Of a DNA stretch of 64,000 bases, positions 1-64,000 are shown piece after piece; position 1 is the stretch's first letter; each line of letters opens with the position of its first letter. The notes under the pieces were generated by a model that had not been told where the DNA came from, did no database searches, and worked only from the letters and a program-made list of their open reading frames with translations. The stretch comes from Erodium maritimum. Taxonomy: Eukaryota > Streptophyta > Magnoliopsida > Geraniales > Geraniaceae. A program made the translations under genes and the position numbers. The stretch spans positions 28,313,730-28,377,729 of the forward strand of contig OY997592.1 of assembly GCA_963921825.1 (NCBI GenBank), in the 5' to 3' direction.

Positions 1-91
1 GCCCTTAACAATTGATAGGAGTCATTCTGAATTTGAAGGAAGATGCAATGAGCTGTCTACAACCTATTGTGGAAGCAAGCTTGGTTCCTAC
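1..91 (-). pseudogene. Probable distal end of LINE ORF2 interrupted by the solo LTR
   Basis: This stretch and 1863 onward are the two sides of one target: the solo LTR between them is flanked by CCTAC on both sides. If the minus-strand LINE ORF2 at 1863-3448 continued across the insertion site, its 3' end would lie here and before the window starts. No motif is readable in 91 bases, so the assignment rests only on the target-site duplication. Confidence 0.5.
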
Positions 92-1862
92 TGTTAGCAT
101 TTATGCCCGTAGCCCAATCGTAAATGTCCAAATGTAAATATCATAGTTGGCAATATAACAAAGCGGCTTTTGATATTACCTAAGTGTTGGAGTAATATGT
201 CGTGTGTGTTTCCGATCTATACCCACGATGCGAATAGAACCATAGATCAGGATGGATCACACTCGATGTGGTCCCTAGTCAATAGTCTTCGCTAGAAGCG
301 ACTAGTATGAAAGATGACTCTTGATGGCTTACGTTCTATTGGTCATTGGAAAGGTTTCCGGAGTCTGATCATAGACATCATGTGTGGGACATGATGTTGG
401 GCGACCCGACCTGAATATGTTCCATAGATTGAGTCATGAACATGTTCAGAGTCGTTGCTTGTCAGGTATCCTTAGACCGAGGAGTCTATATGATTGCTAT
501 GCAGTAAACAACCAAGTTTGACCTGAAAGCCCAACGTTGCACCGTGACTGGGCTTCCATAACGGTCAGGATTGGCTTGGGGAATGACTGCATGAGTGACA
601 TGATAGGCGGCTAAGGGATGTATCCATCATACTGCGGTATGGGAAAGATATCTAGTTCACGACCGCTTGATCTAGAGTGACTGACGGGAAAAGCATGGCC
701 ATGCGCATGATATGAGATATCATAAGGGTCAGTCATCTCACATATCAAGGAACAGTGATTGAGGATAAGAAGGATGACGGCTCTATGCCTTATCTCAATC
801 AGGATATCAGTGATAAGGGATAATGACAAGGACGGCTGAAAGGTCAGAATCGACAGGGGGCGATTCCTTATGCAGGGTTAGGCGATACTGAGTCTCGTCA
901 GTCGCCACATTAGTAAGATCAAGTAAAATGGTATTTTATGTTGATCTTACCGACATGCATAGACCTAAGGGTCACACCATAAGTTTGTAACTCGATAAGA
1001 ACGCAAGTGGATTGGCTTGGAGGGAGTCGTGTCGGGAATTGCCATAGTGGACGGGCTAGCATGGTGGGCTCGGTATGGGCTCTCTTGGAGAGGCCCATGA
1101 CCGGCCCACATGAGCTAGGCCCAACAAGAACCTAAGGTCAAAGGTTGACTAAGTGGTCTTGTTAAACTAAGTGGGTTGGACCCACTTTCCACTAGTTAAT
1201 AAACTAGCTTAGTTTATTAAGTCTACCATGCAAAGTAGCATGGACACTTGGCAACTTGATGTAGATTAAGTGAGGTGACCTCTTCCACTTAAGTCTACAT
1301 ACAGGGGGTGTTGGAAAGACACAACATGCAAATAAGAGAAGAAAATTTCAGCACAACTTCTAATCTCTCTCATCTTTGCAAACTCCTCCAGAAGCTCCAA
1401 GTTCCATTGTTGCATGTTCTTGAGTTTACAAACTCAAGAACTACGTTGGATTTGATTCCGTTAAGGATACGTAGGCGTCCAAGGGGCTCAAGCCATTCAA
1501 AGTTTGGTGTTATTGAACCAATTTCGGACAAGTAGAAGGTGCTGATTTTCAGCACAGTTTTGTCCGACCAGTCAGTTTCAAGAGAACGATCGGAGGTTCA
1601 TCCAATGTCCGATGAAGCTGATTTTTAGAGTGAATGTTCTCCACATATGGGTCTTCAATGTGACCGAAGGGATTTGAGTTTCAACGGTTCGTTTTCGAGA
1701 TACACCAGCTTAAAGATGAGGCACTTGCAAAGGTAATGTGTACATACCTTTGCTGAATTTTCGGACTTGTTTTTCATATTTGGTAGATTCATCTCGATTG
1801 ATTCGTGATTAATCTTCCGCTGCATTTTGTGTTTAACATGTCCACGACATCGAGACCCAACA
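92..1862 (+). mobile_element. Solo LTR of copia family A (diverged subfamily)
   Basis: It starts TGTTAG and ends CGAGACCCAACA, the same ends as the two LTRs of the complete element at 52171-60633, and is flanked by the 5-bp duplication CCTAC (87-91 and 1863-1867). Length is 1771 bp against 1689 bp in the young element. Blocks shared with other family A LTRs include the first 150 bp, the stretch around 300-560 and the last 300 bp; the middle has diverged. No internal region remains, so this is the product of LTR-LTR recombination. The frames at 611-829 and 1308-1555 are chance frames in LTR sequence. Confidence 0.93.
1169..1220. repeat. Two adjacent hairpins in the solo LTR
   Basis: The arms AAGTGGGT and ACCCACTT (1169-1187, loop TGG) are followed by TTAATAAACTA and TAGTTTATTAA (1196-1220, loop GCT). 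Other family A LTRs carry a different perfect palindrome in the corresponding region (for example 53331-53359), so the fold seems kept while the bases change. Confidence 0.7.
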
Positions 1863-3448
1863 CCTACAAATCCAAATTCTCCAAATGATAATCGATGATA
1901 ACATAGACCAATGCTTCATAGCCCTGAGAGGTCCCAACTGATCGCAGACCAAAAACCAGTTTAGAATGGTCTCTGAAAAGACTGAACTGATTCCCCACCA
2001 CTATAAACATAAAATCCAGATCTCTGAAGTGAAAGAGCAGCCTAAAAATAAATGATCCAAATTTTCAGGTTCCTCACTGCAGAAGAGACACCAAATGTTC
2101 CATTATACAAACCTCTAGCTAGGAGGAAGCACTTTGTTGGCACCCCTTACATACACAATAACCAAGCAAAGGTTGCCACTTTGGGAGGGAGAATATGGGC
2201 CCAAAGTAAAACAGGTCAATCAAGTGAATTATCCCAAGAACCATCCAAGATCTCATACATTTTATGAACTGAAAAACCTCTATGATCAGGAACCCATTTA
2301 GCTATATCAATCCCTCCATTTAGCCGGGTGGAGTTAATTGCATCACATAGTAAGTGAAATTGATCCAATTCTCATCCCCTCAAATCCCTTCTGAAAGTAA
2401 TAATCCAATCCCCATCTGACCAAAAGGATGACACCAAACCAATTTTTTGTGTACTGAGGAGATAAAGTATATGGAAATGAAATTTAAGAGGGATATCCAG
2501 CAACCACTTGTCTTCCCAGAAATGGATCATATTCCCTAAGACCACCTTCCACTGAATTCCAACATCTCCAATAGCATTAGCAAATCTTGGACACATCAGT
2601 AATGATTCCACATGACTGATAAAGCTTTGTCTGTTCTGCAAGAAAAAATTAGAGGGATCCCAAGCTGCATAGTCCCATCCAAATTTAGCACACAACAATT
2701 GTTTCCAAAGAGAATCACTTTCCAATGCAAACCTCCACCACCATCTTGCAAGCAGGGCTTTGTTCATAATGTGTAAATTCTTTATCCCCAAACCCCCAAC
2801 TGACTTTGTCCTACAAATCAGGTTCCACCTAATCTTGTGTAATACTTTCTTTATAATGGATCCATTCCATAAGAATTTCCTTTACCATTTCTCCATATCC
2901 AAGATGACACTTTTTGGGGCTTTAAACAATGACATGTAGTAAAGAGGTAATGAGCTCAAAGAGGATTTAATCAGGGTTATCCTATCTCAAAAGGATCTTG
3001 ACTTTGCTTGCCATAAGCCCAATTTCTTTTTGAATTTGTCTATCACTGGCTCCCAAGTCTTCTTCCTTCTAGGATTAGCTCCCAGTTGAAATCCAAGGTA
3101 ATCAATTGGAATCTCCATAGCTGAGCATACCATGATGTGAGTGATCTCCAAAGTGGAAACAGAAGAAGCATTCAAAACTAGGACTTTGGACTTATGGAAG
3201 TTAATTTTCAACCCTGTGGCTTTTTGTAAACAGTTGAGTGTGTGCTTGAGATTTATAGCATGTTGAGTCCATGCCTCAATAAAAGTGAGGGTGTCATCTG
3301 CAAACTGAAGGTGATAAATCTCAGGCCCTTGATTATTGCACTTGATGCCTGAAAACAAACCATTCTGGATCCCTTTGACCATTAGTTGATGAAGTGTCTC
3401 AGCTAATCCTTTTTGCATTATAATACTTAAGAAGAAATTATAAGTCAT
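1863..3448 (-). pseudogene. LINE (L1 type) ORF2 fragment: RT palm/thumb and zf-RVT region
   Basis: This is the 3' part of a non-LTR reverse transcriptase. On the minus strand, 3448-2987 encodes the RT palm with the catalytic FADDT box followed by GLKINFHKSK. After one in-frame TGA the frame resumes with DRITLIKSSLSSLPLYYMS, one further stop, and GGLGIKNLHIMNKALLARWW (to 2372), typical of plant L1 thumb sequence. Beyond that, 2372-1863 reads with stops through PPKVATFAWL, the zf-RVT region. The 5' side ends abruptly near 3440 in AT-rich DNA, which fits a 5'-truncated insertion or a deletion. No endonuclease or ORF1 is attached. The few stops suggest moderate age. Confidence 0.85.
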
Positions 3449-5056
3449 TGTTTATGATAATAAAGAATTATACTATGATAATTGCCATGTTATCTCGTTC
3501 ATCACAAACATTAGCGTTAATATTTATTTATTTTTGAAAGGGCGGTAATATTTATTTGTTCCAAACAGATATAACATTCTTATAATTCAAAACTAAGTGT
3601 TGATCATATAAAATACTTTAAAATAAAGACTTGAATCGACTTATTAAGAATTCTTCTCTGCCAAATCGCCCTCCGTCTCCTACGATCACTATCGTCGCCG
3701 ACACACCACGATCTCTCTATCACCACCTCCCACGCCTATGGCTTCCCTTACCCTGCACCACCATCTGCGCCACTTTCCCGCTACACGTCCCATGCGATTG
3801 GGATTGTGGATCACCTCCACATATATGAAGCATGACCTCCCACGCCACTGGATCACAGTCTCGCCAAGAACTCACCCGTCGATAGGGAACTCCATACCTA
3901 TGACGCCTTCCCGTGTCCTCACGCTGACCAGAAGAAGAGGAGTTGGGAAATATTCCGACCACGCCTGGCAGCAGAGCCCCATTGGAACATGCCTCTCCCA
4001 TGCTTCGAATCAATTGTCAGGGATCCCCCTCCACCATTGCAGCCCTATGATGAGGATATTTATGGCATGGAGCTCAAATGGCTTCCCTTCTTAGGGAACA
4101 GGAAAGAGGACGTTCCCTAGCCCGAGTGGTCCAACTGCATTCGGAGGACACCCTCGCCGATGCACTTCCATGACCATAGAGAGGCGAGATAAGGTTACCA
4201 TTGACTATATCCCTCTGATCGGTCCAATCGGGATACACCTCCGACCGAACACCCTTTGTCACCAAGTCATCCCTCACCATTATGAGGGAATCAAAAGAGA
4301 CGGTAGATGCTAAAGGGAGAAGAAGGTACTACTCGACTATCCCCACCATGCCTGGAACTCTTATCCGCCAGACTAGGCCCCATGACAAACAATTCACAAC
4401 CAAGAGATATTGGTGGACATGAGCCATGATGGAGAACTGACCGATCAACAAACCCAATAAGCAACACAAGACAACTCGATGTTATGTATGATTCAAGTAA
4501 CTATGGATGTGCGACCATCAGAGCATCCTCGACGGGATCTCAATAGCTAGCAAGACCATCATATTCCACGTCACTTTTTGTTTTAGGAGAGGACACGTAG
4601 AAATCGAGACCATATCGCTGATCATTATTGAAGGACCCACTTTCACATGTTCAGCTAAGAACCAGGAGGCTACCTGTAGACCGTTATGGATGGACGTTTT
4701 AACCTTGAAAAGGGATTTGGCCCTAGGAGGGTACACGCAAGGCAAGCCAAACAACCTTGTTGGTCATCATGATATCCCTAGGACTCCAAGGGGTGTCCCC
4801 GAATAGCCACATCCGGCCTCTATAAAAAAGGATCCATTTGCTCTCCAACTTCCTCTTTTCCCTGTTTTACTCCTCGGACATTTGTTCGGACAAAAGAGAT
4901 TAGTTCAAGTTAAGACGGGGAAAGCATCTTGAAAATCACATGTTGCTCATAGTATAAATAGGTAACCACCCTCTACATTCCTCCCTGGTTCTTCCAGACA
5001 TCCAATTATAGGACCAGTGTTTCGATTGTCCTTGAAATTACTATAAGATCTAGTTA
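3449..5056. repeat. Diverged LTR-like repeat, no recognisable gene
   Basis: 3449-3640 is AT-rich and featureless. 3640-4800 is C-rich with short frames such as REQERGRSLARVVQLHSEDT (around 4085-4150) that I cannot assign. 4740-5050 resembles 10100-10440: both contain a close match to TTGGTCATCATGA, then GACGGGGA, and both end in a block like GTGTTTCGGTTGTC. A TATA-like CTCTATAAAAAAGG lies at 4817-4830. This looks like the U3-R-U5 of an old gypsy-type LTR, but I see no clear TG...CA ends or target duplication. Confidence 0.4.
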
Positions 5057-6960
5057 TCATTTTGGGTTAAGACCATTCGGTCCTGGTGATTTGTCCGGTC
5101 CCATTTGGAAGACAGCTTGGTTAACCTCATCCATTAACGCCTGATTTTGGGGCCCTGTGATTATCGATCTGAATCCTAGGTTCATAGACTGGATGTGTGG
5201 TTCATACGTAGTGAAAAGAGTATGGAAATAGTTCAACAGAAGATGATCCATACTTGTTTCCCGTGAAACTAATTGCCCCTGTTCATCTTGAAGAGAGCAT
5301 ACCTGGTTGATGCGGCGACGAGAAGAAGTCATTGCATGGAAGAATTTGGTATTGCGATCACCATGGTAAACTAACAATGTTTGGCTCGTTGTTTCCAAAA
5401 TGATTCATTCTAGGTCAGGGCTACTTCGTATTGAATTTGATAGGTCTTCCGATGGTTCATACTTGCCTTATCCGTATGTTCGTTCAGGCTGACGATTTGG
5501 TGTTGACGTCGCTTAATTGTCTCTAATGTGGCCCGATACACATCTCGTCCCTATTCATGTAGGACTTCCCCAACTCGGGTCGTACGACTTTTCATCCTAT
5601 TTGGGTCATCACCATTCCAGGATTTCTGCACGAGCATGATGCATTCCGGTTCTTGTGTCTAGTTGGAATCGAACTGGAATTACCTATGTCAGAGTATTAT
5701 GTTGGTCGGGGGAAGCATCAGTAGTATGTGGAAAGTTTTATGACATCGTAGTGCCCTTATTCTGTAGGCGGAGCGTGTCACTTCTCTACACATGTCCCTC
5801 GAGATGAGAGCTCAGTCGAGTCTGGACTCCACTCTGCGTCCCATTCTTCGTCCTCGGAACCATGTGAACTAATGTCCCTCCAGAGGGTTGTATGAAACCT
5901 TAATGTCTTCAAGGACCTCCTGGAACTTGGTAATGACTGCGTGATGGTAAGGGCGACACCCCTTGTGTCCGCTTGGGCAAGAACGACATTGAAATCATCG
6001 ATGAGTACACATCTTCGGGTGTCCCATTTAGCAATTTCTTATAGTGCGACCTAGGTGTGGTGGAAACGACTCTGAATCGGTTCTCCGTATATCCTATTCA
6101 AACAAAACGAGTCTTTTCGGGGGGTTACGACCTAGACATCAATGTAACGAAGATTAGTGTCTAGGATTGTGACCGTCACATCACCCCCCAGAAGAGAGTC
6201 AATCCTCCTTTGTGTCCCTCTTTCGAAGGTACCCATACTCCATCTCGTAAGCCAATATTTATATAGAGAATCGTTGTCCATCAGCCGTTTGTATTGTTTC
6301 ATATATGAAGATCAATTGTGGCTTGTGAGTTCAAATGTTGCCAATGCTAAGTGGTTGTAACCCCCTAATAGTTACGCCATGATCCCCATGGGCTGGGCAA
6401 TTGGATGCACCGGGAGGGGGGGGGGGGTGATTCTCCCAATTGGGTATGAGGTTGTGTGGGGACTATAGTTGGTCTCCCGGAGAAGGAAGAGTTGTCGGGA
6501 CTTGTGGTGCTGAGGGTATAGGAGAATCCGTCCGGTTAGTGGCATCATCCGTAGGTAAATTGGATATGTGTCTTGAGGAAGACAAAATCGGAAATATGGG
6601 GATATCTCCCACAATGAGGGGCGACGATGGTGGCAGCAAGACTATCAGATACATAGGATCTCGGGATCCCATGCCCGTTGGCCTGGGGAAAATGGCGACT
6701 TCCCTCACCATAAACGCAAGTCGAGGTACTGGCCCTGTGGATCGAAAAGACATACAATTTACTGGAGGGAGAGGTACCGTTACCTCGGGAGAAAGGGCCA
6801 CTTGGATTCATGGCTAGTCTTATTGTGATGAGGGAGACGACGATGGTCGTTCTGGTGAAGGGGAGGTGCACATCCATGGCAAAGGTCTTGGTTGGAAGGG
6901 CGAACGAGACAGTTTCGGAAAGGACGACGAGGTCAATGAGACTGAGAAACAACGATCCCT
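5057..6960 (-). pseudogene. Decayed LINE: ORF1 tail, endonuclease and start of RT
   Basis: The minus strand reads in the order expected for an L1. About 6960-6400 looks like the end of ORF1 (NPSGPFSRGNG) and holds a 12-base G run. About 6385-5950 is an apurinic-type endonuclease with many stops, recognisable from VTVTILDTNLRYIDV, then IYGEP, then WDTRRCVLIDDFNVVLAQAD. 5398-5057 is the linker and RT N-terminus (HGDRNTKFFHAMTSSRRRIN, ending KSPGPNGLN). The catalytic RT boxes are missing because the sequence stops at 5057. It is far more decayed than the ORF2 piece at 1863-3448, so the two are probably different copies, although one element split by an insertion and deletion is possible. Confidence 0.75.
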
Positions 6961-7175
6961 AAGTGATCTGTGACGAGACCAACAACGCTAAGTAGACGAC
7001 AAACTAGGGCCAATGGGAGCAGCTAATAAACCCATTTTTTTTATTGATTTGTGATATACAGTATTAAATAAAAGATAATAATAATATTTTTTGTTATTTA
7101 CTATTAAAATAGAATAAGACGAGAATTTTTTTTAAACTGTATCACTGTTATGGGAGATATGTGTTAATTTTAAAA
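6961..7175. other. AT-rich spacer
   Basis: Short AT-rich sequence between two LINE relics. No gene or repeat is recognised. Its right end (7176-7185, AAGTGGTTAA) is the left copy of the target-site duplication of the next element. Confidence 0.5.
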
Positions 7176-7185
7176 AAGTGGTTAA

Positions 7186-9528
7186 AAAAATCAAAATGCT
7201 CTGAAGAACACCTTAGATTGCACACACCACCCTAACAAGGGTTTCATCATTTCCGCCGCCCCCTTTCACCGGCCTCCACCATCACCGGTCCACTACAGCC
7301 TGCACCTTCATCACAGCGTGCATCTTCCGCCCGCTCGCCACTTTTCAAGCCTCGGCCTCCATTCCCGATCCATTTTTATGGAGTCCATCCAACCCCAACT
7401 ACACCAGCCCGACGAAGAGAAGTCGACTCATCCTGGCTTCTTTCACGGCTTTGCCTTCCCCGCACCGGACGACACCCCACCCGTCGCCCGGACAACCAGC
7501 CCTCGGCTGCACAACATACTCGCCGTCTGAGGGCAGTCCGCTTTCGTCAAGCAAGGGTGCAGTTGTCCTCTACGAGCAACGTCCATCGGAGAAAGCAACA
7601 ACCCCGGAGTGGATGGCCCCTCGTCGTCCACATGTAGAGATTGGCCGCAATCTATCCCATCGACGCGACCAAATAGAGCCGCTGCAGAACCGCGACACCA
7701 CCCCGCCGGCCTCCTTATTGAGATATCGCCCCCCGGGCGTGCATGACTCAGATCCAGTGGGCCGGTCGTCGACCCTCATGATCTGCTCCTTGGCAGGGTG
7801 GGACCCCTTCGGAACGCATCACTCCGATGCCGGATTGGGAGGACGAAGACGAGGAACTGGTCGTTCCGATCGAGGCCGCCCCGGCGGCCAAAAATGGTAA
7901 ATATTTGTTTTCGCTGGCAGGACGGGTCGTCGGGGGGGGGGGGGGGACCCACAACCAGAATGCGGTTTGTGGATTGATGCTGCAGAAATGGAAGGTGGAC
8001 GGAATCCAGGTCGAATACCTATCGTCGGAGGTCATCAGGTTCCACTTCCCGTCCTAGGAACTTATGGAGAACATCCGCCACCGGGGGCCGTGGGGATTCA
8101 AAGGGTATCCGCTATTACTGGAGCCCCTCCGCCCTTACATGCAGGCCAACAACATTGTTTTCAACCATATGGAGATCGGGATTCGGGCTATGAACGTCCA
8201 GAGGGATGCCCGGACCCCAAGTGACCGTGACCTAATAGCCTCCTCCATGGGCACCCTGGGTAACCTCGGCCCCTTTACCGTTTATTAGGTGAGAGGACCA
8301 TTTCTTGTTGATGAGGGTCAGATTGGAGGTGAACCAGCCGTTAAGGAGACGTCTTCGTCTTCATTTCCCTGGTAACACCCAGTCCTCCCTGATTGAGCTG
8401 CAATATGAGAGGCTACCTGAGTTTTGTCGTCGGCGTGGTCGTTTGACACATCGACTACCTGGATGTACGGCTCACCTACCGAGGATTGGGCGGGCGGAGG
8501 ATAGTTATGATAATTCCATACAGGTACCGAGATAATTGGATGTGGATCGCCTGCTGAAGACGGTCTGGCAACGCCCGAGACACATCGAGGAAGCGGAAGT
8601 TGATGACCTCCAGACATGGCTCTCTCTGAACCCGATTGGTAGATCCAGGGAGGAGCTCACGGGGGGAAGCGAGTCCTTTGCAGCATCACCAGTCGCGAGA
8701 CCCTAGGAGATCTCCATAAGGGAGGACTATCACCCGAAGTCTGACAACATGACTAAGACTGCCCTGGGAAGGGCAGTCAACACATTGTAGGGAGGATCCC
8801 CGAGAGCATATGGGGGGCCACCGGGGTTCACAAAGCCTGACAACCTGGATAACGTCCACAATGCTGGGGGTGCTCTTTTCCCGGACAGATATGCAGGTGC
8901 CCTGGGTTCACAAGCTGAGAAGAAGAAAGATCCCATGGTTCTGTCCGGAAATGCATGTCCCATCAGATCGAAGGAAATAAAGACAAGCATGAAGACGAGT
9001 AGTGGGAAACTATACGCTAGAGGTCCAAGGACAAAGAAACTTCTGGAGTTTTCGGGCTCCATATCAAGAGAGTACAAGCCGCACAAGGTCGAGGAGGACC
9101 AGATGACCCAAGCAGAGGTAGGACAGCCTCCTATGCAGGAATGAGAAGACCCGGCGTGGGTGGGTCTGGCCGCTACTGGCCTATATCCACAGACCAGGGA
9201 CAACCAGTGCTGGAAGGTCTCGGGAAACCCGCATTCACAACTCTCTACCTTTGGTCGTTCTTTTATTATTTCGTTTTTTGCTCGAACTGTTTGCTTTATG
9301 TTTTGGTTTGGACAATTTTCCTTATGTCTCGTTGTTTTGAGACGTTGGTAAGGGGATGTCGTGATGTATTGTCTACGATAACAAGTAGCCTATTTCTATG
9401 GGTCCATGAGTGCTGGGCTTGCCACGGTCGGCCTAGACACATATCTGGAACTCAGAGCGGTTACGCTCTACACTGTATGGTTTTTTATTTGCATTAGTGC
9501 ACTTCCCCGGTTACCCGTTTCAAAAAAG
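7186..9528 (+). mobile_element. ORF1-only L1-type retroposon with TSD
   Basis: The 2.34-kb insertion is bounded by the 10-bp direct repeat AAGTGGTTAA (7176-7185 and 9529-9538) and ends in CGTTTCAAAAAAG, a short poly(A)-like tail. Inside, the plus strand carries a decayed L1 ORF1 (about 7440-9150) followed by roughly 370 bp of noncoding 3' end. No endonuclease or RT sequence is present between the ORF1 tail and the A-rich end. It therefore looks like an integrated copy of an RNA lacking ORF2, not a 5'-truncated L1, which would keep the 3' half of ORF2. Confidence 0.7.
7827..8535 (+). pseudogene. L1 ORF1 (DUF4283-like domain and CCHC knuckle), broken
   Basis: ORF1 proteins of plant L1s bind the element RNA. 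Frames in succession read PDWEDEDEELVVPIEAAP (7827 on), then GGLMLQKWKVDG-like sequence, then MENIRHRGPWGFKGYPLLLE (8064 on, typical of DUF4283), then LMRVRLEVNQPLRRR and YERLPEFCRRRGRLTHRLPG followed by C (to about 8468). The last matches the ORF1 zinc knuckle CX2CX4HX4C with the second Cys replaced by Arg. Frame changes and stops separate the blocks. A 15-base G run at 7932-7946 lies inside and may cause one of the frameshifts. Confidence 0.7.
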
Positions 9529-9538
9529 AAGTGGTTAA

Positions 9539-10450
9539 TATACGCCCGTGTCTTATTAAATAATTGTTAAAAATTTAAGGGTAAGATCAATATTTCAACA
9601 TAATGTTTTCAGAAAAATAATTCTTTCAAGATGAATATAAATAAATCTATACGACGATTGAATTAAAACTCAACTAGGACATAATGAACTAAGTGGAAGT
9701 ATTCTCTCTCGTTGCAAAACATGGAATCCGACCATAGGTTTATATAGCATACACGACGCATGGTCTTCTCTGGTAAACTTTTCAGTCTAACCTTCATTGC
9801 TATCGCTCGTCCCGAAGTCCCATCTTCTCTTCCATCCGTCCTGTCGAGCTCGTCTGTTGGATCCGGCTCTCCACATGAATCCCGCACGAGGCGCCCAAGA
9901 TCTGCGACATCATCTTGTTATCTTCCACACCTATTGCCTTTGTTGCCGCCTCTACACTAGTTTCCATCAAACACATCTCCATGACATCAACCGCTACTAT
10001 TGGCTCCGCCCTAACCGGCGCCGCCTCCACCACCTATGAGTCCACCGCATCTGTCTAATCTACTGTCCTTGATGTATGGCAAACTAGGAAGTATCAACCA
10101 GATAAGGTTTACCGAACAACCTCGTTGGTCATCATGAGGCCCCAATGGCATCACAAGCTGCCTTAGAGGAGCCACACCCTGCCCCTTAAGGAACGAATAC
10201 TTTCTGTTCCTTTGTTCGTCAACCTGCTCTATTCCCAAGTATACTCCTTTGACGACTATTACGACACAACAAGCCAATTCACATCGAGACGGGGATATTT
10301 TATTTGATTTTATTCGCCAACCACCATGAATATGGAACCACCCCCTTAAGTTATCCCTACTAATACCAGGCATTCTGTCATAGGATTAGTGTTTCGGTTG
10401 TCACCGAAATTGCATCTCGTTTTATTTTTATTTTCTGTTATCGTACAAAT
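9539..10450. repeat. AT-rich spacer and second diverged LTR-like repeat
   Basis: 9539-9760 is AT-rich with nothing recognised. 9760-10450 is C-rich; its last 350 bp resemble 4740-5050 (shared TTGGTCATCATGA, GACGGGGA and GTGTTTCGGTTGTC blocks). It is probably another copy of the same old gypsy-type LTR. The frame at 10011-10373 on the minus strand has no recognisable product. Confidence 0.4.
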
Positions 10451-11847
10451 TGTTAGTCTTAGTTCCCGTAGTTCAATCATAAATGTCCAAATGTATATAT
10501 CATCATTAGCAATAAGATTAAAGTGGCTTTATATTACTTATGTGTTGGAGTAATATATCGATATGTGCTCTGATCTATGCCCGTCATGTGAATAGAACCA
10601 TAGATTGAGATGGATCAGACTCGATGGGCCCCTAGTCAACAAAGCTTCACTAGAAGCGACTAGTATGAAAGATGGCTCTTTATGGCTTACGTTTTGTTAG
10701 TCATTGGAATGAGATTCTGGAGTCTGATCATAGATATCATGTGAGACATGATATTGGACGACCCGACATGAATATGTGCCATAGATAGTGTCATGAACAT
10801 ATTCATTGTCGTAGCTTGTCATGTATCCTTAGACCAAGGAGTCTTTGTGATCGCTATGTAGTAGACAAGTAAGTTTGACCTGAGCCTAACGTTTCCCGTA
10901 ATAGGGCTTCCATAACGGCCAGGATTGGTTTGGGGAAGGATTGCATGAGTCACACGAAAGATGGCTAAGGGATTTATCCATCATACTACGGCATAGGAAA
11001 GATATCGGTTCTCGCCGCTTGATCGAGAGTGACTGAAAGAATAGCATGACCATGCACATGATACTGAGTATCATATATTTAATCATCTCATATATCAAGG
11101 AACAATGATTGAGAATAATAAGGATGACGACTCTTTGCCTTATCTTAATCAGGATATCAGTGATAAAAGGATAATGACAGGGACGACAGAAAGGTTAAAA
11201 TCGATTGGGTCGATTCGCTATGCAATGTCAGGCAATTCTAAAGTCTCATTAGTTGCCACTTATATAGGATCAAGTAAAATGGGATTTTACGTTGGTCTAT
11301 CGACATGCATAAACCTAAGGGTCGCACCGAAGGATGAAACGCATTGACACATTTATGGAGAATGGCCAAAAGAGAGTTGTCTCAGGACATGACCAAAACA
11401 GGGTTTTGGGTCATGTGCCCGTAAGTGAATAGGACTTTGCGGATCGAGACAAGGCTTGGAGTCTTGGATTGATCACGTCGGTTAATGTTGTACATTTCCA
11501 TTATACAAGGCTTAGAGGCGATGAGCACGTCACGGGACCTCGTTGGGAACGACCATGAGCCATGTTCCAAGAGGCCCATGAAAGGCCCATGCAACCAAGG
11601 CCCATGGAACTAATTAATCAAGTCTTGATTAATTAGTACTAAGTAAGAAAGACAAGGATTAAGGTGTTGGTGATTCACCACCTAACCCCATCTTGTCTAG
11701 CCATACTTTGTCATATTTACACCTTACTTGTCACCATACTTGTCTCATGCCTTTAGTGGGAAAAGTATGGGGTTTGTTATGTTTAAGTCATCTTTTTTCA
11801 ACATAACAAACACGATTAAGGTGTTGGTGATTCACCACCTAACCCCA
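10451..11847 (+). repeat. 5' LTR of outer family A element, 3' end deleted
   Basis: It begins TGTTAGTCTTAGT and follows the young LTR (52171-53859) to about its base 1360 (11813). The remaining LTR end, the PBS and about 200 bp of leader are missing. At the break sits a 34-bp block (11814-11847) that is a second copy of 11657-11690 from the same LTR; then the sequence resumes inside the leader at GGTCTCGGGAG. The palindrome ACTAATTAATCAAG/CTTGATTAATTAGT is intact near 11610-11638. Confidence 0.88.
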
Positions 11848-12019
11848 TTTTTGGGTCTCGGGAGCAGGACTCTCGGGGAGCCGAAACCGGGACCGAACGG
11901 GGCTCCGTTGGACGGAGCTAGGCCAAGCATGACCATTGGATGGTTGATATGCCAAGGCTAAACCGTTTTGCTAGTTATGACGAGTTTGGAACCGTCATGA
12001 CGAACTCGAAGATCAAATG

Positions 12020-13523
12020 TTCAAAAGTTTCATTTTTGAACGGTTTCGATAAACCGAGCATCAAAAAATTTCGAAACTTGGCTATTAATTAAAACCGGAA
12101 AATCACATGATGTTTGATAACATGCTTGTTTGATAACATGATGTGTGATGTGATGTTGGCATGGTGTACATAATAGCCCCGAGCTCGATTTAATTATTTA
12201 TCGCTTTTCACGGCCTGCGAGCCGTTAGAGTTAGCGTGTAATTATTCTTTCAAGGTGTGGTCGTCGAACCACTTGTTTGTAATATTTATTTATTCCCGAC
12301 CTGTGAGTCGTGTATTAAATTGTAATATTTTACTCAAGACGAAGAAACGGCGAAAAGGACATTTGGTGGCTTTTCGGGTGTTGGCATCGGCTTGGAGTCG
12401 GTGGAGCTCAAGAAGCTAGTGGGAGTTAGTTTAGGGGGCTATTATGTGCACATTTATCGCTTTATGCTTGGTTTAGTTTATGCATGATTAATTCTATGTG
12501 TTTTAGAATTGCATGCTTAACTTTATTTACCGAGCATATCACCTCACATGCAAAGATAAAATTGGAATTTTAATCCTTGTGTGTGAGCCCTTAGAATCGT
12601 CATTACATTGGATGTAGTTGACGGGTTCGAAGGAAGAATTACATTGGATGTAATTTGAGGCATCATTGCATTTGGAATGTAGTTGATGTGCTCATCGCAT
12701 CTAGGATGTGTCAAAGTTTTAAACACAACCGGACAAGTAAAAGCGGGTCATGTCCGATACCTCCCAATTGTTCAAAAGTTTCATTTTTGAACGGTTTCGA
12801 TAAACCGAGCATCAAATATTTTCGAAACTTGGCTATTAAATAAAACCGGAAAATCACATGATGTTTGATAACATGATTGTTTTATAACACGATGTGTGAT
12901 GTGATGTTGGCATGGTGTACATAATAGCCCCAAGCTCGTTTTAATTATTTATCGCTTTTCATGGCCTGCGAGCCGTTAGAGTTAGCGTGTAATTATTCTT
13001 TCGAGGTGTGGTCGTCGAACAAATTATATGTAATATTTATTTATTCCCGACCTGCGAGTCGTGTATTAAATTGTAATTTTTTACTCAAGACGAAGAAAGG
13101 GCGAAAAGGTCTTTTGGTGGCTTTTCGGGTGTTGGCATCGACTTGGAGTCGATGGATCTCAAGAAGCTAGTGAGAGCTAGTTTATGGGGCTATTATGTGC
13201 ACATTTATCTCTTTATGCTTGGTTTAGTTTATGCATGATTAATTCTATGTGTTTTAGAATTGCATGCTTTAACTTTATTTACCGAGCATATCACCTCACA
13301 TGCAAAGATAAAATTGGAATTTTAATCCTTGTTTGTGAGCCCTTAGAACCATCATTGCATTGGATGTAGTTGACGGGTTCAAAAGAAGAATTACATTGGA
13401 TGTAATTTGAGGCATCATTGCATTTGGAATGTAGTTGATGTGCTCATCGCATCTAGGATGTGCCAAGAGTTTTAAACACAACTGGACAAGTAAAAATAGG
13501 TCATGTCCGATACCTCCCAATTG
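12020..13523 (+). repeat. Tandem duplication of about 750 bp in the leader
   Basis: Unit 1 is 12020-12770 and unit 2 is 12771-13523. Both run from TTCAAAAGTTTCATTTTTGA to ACCTCCCAATTG and are highly similar. The young element has one copy (about 54234-54980). The duplication is therefore private to this element and post-dates the family leader. No coding capacity. Confidence 0.9.
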
Positions 13524-13955
13524 TCAACACCTTACTACCTCCCCGTCTTATGGGTGTCGTGCGCCATAGCGGAGCATCCATGGGAAAGCGGGGTAGTAGG
13601 TTTGGACCACATATGTGGGTGTCGTGCGCCTTAGCAGAGCACCTACATAGTGGTGGGTCATAGTTGAAAATTGGTGGACCCGACTACGTTTCTCAGCTTG
13701 GTTTGAGCTAGGGTATCAGATAGGGTAATCCGTGTACTTAAGTACATATCCTAGCCAAGAGTCACATTGGATGTGATTGGACGTGGTCTTACCTACATAC
13801 CTCGATTGAGTGGTGAGCCTTCGTTCAGCTTGATCGAGTGAACCAAGGATCTTGGTTTTAGATTCTAAAGGTTTAGAATCAATTGTTGGTGTTTAAACTT
13901 GATCTTCATAAAATTTATTCAGTTTACTGATTGAGTTTTATCTGTTTTGGATCAA

Positions 13956-14401
13956 ATGGAAAATTCAGCGAACATTAATAGTTTGTCATTAAAAACCATA
14001 CTTGACAGGGTCAAGCTAAATGGGACAAACTATTTGGACTGGTACAAATTTTTTAGGATAGTCCTCAAATCTGAACGCAAAGAGCATGCCCTTGACAAGG
14101 CTGTCTCTAAGACCATATCAGAGTTACATGAAGTGTCATTAACTGCCGAGAAGAATATATCAGGGATCTGGGATCTAAGGATATTCTTATGGTCAACAAG
14201 GGAATTAGAAGTGGCAATGGCGGGGCCTATGCGCACTTGGCGGGAAAGACGAGACACCTGGGAATGTCTGCTTCTACTACCAACAACCTGGTCATTGGAA
14301 CCGGGATTATAGGAAGTTCACGGCTGATCTGAAGAAGGGCAGTGGGACTGCGCCTTCATCAGATAGTCTGGATCATCTGAAGAAGGGCAGTAGGACTGCG
14401 C
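13956..14401 (+). pseudogene. Copia family A gag, N-terminal part and zinc knuckle
   Basis: It starts MENSANINSLSLKTILDRVK and contains LNGTNYLDWYKFFRIVL, the usual start of plant copia gag. The frame passes SGIWDLRIF and jumps to the zinc knuckle, skipping most of gag, so about 100 codons of the normal protein are absent. In the knuckle (around 14251-14295) the second and the last Cys are both Tyr codons. The insertion at 14402 lies in a 16-residue repeat downstream. The same gag deletion is present in the young copy at 55416, so it is a family trait. Confidence 0.8.
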
Positions 14402-15385
14402 TGTCACGCCCCAAATCCGGTTTTGACCGGACTCGAGACGTGAACTAAACAAAAATAATTTTAAATGAAAGTAAAGCCGAGACAAGTCTTTAATAACAAA
14501 TTAAAACCCTGAAAATCACCACGAGTCAACAGTTTGGTAAAAACAACGGTAAAAGTTCAAAAGATAATGGTACGTCTCTAGACTACTAGCCTAGGACCCT
14601 CGCAAGCTCCCAAGCATCGAGCATCCAGCTAGTACACATCCCGCTTAGGACCTGAAAAACAACAAGGTAAGGGGTGAGCTTTCGCTCAGTAGGAAAAGTA
14701 TTTAAGGTTATAAGCAAGCGCTCACCACCACGGGTAACCGTCCAATTAGGGTATACTAGTACAACACACAACTAATTTCCAACGGAACTCGTAACCACAA
14801 ACCTCAACTCAAGACCAAACCACACTCACAACATACTCAAACGACCAAGCACAAACTGCAACCACATCACTTAACAGATCACCAAGCATAATGTAAACAT
14901 TAAAAACACAAATACGTCCCTTCCCGCAGTCCCCTACTCCGCCGGCTGTCCACAGCCTGACTCTATCATATCGCACCGGAACACACAGCATCGGCCTATA
15001 TATCTTCCCGGAAAACACTCGGGGCACAATCACAATACGTCATACCAGAATCTCCATCGGCCAAGACATCTTCCCGGCAGTCCTTCGGGGTACGATAACA
15101 CAAACCGTCGACCTAGATATCCCACATCGGACTACCCCCTCGATGTAGGTATCATACCGGAACCACTACCCGGGGGACCGCGCATACGTGGGACCACACC
15201 GTCGGCCTAGGTACTACCCTGCACCGGCGTACCCCCTCGATCGTAGGTACCATACCGGAATACAACTCCTCGGAACAAACATCAAGATAATATCACACAT
15301 CGCAATGCCATAATCATACACGGCTTACCAAGCTCATCAATCGTACCACAACACGTCACTTCGGTTTATCACTCACCCGACCACA

Positions 15386-16733
15386 GTGATGCGGACGCAT
15401 CTTAGCATTAAAAATGCCACATTTAGAGGGATTTTACTGTTGATTTTATCCCATTATTGCCTCACTCTCTAATGTTTTGCTCGTTTCTAGCATTTTTCAT
15501 GTTTCACAGGGTATAGCTTGGAAAAGGAGCGAAAACACATAAAAAAGGGGAGGAAAATCGAAAGCAGTAGTCAAGGTGGTGGAACAGAGTAGGCATCACG
15601 GATCCGTGACCGAACCTGTCACGGGTAGGGTCACGGAGCCGTGACGAGGTCACATTATTTTACAAATTGTTCTGCTCCGTGACGGTGGCCGTGATGGAGG
15701 CCATCACGGAGCCGTGACGCGCGCGCAGACCTGTTTCCCAAACTCGCTTCAGACTCGAGTTTTACCCCTTTTAAACCTAAAATCAGCCTCCCAATAGATC
15801 TAACTTGTAATTTTGAGAGCTAAGAAGAGAGGAGAGTTGAGAGCAAGCTGTAGGAGATGATTTCCACTTGAAGAACATCATTGTAATCAAATATTGGGTA
15901 TTGTATTTCTCTACTTTGGTCAATTATGAAGCTTTGTTCATGTTCATCAATGGTGTTTTCTTCTTCCTTGCTCATGAGTAACTAAAACCCCATAATCTAG
16001 GGTTATGGGGGATTAGAGATTTTCTTTCCAATGTGTTGATTGTATGAATGAGGATTGTGTAGAATGATTTGATTTAGGGGTTGCATTTGATTTAAGCTTA
16101 ATGCTCTATCTCCTGGGTAGGCTTGATAGAAGGTGGGAATTGCAATCTGACACTCGTGAGAGGTGGGTTGCAATTAGGTCAGAAATCTTATACGAATTGG
16201 ATTTAAATCTAGACTAGTGATAGCTAGGTTAACATGATTGCAATAACCATAGGGTTCGAACCGAAAGTTAGAAATTATCAAAGAACGTAACGCTTTGGGT
16301 CTCCCTACATCCTGATTCATGAGAGCTGGGTGGTTAGATTCCATTAGGGTCCGAAACAACGTGAGGAGTTAGGACTAGTTTGAGAGATAATACGTTGCCA
16401 TTAAAATCAGAACAACTTCACAATGTTCATCGTCAGTTAAATGCATTGGAAACAGTCTCTATGAACCCACAACCTTATATTACTTTTTCTCTGGATTAAA
16501 CTCTTCTAAGCTTTGTGATTACTGGTTCACTGTCATTTCGCTTACTGTTTACTTTTCATGTTTTAAAACAAAACCATCATTTCATCGAAATAGCTTGACA
16601 ACAATTTTGATATAGAACATGCTTGACTCGTGCTCCCTTGGGTACGATAATCCGGAACTTAAATTCCAAAAATACTACTTGACGACCGGTACGCTTGCCG
16701 TGTCCTTTTTTGTGCTAAAAACGTAGGGCGTCA
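15386..16733 (+). repeat. 5' LTR of the Athila-type element
   Basis: It runs from TGATGCGGACGC to AGGGCGTCA, 1348 bp, just upstream of the PBS. A hairpin with arms CCCCATAA and TTATGGGG lies at 15988-16010. Around 15600-15720 there are inverted runs of the type ATCACGGATCCGTGA and TCACGGAGCCGTGA. The block GGTTAGATTCCATTAGGG (near 16330) is unchanged in the second Athila relic near 44450. Confidence 0.85.
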
Positions 16734-16739
16734 AGTTAA

Positions 16740-16754
16740 TGGCGCCGTTGCCGG
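16740..16754 (+). promoter_or_regulatory. Primer binding site, Asp-tRNA type
   Basis: TGGCGCCGTTGCCGG lies six bases after the LTR end. This sequence complements the 3' end of tRNA-Asp and is the usual primer site of Athila elements; minus-strand DNA synthesis would start here. Confidence 0.9.
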
Positions 16755-16829
16755 TGAGCAATTGAGCCAACCCTTTCTATAAAAGTTGTGTTTCGACTAT
16801 TTCACTTTTTAAATTTTTCTTTTTAATTT

Positions 16830-17679
16830 ATGCTCATAAGATCTAAATCCACTCCAAATGATTTTCTTAGTGATACAGATTTACGAGAAGCAGGACAATT
16901 GAAGATAAGAGCTTTAAAGAAGAAACTTGGTGAGGGAAGTGTCAATTCAGACACAATGGAAAAATGTCGGCACTGATGCCACTAGGCAGAATACAGGAGG
17001 TGGACAGCAGAATAACCAAGTGGTCCAAAGAAATCAACAAGAGGAACCTATAACTGTCGCGGAGCCACAAAGATATCTCTGTGACTATGGAACACCTCAT
17101 ACCAATAACCTACATCAGAGCATTCTCCACCCATCAGTGGAAGCTCACACCTTCGAGATTAAAACCTTTACCATCCAATTACTCCTACAAAATACATTTA
17201 CCGGGAATCCAAACACGAATCCCGATCCTGCTGCACATTTGACTAAATTTAATGAGATTTGTGCTACTTTCAGGTACAATGGAGTGACAGACGAAGCAAT
17301 TAAACTGCGGGTCTTCAAGTTTACTCTAAGAGATGAGACAACAGACTGGATTGCAAGCCTGCCTAACCACGCAATTACAACATGGGCCGATCTATCACAA
17401 AAGTTTCTAGCCAGATTCTACTCGCCCAGGAAGACTAAGGAGCTCAGAGCCAAGATCCAGAATTTTGCTCAATCAAATTTTGAATCACTAGCAGAAGCTT
17501 GGGCGAGATATCAAGGACCTATGAGGAAGTGTCCTCACCATGGACAAGAGGCGTGGTTGTAGCTGCAGACGTTCTACCAAGGGTTAAACAGACCAAGTCA
17601 GGCTGAGCTGAACACCGCATCTGGTGGTTCGTTCACCAAACACACTCTGTAGGGATGCCAAAAGATTCTAGAGAATATC
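16830..17679 (+). pseudogene. Athila gag, N-terminal part, with frameshift and two UAG stops
   Basis: Gag is the capsid precursor. The likely start is the ATG at 16830 (MLIRSKSTPNDF), the same start as in the related relic at 46743. A frameshift occurs near 16925, after which the frame from 16927 reads through NEICATFRYNGVTDEAIKLR, then TWADLSQKFLARFYSPRK, then CPHHG. This is the Athila capsid region. Two in-frame TAG codons (17560-17562 and 17650-17652) separate it from the long frame at 17680; the frame itself is preserved across both. The first probably derives from a CAG codon. Confidence 0.88.
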
Positions 17680-20109
17680 TTGTGCAATGATGCTTGGCAT
17701 TCTGAAAGAGCACCTGGAGGGTCTACAGTCAATTCAGTCAACTCAGCAGCAGAAATAAATCAAGTCACGGAGCAATTAAAAGAAATGAAGCTGATGATGC
17801 CAGGCATGCAGGGACAATCACCACAACCTAATCCAATGGACTATGAGGAGGCTACCTGGGTGAATCATAATGGCAACCAAGGGAGGAAGTACGACCCTTA
17901 TTCAAATACTTATAATGAGGGTTGGAAAGATCGCCCTGAGCTCAAATGGGGAGGAGATCAGAATCAAAGAAGCCATAATCCAACACCTCCCGGATTCAAT
18001 CAGAGACCTCAAAATCAAGGCAACCAGCAGAGAAATTCTCAACCTCAGCCAAATTCAGGTAACCAACAACCTTCTTCTGACCCGACTTCTTTAATTTTAA
18101 AAATGTTGCAGATACATGAGGAGAATAATAGGATACAAGAGGAGAAGAATAGGATACATGATGAGGAGAATAGGAAAATACATAAGCGGCTAGAGGAAAA
18201 AGATCAGCAGATAAGGGAGCTGCTTAGGAAACAAGCTGAAGCAGATAACAACTATAAATCAGTAAATACTCAACTAGGACAGGTTGCCACAACAGCAAAC
18301 TACAGACCTCCAGGATCCCTACCTAGTGACACCGAGAGGAATCCTAGAGAAAATGCACATGCAATTACTACAAGGAGTGGTAAGGTGGTGGAACCAGAAG
18401 AGAAGGAGAATGAGAAAGAGCTACCCCCAGAAATCTCTACAGAACAAATTCAAGATCAAGAGCAAGAAGACTTAATAGAGGTAGTAAGCAGAAAGCACTC
18501 CACAGGTAAGAAGGTAAGGGAGCCTGTGGTTGATTCAGAAACCCGGACTCCACATCTTCCGTTCCCCTCTATTGTTAAAAAGTCTAAACATGATGATCAG
18601 TATGCTAAGTTCTTGAATGTGTTTAGGAAGCTTGAGATTAATATTCCTTTTCTTGATGCAATTAAAAACATGCCTATCTATGCAAAATTCTTGAAGGATA
18701 TTATATCTAACAAAAGGAAATTGCAAGAGCATGAAATGGTGAATTTAAGTGAGGAGTGTTCTGGTATCTTGCAGAATAAACTGCCTCCTAAATTGAAAGA
18801 CCCGGGTAGCTTCACTATACCATGTGAAATGGGGTTCCTTTCATTTGCAAAAGCTTTGTGTGATTTAGGGGCTATTATAAATTTGATGCCTTTAAATATT
18901 TTTAAGCAATTAGGATTGAAAGAGGAATTAAAACCAACTTCTATGTCCCTACAGCTAGCTGATAGATCTATTAAGTACCCTAGAGGGATTGTGGAAGATG
19001 TGTTGGTAAAAGTTGACAAATTTATTTTCCCTGCTGACTTTGTTATCTTGGACATGCAGGAAGATTATGAGATTCCCCTAATCCTAGGAAGACCATTCTT
19101 GGCCACAGCCCGAGCTCTTATTGGTGTAGAGCAAGGAAAATTGACCATCCGATATGGAAAAGATGAAGTGGTTTTTAATGTTTTCAGATCCCTTAAACAT
19201 GCTATAATTGATGATACTTGTTATAGGATTGACTTGATTGATTCTGTAGTGCAGGAAAATTTTATTCCTGATGATCCTTTACTGACATGTTTAATTAATG
19301 AGGATACAACCACTTGCGATCTTCTGCAGGATAAGGAAGCAGAGATGGTCAATCTCTTGGTGGCATGCCCTCCAAGAAAGAGGGATAGACCCCACACTCG
19401 TCTCACCTTGGAGGCGAGGCAAGGGCCTATGCTAAAATCCTCTGTTGAGCAAGCCCCGGAGCTTGAATTAAAACCCCTCCCAGATAATTTAAAATACATG
19501 TTTTTAAATGAAGACAATACTTTACCTGTAATAATTTCTTCTGAATTGTCTTCTCTACAGGAGGAAAAGCTGATGAGGGTGCTCAAGGAACATAAAAAGG
19601 CCTTTGGATGGACAGTAGCTGACATTAGGGGAATTAGCCCGTCAACATGTATGCACAAGATCTTAATGGAAGATACCTACAAACCAACTGTGCAATCACA
19701 AAGGAGGCTCAACCCACTAATGCAAGAGGTAGTAAAAAAGGAAATTATAAAGCTACTCGATGCAGGTATTATCTTTCCCATTTCTGATAGTGCTTGGGTT
19801 AGTCCTATTCAATGTGTGCCTAAGAAAGGGGGGATGACAGTAGTAACAAACGATAAGAATGAACTAATTCCTACTAGAACTGTTACAGGGTGGAGAGTAT
19901 GCACAGACTATAGGAAATTAAATGATGCCACCCGAAAAGACCATTTTCCCTTGCCTTTTATTGATCAAATGTTAGAAAAATTAGCTGGTCATGAATATTA
20001 TTGCTTTCTAGATGGATATAGTGGGTATAATCAAATAGCTATAGCTCCCGAGGATCAAAAGAAAACACAATGCAATGCAATGCAGCACAACCAAAGGTTC
20101 ATGTCATAA
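17680..20109 (+). CDS. Athila gag C-terminus, protease and N-terminal RT (809-codon open frame)
   Basis: Polyprotein fragment of an Athila retrotransposon. Residues 1-60 are the end of the capsid region. About 130-200 is a Glu/Lys/Arg-rich coiled coil (EENNRIQEEKNRIHDEENRK) followed by QLGQVATTANYRPPGSLPSD, a gag tail signature. About 385-500 is the aspartic protease, whose active site reads CDLGAIINLMP, with DLGA in place of DTG as is usual in this lineage, then ILGRPFLATARA. About 640-790 is the RT fingers and start of palm (GWRVCTDYRKLNDATRKDHF, DGYSGYNQIAIAPEDQKK). The frame is then cut and ends in about ten foreign residues. It lacks the RT catalytic aspartate pair, RNase H and integrase, so it cannot support transposition. 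The true frame continues upstream to 16927 past two stops. Confidence 0.9.
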   Translation: MCNDAWHSERAPGGSTVNSVNSAAEINQVTEQLKEMKLMMPGMQGQSPQPNPMDYEEATWVNHNGNQGRKYDPYSNTYNEGWKDRPELKWGGDQNQRSHNPTPPGFNQRPQNQGNQQRNSQPQPNSGNQQPSSDPTSLILKMLQIHEENNRIQEEKNRIHDEENRKIHKRLEEKDQQIRELLRKQAEADNNYKSVNTQLGQVATTANYRPPGSLPSDTERNPRENAHAITTRSGKVVEPEEKENEKELPPEISTEQIQDQEQEDLIEVVSRKHSTGKKVREPVVDSETRTPHLPFPSIVKKSKHDDQYAKFLNVFRKLEINIPFLDAIKNMPIYAKFLKDIISNKRKLQEHEMVNLSEECSGILQNKLPPKLKDPGSFTIPCEMGFLSFAKALCDLGAIINLMPLNIFKQLGLKEELKPTSMSLQLADRSIKYPRGIVEDVLVKVDKFIFPADFVILDMQEDYEIPLILGRPFLATARALIGVEQGKLTIRYGKDEVVFNVFRSLKHAIIDDTCYRIDLIDSVVQENFIPDDPLLTCLINEDTTTCDLLQDKEAEMVNLLVACPPRKRDRPHTRLTLEARQGPMLKSSVEQAPELELKPLPDNLKYMFLNEDNTLPVIISSELSSLQEEKLMRVLKEHKKAFGWTVADIRGISPSTCMHKILMEDTYKPTVQSQRRLNPLMQEVVKKEIIKLLDAGIIFPISDSAWVSPIQCVPKKGGMTVVTNDKNELIPTRTVTGWRVCTDYRKLNDATRKDHFPLPFIDQMLEKLAGHEYYCFLDGYSGYNQIAIAPEDQKKTQCNAMQHNQRFMS

Positions 20110-21717
20110 CAAACACGACACACTCGCCCACATATAGCAACAACATGTTCACCGGATATACTAATTCTTGACTCTTAAACTCATCGACACTAGGTCACAC
20201 AACATGCATCTCAAACAATAACAAGCAATTCAATCAGCACACAACCTACGGCTCGACATGGCCATTCTACCAACACGGCAATTTCCCAAGTATTGAAAGC
20301 GGCTAAACTAGTGAATCACACCCTACATGTATAATAATAATATAACGATCGTTCCAGTTTTATTATTACCTAGCATGCATACTAGTAACTTTCCACAATT
20401 AAACCGGTATCCGCTACGTTCCCTACCTCAAGAAGAACAGACAGCTACGTCTCCTAGCTGCTGACGTCCTGCCTCGCTACCTCCGGTCTTCTCCGCGATC
20501 GAAGCCGGACTCTAAATTAACACGGAAAGTCACAATTAAAAGCGGTTCCAAAGTTAAATTAAAAGTCACGACAGTCCAATTTAACCTCAACAGTTGCCCT
20601 TTTAAACTCGAGCGGGCCAAAAGAGGGATTGTACGACGAATCGTTTCGAGCACCGAGCATAGATCCGTTGCACGTTTCCCGAGGCACAATTTCCAATGCA
20701 CGTGTTTCGAGGCACGTTTCCCGAGGTGCCCAATTCCCGCTTTTAATCCCGTCCTAAGTCCGTTTCAACAATCAGGTTTTATCGCTCGGGGTTCCAAAAT
20801 CGTTCAACAGTCCCAAAGTTCCAGAATCCGTTCAAAAGTCCAAAATTACAAACCGTTTTATTTAATCTGTTTATATTTAAATTTCAAATTCTTTTCTTTT
20901 TCTTTTAATTTCTTTATTTCTGCTTCGAACTCGCCCAGATCCAAAGGAAGGAGCTCGGGAAGAACAAAAAAAAGGATGAAGAACGTTTCAGGTCAGAATC
21001 CGACCGACCAACAGCGAAGACGTCGTCGGCCGAAGTCTCACCATAAATGGGAAGGACGACGCGGGGAAGTGGTTGCCGTCTTGGGAACGGCGGAGTACGG
21101 CAGGGATTTCGCCTCAGATCCGGACGAGACCGGCGAGGATCTCGGCGGTCTTGGCTCGGTAGAGCTCTCCGGTGGCGGGGCGGCAACGGGAGCTCGGCTA
21201 CGCGCGGTCGAAGGTGGTGGTGGTCGGAGTTGAACACAGGAGGAGAAGAGGTGAGGTGGAGGGAGAGGTCGGAGAGGTCTCGGGTCGTTGAGAAGAAGGA
21301 GAGGGAGGTCGGGTTACGACGAGTTTAGGCTGGTCGGAGGGGGTGATGGGGAAGGAGATGAAGCGAGACGAGAGGAGAGAGAGGGAACGTAGAGAGGGAG
21401 AGGGAGGTGTCGGGAGAGAGGGGCGGCCGTGAGAAGCGTGTTATGACGCTGAACCCTAAAAATTTGGTATAAATAGAACGGGCCGACGCATTTTGGGCCT
21501 CTGACGTGAAATGGGTCTCACGGCCAAAATGGAAGAGCTGGATCGGAGCAGGCCTGGCTTGGGCCGGATCCGCTGGTCGGGTCTGGTCCGCCCGTTTCAG
21601 CCCTCTTCCCTCTTTTTTTTAAACGAGCCAAAAATTAATCCAATTTTCAACCCCGACGTTACCAAGCGATTGAATTAAAAACTTAGCCTTTTTAATCAGA
21701 GCAGTCTTCACATGCGC

Positions 21718-23125
21718 CATCATCAGGAAACTTGGATGATCTAAGGAAGAGCGGTGGGACCGTGCCTTCATCCGGTACTAACTCTATAGAGCTACATCTC
21801 TCTACTTCCAAAGATTCATGGGTATTAGAGACCAGGACTGAATCTCACACATGCACTAATGTATAGTGGCTGAAAGTATGAGAGGTTTGGAAAGCACGAT
21901 GTGGACCTCAGAGTTGTGGCAATTGCTGTAGGATCCATGAGTCTTGCTTTTCCAAGTGGCCTTGTCTTAGTATTGTATAATTTATATTGCATACCTACTT
22001 TTAGTAGGAATATTATATCTGTATCCGTGTTTGACAAGGAAGGATATAATGTTAATATTGGAAATGGAGTTTTCAATGTTCTACGCAATGATATGTTTTA
22101 TGCTAGTACTAACTTCGTTGGAGGATTGTACATATTAGATATGGGTAACAATGCCTCAAGTTCTATATATTATGTTAATACCAAAAGGTCTAAACTGTCA
22201 TTTGGTCCGCATAAACAAGAAGCACCTATCAGTACTTTAGAAGTGTGGGCTTTCAGGTCCATTCGAATTCCATTCGATCGATAGATGCAAGGCTTGTTTG
22301 ATGGGAAAAATGACTAAAGCGCCCTTTATCGGTTGCGATGAAAAGGCGGGTGAATTATTGGGGTTGATACGCTCGGATGTATGTGGACCAATAGGTTCGC
22401 TGGCCAAGAGGGGTTTTAGCTACTTCATCACATTTACTAACAATTATAGTAGATATGGTTATGTCTGTTCAATAAGACATAAGTCTGAAGATTTTGATAA
22501 ATTCAAAGAGTTCAAGACTGAAGTAGAAAACCGGCTCGCGAAAAGTACTAAGACACTTCGATTGGATCGAGGTGGAAAATACTTAACCATAGAGTTTTTA
22601 GATCATCTGGTGGAGAGCGGGATCGTTTTAGAATGGACTCCTCTCGGAAAACTGCAGTTGAATGCTGTGTCCGAGCGGAGCAATCGGACTTTATAGGATA
22701 TGGTCTGATCCATGATCAGTTGGACTGTTCTCCCAATCTCTTTATGGGGTTATGCTCTAGAGACGACCGCATTCATAGGGAATCGAGCTCCGACGAAGGC
22801 TGTGGAAGGGACACCATTTTAGAAATGGCATGGGAAGATGCCCGCTTTGTCCTTCCTAAATATTTGTTGCTGCGAGGCTTATGTGAAACATTTGGTTTTA
22901 ACTAAGCTCGAACCAAGATCTGAGATATGCACCTTCGTGGGGTATCCCAAAGCAACAAGGGGATACTACTTCTACAAACCCAGTAAGAACATGGTGTTCG
23001 TCACTTGGGGTGGGGTCTTTATGGAAAAAAAAGTTTTGTTTCCAAAGACGTCATTAGGAGGACTGTGCATCTCGAAGAAATTCAGGATGGTACAGATCCG
23101 TCTAAACCAATTGACAACCCAGTAG
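21718..23125 (+). pseudogene. Outer family A element: gag tail, protease remnant and integrase
   Basis: It resumes in the 16-residue gag repeat after the insertion, then passes the protease region (around 21800-21850) and a frame from 21901 with SRNIISVSVFDKEGYN, upstream of integrase. Part of the GAG-pre-integrase domain is deleted near 22195. The integrase core at 22298-22696 keeps the first catalytic block SDVCGP and has FSYFITFTNNYSRYGYV and RLDRGGKYLTIEF. The C-terminal integrase part (22838-23125, KYLLLRGLCETFG in another frame, then VGYPKATRGYYFYKP) is frameshifted. Unlike the young copy, the first catalytic Asp is still Asp here. Confidence 0.82.
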
Positions 23126-23224
23126 AAAGGGAGCCAGAGATGGTCGTAGAGTAAGAACCAATTCCTGTTACAATTCCGGAAGGTCCAAGGCGATCTGAAA
23201 GGATCAGTCGTCCACCTCAAAGAT

Positions 23225-24616
23225 ATGGTATCCGGAGGTGACAATGAAGTTATGGTGGATCACGATGATCCAGCCACCTTTCAGGAAGTCATGTATGGGC
23301 CCAACTCCGGGTTATGGCTAGGAGCCATGAGGGAGGAAATGCAATCCATGTCGGACAACCAAGTCTGGGAACTAGTTGATCCCATAAATGGTTTGTGGAC
23401 TATCGGATGCAAATGGATCTTCAAGGTGAAGATGGACATGGACGGCAACCCTCTGACCTACAAAGCTCGACTGGTGGCGAAAGGTTATAGGCAGATCCAA
23501 TGGATTGACTATGAGGAAACCTTCTACCTAGTGGCTATGGTCAAAATCGATCCAAATTCTTCTTGACACAACTTCGTATCATAATTACGAGATATGGCAA
23601 GTGGGTGTCAAAACTGCTTTCCTAAATGGAAATTTGAATGAGTACGTTTGTATGTCTCGGCCCAAAGGTTTTGACGATCCGAAGAATAAGGGAAAGATTT
23701 ATAAGTTGTTGAAATCCATTTATGGATTGAAACGAACTTCTCGGATTTGGATCCTTCGTTTTGATGAAGCTGTAATTGGATTTAGCTTAATCAAGAACGA
23801 GGATGAATCTTGCGGTTATAAGAAGGCTAGTGGGAGCAAGATTACCTTTCTGGTTCTCATTGAAAACGACATCCTAACCTTGCACGAGACTAAAGATTGG
23901 TTGAGGAAGTGTATTTCAATAAAGGACTAAGGCGATGCTTCTTATATCTTAGGGATTAAGATATGTAGAGATCGCACCAAGATGGTCTTGGATTTAAGTC
24001 AGGGAACCTATGTGAACAAGGCATTGAGTAGGTTCTCAATGCTCGATTCAAAGAAAGCGCTCTTACCCACTAGTCATGACATTCATCTCAGCAAGACTCA
24101 GTGTCCTAAGACACCTGATGAGCTGAAAAGGATGATACGAATCCCATGCGCCTAGGGGCAGGATCAATCATATATGCCATGTCATGTACGAGACCGGACG
24201 ACTCGTAAGCCTTATGTAGTACCAGTGGACATCAGTCTAACCCGGGGGAAAGATGATGCTGAACTAGTTGTTGAAGGATAAGTAGACGCTAGTTTTCCAA
24301 GACAAATCCAGATGACTTTATAAGTCAGTCAGGATATGTTTTTATGCTGAATGACGGAGCTTTAGCTGGGAAAGCGTAAAGCAAGATACCGTCCGAATCT
24401 ACGATAGAGGCCAAGTACATGGATGCTGCAGAAGGAGCTAAGGAGGCTATGTGGATTTGGAAATTCAAGGCAGGGTTGAGTGTAATTAAAAACCCATCCA
24501 GCCTGGTGAATCCATTTTGCGACAACACAAGGGCCATTGTGCAAGCTAAAAGTCCAGATCGCATAACAAATCCAAACATGTACTGCGACGTGTCCACCTC
24601 ATCAGAGAAGTACTGA
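23225..24616 (+). pseudogene. Outer family A element: reverse transcriptase and RNase H, YVDD box missing
   Basis: RT N-terminus at 23225-23566 (WELVDPINGLWTIGCKWIFK). After a frameshift, 23601-23930 carries VKTAFLNGNLNEYVCMSRPK (first catalytic Asp of MDVKTAFLNG changed to Gly) and IYGLKRTSR. At about 23859 the expected block after FLVL, which in functional copia RT contains YVDD, is absent: the sequence goes directly to IENDIL. RNase H lies at about 24390-24616 (AKYMDAAEGAKEAMWIWKFK, then CDNTRAIVQAKS). The same YVDD deletion is present in the copies at 27960 and 58034. Confidence 0.87.
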
Positions 24617-24751
24617 ACCGAGGTGAAGTGAAGATAACCTATATTGCAGCAGATGATAACATAGCCAACCCTTTGACTAAGGCACTATCGCTGCCTAACA
24701 TGTTAGACATGTAAAGTCGATGGAGACATATTGGAGTTTAGGTTGGAACTA

Positions 24752-24766
24752 GGGAAAGTGGGATAT
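24752..24766 (+). promoter_or_regulatory. Polypurine tract of the outer family A element
   Basis: AGGGAAAGTGGGATAT immediately precedes the 3' LTR start TGTTAG at 24767. It corresponds to the tract at 58929-58944 of the young element and would prime plus-strand DNA synthesis. Confidence 0.75.
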
Positions 24767-25359
24767 TGTTAGTCTTAGTGCTCATAGTTCAATCCTAAAT
24801 GTCCAAATGTATATATCATCGTTAGCAATAAAATTAAAGCGACTTTATATTACTTATGTGTTGGAGTAATATATCGATGTATGCTTTGATCTATACCCAC
24901 AATGCGAATAGAACCATAGATCGAGATAGATCACACTCGATGGGTCCCTAGTCAACAAAGTGTCACTAGAAGCGACTAGTATGAAAGATGACTCTTTATG
25001 GCTTACGTTCTGTTAGTCATTTTAATGGTATTCCGGAGTCTGAGCATAGATATCATGTGGGACATGATATTGGACGACCCGCCCTGAATATGTGCCATAG
25101 ATTAAGTCATGAACATATTCAGTGTCGTAGCTTGTCATGTATCCTTAGACCAAGGAGTCTTTGTGATCGCTATGTAGTCAACCACTTAATTTGAACTGAG
25201 CCTAACGTTGTCCGTAACAGGGCTTCCATGATGGCCAAGATTGGCTTGGGGACGGGCCACATGAGTGACACGAAAGATGGCTAAGGGATTTATCCCTCAT
25301 ACCGAGGTATATGAAAGATATCGGTTCTCGGCCTCTTGATCGAGAGTGACTGAAAGAAT
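24767..25359 (+). repeat. 3' LTR of outer family A element, part 1
   Basis: LTR bases 1 to about 590, ending AGAAT (25355-25359), where the opposite-strand family A element is inserted. The frame at 24988-25194 is LTR sequence repeated at 52392 and 59166, not a gene. Confidence 0.9.
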
Positions 25360-27047
25360 TGTTGGGTCTCGAGGTAGGGTTAGAGATGAACCAACTCACA
25401 GCGAAAAATAAATGAAAACCAAGAGACGATTAAAACCATGAAACAACTAACAAAGAATGGATTCACAAGAGAAAAATTCAGCACTAGTTCTTACCAAAAC
25501 AAGAACACCGGGTAACGAATGATTGGCTTGAGTCTCCAAGGTGCCTACGTATCCACATAGGAATCAAAGCCACGTAGTTCTTCTCTTTGAGGACTCAAGA
25601 GCACAAAAATGGAGGTGGAAACTAGCCAAACCCGAAATTGCCATGGAGAGGAGGAAGAAGTTGTGTTTCCTATTCTTGTCTTGTGTTTGTTATGTTGAAA
25701 AAAGATGACTTAAATATAACAAAACCCATACTTGTCCAACTAAAGGCATGGGACAAGTATGGTGTCAAGTAAGGTTTAAATAGGACAAAGTATGGCAAGA
25801 CAGGATAGGGTTAGGTGGTGAATCACCAACACGTTAATCCTTGTCTTGCGTACTTAGTACTAATTAATCAAGACTTGATTAATTATTTCCATGGGCCTTG
25901 GTTGCATGGGCCTTTCACGGGCCTCTTGGAACATGGCCCGTGGCCATTTCCAACGAGGTCCCGTGATTCGCTCATCGCCTCCAAGCCTTCCATACCGGAA
26001 ATGTCCAACATTATCCAACGCGATCAATCCCAAGACTCCAAGCCTTATCTCGATCCGTGAATTCCTATTCACTTACGGGCACATGACCCAAAACCTAGTT
26101 TTGGTCATGTCCCAAGACAACTCCCTTTTGGCCATTATCCATAAATGTGTCAATGAGTTTCACCCTCCGGTATGACCCTTAGGTTCATGCATGTCAATAG
26201 ATCAACGTAAAATCCCATTTTACTTGATCCTATTTAAGTGGCAACTAACGAGACTTTAGTATTGCCTGAAACTGCATAACGAATCGACCCTGTCGATTCT
26301 AACCTTTCCGTCGTCCCTCTCATTATTCTTTTATCTCCGATATCCTGATTGAGATCAGGCATAGAGTCGTCATCCTTATTATTCTCAATCACTGTTCCTT
26401 GATATGTGAGATGACTGAATATATGATACCCAGTATCATGTGCATGGCCATGCTATTCTTTCAGTCACTCTCGAACAAGCGGCCGAGAACCGATATCTTT
26501 CCCATACCTCAGTATGAGGGATAAATCCCTTAGCTGTCGTTCGTGTCCCTCATGTAGCCCGTCCCCAAGCCAATCCTGGCCGTTATGGAAGCCTTGTTAC
26601 GGACAATGTTAGGCTTAGGTCAAACTCAGTTGTTGACTACATAGCAATCACAAAGACTCCTTGGTGTAAGGATACATGACAAGCTACGACACTGAATATG
26701 TTCATGACTTACTCTATGGCACATATTCAGGGCGGGTCGTCCAATATCATGTCCCACATGATATCTGTGATCAGACTCTGGAATCCCATTCCAATGACTA
26801 ACAGAACGTAAGCCATAAAGATCCGTCTTTCATACTAGTCGCTTCTAGTGAAGCTTTGTTGACTAGAGACCCATCGAGTGTGATCTATCTCGATCTATGG
26901 TTCTATTCGCATTGTGAGCATAGATCAAAGCACACATTGATATATTAATCCAACACATAAGTAATTTAAAGCCGCTTTAATTTTATTGCTAACGATGATA
27001 TATACATTTTGACATTTAGGATTGAACTACGGGCACTAAGACTAATA
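25360..27047 (-). repeat. 3' LTR of the reverse family A element
   Basis: 1688 bp. The terminal GACTAACA is changed to GACTAATA, next to the purine tract (minus-strand GGGCAAGTGGGAGAT). The palindrome near 25858-25886 has shortened arms (AATTAATCAAG and CTTGATTAATT). Confidence 0.9.
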
Positions 27048-27183
27048 ATCTCCCACTTGCCCTAGTTCCATTCTAAACTCCAATATGTCCCCATCGACTT
27101 TACATGTCTAACATGTTTAGGCAGCGATAGTGCCTTGGTCAAAGGGTTGGCTATGTTATCATCCGTTGCAATATAGGTTATCT

Positions 27184-28400
27184 TCACTTCACCTCGGTTG
27201 AGTATTTCTCTGATGAGGTGGATACGCCGTAGTACATGTTTGGATTTGTTATGCGATCTGGGCTTTTAACTTGCACAATGGCCCTTGTGTTGTCGCAAAA
27301 TGGATTCACCGGGCTGGATGAGTTTTTAATTACACCCAACCCTGCCGTGAATTTCCAAATCGACATAGCCTCCTTAGCTACTTCTACAACATTCATGTAC
27401 TTGGCCTCTGTCGTAGATTCAGCAACGGTATCTTTCTTTACGATTTCCCAGCTAAAGCTCCGTCATTCAGCGTAAACACTTATCCTGACTGACTTCTAAA
27501 GTCATCTGGATTTGTCTCCAAAAACTAGCGTCTACTCATCCTTCGACGACTAGTTCAGTATCATCTTTCCCCCGGGTTAGACTGATGTCTACTTGTACAA
27601 CAAAAGGCTTACGAGACGTTCGGTCTCGTACATGTCATGGCATATATGATCGATCCTGCCCTCAGGCGCATGGGATTCACATCATCCTTTTCAGCTCATC
27701 AGGTGTCTTAAGACACTAAGTCTTGTTGAGATGAATGACATGACTAGTGGGTAAGAGTCCTTTCTTTGAATCTAGCATTGAGAACCTACTCAATGTCTTG
27801 TTCACATAGGTTCCCTGACTTAAAACCTAGACCCTCTTGGTGCGATCTCTATATATCTAATCCCTAAGACATAAGCAGCATCGCCTAAGTCCTTTATTGA
27901 GAAACACTTCCTCAGCCAAGCTTTAGTCTCGTGCAAGGTTGGGATGTCGTTTTCAATGAGAACTAGAAAGGTAATCTTGCTCCCACTAGCCTTCTATAAA
28001 CGCAAGATTCATCCTCGTTTTTGATTAAGCCAAATCCAATTACAGCTTCATCAAAACGAAGGTTCCAACTCCGAGAAGTTTGTTTCAATCCATAAATGGA
28101 TTTCAACAACTTATAAATCTTTCCCTTATTCTTCGGATCGTCAAAACCTTTGGGCAGAGACATACAAATGTACCCAATCAAATTTCCTTTTAGGAAAGCG
28201 GTTTTGACATCCACTGTCCATAATTCGTAATTATGATACTCAGTTATGTCAAGAAGAATTTGGATCGATTTTGACCATAGCCACTAAGGAGAAGGTTTTC
28301 TCATAGTCAATCCATTGGATCTGCCTATAACCTTTCGCCACCAGTCGAGCTTTGTAGGTCAGAGGGTTGCCGTCCATGTCCATCTTCACCTTGAAGAATT
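27184..28400 (-). pseudogene. RNase H and C-terminal RT of the reverse family A element
   Basis: On the minus strand, RNase H at 27396-27184 has VEVAKEAMSIWKFTAGLGV and CDNTRAIVQVKS. RT at 28214-27963 starts MDVKTAFLKGNLIGYICMSL and continues IYGLKQTSRSW. After FLVL the sequence goes directly to IENDIPT (around 27950-27963), so the YVDD catalytic box is absent, exactly as in the other copies. The RT begins abruptly at about 28400, where the internal deletion joins the leader. Confidence 0.85.
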
Positions 28401-28899
28401 TGGATCGTGTTATCAAACAATCGTGTTATCAAACATCGTGTGATTTTCCGGTTTTAATTAATAGCCAAGGTTCGAAATTTTTTTGATGCTCGGTTTATCG
28501 AAACCGTTCAAAAATGAAACTTTTGAACATTTGATCTTCGAGTTTGTCATGACGGTTCCAAACTCGTCATAACTAACAAAACGGTTTAGCCTTGGGATAT
28601 CAACCATCCAATGGTCATGCTTGGCTTAGCTTCGTCCAACGGAGCCCCGTTCGGTCCCGGTTTCGGCTCCCCGAGAGTCCCGCTCCCGAGACCAGAAAAA
28701 TCAAAAAAATTTCAAATTTTCCAGATGTGAAATAATTTTCAAAAATTCATTTTACATGCATTAAATCCATAAACAAGAATTTAAAACATGTTATCAAACA
28801 ATTTAGCAAAACAATATGCTAAAAACGAAACTTTCAAGCAAAACCGAAACTTTGAACACCGTCTTGTGAATCCCGAAGGTAGCACGGCTCTGATACCAC
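28401..28899 (-). other. Leader and PBS of the reverse family A element, with deletion junction
   Basis: 28887-28898 is GCTCTGATACCA, the reverse complement of the Met-tRNA PBS TGGTATCAGAGC. The rest matches the family leader. At the junction near 28394-28408 the stretch GAAGAATTTGGATCG repeats 28253-28267, and CGTGTTATCAAACA occurs twice in a row nearby. Confidence 0.8.
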
Positions 28900-30572
28900 T
28901 GTTGGGTCTCAAGGTAGGGTTGGAGATGAACCAACTCGCAGCGGAAAATAAATGAAAACCAAGAGACGATTAAAACCATGAAACAACTAACAAAGAATGG
29001 ATTCAAAAGAGAAAAATTCAGCACTAGTTCTTACCAAAACAAGAACACCGGGCAACGAATGATTGGCTTGAGTCTCCAAGACGCCTACGTATCCACATGG
29101 GAATCAAAGCCACGTAGTTCTTCTCTTTGAGGACTCAAGAACACAAAAATGGAGGTGGAAACTAACCAAACCCGAAATTGCCATGGAGAAGAGGGAGAAG
29201 TTGTGTTTTCTATTCTTGTCTTGTGTTTGTTATGTTGAAAAAAGATGACTTAAACATAACAAAACCCATACTTGTCCAACTAAAGGCATGGGACAAGTAT
29301 GGTGTCAAGTAAGGTGTAGATAGGACAAAGTATGGTAAGACAAGATTGAGTTATGTGGTGAATCACCAACACCTTAATCCTTGCCTTGCTTACTTAGTAC
29401 TAATTAATCAAGACTTGATTAATTATTTCCATGGGCCTTTCATGGGCCTCTTGGAACATGGCCCGTGGACATTTCCAACGAGGTCCCGTGATTCGCTCAT
29501 CGCCTCCAAGCCTTCCATACCGGAAATGTCCAACATTAACCAACGCGATCAATCCTAAGACTCCAAGCCTTGTCTCGATCCGTGAAGTCCTACTCACTTA
29601 CGGGCACATGACCCAAAACCTAGTTTTGGTCATGTCCCGAGACAACTCCCTTTTGGCCATTATCCATAAATGTGTCAATGAGTTTCACCCTCCGGTGTGA
29701 CCCTTAGTTTTATGCATGTCAATAGATCAACGTAAAATCCCATTTTACTTGATCCTATTTAAGTGGCAACTAACGAGACTTTAGTATTGCCTGACACTGC
29801 ATAACGAATCGACCCTGTCGATTCTAACCTTTCCGTCGTCCCTCTCATTATCCTTTTATCTCCGATATCCTGATTGAGATAAGGCATAGAGTCGTCATCC
29901 TTATTATTCTCAATCACTGTTCCTTGATATGTGAGATGACTGAATATATGATACCCAATATCATGTGCATGGTCATGCTATTCTTTCAGTCACTCTCGAT
30001 CAAGCTGTCGAGAACTGATATATTTCCCATACCTCAGTATGAGGGATAAATCCCTTATCCGTCTTTCGTGTCACTCATGTAGCCCGTCCCCAAGACAATC
30101 CTGGCCGTTATGGAAGCCCTGTTACGGAAAACGTTAGGCTCAGGTCAAACTCTGTTGTTGACTACATAGCAATCACAAAGACTCCTTGGTCTAAGGATAC
30201 ATGACAAGCTACGACACTGAATATGTTCATGACTTAATATATGGCACATATTCAGGGCGGGTCGTCTAATATCATGTCCCACATGATATCTATGATCAGA
30301 CTCCGGAATCCCATTCCAATGACTAACACAACGTAAGCCATAAAGAGCTATCTTTCATACTAGTCGCTTGTAGTGAAGCTTTGTTGACTAGGGACCCATC
30401 GAGTGTGATCTATCTCGATCTATGGTTCTATTCGCATTGTGGGCATAGATCAGAGCACACATCGATATAATATTCCAACACATAAGTAATATAAAGCCGC
30501 TTTAATTTTATTGCTAACGATGATATATACATTTGGACATTTAGGATTGAACTACGGGCACTAAGACTAACA
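28900..30572 (-). repeat. 5' LTR of the reverse family A element
   Basis: 1673 bp, with ends TGTTGGGTCTC and GACTAACA on the plus strand. Frames at 29346-29700 are LTR sequence. It shares the palindrome near 29395-29425 with shortened arms. Confidence 0.9.
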
Positions 30573-30577
30573 AGAAT

Positions 30578-31671
30578 AGCATGGCCATGCACATGATACT
30601 GGGTATCATATATTCAGTCATCTCACATATCAAGGAACAATGATTGAGAATAATAAGAATGACGGCTCTATGCCTTATCTCAATCAGTATGTCGGAGATA
30701 AAAGGATAGTGACATAGACGACGGAAAGGTTAGATACGACAGAGTCTATTCATTATGTAGTGTCAGTCAATACTAAAGTCTCGTTAGTTGCCACTTATAC
30801 AGGATCAAGTAAAATGGGATTTTACGTTGACCTATTGACATACATAAACCTAAAGGTCACAACAGAGGGTGAAACTCATTGACACATTTATGGAGAATGG
30901 TTAAAAGGGAGTTGTTTGGGGACATGATCAAAACTGGATTTTGGGTAATGTGCCCGTAAGTGAATATGACTTTACAGATCGAGACAAGGCTTGGAGTCTT
31001 GGGATTGATCGCGTCGGATAATGTTGGACATTTCTGGTATGAAAGGCTTGGAGGCGATGAGCACGTCACGGGACCTTGTTGGGAAAGGCCACGGGCCATG
31101 TTCCAAGAGGCTCATGAGAGGCTCATGCAACCAAGGCCTATGGAACTAATTAATCAAGTCTTGATTAATTAGTACTAAGTAAGCAAGACAAGGGTTAAGG
31201 TGTTAGTGATTCACCACCTAACCCCATCTTGTCTAGCCATACTTTGTCCTATTTACACCTTACTTGTCACCATACTTGTCCCATGCCTTTAGTTGGAAAA
31301 GTATAGGGTTTGTTATGTTTAAGTCATATTTTTTCAACATAACAAACACAAGACAAAAATAGGAAACACAACTTCTTCCTCCTCTCCATGGCAATTTCGG
31401 GTTTGGCTAGTTTCCACCTCCATTTTTGTGCTCTTGAGTCCTCAAAGAGAAGAACTACGTGGCTTTGATTCCCATGTGGATATGTAGGTGTCTTGAAGAC
31501 TCAAGCCAGTCATTCGTTACTAGGTGTTCTTGTTTTGGTAAGAAATAGTGCTGAATTTTTCTCTTGTGAATCCATTCTTTGTTAGTTGTTTCATGGTTTA
31601 ATCGTCTCTTGGTTTTCATTTATTTTCCGCTGCGAGTTGGTTCATCTCCAACCCTACCTCGAGACCTAACA
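30578..31671 (+). repeat. 3' LTR of outer family A element, part 2
   Basis: Continues the LTR from AGCATGGCC to the end GAGACCTAACA. It contains the full palindrome ACTAATTAATCAAG-T-CTTGATTAATTAGT near 31145-31175. No matching 5-bp repeat is found next to the 5' end of the element at 10446-10450. Confidence 0.88.
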
Positions 31672-33047
31672 CTACTGCCACCTCACGTCAAGCGGGGCAG
31701 TGTTTTTGGTCGACCACCACTGGACCACAAGATCCCCATTGATCGAGACGAGGGTGCTTACTGCCCCTCTTCACTACTCGTTGTGCCCCCTCGGAGCGTT
31801 TATAGAGTTCTCAAACTCCAAGTCTTGAGTCTCCCCCACATTGACCTCTCGGACCTTCACACCTACTTGCATGCCAACGCCCTTGCCTTTCAGAGTCCAC
31901 CCGTACCCCGGCCAACCCACCAGGGCACCACAACAACCCGGGTCTTTAATGTCCCAATAATTTGAATCTCGGTCATTTGGGTCATCATCGGCCACCGTAC
32001 CGTTATCCTCTTCGACCGAGTCCCACTGCCATCCAAGATGGCTCGTGACTAACTGCATCACCGTAGACTAGAACACCCCGAGGACACAAAAGCCAACCTA
32101 CCTGGAACATTAGCTCGACGAACAGGGGTTCGACAAGAGGCGGACCTTGGTCCGGACGACTCCACCACTGATCGGTCCAAACAACCAAATCACACACCAT
32201 AGATACTAAAAACCCAAAACAAGGTAGGGGAACGCGAGGATACCTTCCCTAAACCGACGCATGATCCATCGTGCGAGGAAGTCAACGACCCTGTGTTTCC
32301 CGGTTGGACCACCCAACTCTCCGCCCCAGGATAGATCTAGCCGCCCAAGATCAATCCCCGAGCCCTTATCCCCCTCGACACGATGACATAGTTGTCGCAT
32401 TCACCACCATCATAGATCCAAACGTCGTGCTCCCGTACACCCAAACTCAGTTTCGAACACCGCAGAGATCACCTAAATTTTCTACGGGCCCCTCCAAAGA
32501 TTGAAGTTACTCTATGGATTAATCACATGGGTTAGCCATGGTGATCAATCACCTATATCCACACTAGCGGCGACGGTATAAGAATCCTAGCTGCTGCTAA
32601 GTTTTCATTCTAAGCTAGATACTTAAACCTTAAATTTAAACTGTATACTTATCAGGGTCGATATATTACGAAGTAAAGTACATTCATGAATGATTAAATA
32701 TTTGACTAAGGACACACTTAACACATAAGCCTCGTTAATAGGGATAGTTTGAGGACTACGAGTTAGGTTATTTCGTGTTTCAAACGTTGCTTAAGTGATG
32801 GGATGCCAAAATTCGATGTCTAATCACACTTATCAATATATTACTTCTTTTTTTTAAATTATATTATTTCTTTAAGGAAAACAAGTTCTTGTTCCATTAT
32901 ATCTCTCATGACTAAACGTCTCATTTGAGAAGGAGCATTAAGTCATGCCCTTGATCAAGAAAAGAATTACAATCTTATTATGATTTTTTTAGGGGAAAGG
33001 AAACTATATTATTAATTAAAAAGAAAGGAGTTAATACACAAAAATGC
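31672..33047. other. Unassigned sequence, C-rich then AT-rich
   Basis: 31672-32520 is C-rich with several short overlapping frames on both strands (for example 31774-32061 minus, 32271-32504 plus). None matches a family I recognise; their mutual overlap suggests composition rather than coding. It might be an old LINE 5' part. 32520-33047 is AT-rich with nothing recognisable. Confidence 0.4.
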
Positions 33048-33064
33048 GATCTTGATTCTCTATT

Positions 33065-35117
33065 TTTTAATTAAAAGAGGTAGGTATTTCATTCAAATAT
33101 AAAAAAGAGTCGTTACATTGTATAAGGTCTTAAAAGGACTCTTCACAAAAAATTCTGAGACAAGTGAACCGTTACAAACGGTGTTTGAAAAACTATATAG
33201 GTAAACTAACAGTAGACTAAGACGAAACCGACGAAAACTGCTCAAGGTGTTGCCTAAACGTTGCATACTCTGTAGAGTGCGACCGAACCTATATTCATTA
33301 GTTTCAGAGGAAGGCATGGCTTTTACCAGGGACCCCTCCTAAGGCCAGTCCCTAGAGCCATGAATTTCTTTCATCCCTCCTGGCGGGGTTGCTTAACCCT
33401 CACCTGGTCCTCCCTAGGTTCTCCTACAGTGGCCCTCTTCTGGCCCGTCCTCCCTGCTGGGGCAAGCTCAAAACCAGGAGGTGCAGTCGATACCCTGGGC
33501 CTTCCCCGACATCTCCCCATCCTGGGAATTAGGAGGGATATGCGAGGTTACAATGACCCCGTTCCTCAAGATGGTGGGGTCCTAGGTGGGATAACCGAGG
33601 TCAACAAGCTAAAACCTAGGGGATGTTGTGTGCCGGTTCTCCTCAGTTTGTTGCATACTGCCTGGTCTTCAGATCTCGATGATACTCTAGCAACGATCTG
33701 TAAAAACGAGGTAATCCGGGTACCTCCCATGCACACACTTGCGGCCCGTGACCAATACGCCCACATTTCCCACAAAAGGATGGTAGTTCGGTGTAGGTGA
33801 GAGCGCACTGAACCGGGTCCTTGAATTCCTTGAAGCGCATAAGAAGATTCTGATGTAAGAGTTGATCCACCGAGTGCCAATAGCGTACCTTAATTTCCCC
33901 TCCCCAACATTGTCCCTCACCATCACAGACTGTATCCACATAAGACCCCTGCGCTGTTCCAATTGTCTCCCTGGTTTTCCTCAGCCATACCAGTGTTGGA
34001 ATGCCATGCGCATGGACCCACAGCTACAATTGGTTCATGATGGGCGGTCTCGGGCTAGACGGTAGAGGTCGTCAAGCAAGAGGGGATTCCCACCTAAACA
34101 CCATGGTTCGTTGTCCCAAACCCAAGATCGAGCCTCCGTCGATTCAAAGTAGAATTCGAATACCCATGGCTCGATATCCTTGATCACTAAGTCGTTCGCT
34201 GAATGTCCTCATGCGGTAGTGATGATCCGCAACCGGGGTTTCCTTTCTGGGGGGGGGGGGGTCACTAGGCCATCAGCTTCCTTAACATCCCAAACTACTG
34301 CCGAGCCAACATCCTTGGGTCCACTGCCCCATCCGACACTAGAATCTCCATGTCCTCCTTCTCCCAAATCAAGCAGATGGACATACTCTCTTGAAGGCTC
34401 TCCATCGGAGAGGCCTTCGAATTATGCGAGGCAAGAACGATCGAAGCGAGGACAACCTCTAGTGTTGTTGAAGTAGTGCCCTCCTAACGCAATAGAAACG
34501 CCGGAATAAGAGGGGTGGATGGGATTATCGGGATACGATCCATGTTTGGAAGTGGAAAAGACAATAGGAATGCCTTTTGTAGAAAAACGGAGTCGTGCCC
34601 TAGCAGGCCCACCGTTTTACTCGCCATAACAGTCCCATCTAATGGCTCAAAGCCGTCATAAAATGAAGGAGAAGGCTGTGCTTTGTTGCTCGCAGTCAAA
34701 GCCATTTGGGTTTTGGGTGGAAAGTCACGTTTGAGGGGCACTCGTGAAGGTTCCAGAGACGAGACTCTTGGGGAGAATTCTACGATTTCCACAGAGAGAT
34801 GCAACAACGCCAGAGAGGAATCCATTATCTGCGATGTCGCTATGGAAGTTCTCGGTTTCCATTTCCGACGCCCTTTTAAAGGGTTAGTCACCTTAGAATA
34901 GGGACGTGGTGGTGGGGCCTCTTTTTTGTCCTTCATTTGAGAGGCGAGCGACGAAGAGGTAGGTGCAGTGGCTATAAGGGCGGCAGATACAGGTGATATC
35001 GGCGCATGAATGGGTTGATTTTCCTCGAGAAGAGCACCGGATTGACGGGAGAAGATGTAGTGGATTGGGGAGCATATGGCTAGGGTTTCCTAGAGATCTT
35101 TTTAAGCCAATACGTTT
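33065..35117 (-). mobile_element. ORF1-only L1-type retroposon with TSD
   Basis: The 2.05-kb insertion on the minus strand has an imperfect target duplication GATCTTGRTTCTCYATT (33048-33064 and 35118-35134, two transitions). The T-rich/A-rich 3' end is at 33065-33110 and the 5' end near 35117 (AAACCCTAGCC shortly after). It contains an L1 ORF1 with an intact CCHC knuckle and then about 570 bp of 3' sequence. No endonuclease or RT is present. Confidence 0.7.
33643..34936 (-). pseudogene. L1 ORF1 with intact CCHC zinc knuckle, frameshifted
   Basis: N-terminal frame 34936-34484 (PLKGRRKWKPRTSIATSQI) and C-terminal frame 33939-33643, which reads RFKEFKDPVQCALTYTELPS followed by FCGKCGRIGHGPQVC. 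The latter is a complete CX2CX4HX4C knuckle at 33733-33774, as in ORF1 RNA-binding proteins of plant L1 elements. The middle (about 34480-33940) is frameshifted and includes a 13-base G run (34249-34261). Confidence 0.75.
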
Positions 35118-35258
35118 GATCTTGGTTCTCCATTCATAAGTTTTGAGACAGTTGTCGAAGACAAATTCGGTTTTGAAATTAAATATAATTTGTGATAAAA
35201 AAAGACATAATAAACCAAAAAACCTCTGCCTAGGATGATGCTTAAACGATTCTTGATC

Positions 35259-35666
35259 TCATGGTGAGGACTCCTTTCTCGTGAGGAGTGCAATCAAATA
35301 GAGGTATTCAGAAGAAGGAGGAGTGGAATCGTGGAGTGGGACGTTCCTCCTCAATTCCGTCTCGCGAACTTCCGTATGATTAGACCTTGCAAAATGAAAA
35401 AAAACTACACAAAATAAAAAAAGAACGAAACGATCATCAAGACCCGAAATCAGGAGAAAAATCGAGAAGGAGGCATCGTTGGTGGCAGCGGGGGTGGTTA
35501 TAGCGATGACGGAATCAAAGGCGGTGTAGGCAGCCCAGAACTTGAGGAAGAGGGTGACGTTAGTGGGAACCTTATTAGGGAGATCGACGAGAAGAAAGAG
35601 CTTGTCTTTATTTCCACTATCTAAGCGACGAAGCGGCGATGGAGAGAGGAGGAATTTGGCAACCAT
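35259..35666 (-). other. Unassigned open frame of 135 codons
   Basis: Minus-strand frame starting MVAKFLLSPSPLRRLDSG, with a hydrophobic Ala/Thr/Phe-rich stretch (FLKFWAAYTAFDSVIAITTP) that could be one or two membrane segments. I do not recognise the family. A possible 5' splice site (GGTCTTG) and a pyrimidine-rich acceptor (CATTTTGCAAG) follow in the coding direction, but the implied intron would be only about 58 nt, short for a plant. It may be the first exon of a host gene fragment, or chance. Confidence 0.3.
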
Positions 35667-35830
35667 TGTTATTGCAGATTGGACCTGGTACTTGATTGAG
35701 AGAGTCGTCGTTGGCGGTGGGGTGAATCCAATGACGAAGTGGCTAGCAACGACGACGACTGTGTATCCCTAATAGGAAACGACAACTGTGGAACCCTAAC
35801 AGACATAGAGAGAGCGCTTATTATGTTTAG

Positions 35831-37094
35831 TGTAAAATTATAAAAATACTATTGATGATTGTTGATATTCTTGATGGTTCAATACAATGAGAGCACCCCT
35901 TTATACAGGGATTAACTATATACTAAGAAATAATAATATTAAACAACAAAGGAAACCTAACTTAACTAGGAATATAAAATACTTGTCATTGGAAATAAAC
36001 TAAACTCTAACACTCCCCCTCACGTGCAAGTCGGATAACGAGTCTTGCACGTGTATAAAGAATAAGATTCTAACTTGAACTTCATGTTGTTGCATCACCA
36101 CTGTGTTGTTCTCGAAGACTAAGATTTATTTTTCAACACTCCCCCTCACGTGTAAGACTAAACATCTACACGTGTACCATATCAAGAATATACGTATGTT
36201 GATGGGATTAAAATTTAATATACGGTGGATGTGACAAATGGGACAATACCTAATAACAACCTTATAAAGCCTAAGAAGATCTGAAGCCATTAGCTCATAC
36301 CTTAATTTTACGGACGCACGATTCAGTTTCGAGCAGTTACACCACGTGGGAGCAAAACATCTTCACGATAACGATAATCCGAAACAAATTCATGCAACTA
36401 TGTCACATGACGATGCAAAAAATTTCAAGTAACTACGTCTCATAAGGACGGTGCGAAACAACTTCAAGCAACTACGTCGACGGTGCGAAACAACTTCAAG
36501 CAACTACGCCGACGATGCGAAACAAATTTGAGCAATACGTCGTGTAACGACGGTGCGAAACATCTTCAAGTAAGCACAACGATGGTGCAAACTATGCTGA
36601 TTTTACGGACGCGCGAGAATGTGTGATTTTTAGTTTCAGGAAAATCATCAAAACCCTCAAATTAGAAGAACAGAGATGGAAGAAAACTGCCCAGACCGAA
36701 TTTTCAGCATGTGAACAGTGAGTGTCGGTGGTGAATAGTACTGAGTGAACAGTAATTCATGAACAGTGTCGCCGATGAACGGTACTCATGGGTGAACAGT
36801 AGAAATTCCGAATAAAATTGTTTTTCACACCCGCTAAATCATATATTAACGAGTGGGCAAAGCAATAACCTTCGAAAATCTAACCTAGGATCAATCAGGC
36901 TCTAATACCATGTAAAAATCTGAAATATTATTATGATACAAAATATTCTTAATGCTTCAATACAATGAGAGCACCCCTTTATATAGGGATTAACTCTATA
37001 CTAAATAAGAAATACTAATATTAAACAACAAAGGAAACCTAATTTGACTAGGAATAGGAAATACTTGTCATTAGAAATAAAGTGAACTCTAACA
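35831..37094 (-). mobile_element. Small non-coding LTR retrotransposon (TRIM/LARD-like), complete
   Basis: A 1264-bp element flanked by TTTAG (35826-35830 and 37095-37099). LTRs are 35831-36012 (182 bp) and 36911-37094 (184 bp). On the minus strand each reads TGTTAGAGTT to TTTACA or a close variant. The PBS TGGTATTAGAGC (rc of 36899-36910) and the purine tract GTGAGGGGGAG (rc of 36013-36023) are in the right places. The 0.9-kb interior has no coding frame. The 5' LTR (minus) has TATATAAA (rc of 36978-36985). It must use proteins from another copia element. Confidence 0.9.
36395..36590. repeat. Short tandem repeats inside the small LTR element
   Basis: Degenerate repeats of about 35-45 bp built on GGTGCGAAACAACTTCAAGC and ACTACGTCG, four to five units. 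Further on (36710-36800) the motif TGAACAGT recurs several times. The function is unknown; such repeats are common in untranslated leaders of copia elements. Confidence 0.75.
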
Positions 37095-37099
37095 TTTAG

Positions 37100-37470
37100 T
37101 TACATACAATCTCATTCCCTTGTCTAAATACAACTTACATTATAATATCACATACACTAGTTAACGAGGAATTCTCCAACAAATAGTCCACCGGTCTATG
37201 AAAAAGTATGTATACTATTTTTCTTTATCGGTTAATAAAATGTACTAAACCCAACCCTTTGAAGTAAAGGAAAATGACATAAAGATACAAAGATCTATTC
37301 AAGTAAACATACAAATAAACAACATTCCAATAACGAGATTTGTAACAATCAACATAGGGTCTAACAACGAGTCTAAGAGACTACAAAAAGATTTCTCCAT
37401 TTTGGAAAAAACTAAGGTTACACAAATGATCCCTTTCGGAGCCGTCGTTGTCGCCATGACTATACCCTCT
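37100..37470. other. AT-rich spacer, nothing recognised
   Basis: AT-rich stretch between the small LTR element and the LINE ORF1 fragment. No frame, repeat or regulatory motif that I can support. Confidence 0.4.
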
Positions 37471-39905
37471 AAGGAGGATCCCTATTCTACGTGAACTTTT
37501 TTGACCCTCCCACTAGGCTCTTTGCTGGTTTCCTCCAACATCAAAACAACTCTCTCGTCGCTTTTGTCAAGGCTTGTACCGACCATCTCCTTTTTGGAAC
37601 CAGGTTCTCGTATGGGCCTCCCTCTCATGTCGCGGCCAGGTTCTTCGCAAGACATCCCACCTACATTGTAGACTACGCCAATACCAGTGAGGATGACCAC
37701 CGAACCAGGGCCTCTTTTACCAAGTGATGTGGGCCGGCGTTCTGGACGCCATTTAGGGTAAACTCGACTCCTTCTCCTAGGATGATGAGGAGGAATACGA
37801 TGTGGTTGTGATATTGCAGGGGATGTCCCGACCATGGAAGATACCCGTTACCTAGATGTGTTGTCAAGGAGGAAACTATCTGATTTCTCGTGCAACCTTA
37901 GGACCCTCTACGGGGTTATGCCGACACGATAGAAGGTTAGAGGCTTGAAGTTTGAGTGTTTCTCCAAGGACGTGGTGTTTTTTTTCTCTCGAATAGATCG
38001 GCCATGAAGTACATCCAGCATCATGGGTCGTGGAGTTTCAATTGCTATCTGTTGCTACTAGGGCCACTCCAACCTTACACATAACTTAGTTCCCTCGTAT
38101 TTCGGTCTATCGAGATTGAGGTGCGATCTTTCAATGTCGGTAGACACTAAGATGTCTTACAAGATGTTAAGACATGTGGACCGACATCTTGCTTTAGAAC
38201 AGTATGAAGATATAAACGATAAGAAAAAGCACAATAAAGAAATGTAGGTTTTTTACCCAGTTCGGTGCATCATCATCTACGTTTGGGGGCACATTACTCG
38301 TGGAATGGTTTTCACTATCAAGTAATTAGTCAACAATCAAGGTTTCAGATCATCCAGATGAACCCTATGCTACTTATTACAAAGTGACAAACCTATCTCA
38401 GGCCCCCTAAATTCGATCTCTACACTCGATCCCACTCTTCAAGCCCTTCAGTCTTGGATTTTTCTTCGTTTTCAATGAAAGGTGGTGATACTTCAATCAC
38501 GAGAACACAATTCTAATAATTGTTCAATTACGAAACACATCATGAGCACAACATCAACCTAATCATTGATTCAGTTACGAATAATGTTTTAGAACAACAA
38601 CGTTGACTCTTTGTTCAACACATTCAGCCTCCCAACATGCTAGTCCAACACTCTTAGGAGCTCTGAAGTCATGAACATAGAACAACGAACAAAGGATAGT
38701 TACAGCAGTAGCTTGTAACAACAATGGCTTCGAAAGATGTCAATGATGATATAGACAACCAATAATGATCGGTAGAATAATGGAAATGGAGATAAACAGC
38801 TAATGGAAATCATCTTGGCTCTTTATAGCTGCTCCCTCTATTGTAGTCGTGGCTCCCTAGGGTTTCTCAAGCCTTAGAGTCACGATCTAACTCAATCTCC
38901 AAGTTTCCATAACCCGAAACAATTCCTAAAACAAACATATCTTTTAGAATAGAAGTATATTCAAGTTAGGAAACAATCCCTAAAACGATATGATGCTTGG
39001 AATATAAGTATCTTAAAAATAGGAAACATAAGATACTTATTTTCAAATTAGGAAACGCGCGATACTTATCTTAAAATTAAGAAGCGTGCGCACTCAAGAT
39101 GTCAGATGACATTTGGTCTAACATCTTTGATCAGACAACGATCAAACGGAGCTCTGAGTATCTTTACGAGTTATATAGCTCCCACAACTTGTAAGCGTGC
39201 CTCCTTAGGTTTCCTTAGTCCTTAGAGTCATGATCTTGTTGAATCATTAAGTTTCCTTGCACAAGAGTATTTCCTAAAACGAGTAGAACTCTATGCATGA
39301 GTATTTTCAAGTTTAGGAAAAAAAATCACATATGTATATTCAAACTAGGAAACCCAAATCTCTTTGTTTCCTTGCGTTAGAATGTTTCCTAGATAGAAAT
39401 GATATCTATAGAAGTAATATCTTTGAAGAAGGAAACAAATCGTAGAAGTATATCCAAACTAGGAAATAAATCTTGAACACTTAGGAAACATATCCTCAAG
39501 TTTCCTTTTGAAAGAATATTTAGTAAATATATCAAATATCTACTAGATAAGAATCGTTAAGTTTGGGAAACATATCTTACTTCCTAAAATGAATAAAACT
39601 CAATTGCATGAATATCTTTTCGTTTAGGAAACAAATTTGCAGAACTAGTACGCAGACATCTGGGTTGACGTCTTTTCTGTCTTTGCTTTTGGCAAGCACA
39701 TAATTTCCGATGACATCTTTAATAACATCTTGCTTGACATAAACATTGTCAATTTAGATGTAACAACACTATCTCTTCTTTCCACGACACTCGGAACATA
39801 GGTGGTCATGGTACCGAGACTAGGCAGCTACCGATAAGATGACTTTCTCTGGTTTCGTGTCAGCCTAAATGTGGATGGTCGCTCTGTCGCCAGATTTTCT
39901 TGATT
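37471..39905 (+). pseudogene. L1 ORF1 fragment (DUF4283-like) split by a SIRE-like LTR
   Basis: The first part (37471-38134) contains MNFFDPPTRLFAGFLQHQNN and, near the end, MKYIQHHGSWSFNCYLLLLG, which aligns with MENIRHRGPWGFKGYPLLLE of the ORF1 at 8064. The second part (39769 to about 39905) reads DDFLWFRVSLNVDGRSVARF, the position of LMRVRLEVNQPLRRR in the other copy. The interruption at 38135-39768 fits an insertion of the LTR into this ORF1. Stops and frame changes are frequent. The outer ends are not defined. Confidence 0.6.
38135..39768 (-). mobile_element. Solo LTR resembling copia SIRE/Maximus
   Basis: On the minus strand it runs from TGTTGTTACATC to TCTACCGACA, about 1634 bp. Near the 3' end it has GCACCGAACTGGGTAAAAAA, the block commonly seen in SIRE-lineage LTRs. 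It contains an internal imperfect duplication (38837-39180 and 39185-39480) and many AGGAAAC motifs. The flanking bases (TTCAA and CTATC) do not match, so the ends may be off by a few bases or rearranged. No internal region is present. Confidence 0.65.
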
Positions 39906-40268
39906 TTTGGGGGTCAGTAGGAGCTACGCAAATTGGGCTCCAGTACAAGCGGCTTTCGTGATTTTTTACTTGGTGTAGACGTGTCAACATTCGCATCGGG
40001 GACTGTCATGTCTGTCTCTCAAGAGTAGGACGGGCGAAGGCCCGTTTTGACAACTCCCCCGGGCCTCGATAGGGCTGGATACATACCTATTGTCCCAAAC
40101 GGAGTGGGCAGCACCTCAAGAGTGCCTACCGAAAGAGCACAATGTTTTCGAGGCCCCCAACCTAAGAGATGGGCATAACGCCTAAAACGGGAGCACCCTT
40201 GTGGCTAGCGGAGGCCCCCATTGGATTTTTGGACATGGATCTACCCTATGCTAGGGTTCCAATATTGA
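39906..40268. other. Unassigned sequence
   Basis: GC-richer stretch between the LINE ORF1 fragment and the RRM retroposon. It has several runs of G or C (GGCCCCCAACC, GGAGGCCCCCATTGG) and no frame that I recognise. It may be the C-terminal tail of the ORF1 relic. Confidence 0.35.
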
Positions 40269-40281
40269 AGATCCGCGACTT

Positions 40282-42350
40282 TATTTTTTTGATAAACTCG
40301 AAAATTTTATTAATAAGACCAACTCTAGAATAAGAGTCAGAATACCCTGATAAGTAATCAGGGTACAGGTCAGAAGACCGGAGAACACTTACACAAGACT
40401 TCTGCTGAGGGGAGAACTATAAGGACCAACCTTAACCCCAAAAACAGAAAAACCAAAAAAAAACTAAGTTGTCGCTTTCTGTCGAGCCTTATGAGACGCC
40501 ATCCACAACGTCGAAACGGGAGGCGCTGTCTTGATAGTGCGTTCCCGAGTCAAAGAACGAGCTCTCGACCGAGAAACAATAGTAAAGGTAGAAGATCGGC
40601 TCTGACGAGGTTGAAGTAGGGCATCCTTCCACGGACTACTCTCCTTCGCCACCATTGTCACTGAAACCTCCAAAGCGCCGATATCTGAAACCGAAACACT
40701 CGAGCCTATAGACACACCATTCACACACCGATCCATAATTAGGCCAGACACAGATCCCGCTTGTTCAGCCGAACTCGTTGGGTCAGAAACCACTGAATCT
40801 AAACCCACAGTCTGAACATTGGCTTCTGTCAAGCCTAGTGCCTGAGTTTCAGAACCTGAACGCAAGCTTGTTTCCGGAATATCATAAACCGAACAAGTCT
40901 CAATCGCACCATGCGTTGCTTGGCCTCCACGTAATGCCTCAAAAGACGCCAGATCCGTGCGATCTTCTCTGCAATCCGTCTCAGGCAATCCTAATGGATA
41001 TAACTCCTGCCGAATATGCATACGAATCTCCTCAATCAGCCAATCAGACACCATCGTCGATCTCCGACCACCGGTGTACAAGAGCTCCAACAGCTTCCCG
41101 TCCTCCAACTTGGCCTTCTTCACCTGAGAAGACGATGAAACCGAACCTCCACTAGAAGATTGTAATTCCCTGACAGAACTGACCATGCTCTGTTTTGAAG
41201 CTGAACACCCTTTAAACGGAAACGACACCTATTCCGGACGGGCTAGAGCCACGAAGAGGATGTATCCATTGTATTTGAAGCCGTTGTAAACCTCGATGAC
41301 CTTCTGAGCAACAGAAGGCGAGAGGAAATCCACGAAACCAAAAAAACATCCCTTCCTATTCGGTCTTTTAATCGCAATGGCCGATTGAATTTCTCCAAAT
41401 TCTCCAAAGAAATTCCGAATCCATTCGTCTGTGGATCCAAAAGGTATATTATACACGAAGATTTTCGTACCTGAACTTCTTGTAGAAATAGCTTTCGTCC
41501 CCATACAAATATCATTGGAAAAATACTTCCTCGCCGGCAACGCTATAACAGTCTCCAAAGCTGTTATCGAAACCGGGTCTGAAATGGAAGGACCCCCCTC
41601 CACAACTTGAACCACTTGCCAATGTTCGTTGTTCACAACCGGTGATATCGTGTATGTCTTAAGAATTAAATGGCTACATAATTCCTCAGGCCTAGCGGTG
41701 AGCCCATCTTCTCGTTCCACCGGCCCATACACAACACCTGCCTCAACCGCACAAATATCGCGATTTGCCAAATCTGCCTCAACCGCATCACGATTTGCCA
41801 AATCTGCTTGAGCTGCGCAGATCGCGGCTGGATCCACCAAATCAGTAATCAGAGATTCCGGCCGAGATTCAAATTTTGAAATCCCAACGCGACGAACCTG
41901 TTCCTGCACTTTTGATCGGGAATTAACGAGCGATCCTCCACCGGACAACGCCGGCAAACCATCGATCGCCGTTTCCGCCATCCCCCTACCGTTTTTCTCA
42001 GGTCGAAACAACTTTTTGTTCTTCCTCTTCCTTCTCGGCACAAGAGCAGCAAAAACCGGCTCTATTGAGAGAGGTTTACCAGAACCTTTCTTCGGCTGGC
42101 CAATGCCCATTTAATGAACTGGTCGAGATAACCGTTTCCGTGTAGGCTTCAAACTCAGCTTGCCCTTACGAATGATTGACGTAGCCGAACAATCATCACG
42201 CCCTCGCTTCTGACTAGCTTTACCGATCCTTCCCTTCAATTTTATTAATGATTTCTATACAAGGAAATCAATACTGAACAGAAAGATGAAAATGAGAGAA
42301 GAGGAGGAGGCATTCTCTCTTTTCGTCCTATTTGCAGAAGATTTTCATTG
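40282..42350 (-). mobile_element. RRM-type ORF1-only L1 retroposon with TSD
   Basis: The 2069-bp minus-strand insertion has the imperfect 13-bp target duplication AGATCYGYGACTT (40269-40281 and 42351-42363; both mismatches are C/T transitions). It ends TTATTAATAAAATTTTCGAG, then TTTATC and an A run (rc of 40282-40320). It holds one long ORF1 (42110-40464, broken by one UAG), a 240-bp 5' part and a 180-bp 3' part. There is no endonuclease or RT. RRM-containing ORF1 is known from a plant L1 subclade (BNR-type LINEs). Confidence 0.78.
40464..42110 (-). pseudogene. RRM-type L1 ORF1 protein, one in-frame UAG
   Basis: Probable RNA-binding ORF1 protein. The frame from ATG at 42110 runs 293 codons, meets TAG at 41231-41229, and continues in the same frame for 254 codons to 40464, giving about 548 codons. 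It begins with a basic N-terminus (VPRRKRKNKKLFRPEK). The RRM is at about residues 207-290: RNP2 KIFVYNIP, then EWIRNFFGEFGEIQSAIAIK, RNP1 KGCFFGFVDF, and GYILFVALARPE directly before the UAG. The C-terminal part is Ser-rich without a known domain. An upstream in-frame segment (about 42235-42114, SIIRKGKLSLKPTRKRLSR) ends in TAA just before the ATG. It is unusually well preserved for a relic. Confidence 0.8.
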
Positions 42351-42363
42351 AGATCTGTGACTT

Positions 42364-43850
42364 GGTTAAGGAGCACCCTGAGAAGGTGACTCCAATTTTT
42401 CAGTGGGCGCATCCAACATCAGATATTGGGAGAGTTAGGATTATAAAGATCTGTGACCGGGCTAACAAGGTCTATGAGGTGTGGGGGACGGAAGATGGGG
42501 TATATCGACCAACTCTCCCTTGAAACCCTATTGGGTAGTGGAGACCACCTCCAACCAATCCGAGTTGGTAGTGGAACTACGCCGACTTCACATACGAACC
42601 ACTACCGAATAGGAAGCAGAAGGAACTTTGAAAGAAATAAGTGGGATTGAGCCCAACGAAACCGAAGGGATAAAGACAAAGGGCCGATAGAATGTCCTCG
42701 AGATCCATATCTGCACGAGTCGCCTAAAACGAGCTCTCGAGTTATTCGGCACAACCACCCCCATCATCTAGGAGAACGACGAGTGGGAAGGGTACTATAT
42801 CCAAGCGAGGGAAACCTTAATACCCAATTAGAGCAACCTTAAGTAGTCCTTATTGGGCGGAGCATCCCGTTTTTCTATGAAAGTAGAACCTACCAACGAG
42901 CGATCAAATAATCACCTTTGTAGCCTTTAACGAGACATTCCAACGGGTTCGTATCATACCCAAGTGAAGCAGACCCAGTTTAGCACCAAAGTGCAATAAT
43001 ATATCCAGCTTATTAGAATTTTATCCCCGCTTCTTATCATAATTTATGTTTATTAGAAATAATTAGTTGCTTCAGTGTTTAGAGTGGATACCCTCATTCT
43101 CTGTCGATAATTTTTATTTTTTCAAGAAATATTCACCATTGATATCATTTTTAGGCCTTGAGAAAATAAAAATGTTGCCACAAAAACGAGGTTGATTGGA
43201 GGTCAAACGAAGCGGGAATGAGTGAAATAAGATTAGAGTTGAAAAGTTGAAAAGCCTTACCACATGCCAGATGGCATGCTCCGGACCAGCCATGTGGCGA
43301 GCTTATCTGCTTCCAGATTCCATGTGTCGCACTCCAGACACATCTCGTGAGCTCACACTCCACAAGCGCATGATCGGCTAACGTACTCTTTGACTGTTTC
43401 CAGCCGCCAGTTTGCATGCTTTGACTTCCCCTACATCCTTTGTATTTTTGACCGTGAGATCTTGAGGCTTCCTACACTGGTTGTACTATAGAACCATGCT
43501 CCTGCCCACACTGAATCACTCCAATAAACTAAGCACCTCTCCCTTTTTCGTCTGTCCTCTTCTACGGCTGACATCTAGCGCCCCTTTCAGCCTTTCTCCC
43601 TCTTATGCGTGGTCAGGCAGTAGCACAACCTTCATGCCTCAATTTATTTTGTGCAACCGTAATTTTTTTACAGAATCTTCCTCATTTTTATAATTTTAGG
43701 TGGAAGTATAGAATTTTTTTTTTTTCTGGGGGGGGGGGACATCTTTTTCATTTAATTTTTCACATAGAATGCTATTTTATAAGGAGGTGTGAGCTCCATT
43801 TTAGTGGGAGAACCCATTTTTTTCAGAGCTTTTTCTTTGTGTTTCTCCTT
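42364..43850. other. Unassigned sequence between retroposon and Athila relic
   Basis: 42332-42523 contains a plus-strand frame reading DLVKEHPEKVTPIFQWAHPT that crosses the RRM retroposon junction and that I cannot place. 42530-43700 has no recognisable gene. 43714-43738 is T12-CT-G11, an odd homopolymer pair. From about 43850 the sequence begins to resemble the Athila LTR. Confidence 0.4.
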
Positions 43851-44800
43851 TTGGATTTGTAATGGACAAGATTTATTTTTATCCTAATGAGAAACCATTT
43901 TGTCAGAGCTTCCTTTTTGCTACATTCAAGATCTTGTCTTTGAAGGATTTTCTAGAGTATCAAGGGGGATATTGAAGATAAAGGAAAAGCAAGACTTAGA
44001 CAATTAATTCGGTGAGTGTATCTCAACTTTTCATCTTGATTATGAAATATATTGCTTATTTCTCCTCATATTAGTATTCCTTCACCATGAAAAACTAAAC
44101 CCCCATAATCTAGAGTTATGGGGTAATAGAGTAGTGATTTCCATGAATTGAATGTCCAAATTGTTGTGATTGTTGATTTGGGTTAGGGTTTATGATTGAG
44201 TTGTGCTTAATTATTTATCTCATGTGTAGGCTACGTAATGGATTTCAATTAGGATCTAATACTTGAAAAGGGAGGATTCTAATTAGTTTAAAATCAATCA
44301 TAGGTTGAATTTAAATCCTAACTAGAACTAGTTGGATTAATACAATTGCAATATCAATAGATTTTTTTTATCGAAAGCTAGAAGTTGTCTAAAATCTTAT
44401 TTATTTGAGTCTTCCTACATATAGAGCCTAAAGAACTATGTGGTTAGATTCCATTAGGGTCCGAAACATTCGAACGAAGTTAGGACTAAAATTGAGCTAT
44501 CTCGTTGCCCTTAAAATAAGTTAACATCACAATGATTGAACGTGTTTAAGATTATGAAATGAACTCTATGAATCCATTGTCCTAAATTATCTCATCATCT
44601 GATTCAAACATCTATTTAAATTTGCTGGTCTTTAAATTTCTTTTGCACTTTATATTACAAATACCAAAACCATTTTCTGATTGAAATAGCTTTACAAAAA
44701 ACTTTAAATAGGGACTACTTGCCTATTGCTCCTTAGGGTGCAATATTCCGAACTTGAAATTCAACTTACTACTTGACTACCAGTACACTTATCGTGTTCC

Positions 44801-46555
44801 ATTTTTTGACTGAGGGAATCAACATGTCTCACTTCAAGGCTCAACCAAATCTATCCCACGTTGGCCGGAGGTCCGCTCACGGTGGCCTTGACGAGTTTCT
44901 GGTTTTTTGCTCCGGTTTACTGTCGCTTTACAGGAAGTTTCAGGCCATCGTTCCGGCCAAGAAACGGCCTAAGGTCAGGCCGGTTGGAAGAGCGCAGACG
45001 GAGGTCCGTCGCCAGGGCAAGCATCGCACGAGGGCTGCTTCAACGGGAAGGCAGAGTCCGGTGTCCAGTGAGGTTGTCACTGCTGAAAAACCAACGGAAG
45101 GGAAGATGGCCGGAGGCACGGGAGGTTCAGTTGATCGTCGATCTCCGACTCATTTTGAACTGAGTGATACTGAGCTCTACGTCCGAAACTTACCTTATCC
45201 TGTCTCGGATGAGTGGTTTCGGGAAAAGATGTCCATTTTTGGCGAGTTGGTTTCATTCTCTCTGCTGAAGCGAGCAAACAAAACAGGGTGTTTCTTCGGT
45301 TTTGTTCGCTTTTCGACGCCTGTGACTGCGCCAGGGCTTTGGAGAGCTTAAACGAGACACTGGTGAATGGCCATATATTGTTTGTGGCGTATTCCCGACG
45401 ACGTTTGGACGGCACGACGACAAAACCAGACGGGTTCGAGAAATAGAGCACGAGCTCTGTTTCGCGTGATGCTTTGGTTTCCAGCCCCGAGGATCTCGCT
45501 CGGTCAGATGGTGCAGGTTTGGAGTGTTCTCAAGGGGTAGTCGAGCCCCATCCGGTCACACCCTCTCCGGTGATAGTCCCGACGACGTCGGTGCAGCAGG
45601 CTTCCGGTGAGCTTCCGCGATCTGCTCCAAATATTGATCCCTTGATTCCAGGGATTTCTTTGGATCACGGTATTTCGAATTCGACTCATGGATTGGGAAA
45701 CTCCATTGAATATGATTTGATCATGCCGCGATTCAAGGATGTGATTCCCTCTTCGTCTGCGATCCGAGATTGCGGCTTATTTGGGCACGAGGGTGGGCTT
45801 CGGGAAGTGTTGGGCCAAGAACCATGCTTGTGTACTTGGCCTGTTTCACTTAAACCGGGTCTGGATCATGGGTCTGCCTCAACTGGCCCAACAGAAAAGG
45901 TCCATCTGCTGGCCCGAGAGGACCCAAAATTGGCTACGATTTTTAGACGAATGGCATTTGACTTGGACCCAGCAGCGATGGGTTCGGGTCAAGACGATCC
46001 GTTTCGAGGCGTTGACCCGTTGGTGGAGACTGGTTTTCAAGGAAGCCCGAGGAAGGAAGCCTTGCAAAAACCGATCTCAGAGGTTGAGCCGAAACGACGT
46101 GGTCGACCGAAGAAGGGTCAGGCGAAGGTGATTGCACAACCAATGGTAGTGTATCAGACTAGATCCAGGACTTCGGCGGATAAAGGGGATAAAACGGGTT
46201 GTTTCTTGGTGAATGTAGCCAAAAAAGATAGCTCGGGCAACTGGAGTTACAGTTCGAAGGTTGGTAGAAAAGCTGTTGATTTTTGTTCCTTAGCTCTCGA
46301 TCAGGATTCTGAGGAACGAGAACCTTCTTCTGCTCCAGTTCTAACCCCTGTTCCGGTATCTAACCGGTTTACTTGTTTGAACCCGAACAGGAAATAGGCA
46401 AGGTGTTTTGTTTACGTCTTGTTTTGTTCTGGTTTTGTTTTCTGCTCTTTGTAGCTGTATTGGTTCAAAGAAAAGGTCTTTTCGGATCTTTTCTTGCTTT
46501 GTTCTATATCTTTATAGAACAATTGCTTAATAAAATTCTTTATCTTATAAAAAAA
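44801..46555 (+). mobile_element. RRM-type ORF1-only L1 retroposon with TSD and poly(A)
   Basis: The 1755-bp insertion in the Athila LTR has the target duplication ACACTTATCGTGTYCC (44785-44800 and 46556-46571, one mismatch) and a 3' end of TTAATAAAATTC, TTTATCTT and an A8 run. The empty site is confirmed by the other Athila LTR, which has an uninterrupted GTACGCTTGCCGTGTCC at 16689-16705. It contains ORF1 (44824-46397) and a 150-bp 3' end only. There is no endonuclease or RT. Confidence 0.83.
44824..46397 (+). pseudogene. RRM-type L1 ORF1 protein, one frameshift and one UAG
   Basis: Probable RNA-binding ORF1 protein. It starts MSHFKAQPNLSHVGRRS only 23 bases after the element start. The N-terminus is basic (AKKRPKVRPVGRAQTEVRRQ). 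The RRM has RNP2 ELYVRNLPYPVSDEWFREKM and RNP1 KTGCFFGFVRFS. A one-base frameshift near 45318 moves the RRM end into the next frame (DCARALESLNETLVNGHILF, then VAYSRRR). After PDGFEK a TAG (45444-45446) interrupts this frame, which then stays open to 46397 with the basic motif EPKRRGRPKKGQAK and the end FTCLNPNRK. Total length would be about 520 codons. It is related to the protein at 40464-42110 only in the RRM and layout. Confidence 0.8.
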
Positions 46556-46606
46556 ACACTTATCGTGTCCCTTATTTGCGTTAAACCCGTAGGGCGTCAA
46601 GTTTAA

Positions 46607-46624
46607 TGGCGTCGTTGTCGGGGA
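46607..46624 (+). promoter_or_regulatory. Primer binding site of the second Athila relic
   Basis: TGGCGTCGTTGTCGGGGA corresponds to the Asp-tRNA PBS, with C-to-T changes relative to TGGCGCCGTTGCCGG at 16740. It lies just downstream of the LTR end. Confidence 0.85.
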
Positions 46625-46742
46625 GCAATTTGGAAACCCTTGATATATAGTTTGTGTTATGAGTGTTTCATTCACTAACTTGTCATTTTAATTCGTGTTT
46701 TCGGTTCTATTCTCATCTTGAGTGTTTTCCTTTGAAGGTTTT

Positions 46743-48107
46743 ATGCTCACAAGGTCTAAGTCTTCTCCAAGTAAATTGTTTAGTGATACAAAATTAAGAG
46801 AAGCAGAGTTGAGATTCATAGCATTAAGGAAAGGTAATAAGGAAGCTAAAGAACTGCATAATATGGAGGTTTCACTAGGATTTGATGTAGATGGACGGGT
46901 CGCAAATGTAGATCTTCATGCTCAGGAGAAAGAAAGGTCGTGAAGGCTTTTATGAGAGTTTGGTGCATCTCAGACCAACATATTACATTCGAGCATTCAG
47001 GCACCAGCAATTGCAGCTCACCAGTTCAAGATTAAAACTTCATTGATTTCCCTACTTCAATAATCTGCATTATGTGTGAACTCCTCTATAGGTCCAGACC
47101 CAACATTGCTAGAAAGTTTCTAGAAATTTGTTTCACTTTTAGGGATAATGGACACTGCCATGATGCCTCCAAAATTGAGGTTGTTCCAATTCTACTTAAG
47201 AGATGGAGCACATAACTTGACTCACCATGCGATAAGGACTTGGGAGGATTTGACACAGATATTTATAACAAGGTTTTTCTCACCGAGGAATACTCAAGAG
47301 ATGAGGTCCAAGATTCAGATGTTCAAACAAGCAAATAAGGAGTCATTAGCTGAACTTGGCAGATATTTCAAGAGATGATAAGGAAGTTCCCTCATAGTGG
47401 ATTGGAGTTGTGGTTGTAGATGCTGATCTCCTATATGGGTCTAGGACAAACACGTCAATCAGATTTGAATGGGTCATCGGGTGGTTCCTTCAAAACCACA
47501 CACTAGAAGAGTGCTTGAAGATTTTAGAGATGATTATGTATAACAATGATTGGCAATCTAAGAGAGGACCTACTGGTGCAATTAACTTAGCCTTATGCTC
47601 AGCAGATATGAGTCAAGTTATGGAGATGATGAGAGTGATAAGTGCCAAGATTGAGGTGTTACAATTTCACTCACAACAACCTGACCCCTTGGATTGTATT
47701 GAGGAAATGGAACATCTATCCCTTGAAAGTGCTAATTATGTTTGCAACAACAACCAAAGAAGAAGATGTGATCCTTATTATATTACTTATAACCATGGTT
47801 GGCAAGATCATCCAAGTTTCACATGGGGAGGGGATCAAAATCAGAGTAGTCAGAATTCAGCACCTCTTGGATTTAATCAGAGATCTTAGAAGAAAAGGAA
47901 ACATCAAAGAGATCCTCAACCTCAATAAAGCAACAAACTCAACAACTTTCATCCACATATCTTATTCTTAGAATGATGCAAAGTAAAGAACAGATGTTTA
48001 AGAAGCAAGAAGAGGCAGATTCGGCTTTAAAGACAATACAAGCTCAGATAGGACATATAGCCACTTTTATACACTCAAAAGCTCCATGATCTTTTCCTAG
48101 TGATAAA
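46743..48107 (+). pseudogene. Degenerate Athila gag
   Basis: It starts MLTRSKSSPSKLFSDTKLRE, parallel to MLIRSKSTPNDF at 16830. Capsid blocks: PPKLRLFQFYLRDGAHN and TWEDLTQIFITRFFSPRN (47148-47378). The frame at 47410-47889 contains WFLQNHTLEECLKILEMIM and RCDPYYITYNHGWQDHPSFT. The tail after 47890 (MFKKQEEADSALKTIQAQIG, then FPSDKFN) has stops. The gag ends near 48107, where copia RNase H begins. No gypsy protease or RT remains. Confidence 0.82.
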
Positions 48108-48465
48108 TTCAACAACAGAGGTAGAGTACATCACTACAAGAGAAGTGGGGAAAGAGGTTGTTTGGCTTAAAAGCTTTATCACCTAATTGAGCGTTGTGCC
48201 CAACATATATTATCTGGTGACATTAATCTATGATAACAATCAATCAATAGCTCAAGATAAGGAGACGAGGGCTCATTCCAAATCAAAGCATATAAAAATA
48301 CGTTACCTCAATATACGACAGTTCGTCAAGGATAGAGAGGAACAAATATATAAAGTAAATATAAATGATAACGTAGCCGATCCTCTTACTAAGGCACTTC
48401 CGCAACCTAAGTTCGAGGGTAATCTTAAGGCAATGAGGATAATTCAAATTGTGAGTTGGTACTAG
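48108..48465 (+). pseudogene. Copia RNase H C-terminal fragment
   Basis: It reads STTEVEYITTREVGKEVVWL, then after one stop YDNNQSIAQDKETRAHSKSK and NVADPLTKALPQPKFEG, the standard end of Ty1-copia RNase H. It is directly fused to the Athila gag on the left. On the right a purine tract (CAAGTGGGAGTC) leads into a copia LTR at 48480, so this is the 3' end of a different, Tork/Angela-like copia element (call it family C). Confidence 0.85.
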
Positions 48466-48479
48466 TTCAAGTGGGAGTC

Positions 48480-48866
48480 TGTTAGGTTTTATTCCCTATG
48501 ACAAGCCACGCCCGGTACTATGTCATTTGAGTTAATAATAGTTGGAAATGGTTTATTATCATGAAGTTGTAATATTAGTAAAAATGAGAATGAATTACTT
48601 CTTATGAGGTATTAGGGAACATTTGTCTAATAATATAACTCTTATAGACAAAGGAGTGAATCCATTCACTCGTCCCTAACCTATACTAATAGTTAGAGCT
48701 AGTGTGATTTTGGCAAGAGGATCATGTTTTACTGATCATCCATATAGAGATATGAGTAAAAGTCATAGATTCCAAAGAGTTTGACATTAGATGACCTACC
48801 TTGATAATACTCCATAGAACAGAGACACAATTATATCTTGAATACCTGATAGTTCTTAGCCCTTCG
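48480..48866 (+). repeat. 3' LTR of copia family C, part 1
   Basis: It starts TGTTAGGTTTTATTCCC after the purine tract. It is interrupted by the solo LTR at 48872-51750 (TSD ACTAT) and continues at 51751. There are no genes inside. Confidence 0.8.
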
Positions 48867-50324
48867 ACTATTGTAAGAACCGCTCCCGATCAACGCCAGT
48901 CAAATCGGCGAAAAACAGGAAAATTTAAAAAATTTAGACAGACACTTAAATGAACCTGAATTTGACCCCGAGGGTCATACCGGACTTAAGTTGACCCCGA
49001 TATCGACCAAAGTGAGTTCCGGGGGACTCAGGGCAACTTTCTGACCAATTTGGAAAAGGTTGACTTTTTGCTGGAAAAGTCAACCGAGCGACGTTTTGGT
49101 CCGTTCGAGGTCCGTTTTGGATCCAAAAAGCTTAGCCGTCGTCACAGTGGTCTTAGTTGAGCCGTTTCCTTGTAGCCCGTGAAGTTTCGTAATTTCTTGG
49201 AAAAAGTGCCCGTTCGGGGCCCAAGACAGCCGAATTTCGCGAATCTGACTAAAAAATATCTAGAAGATATTTTTCCAAAAAGGTGTGGGACCCACTTGCC
49301 ACATGTCACACAAGTGGTGGTGTTAGGTTTTTTGAACAAAACTAAAGTAAGTGAAAGATGTGGTTTTGAAATAAAACAAAAGGAAGACCAAATGTTAGTC
49401 TCGGCCACTTTCAAAAATTAGAAAAAAAAGAGAGTTTAGAGAGAGAAAAGAAGAGAGAAGAAAGGGAGAAAAAGAGAAGAGAGTTTGGAGATTGGTGGCT
49501 TTACCCATCGATCAAACCGTTGGATCGCCTCAACGATAGAAGATTCAAGCTCACACCGTCATTCTCTACGGTAAGCACCTAACCGATCTTCGTTTTGTTA
49601 AGTTTGAAATTTAGGATTTGAGTTTAAACGGTTTGATTAAGGTTGGGTTTTTTTTAAGATTGGTTTAAAGATGAATGGTTGAGGTTTGGGGTTCGTTAGG
49701 AACGTTTTGGGGCGAAAAGGAAATTTTCCCATTGTGACCGTGTGGGGCCCACATGCTCGGGTATCGGGTTTTCGTGTTCGGGTGGTTTAGGACGTTCCCC
49801 AAGTAGTTAATCCACACCCGGAACGAATTTTGGAATTAAATTGTAAAAGTTGTAATTGACGGGTTTATAAACTTTAAACGCAAATTAAATTGCTCGGAAG
49901 TCGGAAATTGATTCTGTCGATTGCGTTGGAACCCTTGAACTATTCTAAGACCGTAGAAATGAAAACGGGAATTTTCGGAGCCCCGGAAGGACGTTTTCAA
50001 AACCCAGGCAGATTCGCCATGTCGGGCGAATCGGGCTTTTCCGAGTCCATTATCGACAATGTCGAGTAATTGGGAAGTTTGGGAGTGATCGACATTGTCG
50101 GGGTTACTTTTGGGCGTCAAGTTTATTAAAATTCAGTTTATGCCTGCAAACTTAAAAGTGTTTAAAATTGTGTTCTTATTAGATCGTGCCACCGACCGAG
50201 GGAAGGGAAGGCTAGGCGAGTGATCAAGATCACGCCGGAGCTTGTTTGTGCGCTTTTGGAGAAAGCATACGAGGTAGGGAAAAGTAGCCGGATCTCGGCC
50301 CTGACTAGGAAAAGTTAACAGTAG

Positions 50325-50480
50325 AAATGCATGTGACACTTGGGTGTCGTGGGTTAAGTAGGTTTATCGAATATTAGAAAGGCAGGTGACACCGGGTGGT
50401 GTCGTATGATACGGGAACGTATCGAACAATAGAAATGCATGTGACACTTAGTAGTGTCGTAGGAGCAGTGAACTTTCGAT
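50325..50480. repeat. Degenerate tandem repeat, about 55 bp, three units
   Basis: Three units built on AGAAATGCATGTGACACTTG and a following GTGTCGT block, starting near 50325, 50376 and 50431. They lie upstream of the larger array in the same solo LTR. Confidence 0.7.
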
Positions 50481-50533
50481 ATTAGAATTACTGGAGGCAT
50501 TTGGTTATGCTCGGAGGTTGATTGTTTAATTTT

Positions 50534-50925
50534 TGTCTTGGGTGGCCATGAGAGACCGTACTTTAATGTTCGTGTCTTGGGTGGCCATGAGAGCCCGTAT
50601 TTTACTGTTGTGTATTGGGTGGCCATGAGAGCCCGTGTCTTTACTGTTGGTGTCTTGGGTGGCCATGAGTGCCCGTGGGGTTGTTGAACCCGTGTCTTTA
50701 CTTTTGGTGTCTTGGGTGGCCATTAGTGCCCGTGGGGTTGTTGAACCCGTGTTCTACCGTTGGTGTTTTGGGTGGCCTTGAGTTCCCGTGGGGTTGTTGA
50801 ACCCGTGTTCTACCGTTGGTGTTTTGGGTGGCCTTGAGTGCCCGTGGGGTTGTTGAACCCGTGTTTTACTGTTGGTGTCTTGGGTGGTCATGAGTGCCTG
50901 TGGAGTGTTGAACTTGTGTTGTTGC
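50534..50925. repeat. Minisatellite in the solo LTR, eight units of two lengths
   Basis: Units start at 50534, 50573, 50611, 50651, 50708, 50764, 50820 and 50876 and open with TGTCTTGGGTGGCCATGAG or a close variant. The first three are 38-40 bp. The next four are 56-57 bp because they contain an extra GGGGTTGTTGAACCC, itself an inverted repeat (GGGTT/AACCC). The last unit is degenerate. This is not a CRISPR array: the units are contiguous and no spacers exist. Confidence 0.88.
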
Positions 50926-51755
50926 TGTTTGTTGAACTTTGTTTGTGATTGTGATTGTGGTTACCTAAGGTTGGGGGCCCGCTTCATAATAACGGGGGTC
51001 CTGTGATCGCACGCGTCTGCATGTTCAGTCGGGGTAGGGGGCCCGCCCGTGAGGAAAGGGGTCCTGGCCGCGCGTGCGTGGGGGTGACAGGTCGACAGCC
51101 TGATCCGACTTTGTGTCGGGAAAAGTGCGACAGGTCGACCGCCTGGCCTGACAGGGATCGGTAAAGGGCGAGGGGGTTACTGAGCAGCTGGAGTGCGATC
51201 CATTGTGATCTTGTTTGGTGTGTGATCCTTTGTGATCTTGGGTGTTGCGTGGTGGTCTTTCGTGTCTTTGGAGGAAGTCATAATCGTTGTGTCGGGTCTA
51301 CACTACGGGTCCGAGTGTTAAGTCGATTGAGGAAAGTATTAGTCTTGTGTCATTCGGGTTACTTGAGTTTGGGGATAGTAGTCCCCGGTGTTTGATTTGT
51401 TGTTGGTGTTACCGGCATTGTCTGCTAAGTATGCCGTAGTCAGTCTGTTATCCGTGGTGGTGAGCGAACGCTCACCCCTAGCTGCTTTTCCTACAGGTAC
51501 TGGTCGCGGGATGGACTAGGTGAGCTCTCGAAGCTTGAAGAGCTAGGAGCGTAGTCCGGGTTTTCTTTTGAGTCTAGCGACGTACACTTTGTATTTTGCC
51601 CGCTTGTTGGGACGTACCTTTGAGTTGTAAATAATTATTTTGATGAACAAATGGTGGTTTTAAAGTGATTTATTTAAAAGGTTTAAAAATGTTTTATTGT
51701 CTTTAACGTTCGCGTTCCGGGTTCGGTTCTACTGAATTTGGGGCGTGACAACTAT

Positions 51756-52165
51756 GATATCATCATGTGATCTACATGATGCGGATTCATACCTTGTCAT
51801 AACTAAACGCTATTCCTGAACAGATGGTTATAACACTTATGCTCAGATATGGATACACATATGTGACACATGTGGGTGATGGTCATAGGGACTTGTCACT
51901 TGTATTTTTATAAGACAAATGACATTAAAAGGCCGATCTTGATGAGTAAGAGGTTTGTAATAAAAGCATGGCCTTGCATAAGATTTTCCACCTATATTCC
52001 TCACTCACAATCAAGAGAACTTGAAAGATTTAATTAAAAAGGATGAATGTTCTATACTTTTGTTCAGTCATGACATCGTCAAACGACAAGAAGATAAGAC
52101 TACTTAAGGTAATTGAACTTGGTAAAGAGATAGTCATTGGTTCTATGACTTGTATTATCATGGGT
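51756..52165 (+). repeat. 3' LTR of copia family C, part 2
   Basis: LTR sequence between two insertions: the solo LTR ending at 51750 and the young family A element starting at 52171. It resumes after 60638. The frame at 52043-52273 spans the junction and is not a gene. Confidence 0.65.
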
Positions 52166-52170
52166 CTTAC

Positions 52171-53859
52171 TGTTAGTCTTAGTGCCCGTAGTTCAATCCT
52201 AAATGTCCAAATGTACATATCATCGTTAGCAATAAAATTAAAGCGGCTTTATATTACTTATGTGTTGGAGTAATATATCGATGTGTGCTCTGATCTATGC
52301 CCACCATGCGAATAGAACCATAGATCGAGATAGATCACACTCGATGGGTCCCTAGTCAACAAAGCTTCACTAGAAGCGACTAGTATGAAAGATGGCTCTT
52401 TATGGCTTACGTTCTGTTAGTCATTGGAATGGGATTCCGGAGTCTGATCATAGATATCATGTGGGACATGATATTGGACGACCCGCCCTGAATATGTGCC
52501 ATAGATTAAGTCATGAACATATTCAGTGTTGTAGCTTGTCATGTATCCTTAGACCAAGGAGTCTTTGTGATCGCTATGTAGTCAACAACTGAGTTTGACC
52601 TGAGCCTAACGTTGTCCGTAACAGGGCTTCCATAACGGCCAGGATTGGCTTGGGGATGGGCTACATGAGTGACACGAAAGACGGCTAAGGGATTTATCCC
52701 TCATACTAAGGTATGGGAAAGATATCGGTTCTCGGCCGCTTGATCGAGAGTGACTGGAAGAATAGCATGGCCATGCACATGATACTGGGTATCATATCTT
52801 CAGTCATCTCACATATCAAGGAACGGTGATTGAGAATAATAAGGATGACGGCTCTATGCCTTATCTCAATCAGGATATCGGAGATAAAAGGATAATGACA
52901 GGGACGACGGAAAGGTTAGAATCGACAGGGTCGATTCGTTATGTAGTGTCAGGCAATACTAAAGTCTCGTTAGTTGCCACTTAAATAGGATCAAGTAAAA
53001 TGGGATTTTACGTTGATCTATTGACATGCATAAACCTAAGGGTCACACCGGAGGATGAAACTCATTGACACATTTATGGAGAATGGCCAAAAGGGAGTTG
53101 TCTCGGGACATGACCAAAACTGGGTTTTGGGTCATGTGCCCGTAAGTGAATAGGACTTTACGGATCGAGACAAGGCTTGGAGTCTTGGGATTGATCGCGT
53201 CGGATAATGTTGGACATTTCCGGTATGGAAGGCATGGAGGCGATGAGCGAATCACGGGACCTCGTTGGAAATGGTCACGGGCCATGTTCCAAGAGGCCCA
53301 TGAAAGGCCCATGCAACCAAGGCCCATGGAACTAATTAATCAAGTCTTGATTAATTAGTACTAAGTAAGCAAGACAAGGATTAAGGTGTTGGTGATTCAC
53401 CACCTAACCCAATCTTGTCTTGCCATACTTTGTCCTATTCACACCTTACTTGACACCATACTTGTCCCATGCCTTTAGTTGGACAAGTATGGGTTTTGTT
53501 ATGTTTAAGTCATCTTTTTTCAACATAACAAACACAAGACAAGAATAGGAAACACATTTTCTCTCCCTCTTCCATGGCCATTTCGGGTTTGGCTAGTTTC
53601 CACCTCCATGTTTGTGTTCTTGAGTCCTCAAAGAGAAGAACTACGTGGCTTTGATTCCCATGTGGATACGTAGGCGTCTTGGAGACTCAAGCCAATCATT
53701 CGTTAACCGGTGTTCTTGTTTTGGTAAGAACTAGTGCTGAATTTTTTCTCTTGTTAATCCATTCTTTGTTAGTTGTTTCATGGTTTTAATTGTCTCTTGG
53801 TTTTCATTGATTTTCCGCTGCGAGTTGGTTCATCTCCAACCCTACCTCGAGACCCAACA
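52171..53859 (+). repeat. 5' LTR of the young family A element
   Basis: 1689 bp, TGTTAGTCTTAGTGCC to CTCGAGACCCAACA. The frames at 52392-52592 and 53043-53327 recur in every family A LTR and are not genes. Confidence 0.96.
53331..53359. repeat. Perfect palindrome in family A LTR
   Basis: ACTAATTAATCAAG, one T, then CTTGATTAATTAGT: 14-base arms. The same palindrome occurs at the matching place in the LTRs near 11610, 31145 and 60105, and with shorter arms near 25858 and 29397. In RNA it would form a stable stem. Confidence 0.92.
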
Positions 53860-53860
53860 G

Positions 53861-53872
53861 TGGTATCAGAGC
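53861..53872 (+). promoter_or_regulatory. Primer binding site, initiator Met-tRNA
   Basis: TGGTATCAGAGC, one base after the 5' LTR end. It is complementary to the 3' end of plant initiator tRNA-Met, the usual primer of Ty1-copia elements. Confidence 0.96.
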
Positions 53873-55415
53873 CGTGCTACCTTCGGGATTCACAAGACGG
53901 TGTTCAAAGTTTCGGTTTTGCTTGAAAGTTTCGTTTTTGGCATGTTGTTTTGCTAAATTGTTTGATAACATGTTTTAAATTATTGTTTATGGATTTAATG
54001 CATGTAAAATGAATTTTTGAAAATTATTTCAAATCTGGAAATTTTGAAATTTTTTTGATTTTTCGGGTCTCGGGAGCGGGACTCTCGGGGAGCCGAAACC
54101 GGGACCGAACGGGGCTCCGTTGGACGGAGCTAGGCCAAGCATGACCATTGGATGGTTGATATGCCAAGGCTAAACCGTTTTGTTAGTTATGACGAGTTTG
54201 GAACCGTCATGATGAACTCGAAGATCAAATGTTCAAAAGTTTCATTTTTGAACGGTTTCGATAAACCGAGCATCAAAAAATTTCGAAACTTGGCTATTAA
54301 TTAAAACCGGAAAATCACATGATGTTTGATAACATGCTTGTTTGATAACACGATGTGTGATGTGATGTTGGCATGGTGTACATAATAGCCCCGAGCTCGA
54401 TTTAATTATTTATCGCTTTTCACGGCCTGCGAGCCGTTAGAGTTAGCGTGTAATTATTCTTTCAAGGTGTGGTCGTCGAACCACTTGTTTGTAATATTTA
54501 TTTATTCCCGACCTGCGAGTCGTGTATTAAATTGTAATATTTTACTCAAGACGAAGAAAGGGCGAAAAGGTCATTTGGTGGCTTTTCGGGTGTTGGCATC
54601 GGCTTGGAGTCGGTGGAGCTCAAGAAGCTAGTGGGAGTTAGTTTAGGGGGCTATTATGTGCACATTTATCGCTTTATGCTTGGTTTAGTTTATGCATGAT
54701 TAATTCTATGTGTTTTAGAATTGCATGCTTAACTTTATTTACCGAGCATATCACCTCACATGCAAAGATAAAATTGGAATTTTAATCCTTGTGTGTGAAC
54801 CCTTAGAATCGTCATTACATTGGATGTAGTTGATGGGTTCGAAGGAAGAATTACATTGGATGTAATTTGAGGCATCATTGCATTTGGAATGTAGTTGATG
54901 TGCTCATCGCATCTAGGATGTGTCAAAGTTTTAAACACAACCGGACAAGTAAAAACGGGTCATGTCCGATACCTCCCAATTATCAACACCTTACTACCTC
55001 CCCGTCCTATGGGTGTCGTGCGCATTAGCGGAGCATCCATGGGAAAGCGGGGTAGTAGGTTTGGACGACATATGTGGGTGTCGTGCGCATTAGCGGAGCA
55101 CCTACATAGTGACGAGCCATAGTTGAAAATTGGTGGACCCGACTACGATTCTCGGCCTGAGGTTGAGCTAGGGTAACAGATAGGGTAAGTCGTGTACATA
55201 AGTACATACCCTAGCCAAGAGTCACATTGGATGTGATTGGATGGAGTCCTACCTACATAGCTCGATTAAGTGGTGAGCATTAGTTCAGCTTAATCGAGTG
55301 AATCAAGGATCTTGGTTTCAAATTCTAAAGGTTTAGAATTGATTGTTGGTGTTTAAGCTTGATCTTCATAAAATTTATTCAGTTTACTGATTGAATTTTA
55401 TCTGTTGTAGATCAA
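53873..55415 (+). other. Long leader between PBS and gag
   Basis: 1.54 kb with no coding frame of note. It contains short repeats (ACATTGGATGTARTT several times around 54810-54920) and a doubled block GGGTGTCGTGCGCATTAGCG (55010-55035 and 55076-55100). The leader is retained even in the deletion derivative at 25360-30572 (in part), which suggests that it carries packaging or priming signals; this is inference. Confidence 0.75.
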
Positions 55416-55930
55416 ATGGCAAATTCAGCGAACATTAATAGTTTGTCATTAAAAACCATTCTTGACAGGGTCAAGCTAAATGGGACAAACTATTTGGACT
55501 GGTACAGAATTTTGAGGATAGTCCTCAAGTATGAACGCAAAGAATATGTCCTTGACAAGGCTATCTCTAAGACCATATCAGAGTTACATGAAGTGTCATT
55601 AACTGCTGAGAAGAATATCTCAGGGATCTGGGATCCAAGGATATTCTGATGGTCAACAAGGGAATTGGAAGTGGCATGGGCTGGGCCCATGCGCACTTGG
55701 CAGGAAAGATGAGACACCTGAGAATGTCTGCTTCTACTGCCAACAGCCTGGTCATTGGAACCGGGATTACAGGAAGTTCACGGCTGATCTGAAGAAGGGC
55801 AGTGGGACTGCGCCTTCATCAAATAGCCTGGATGATCTGAAGAAGGGCAGTAAGACTGCGCCTTCATCAGGAAACCTGGATGATCTAAGGAAGGGCGGTG
55901 GGACCGTGCCTTCATTCGGTATTAACTCTA
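55416..55930 (+). pseudogene. Family A gag with internal deletion, defective zinc knuckle and 16-residue repeats
   Basis: It starts MANSANINSLSLKTILDRVK with LNGTNYLDWYRILRIVLKYE and runs 77 codons to a stop at IWDPRIF. A frame change then leads into the knuckle ENVCFYCQQPGHWNRDY (55729-55770), where the last Cys of CX2CX4HX4C is a Tyr codon (TAC, 55768-55770). Three 48-bp repeats follow (55786-55833, 55834-55881, 55882-55929), each encoding a version of DLKKGSxTAPSSxxLD. A normal copia gag has about 100-150 more residues before the knuckle; the outer copy at 13956 lacks the same part. Confidence 0.85.
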
Positions 55931-56044
55931 TAGAGCTACATCTCTCTACTTCCAAAGATTCATGGGTATTAGATACCATGACTGAATCTCACACATGCAC
56001 TAATATATGGTGGCTGAAAGTAGGAGAGATTTGGAAAGCACGAA
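55930..56044 (+). pseudogene. Family A protease remnant, active site altered
   Basis: In frame with the knuckle the sequence reads STSKDSWVLDTMTESHTCTN. In copia proteases this place is WVLDTGCSSH-like; here the DTG triad is DTM (55972-55980). A frameshift follows near 56030. The protease is presumably inactive. Confidence 0.75.
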
Positions 56045-57281
56045 ATGGACCTCAGAGTTGTGGCAACTGCTGTAGGATCCATGAGTCTTGCTTTGCCAAG
56101 AGGCCTTGTCTTAGTATTGTATAATGTATATTGCATACCTACTTTTAGTAGGAATATTATATCTGTATCCGTGTTTGACAAGGAAGGATATAATGTTAAT
56201 ATTGGAAATGGAGTTTTCAATGTTCTATGCAATGATATGTTTTATACCAGTACTGACATGGTTGGAGGATTGTACATATTAGATATGGGTAACAATGCCT
56301 CAAGTTCTATATATTCCGTTAATACCAAGAGGTCTAAATCCAACGATTTAAACCTAACTCTGTTATGGTACTGTCATTTGGGTCGCATAAACAAGAAGCG
56401 CCTATCAGCACTTCAGAAGTGCGGGCTTTCAGGTTCATTCGAATTCCATTTGATCGATAGGTGCAAGGTTTGTTTGATGGGCAAAATGACTAAAGTGCCC
56501 TTTATCGATCGCGATGAAAGGGCGGGTGAATTATTGGGGCTGATACACTCGAATGTGTGTAGACCAATAAGTTCACTTGCCAGGAGGGGTTTTAGCTACT
56601 TTATCACATTTATTGATGATTACAGTAAATATGGTTATGTCTATTCGGTGAGACATAAGTCTGAAGCTTTTGATAAATTCAAAGAGTTTAAGACTAAAGT
56701 AGAAAACCAGCTCGACAAAGGTATTAAGGCACTTCGATTGGATCGAGGTGGAAAATACTTGACCACAGAGTTATTAGATCATCTAAAAGAGAATGGGATC
56801 CTTTTAGAATGGACTCCTCCTGGGACACTGTAGTTGAAAGGTGTAGCCAAACGGAGAAATCGGACATTGTTAGACAATGGTCCGTTCCATGATTAGTTAG
56901 ACTGATCTCCCAATCTCTTTCAGGGTTTATGCTCTAGAGACGACCGCATTCATAGTGAATCGGGCTTCGACAAGGGTGTGGAAGGGACACCATTTTAAAA
57001 AATGGTACGGGATGATGCCTGCTTTGTCCTTCCTAAAGATTTGTGGTTGCGAGGCTTATGTGAAACATTTGGTTTCGACTAAGCTCGAACCAAGATCTGA
57101 GATATGCACCTTCGTGTGGTATCCCAAAGCAACAAGGGGATACTATTTCTACAATCCCAGTGAGAACATGGTGTTCGTCGCTTGGGGTGGGGTCTTTATG
57201 GAAAAGAAGTTTTGTTTCCAAAGACGTCATTGGGAGGACTGTGCATCTCGAAGAAATTCAGGATGGTACAGATCTGTTTAA
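56045..57281 (+). pseudogene. Family A integrase, catalytic and zinc residues changed
   Basis: The frame 56045-56833 includes the pre-integrase part and HHCC region: where a functional copia integrase has LWHCRLGH, this copy reads LWYCHLGR (both His lost), followed by RCKVCLMGK. The first catalytic Asp (DVCGP) is Asn (SNVCRP, 56552-56554, GAT to AAT). FITFIDDYSKYGYVY and RLDRGGKYL remain. A TAG ends the frame at ENGILLEWTPPGTL. The C-terminal region continues at 56955-57281 (LSFLKICGCEAYVKHLVSTK, then YPKATRGYYFYNPSE) with a frame break. Confidence 0.88.
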
Positions 57282-57399
57282 ACCAATTGGCAACCCAGTA
57301 GAAAGGAGCCAGAGACTGTCGTAGAGTAAGAACCAATTCCTGTTACAATTCCGGAAGGTCCAAGGCGATTTGAAAGGATCAATCTTCCACCTCCAAGAT

Positions 57400-58357
57400 A
57401 TGGTATCCAGAGGTGACAATGAAGTCATGGTGGATCACGATGATCCAGCCACCTTTCAGGAAGTCGTGGATGGGCCCAACTCCGAGTTATGGCTGGGAGC
57501 CATGAGGGAGGAAATGTAATCCATGTCGGACAACCGAGTCTGGGAACCGGTTGATCCCATCAATGGTGTGAGGACCATAGGATGCAAATGGATCTTCAAG
57601 GTGAAGATGGACATGGACGGCAACCCTCTGACCTACAAAGCTCAACTGGTGGCGAAAGGTTATAGGCAGATCCAATGGATTGACTATGAGGAAACCTTCT
57701 CCTTAGTGGCTATGGTCAAAATCGATCCAAATTCTTCTTGACATAACTGCGTATCATAATTACGAGATATGGCAAGTGGATGTCAAAACCGCTTTCCTAA
57801 ATGGAAATTTGACTGAGTACGTTTGTATGTCTCGGCCCAAAGGTTTTGACGATCCGAAGAATAAAGGAAAGATTTATAAGTTGTTGAAATCCATTTATGG
57901 ATTGAAACGAACTTCTCGGAGTTGGATCCTTCGTTTTGATGAAGCTGTAATTGGATTTGGCTTAATCAAGAACGAGGATGAATCTTGCGTTTATAAGAAG
58001 GCTAGTGGGAGCAATATTACCTTTCTGGTTCTCATTGAAAACGACATCCCAACCTTTCACGAGACTAAAGCTTGGTTGAGGAAGTGTTTTTCAATAAAGG
58101 ACTTAGGCGATGCTTCTCATATCTTAAGGATTAAGATATGTAGAGATCGCACCAAGAGGGTCTTGGATTTAAGTCAGGGAACCTATGTGAACAAGGCATT
58201 GAGTAGGTTCTTAATGCTCGATTCAAAGAAAGGACTCTTACCCACTAGTCATGGCATTCATCTCAGCAAGACTCAGTGTCCTAAGACACCTGATGAGCTG
58301 AAAAGGATGATGAGAATCCTATGCGCCTGGGGGCAGGATCGATCATATATGCCATGA
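57400..58357 (+). pseudogene. Family A reverse transcriptase lacking the YVDD box
   Basis: RT N-terminus around 57410-57741 (VWEPVDPINGVRTIGCKWIF, then YEETFSLVAMVKI). After a one-base frame change, 57776-58357 reads MDVKTAFLNGNLTEYVCMSR (first catalytic Asp kept), IYGLKRTSRSW, LIKNEDESCVYKKASG, then FLVL directly followed by IENDIPTFHETKAWLRK. The roughly ten residues expected between them, with the two catalytic Asp of YVDD, are missing (junction near 58034). The deletion is in frame. The protein cannot polymerise DNA. Confidence 0.92.
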
Positions 58358-58499
58358 CATGTATGAGACCAGACGTCTCGTAAGCCTTATGTTGTACCAG
58401 TAGACATCATTCTAACCCGGGGGAAAGATGATGCTGAACTAGTCGTCGAAGGATGAGTAGACGCTAGTTTTCCAAGACAAATCCAGATGACTTTAGAAG

Positions 58500-58796
58500 T
58501 CAATCAGGATATGTGTTTACGCTGAATGGCAGAGCTTTAGCTGGGACAGCGTAAAGCAAGATATCATTGCCGAATCTACGACAGAGGCCAAGTACATGGA
58601 TGCTGCAGAGGCAGCTAAGGAGGCTATGTGGATTTGGAAATTCATGGCAGGGCTGGGTGTAATTAAAAACCCATCCAGCCCGGTGAATCCATCTTGCGAC
58701 AACACAAGGGCCATTGCGCAAGCTAAAAGCCTAGATCGTATAACAAATCCAAACATGTACTGCGGCGTATCCACCTCATCAGATAAATACTGAACT
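58500..58796 (+). pseudogene. Family A RNase H
   Basis: It reads, with frame changes, SWDSVKQDIIAESTTEAKYM, then DAAEAAKEAMWIWKFMAGLG (58596 on), then CDNTRAIAQAKS, the usual copia RNase H end. A stop at 58794 follows SSDKY. About 130 bp of mildly conserved sequence (NPLTKA-like) leads to the polypurine tract. Confidence 0.82.
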
Positions 58797-58928
58797 GAGG
58801 TGAAGTGAAGATAACCGATATTGCAACAGATGATAACATAGCCAACCCTTTGACTAAGGCAGTGTCACTGCCTGAACATGTTAGACATGTAAAGTCGATG
58901 GGGACATATTGGTGTTTAGATTGGAACT

Positions 58929-58944
58929 AGGGCAAGTGGGAGAT
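58929..58944 (+). promoter_or_regulatory. Polypurine tract of the young family A element
   Basis: AGGGCAAGTGGGAGAT directly precedes the 3' LTR at 58945. Plus-strand synthesis would be primed here. Confidence 0.9.
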
Positions 58945-60633
58945 TGTTAGTCTTAGTGCCCGTAGTTCAATCCTAAATGTCCAAATGTACATATCATCGT
59001 TAGCAATAAAATTAAAGCGGCTTTATATTACTTATGTGTTGGAGTAATATATCGATGTGTGCTCTGATCTATGCCCACCATGCGAATAGAACCATAGATC
59101 GAGATAGATCACACTCGATGGGTCCCTAGTCAACAAAGCTTCACTAGAAGCGACTAGTATGAAAGATGGCTCTTTATGGCTTACGTTCTGTTAGTCATTG
59201 GAATGGGATTCCGGAGTCTGATCATAGATATCATGTGGGACATGATATTGGACGACCCGCCCTGAATATGTGCCATAGATTAAGTCATGAACATATTCAG
59301 TGTTGTAGCTTGTCATGTATCCTTAGACCAAGGAGTCTTTGTGATCGCTATGTAGTCAACAACTGAGTTTGACCTGAGCCTAACGTTGTCCGTAACAGGG
59401 CTTCCATAACGGCCAGGATTGGCTTGGGGATGGGCTACATGAGTGACACGAAAGACGGCTAAGGGATTTATCCCTCATACTAAGGTATGGGAAAGATATC
59501 GGTTCTCGGCCGCTTGATCGAGAGTGACTGGAAGAATAGCATGGCCATGCACATGATACTGGGTATCATATCTTCAGTCATCTCACATATCAAGGAACGG
59601 TGATTGAGAATAATAAGGATGACGGCTCTATGCCTTATCTCAATCAGGATATCGGAGATAAAAGGATAATGACAGGGACGACGGAAAGGTTAGAATCGAC
59701 AGGGTCGATTCGTTATGTAGTGTCAGGCAATACTAAAGTCTCGTTAGTTGCCACTTAAATAGGATCAAGTAAAATGGGATTTTACGTTGATCTATTGACA
59801 TGCATAAACCTAAGGGTCACACCGGAGGATGAAACTCATTGACACATTTATGGAAAATGGCCAAAAGGGAGTTGTCTCGGGACATGACCAAAACTGGGTT
59901 TTGGGTCATGTGCCCGTAAGTGAATAGGACTTTACGGATCGAGACAAGGCTTGGAGTCTTGGGATTGATCGCGTCGGATAATGTTGGACATTTCCGGTAT
60001 GGAAGGCATGGAGGCGATGAGCGAATCACGGGACCTCGTTGGAAATGGTCACGGGCCATGTTCCAAGAGGCCCATGAAAGGCCCATGCAACCAAGGCCCA
60101 TGGAACTAATTAATCAAGTCTTGATTAATTAGTACTAAGTAAGCAAGACAAGGATTAAGGTGTTGGTGATTCACCACCTAACCCAATCTTGTCTTGCCAT
60201 ACTTTGTCCTATTCACACCTTACTTGACACCATACTTGTCCCATGCCTTTAGTTGGACAAGTATGGGTTTTGTTATGTTTAAGTCATCTTTTTTCAACAT
60301 AACAAACACAAGACAAGAATAGGAAACACATTTTCTCTCCCTCTTCCATGGCCATTTCGGGTTTGGCTAGTTTCCACCTCCATGTTTGTGTTCTTGAGTC
60401 CTCAAAGAGAAGAACTACGTGGCTTTGATTCCCATGTGGATACGTAGGCGTCTTGGAGACTCAAGCCAATCATTCGTTAACCGGTGTTCTTGTTTTGGTA
60501 AGAACTAGTGCTGAATTTTTTCTCTTGTTAATCCATTCTTTGTTAGTTGTTTCATGGTTTTAATTGTCTCTTGGTTTTCATTGATTTTCCGCTGCGAGTT
60601 GGTTCATCTCCAACCCTACCTCGAGACCCAACA
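58945..60633 (+). repeat. 3' LTR of the young family A element
   Basis: 1689 bp, identical to the 5' LTR apart from A at 59855 (G at 53081) as far as I can read. Confidence 0.96.
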
Positions 60634-60638
60634 CTTAC

Positions 60639-61110
60639 TGGAGAGTTACCCATGACATGTGGATGGAACGATTGTTTCATTTCACTACCCAACGCCCTAT
60701 GAATCCTAAAGGGTCACACAAAGAGAAAGACCACGAAGACGTGAACAAAATATGTTATCGATTACTTGAACTGATGAGACATTTTATATTGATATAATGC
60801 ATCTTTACTTAATCTTACACTCATAGGATAAAGACCTATATTTATGAATTATTTAATAATTTAATGATATTATTATGAATTAATTAAAGTATTAATGTAT
60901 TATTAAAGAATTAATGAGAAAGATGGATAAAATGGTCTTTCGACTTATAAGATAGCTTAATTTGAAATGGAAAGGGTATAACAATCATTGAACATTACTT
61001 TGTTAGTTTTTTCAACCCCAAATAGAAAAAAAAGGTTCGTGGACCGAACATAAGGGTACCAAAAAGGTCATTTCCGAACATGACCTTTGATGTGAGTTTG
61101 ACATATGATG
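60639..61110 (+). repeat. 3' LTR of copia family C, part 3, and AT-rich sequence
   Basis: Continues the sequence interrupted at 52170, beginning TGGAGAGTTACCC. The end of the LTR is not clear. 60780-61000 is AT-rich. No gene is seen. Confidence 0.5.
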
Positions 61111-61334
61111 TGTTGGTTTTGTGCCCTAGGACAATCTTGATCTTGAACGACATTATCATTTCATCAATACATTGACACTACTATTATCATTTCTAAAATT
61201 TAATAGCGTGAATAATCGAATCTTTCTAGGATCATCAAGTACGTGACTTGATAGTAAAACTCTTAGAAGAAAAAGAGTATTATTCTAATGATCTCTGGTC
61301 TTACTGATATACTAAGAATAGTTTGATGTTGATT

Positions 61335-62996
61335 TTTTTTTATCAGCAATGCATATATAAAAACATCGATTCTATGAAATAAAGAATACGATGGGTTGAA
61401 CTGAAACAAGAAGGACCATTCCTCTCAGAACCTCATGAAGCCCCACACTAGGGAAGATCAACAACCACAATGAAAGGGTACGCAGACCCTAAAGCAAGCA
61501 ACCACATGAAGCCCCCCACCGGGTAAGACCAACAACCACAATGAATGGGTACGCAGACCCTGTAGCAAACAACCACAAACAAAGAATGGGTACGCAGACC
61601 CTAAAGCTAACAACTGCAAAATGAAAGGGTCTAGCACCCGAATTTGACAAGCATGAATCCTAGAAATGAAAAAGGTCTAAGCATTCTAACCAGACAGGGC
61701 GAGGAAAAAGATCAGACCTCAAAGGACATCCCATCATACCAGATACATTAGACCGGATAAAACGCTCGGTCCTTCCTAAGTTTTGGCCAACATCGAGACA
61801 CTCAAAGGAGAGGACCGATATTTCTACCGAGCAATAATACAGCCTAAAGAACAGTCAGGAGATACCTTGAAGCACAAGAGGTTGTCGCGAAAAGGCAAGT
61901 GACCCCTACGATGCCGAGAGCTTTACCAACGAGCAGTAGATAAAGGAGAGCCGCAAGAATCCCAACAACAAAATCCGCCCAGGAGCAACCAAAACTCTAC
62001 CAATCATGCCCCAACACCACAACAAAACTGGAGAAAGATGGAGAACAGACATGCGCCAATCTTCACCAAAAGATGGAGAAAGACCTCCCACTCGAGTCTG
62101 AAACAGCACCAACTCCCGAAGCTGAGGAGAAACTGAATCAGCACACAACAGCAGCAACCACCAACAACACCAACACGAGCGCTCGAAAAGCGGAGAGCCA
62201 GCAAGAAGAAAAAAATTCTTGCCCTGGGTCGACTCATACCCGAAATTGCACCCAACCCGGCCTGAACCAGGCTCGGACCCGGCCCGGCCCGAACCTAGCC
62301 CCAACCCGACCCGAATCAAGCCCTAGCCTGACCCGAATCCATCCCAAGCCAAGCCCGAGCCCACACCGACCAAGCCTAAGACACAGACAGATCCGGCCCA
62401 CCACCTGCCAACGCAGCCCGAACCCACCACAGACAGGCCCAAGATCACGTCCCGGCCTGGCCCACCACTCCTACCATCCCACCACGCCCTGCCAGCCCAC
62501 CACGCCCTGCCAACCAAACGGAAAACGGGAGGAGAACGCCGATCACCGATGACGACTTCGACGGAGCGACACGAGCCCAGATCCGCGCCAATCAGAGGCC
62601 GGAGAGGCCAGAGAAAGCCGTCCCACACTGGAGAAAAGAGAGAACGCCGGAGAACACTACGCCGAGGATGGTCGGAGACGGTGGAAATCTCCGGGAACAA
62701 CAAGGAGATTAGAAGAGGACTCAAAGGAAGCAGATCTGGGAAGAACACCAATCCCACACCAGATCTAAAGGTCGAGCACAACCCAACTCCAACGCACCAA
62801 AGAAAAAAAGGGGGGAAGAAGAAAAGGGTAGAAAAAGAAGAAGCTGAGGGTAGAGAGAAGCCTCCGCCGGTAATAGGCGCGGTTGGGGCCACGACCGGTC
62901 ACTGGCGGAGAGGCGAGGAGGGGCGGCAGGGAGAAAAAGAGGTTTAGGGTTATCGCTTTAGCAACCTCAGTTGAGAGAGAAAAAGTATCCCTATTA
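61335..62996 (-). mobile_element. Poly(A) retroposon of unknown type with TSD
   Basis: The 1662-bp minus-strand insertion has the perfect 11-bp duplication TGATGTTGATT (61324-61334 and 62997-63007) and a 3' A run (rc of T at 61333-61340). The 5' end has AACCCTAAACC and CT-rich sequence (rc of about 62880-62960). The minus-strand frames 62892-62323 and 62319-61906 are Gly/Arg/Val-rich low-complexity (RAWWAGRAWWDGRSGGPGRD) and match no family I know. No RT or RNA-binding domain. It may be the 5' untranslated region plus 3' end of an L1, or a processed transcript. Confidence 0.7.
61476..61601. repeat. Repeated hairpin motif in the retroposon 3' part
   Basis: GGGTACGCAGACCC occurs at 61476-61489, 61547-61560 and 61588-61601, each inside a partly repeated CAACCACAATGAA-type unit of 71 and 41 bp. 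The ends GGGT and ACCC can pair. Confidence 0.8.
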
Positions 62997-63558
62997 TGAT
63001 GTTGATTGATGATCACGTTTTATGGATCATTCATATTGTATATGAAGTCAAATCATAGACACCATTTAGTGAAATGGTATTGGATGACCCATTGTGAGAA
63101 TACTGCATATGAACCGTCATGAGTATTGCTTAGTATCGTGATATGGCTCAAGTCCTTTGACCTTGTAGTCATCATGAATTTATACATAGGTGGTTGTGTG
63201 TCTTGACACAATTCAATGTTGTCTTTAGTCGAGCAACAATAAACATTGATGTTGAATACATAATTTTCTACATGAGGAATGTGAGTGATTGACAAGGGAT
63301 TTATCCCTCTTGTAAATATGAGCAGATATCGTTTAGGCCTCTTGATAAGTGAGATTGCGGAAATGCATGTCATGCGAATCGATAATGAGTTATTACTTGC
63401 AGTCTACTTAAGATCAAGAAATGGCGATCGAATAAAATAAGGATGACGGTCATATGCCTTATTTTCGATAAAGATATCGATGACAAAAGGATTAAGATAT
63501 TAGTGGTAAAAGGTTAAGTCGGATTGACGATTATCATAAACGTTTGGGTAGTCATAAC

Positions 63559-64000
63559 TGTTAGTCTTAGTGCCGTAGCTCAATCGTAAATCTCCAAATG
63601 TATAGATCATCGTTTGCAATAAAAGTAAAGTGACTTAATATTACTTCTGTATTGGAGTACATAATATATCGAAGTGTGTTCTGATCTATGCCCACCATGC
63701 GAAGTAGAACCATAGATCAAGATGGATCACACTCGATGGGTGCCTAGTCAACAAAGCTTCGCTAGTAGCGACTAGTATGAAAGATGACTCTTTATGGCTC
63801 AGTTCTATTAGTGATTGGAATGGAATTCCGGAGTCTAATCATAGATATCATGTGGGACATGATATTGGACGACCTGACCTGAATATGTGTCATATATCAA
63901 GTCATGAGCATATTCAGTATCGTAGCTTGTCATGTATCCTTAGACAAATGACTCTTTTATATTGTCATGTCTCGTGGGCTTGAGTAGTATGATGGGCTGG
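63559..64000 (+). mobile_element. Family A LTR, start only (runs off the window)
   Basis: Begins TGTTAGTCTTAGTGCC and follows the family A LTR for about 400 bp with many small differences; the last 50 bases diverge. Whether it is a solo LTR or a full element cannot be seen. The five bases before it are ATAAC. Confidence 0.85.

Follow-up and report, generated by a model that had tools for sequence, protein, structure and literature searches.

HAL1 (half-L1), described in mammals as a non-autonomous L1 derivative of several origins, encodes the ORF1 protein only (PMC5753468). HeT-A of Drosophila is a non-LTR element without pol that is thought to use the enzyme of another element (PMC5537684), and in maize ZmSINE2/3 are described as having a 3′ end in common with an L1-clade plant LINE, in a report that also describes a plant LINE stem-loop (PMC3747384). 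Among the titles listed in literature searches there was no plant ORF1-only LINE family. ORF1 of plant L1s is of two types, RRM_1 alone or DUF4283 with zf-CCHC_4, and the stem-loop is assigned to ZmSINE2/3.

The window analysed here is a 64,000-nt stretch of the 763-Mb genome of Erodium maritimum (GCA_963921825.1, contig OY997592.1, 28,313,730-28,377,729). It contains five insertions, A–E, each a member of a multicopy family in DNA searches of its own genome. They very probably represent several families of non-autonomous plant LINEs, with A, B, C and D encoding the ORF1 protein alone. As in HAL1, A–D have ORF1 without ORF2 (E has no recognisable ORF1) and are multicopy with a common structure, and the 3′ end of an L1 of the same genome is found in D and, over the last 33 nt only, in C. 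They differ from HAL1 in their plant host, in the absence of the mammalian ORF1 type, which is replaced here by RRM_1 alone or DUF4283 with zf-CCHC_4, in the lack of a close full-length parent among the L1s sampled, and in a 3′ hairpin held in common with the helper clade. On this comparison the plant elements most likely work like HAL1 without being HAL1. As in HeT-A, there is no pol of their own and the enzyme is presumably borrowed, but HeT-A adds to chromosome ends whereas the plant elements insert internally with target duplications. ZmSINE2/3 likewise provide a non-autonomous partner whose 3′ end recurs in an L1-clade plant LINE, although SINEs are without an ORF and the plant elements carry a selected ORF1 that is open in some copies.

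Families with a common ORF1-to-3′-end structure

Family copies were sought by DNA searches in which the best 40 candidates were scored per search. Element A (7186..9528, + strand) is a degraded copy of the CCHC type. Among the best 40 of 3215 candidates, 16 others align in a single piece, at 80-88% identity, from query position 62 or earlier to at least 2338 of 2343. The DUF4283 and CCHC part of its ORF1 (7797..8520, +) is recognised at 79-87% by tblastn with the ORF1 of the family copy L084, which itself matches DUF4283 (2.2e-8) and zf-CCHC_4 (7.5e-12). Element B (33065..35117, −) is also a degraded CCHC-type copy, with 14 other near-complete, one-piece copies at 72-82% among the best 40 of 2872 candidates when its 3′ 1436 nt served as query. 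Two of its relatives, L085 and L086, are 81% identical to it across almost the whole element. The DUF4283/CCHC-like part of its ORF1 (33706..34202, −) is matched in tblastn by the ORF1s of the CCHC L1 in L058 (8e-11) and of L084 (2e-9).

The other two elements are of the RRM type. Element C (40282..42350, −) has relatives, L002-L004, that cover at least 97% of the query in one piece among the best 40 of 499 candidates, and further subfamilies have the region from the RRM through the 3′ end in common with it. The ORF list and domain search place its ORF1 at 40464..42110 (−), with one in-frame stop at 41229-41231 and an RRM at ~41262-41462 (RRM_1, E 5e-12). Element D (44801..46555, +) is accompanied by 13 others that span the query from position 63 or earlier to 1755 in one piece (best 40 of 1799 candidates). 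Its ORF1 (44824..46397, +; RRM_1, E 1.3e-7) is broken in frame between 45351 and 45447 and is open in two family copies, L033 and L035. A 36-nt sequence across the junction of the ORF1 end and the 3′ UTR (46371..46406, +), to which the window copy has one mismatch, occurs 135 times in the genome at ≤3 mismatches, against none for the reversed control. These junctions are present on all nine large contigs, at a median of 24 Mb from the contig end for the 100 matches listed. The 49-nt 5′ leader of L031 has itself as its sole genome match at ≤3 mismatches, and no source for it was found.

Probes from two L1 ORF2 proteins found no match in A–E. ORF2 is also absent between ORF1 and the 3′ end in all 12 D loci examined and all 28 C loci (27 places, L007 lying inside L028), the window's own copy being included in each count. 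A–D thus represent families, each with one ORF1-to-3′-end structure common to its copies elsewhere in the genome and no ORF2 in between, and this common structure marks replicating non-autonomous families rather than random deletions. The earlier note, made from the letters of the window alone, had raised the possibility of a HAL1-like system from four ORF1-only insertions, two with CCHC and two with RRM ORF1 and none with endonuclease or RT, and had named the exact junction in many genome copies as the check. The search bears this out with the 135 junctions of D and the one-piece copies of A, B and C; the RRM_1 matches in C and D and the CCHC relatives of A and B agree with the two ORF1 types, and neither ORF2 probe matches A–D.

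Shared 3′ ends and candidate helpers

In element D, both the 3′ UTR and the terminal hairpin are those of ORF2-bearing RRM L1s, which we take to be a BNR-like subclade. In 3′-end comparisons its 3′ UTR (46398..46555, +; hairpin ~46496-46526) is matched by 18 of 20 sampled ends of such L1s from the same genome. The terminal hairpin pair is CG in 11/11 L1 rows and UA in 10/10 D rows, a covariation that amounts to one compensatory change between L1 and D. The likeness extends to ORF1, which combines an RRM with a basic C-terminal tail (40-45% identity over 82 aa for D). An RRM-clade L1 with ORF2 is a well-supported helper for D. An ORF2 fragment of this proposed helper clade lies in the window itself (2108..3403, −; tblastn with H1 ORF2, 41.9% over 437 columns, 2.6e-104; RVT_1, 1.9e-8).

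For C, the sequence and tail comparison place a hairpin (~40319-40340) followed by TTATTAATAAAATTTTCGAGTTTATC at the 3′ end (40286..40340, −). Its last 33 nt match an ORF2-bearing L1 in L036 at 91%, and 34 nt match another in L010 at 85%; over 45 nt the tail scores 19.4 against RRM tails, hardly higher than the 17.9 against CCHC tails. Its ORF1 has the RRM, with no homology detected between its C-terminal tail and those of RRM L1s. The helper for C is likely an ORF2-bearing L1, probably of another RRM-like subclade. A search for a complete L1 with the 146-nt 3′ end of C led to eight further copies examined from the best 40, five with an ORF1 C-terminus and three with the 3′ UTR only, and none with an ORF2-probe match within the 700-1000 nt read upstream. 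The two L1s adjoining copies already sampled are a better lead. Comparison of the A and B tails with RRM tails gave scores not above shuffles and yielded no helper for either, and the 3′ ends of A, B, C and E have no match among 16 zf-RVT L1 ends. The idea that 3′ ends would reveal the helper is thus well supported for D, reaches only the last 33-34 nt in C, and gave no helper for A, B and E.

In a different account, there is no self-sustaining lineage: transcripts of a complete L1 are spliced from the ORF1 end to the 3′ UTR and reinserted many times over. The junction common to 135 copies could also be a splice junction, and the D 3′ UTR starts ~30-90 nt shorter than post-ORF2 UTRs where the alignment reaches its start. 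Repeated splicing is nonetheless improbable, given that no L1 combining ORF2 with D's own ORF1 was met among the ORF2-bearing L1s sampled, and that 4/4 ORF1s read from ORF2-bearing RRM L1s have an extra middle domain that is absent, like ORF2, from D and C. The RRMs of D and C are just 31-38% identical to those of the RRM L1s, so that any progenitor is distant or unsampled. Splicing also fits poorly with the eight further C-type 3′ ends, likewise without recognisable ORF2, and with the subfamilies formed by D and C copies, in which coding constraint falls on internal branches.

Selection on ORF1

ORF1 of D was under protein-level purifying selection while the family spread. With L035 as reference, the selection ratio is 0.44 (0.35-0.53) on internal and 0.82 (0.68-1.00) on terminal branches, whereas the wrong frames give 1.30 and 1.08 on internal and 0.70 and 0.84 on terminal branches; because the terminal ratio is below 1 in wrong frames too, the neutral baseline is not 1. 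This reference replaced L036, whose frame is shifted across the RRM, and the signal is somewhat stronger with L035. In the C clade the ratios are 0.49 (internal) and 0.71 (terminal), based on 10 of 27 loci, with 17 dropped for covering less than half of the reference L021 and L008 excluded beforehand.

A host gene that arose by domestication of an L1 ORF1 should also have an open, selected frame, and its retrocopies would have A-rich tails. That origin is very unlikely, since the D 3′ UTR is an L1 3′ UTR with its hairpin and the tree of copies contains many subfamilies with constraint on its internal branches.

Target duplications and insertion sites

Individual target duplications are present in many testable copies. 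Scored against 1000 random window pairs, those of A, B, D and E reach P 0.002-0.003. They comprise AAAAAAGTGGTTAA / AAAGAAGTGGTTAA in A (14 columns, 13 identical, P 0.002), GATCTTGATTCTCTATT / GATCTTGGTTCTCCATT in B (17 columns, 15 identical, P 0.003) and ACACTTATCGTGTTCC / ACACTTATCGTGTCCC in D (13 exact, or 16 with one mismatch in a separate shuffle test). The duplication of C itself is weak (13 columns, 11 identical, P 0.12), so the earlier note's claim of target duplications stands for the other elements and is carried for C by five family copies, L002-L005 and L027, whose duplications are reached by 0/60 shuffles. Duplications exceed all 60 shuffles at 7/12 D loci and at 5/7 C loci reaching the 5′ end region; most of L009-L026 were left out because their alignment begins near the RRM, not at the 5′ end. 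By eye, separate duplications flank the A relatives L083 and L084, and of the B relatives L085 has a 7-nt one and L086 none that is visible.

One subtelomeric satellite site was used by three D copies (of the 100 junctions listed) and by two of 40 RRM-L1-like 3′ UTR matches, whose two ends may be truncated; insertions at the satellite site number 70. Tandem satellite holds 5/12 examined D loci, and arrays of this kind can copy an insertion, which would favour segmental or satellite duplication over retrotransposition; flanks and target duplications that differ between copies, A-rich tails, 5′-truncated C-type copies and the spread of D junctions over all large contigs make this a negligible prospect. 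Equally negligible is the reading as ordinary dead L1s, each with an internal deletion of its own. The earlier note had held that full-length relatives with these 3′ ends, together with separate deletions, would tell against its HAL1-like reading, and ORF2-bearing RRM L1s with D-type 3′ ends do exist, but the shared junction at 135 D places and the copies of A–D that align in one piece speak against random deletion.

Proposed mechanism and implications

The best reading, held with high confidence, is of HAL1-like elements in a plant, with an ORF1 protein of their own and a borrowed ORF2 protein. The ORF1-only RNA would be transcribed and translated, then coated by the ORF1 protein it encodes. 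A complete L1, of the RRM clade for D and probably of another RRM-like subclade for C, would provide the ORF2 protein, which would recognise the 3′ hairpin and A-rich end of this RNA, nick DNA and, through target-primed reverse transcription, copy the RNA in trans. The L1-type hairpin of D and the shared satellite site point indirectly to such movement in trans by L1 ORF2 protein.

It also seems reasonably likely that ORF1-only LINEs form old and diversified lineages in plants, in both the RRM and CCHC branches, persisting through many subfamily generations without ORF2. Such lineages would be selected for their own ORF1 protein and would be parasites of complete L1s with which they have the 3′ hairpin and nick-site specificity (the fixed subtelomeric satellite site) in common. 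D and C may trace back to a single, ancient ORF1-only element. Such plant families would mean that the half-L1 lifestyle evolved outside mammals as well, independently and in two ORF1 classes, and would offer a natural case of ORF1 parted from ORF2. That ORF1 is under selection even where ORF2 is missing suggests that the ORF1 protein acts mainly on its own RNA and that the ORF2 protein can act in trans. This long-standing cis/trans question becomes open to test in a plant that offers candidate helpers and 3′ hairpins together with a fixed target site. In plant genome annotation, copies of this kind may be mistaken for truncated LINEs, or for RRM or DUF4283 genes.

Element E

The fifth, LINE-like insertion, E (61335..62996, −), is flanked by the duplication TGATGTTGATT (11 exact, P 0.003). 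In keeping with its original description as lacking a recognisable ORF1, tblastn with ORF1 probes gave no match, and none of the frames tried, in E or in its relative L082, gave a Pfam hit below E 0.1. Relatives such as L082 carry ~313 nt extra at one point.

ORF1-only insertions and their families

All five LINE insertions lie where the earlier note had placed them: A (7186-9528), B (33065-35117), C (40282-42350), D (44801-46555) and E (61335-62996). Its account of their coding content also holds, with RRM_1 present in C and D, DUF4283/CCHC ORF1 remnants in A and B, no recognisable ORF1 in E, and no match to either of two L1 ORF2 protein probes in any of the five. The target duplications that it reported are upheld for A, B, D and E (P 0.002-0.003) and are weak for C (P 0.12). 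A degraded ORF2 fragment of an RRM-clade L1 occupies 2108-3451.

The genome searched comprises 763 Mb in 40 contigs, nine of them longer than 60 Mb; its L1s and other element types point to a plant. Among the best 40 candidates of each DNA search, to which scoring was confined and which therefore yield lower bounds, D has at least 13 other copies in one piece (from query position 63 or earlier to 1755), A at least 16 (one piece, practically the full 2343 bases, 80-88%), B at least 14 that match nearly the whole of its 3' 1436 bases (72-82%), and C at least three that span at least 97% of the query. Two fetched copies of B can be aligned across almost the entire element, and the RRM-to-3'-end layout of C is common to additional subfamilies. 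Judged by eye, target duplications are clear in A copies L083 and L084, short in B copy L085 and not visible in B copy L086. E belongs to a large family that matches in pieces (616 first-look candidates); its relatives are about 313 nt longer, the stretch being present in locus L082 and missing from E. This family has a hairpin and an A-rich end, with no recognisable ORF1.

Many copies with one exact junction between ORF1 and 3' end would, according to the earlier note, prove a replicating family, and the 36-nt junction between the ORF1 end and 3' UTR of D does occur 135 times in the genome with up to 3 mismatches allowed (100 places listed), against 0 for the reversed control. No ORF2 separates ORF1 from the 3' end in 12 fetched D loci or in 28 C loci (27 places, L007 lying inside L028), sets that include the window's own copies. 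The ORF2 pieces near L003, L006, L010, L014 and L036 belong to other elements, told apart by where they lie, by strand or by a tail of their own. At D locus L034, RRM-L1 ORF2 residues 9-438 precede the D copy and residues 438-481 come after it, with about 150 nt extra on the 5' side, an arrangement as would be left after a nested insertion. At L028 (G000:C1:131192300-131201900), about 2.7 kb interrupts a C copy inside ORF1 and matches neither ORF2 probe.

Target duplications exceed all 60 shuffles in seven of the 12 D loci (L029-L031, L033, L038-L040) and in five C loci (L002-L005, L027). They are weaker in D loci L034 and L035, and none was found in D loci L032 (3' end broken), L036 and L037 or in C loci L001 and L028.

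HAL1, with ORF1 only (PMC5753468), and HeT-A, with gag only (PMC5537684), are known elements. Our literature search found no plant ORF1-only LINE family; priority is unproven because most subscription papers and repeat databases lie outside that search.

Selection on ORF1

Nonsynonymous/synonymous ratios were obtained from crude parsimony counts on a tree of 12 D copies (528 codons, reference L035). The D ratio is 0.44 (0.35-0.53) on internal and 0.82 (0.68-1.00) on terminal branches; in shifted frames the internal-branch ratios are 1.30 and 1.08 and the terminal-branch ratios 0.70 and 0.84, so the evidence lies in the internal/terminal contrast and not in distance from 1. For the C clade, with 10 of the 27 loci entered, the ratios are 0.49 (0.39-0.61) and 0.71 (0.57-0.88), respectively. 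ORF1 remains open in D copies L033 (536 codons) and L035 (543 codons), whose compared codons contain neither stop nor gap. These ratios and open ORF1s are as expected if source copies needed the ORF1 protein while dead copies drift.

3' ends and candidate helpers

The 3'-end comparison with L1s that the earlier note suggested points to RRM L1s as candidate helpers of D. In a first sample of 16 3' ends from zf-RVT L1s, one (L053) matches D and none matches A, B, C or E. The L053 element, H1, carries an RRM ORF1, now frame-shifted, with a middle domain and basic tail, and a 1060-aa open ORF2 whose N-terminal part is broken. A further 20 ends were picked among 150 scored RRM-clade ORF2 places; 18 of these align with the end of D for 69-163 nt (70-81%), the homology beginning 46-170 nt past the ORF2 stop. 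Within the shared end lie a hairpin and a motif resembling TTAATAAAATYTTYAGCTTATC; stem-loops in plant L1 3' ends are already known (PMC3747384). Across 21 aligned tails, 90.8% of hairpin pair cells are standard versus 33-48% in slid controls. One pair is CG in 11/11 L1 rows and UA in 10/10 D rows, a change that counts as one event and not as several.

C has a hairpin in the same position, and its 45-nt tail scores 19.4 against RRM tails, just slightly above 17.9 against CCHC tails. Its last 33-34 nt are common, at 85-91%, to two ORF2-bearing L1s adjoining copies in L036 (about 619-1466 of the reverse complement, minus strand) and L010 (about 1367-2437 of the reverse complement, minus strand), whose ORF2s match that of H1 at 37-45%. 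This shared end makes a subclade related to the RRM L1s the likely helper of C. The tails of A and B score no higher than shuffles against RRM tails; that of E is slightly above them (14.0 vs 12.2) and scores 13.3 against CCHC tails.

A putative shared satellite target

Of the 12 D loci, five sit in a tandem satellite with a repeat of about 170 bp, as does one RRM-L1 end. The satellite is subtelomeric (loci L035, L036, L038, L039 and L040), and its palindromic site CATACTATAGTATG takes LINE tails at one nucleotide. A LINE tail is joined to TAGTATGNC of the palindrome at 70 places (control 0), 69 of them no farther than 8 Mb from a contig end, a zone that accounts for 19% of the nine large contigs by length. 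Among the 100 D junctions listed, three occupy the site, as do two of 40 RRM-L1-like 3' UTR matches, which may be truncated; such a putative common nick site would fit a shared ORF2 endonuclease. A second satellite site, AACGAACTCGG, is used in L038 and L070.

Origin of D and C

RRM identity is 42% between L035 (D) and C, and 31-38% between D or C and ORF2-bearing RRM L1s. In an RRM tree of 29 rows rooted on three L1s, from which rows with a stop or fewer than 62 aa were dropped, D (11 rows) and C, whose 15 rows include the window copy twice, form clades with support 0.96 and 0.88. The middle ORF1 domain occurs in four RRM L1s and is missing from both D and C. A single ancient ORF1-only ancestor of D and C is possible, on the evidence of a short domain and few sampled L1 ORF1s.

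Variable 5' leaders

In many copies, about 10-60 nt of mutually unalignable DNA lies between the target duplication and the shared start; L030, L031, L033, L035 and L040, and L003, L005 and L027, each have their own non-homologous leader. The L033 leader holds a 38-nt satellite piece within non-satellite flanks, which suggests that transcription began in DNA flanking the source copy. Such a leader, with satellite DNA from elsewhere, resembles 5' transduction. At the 3' end of L033, the final 270 nt of the D copy, along with the flank behind them, are present as two tandem copies.
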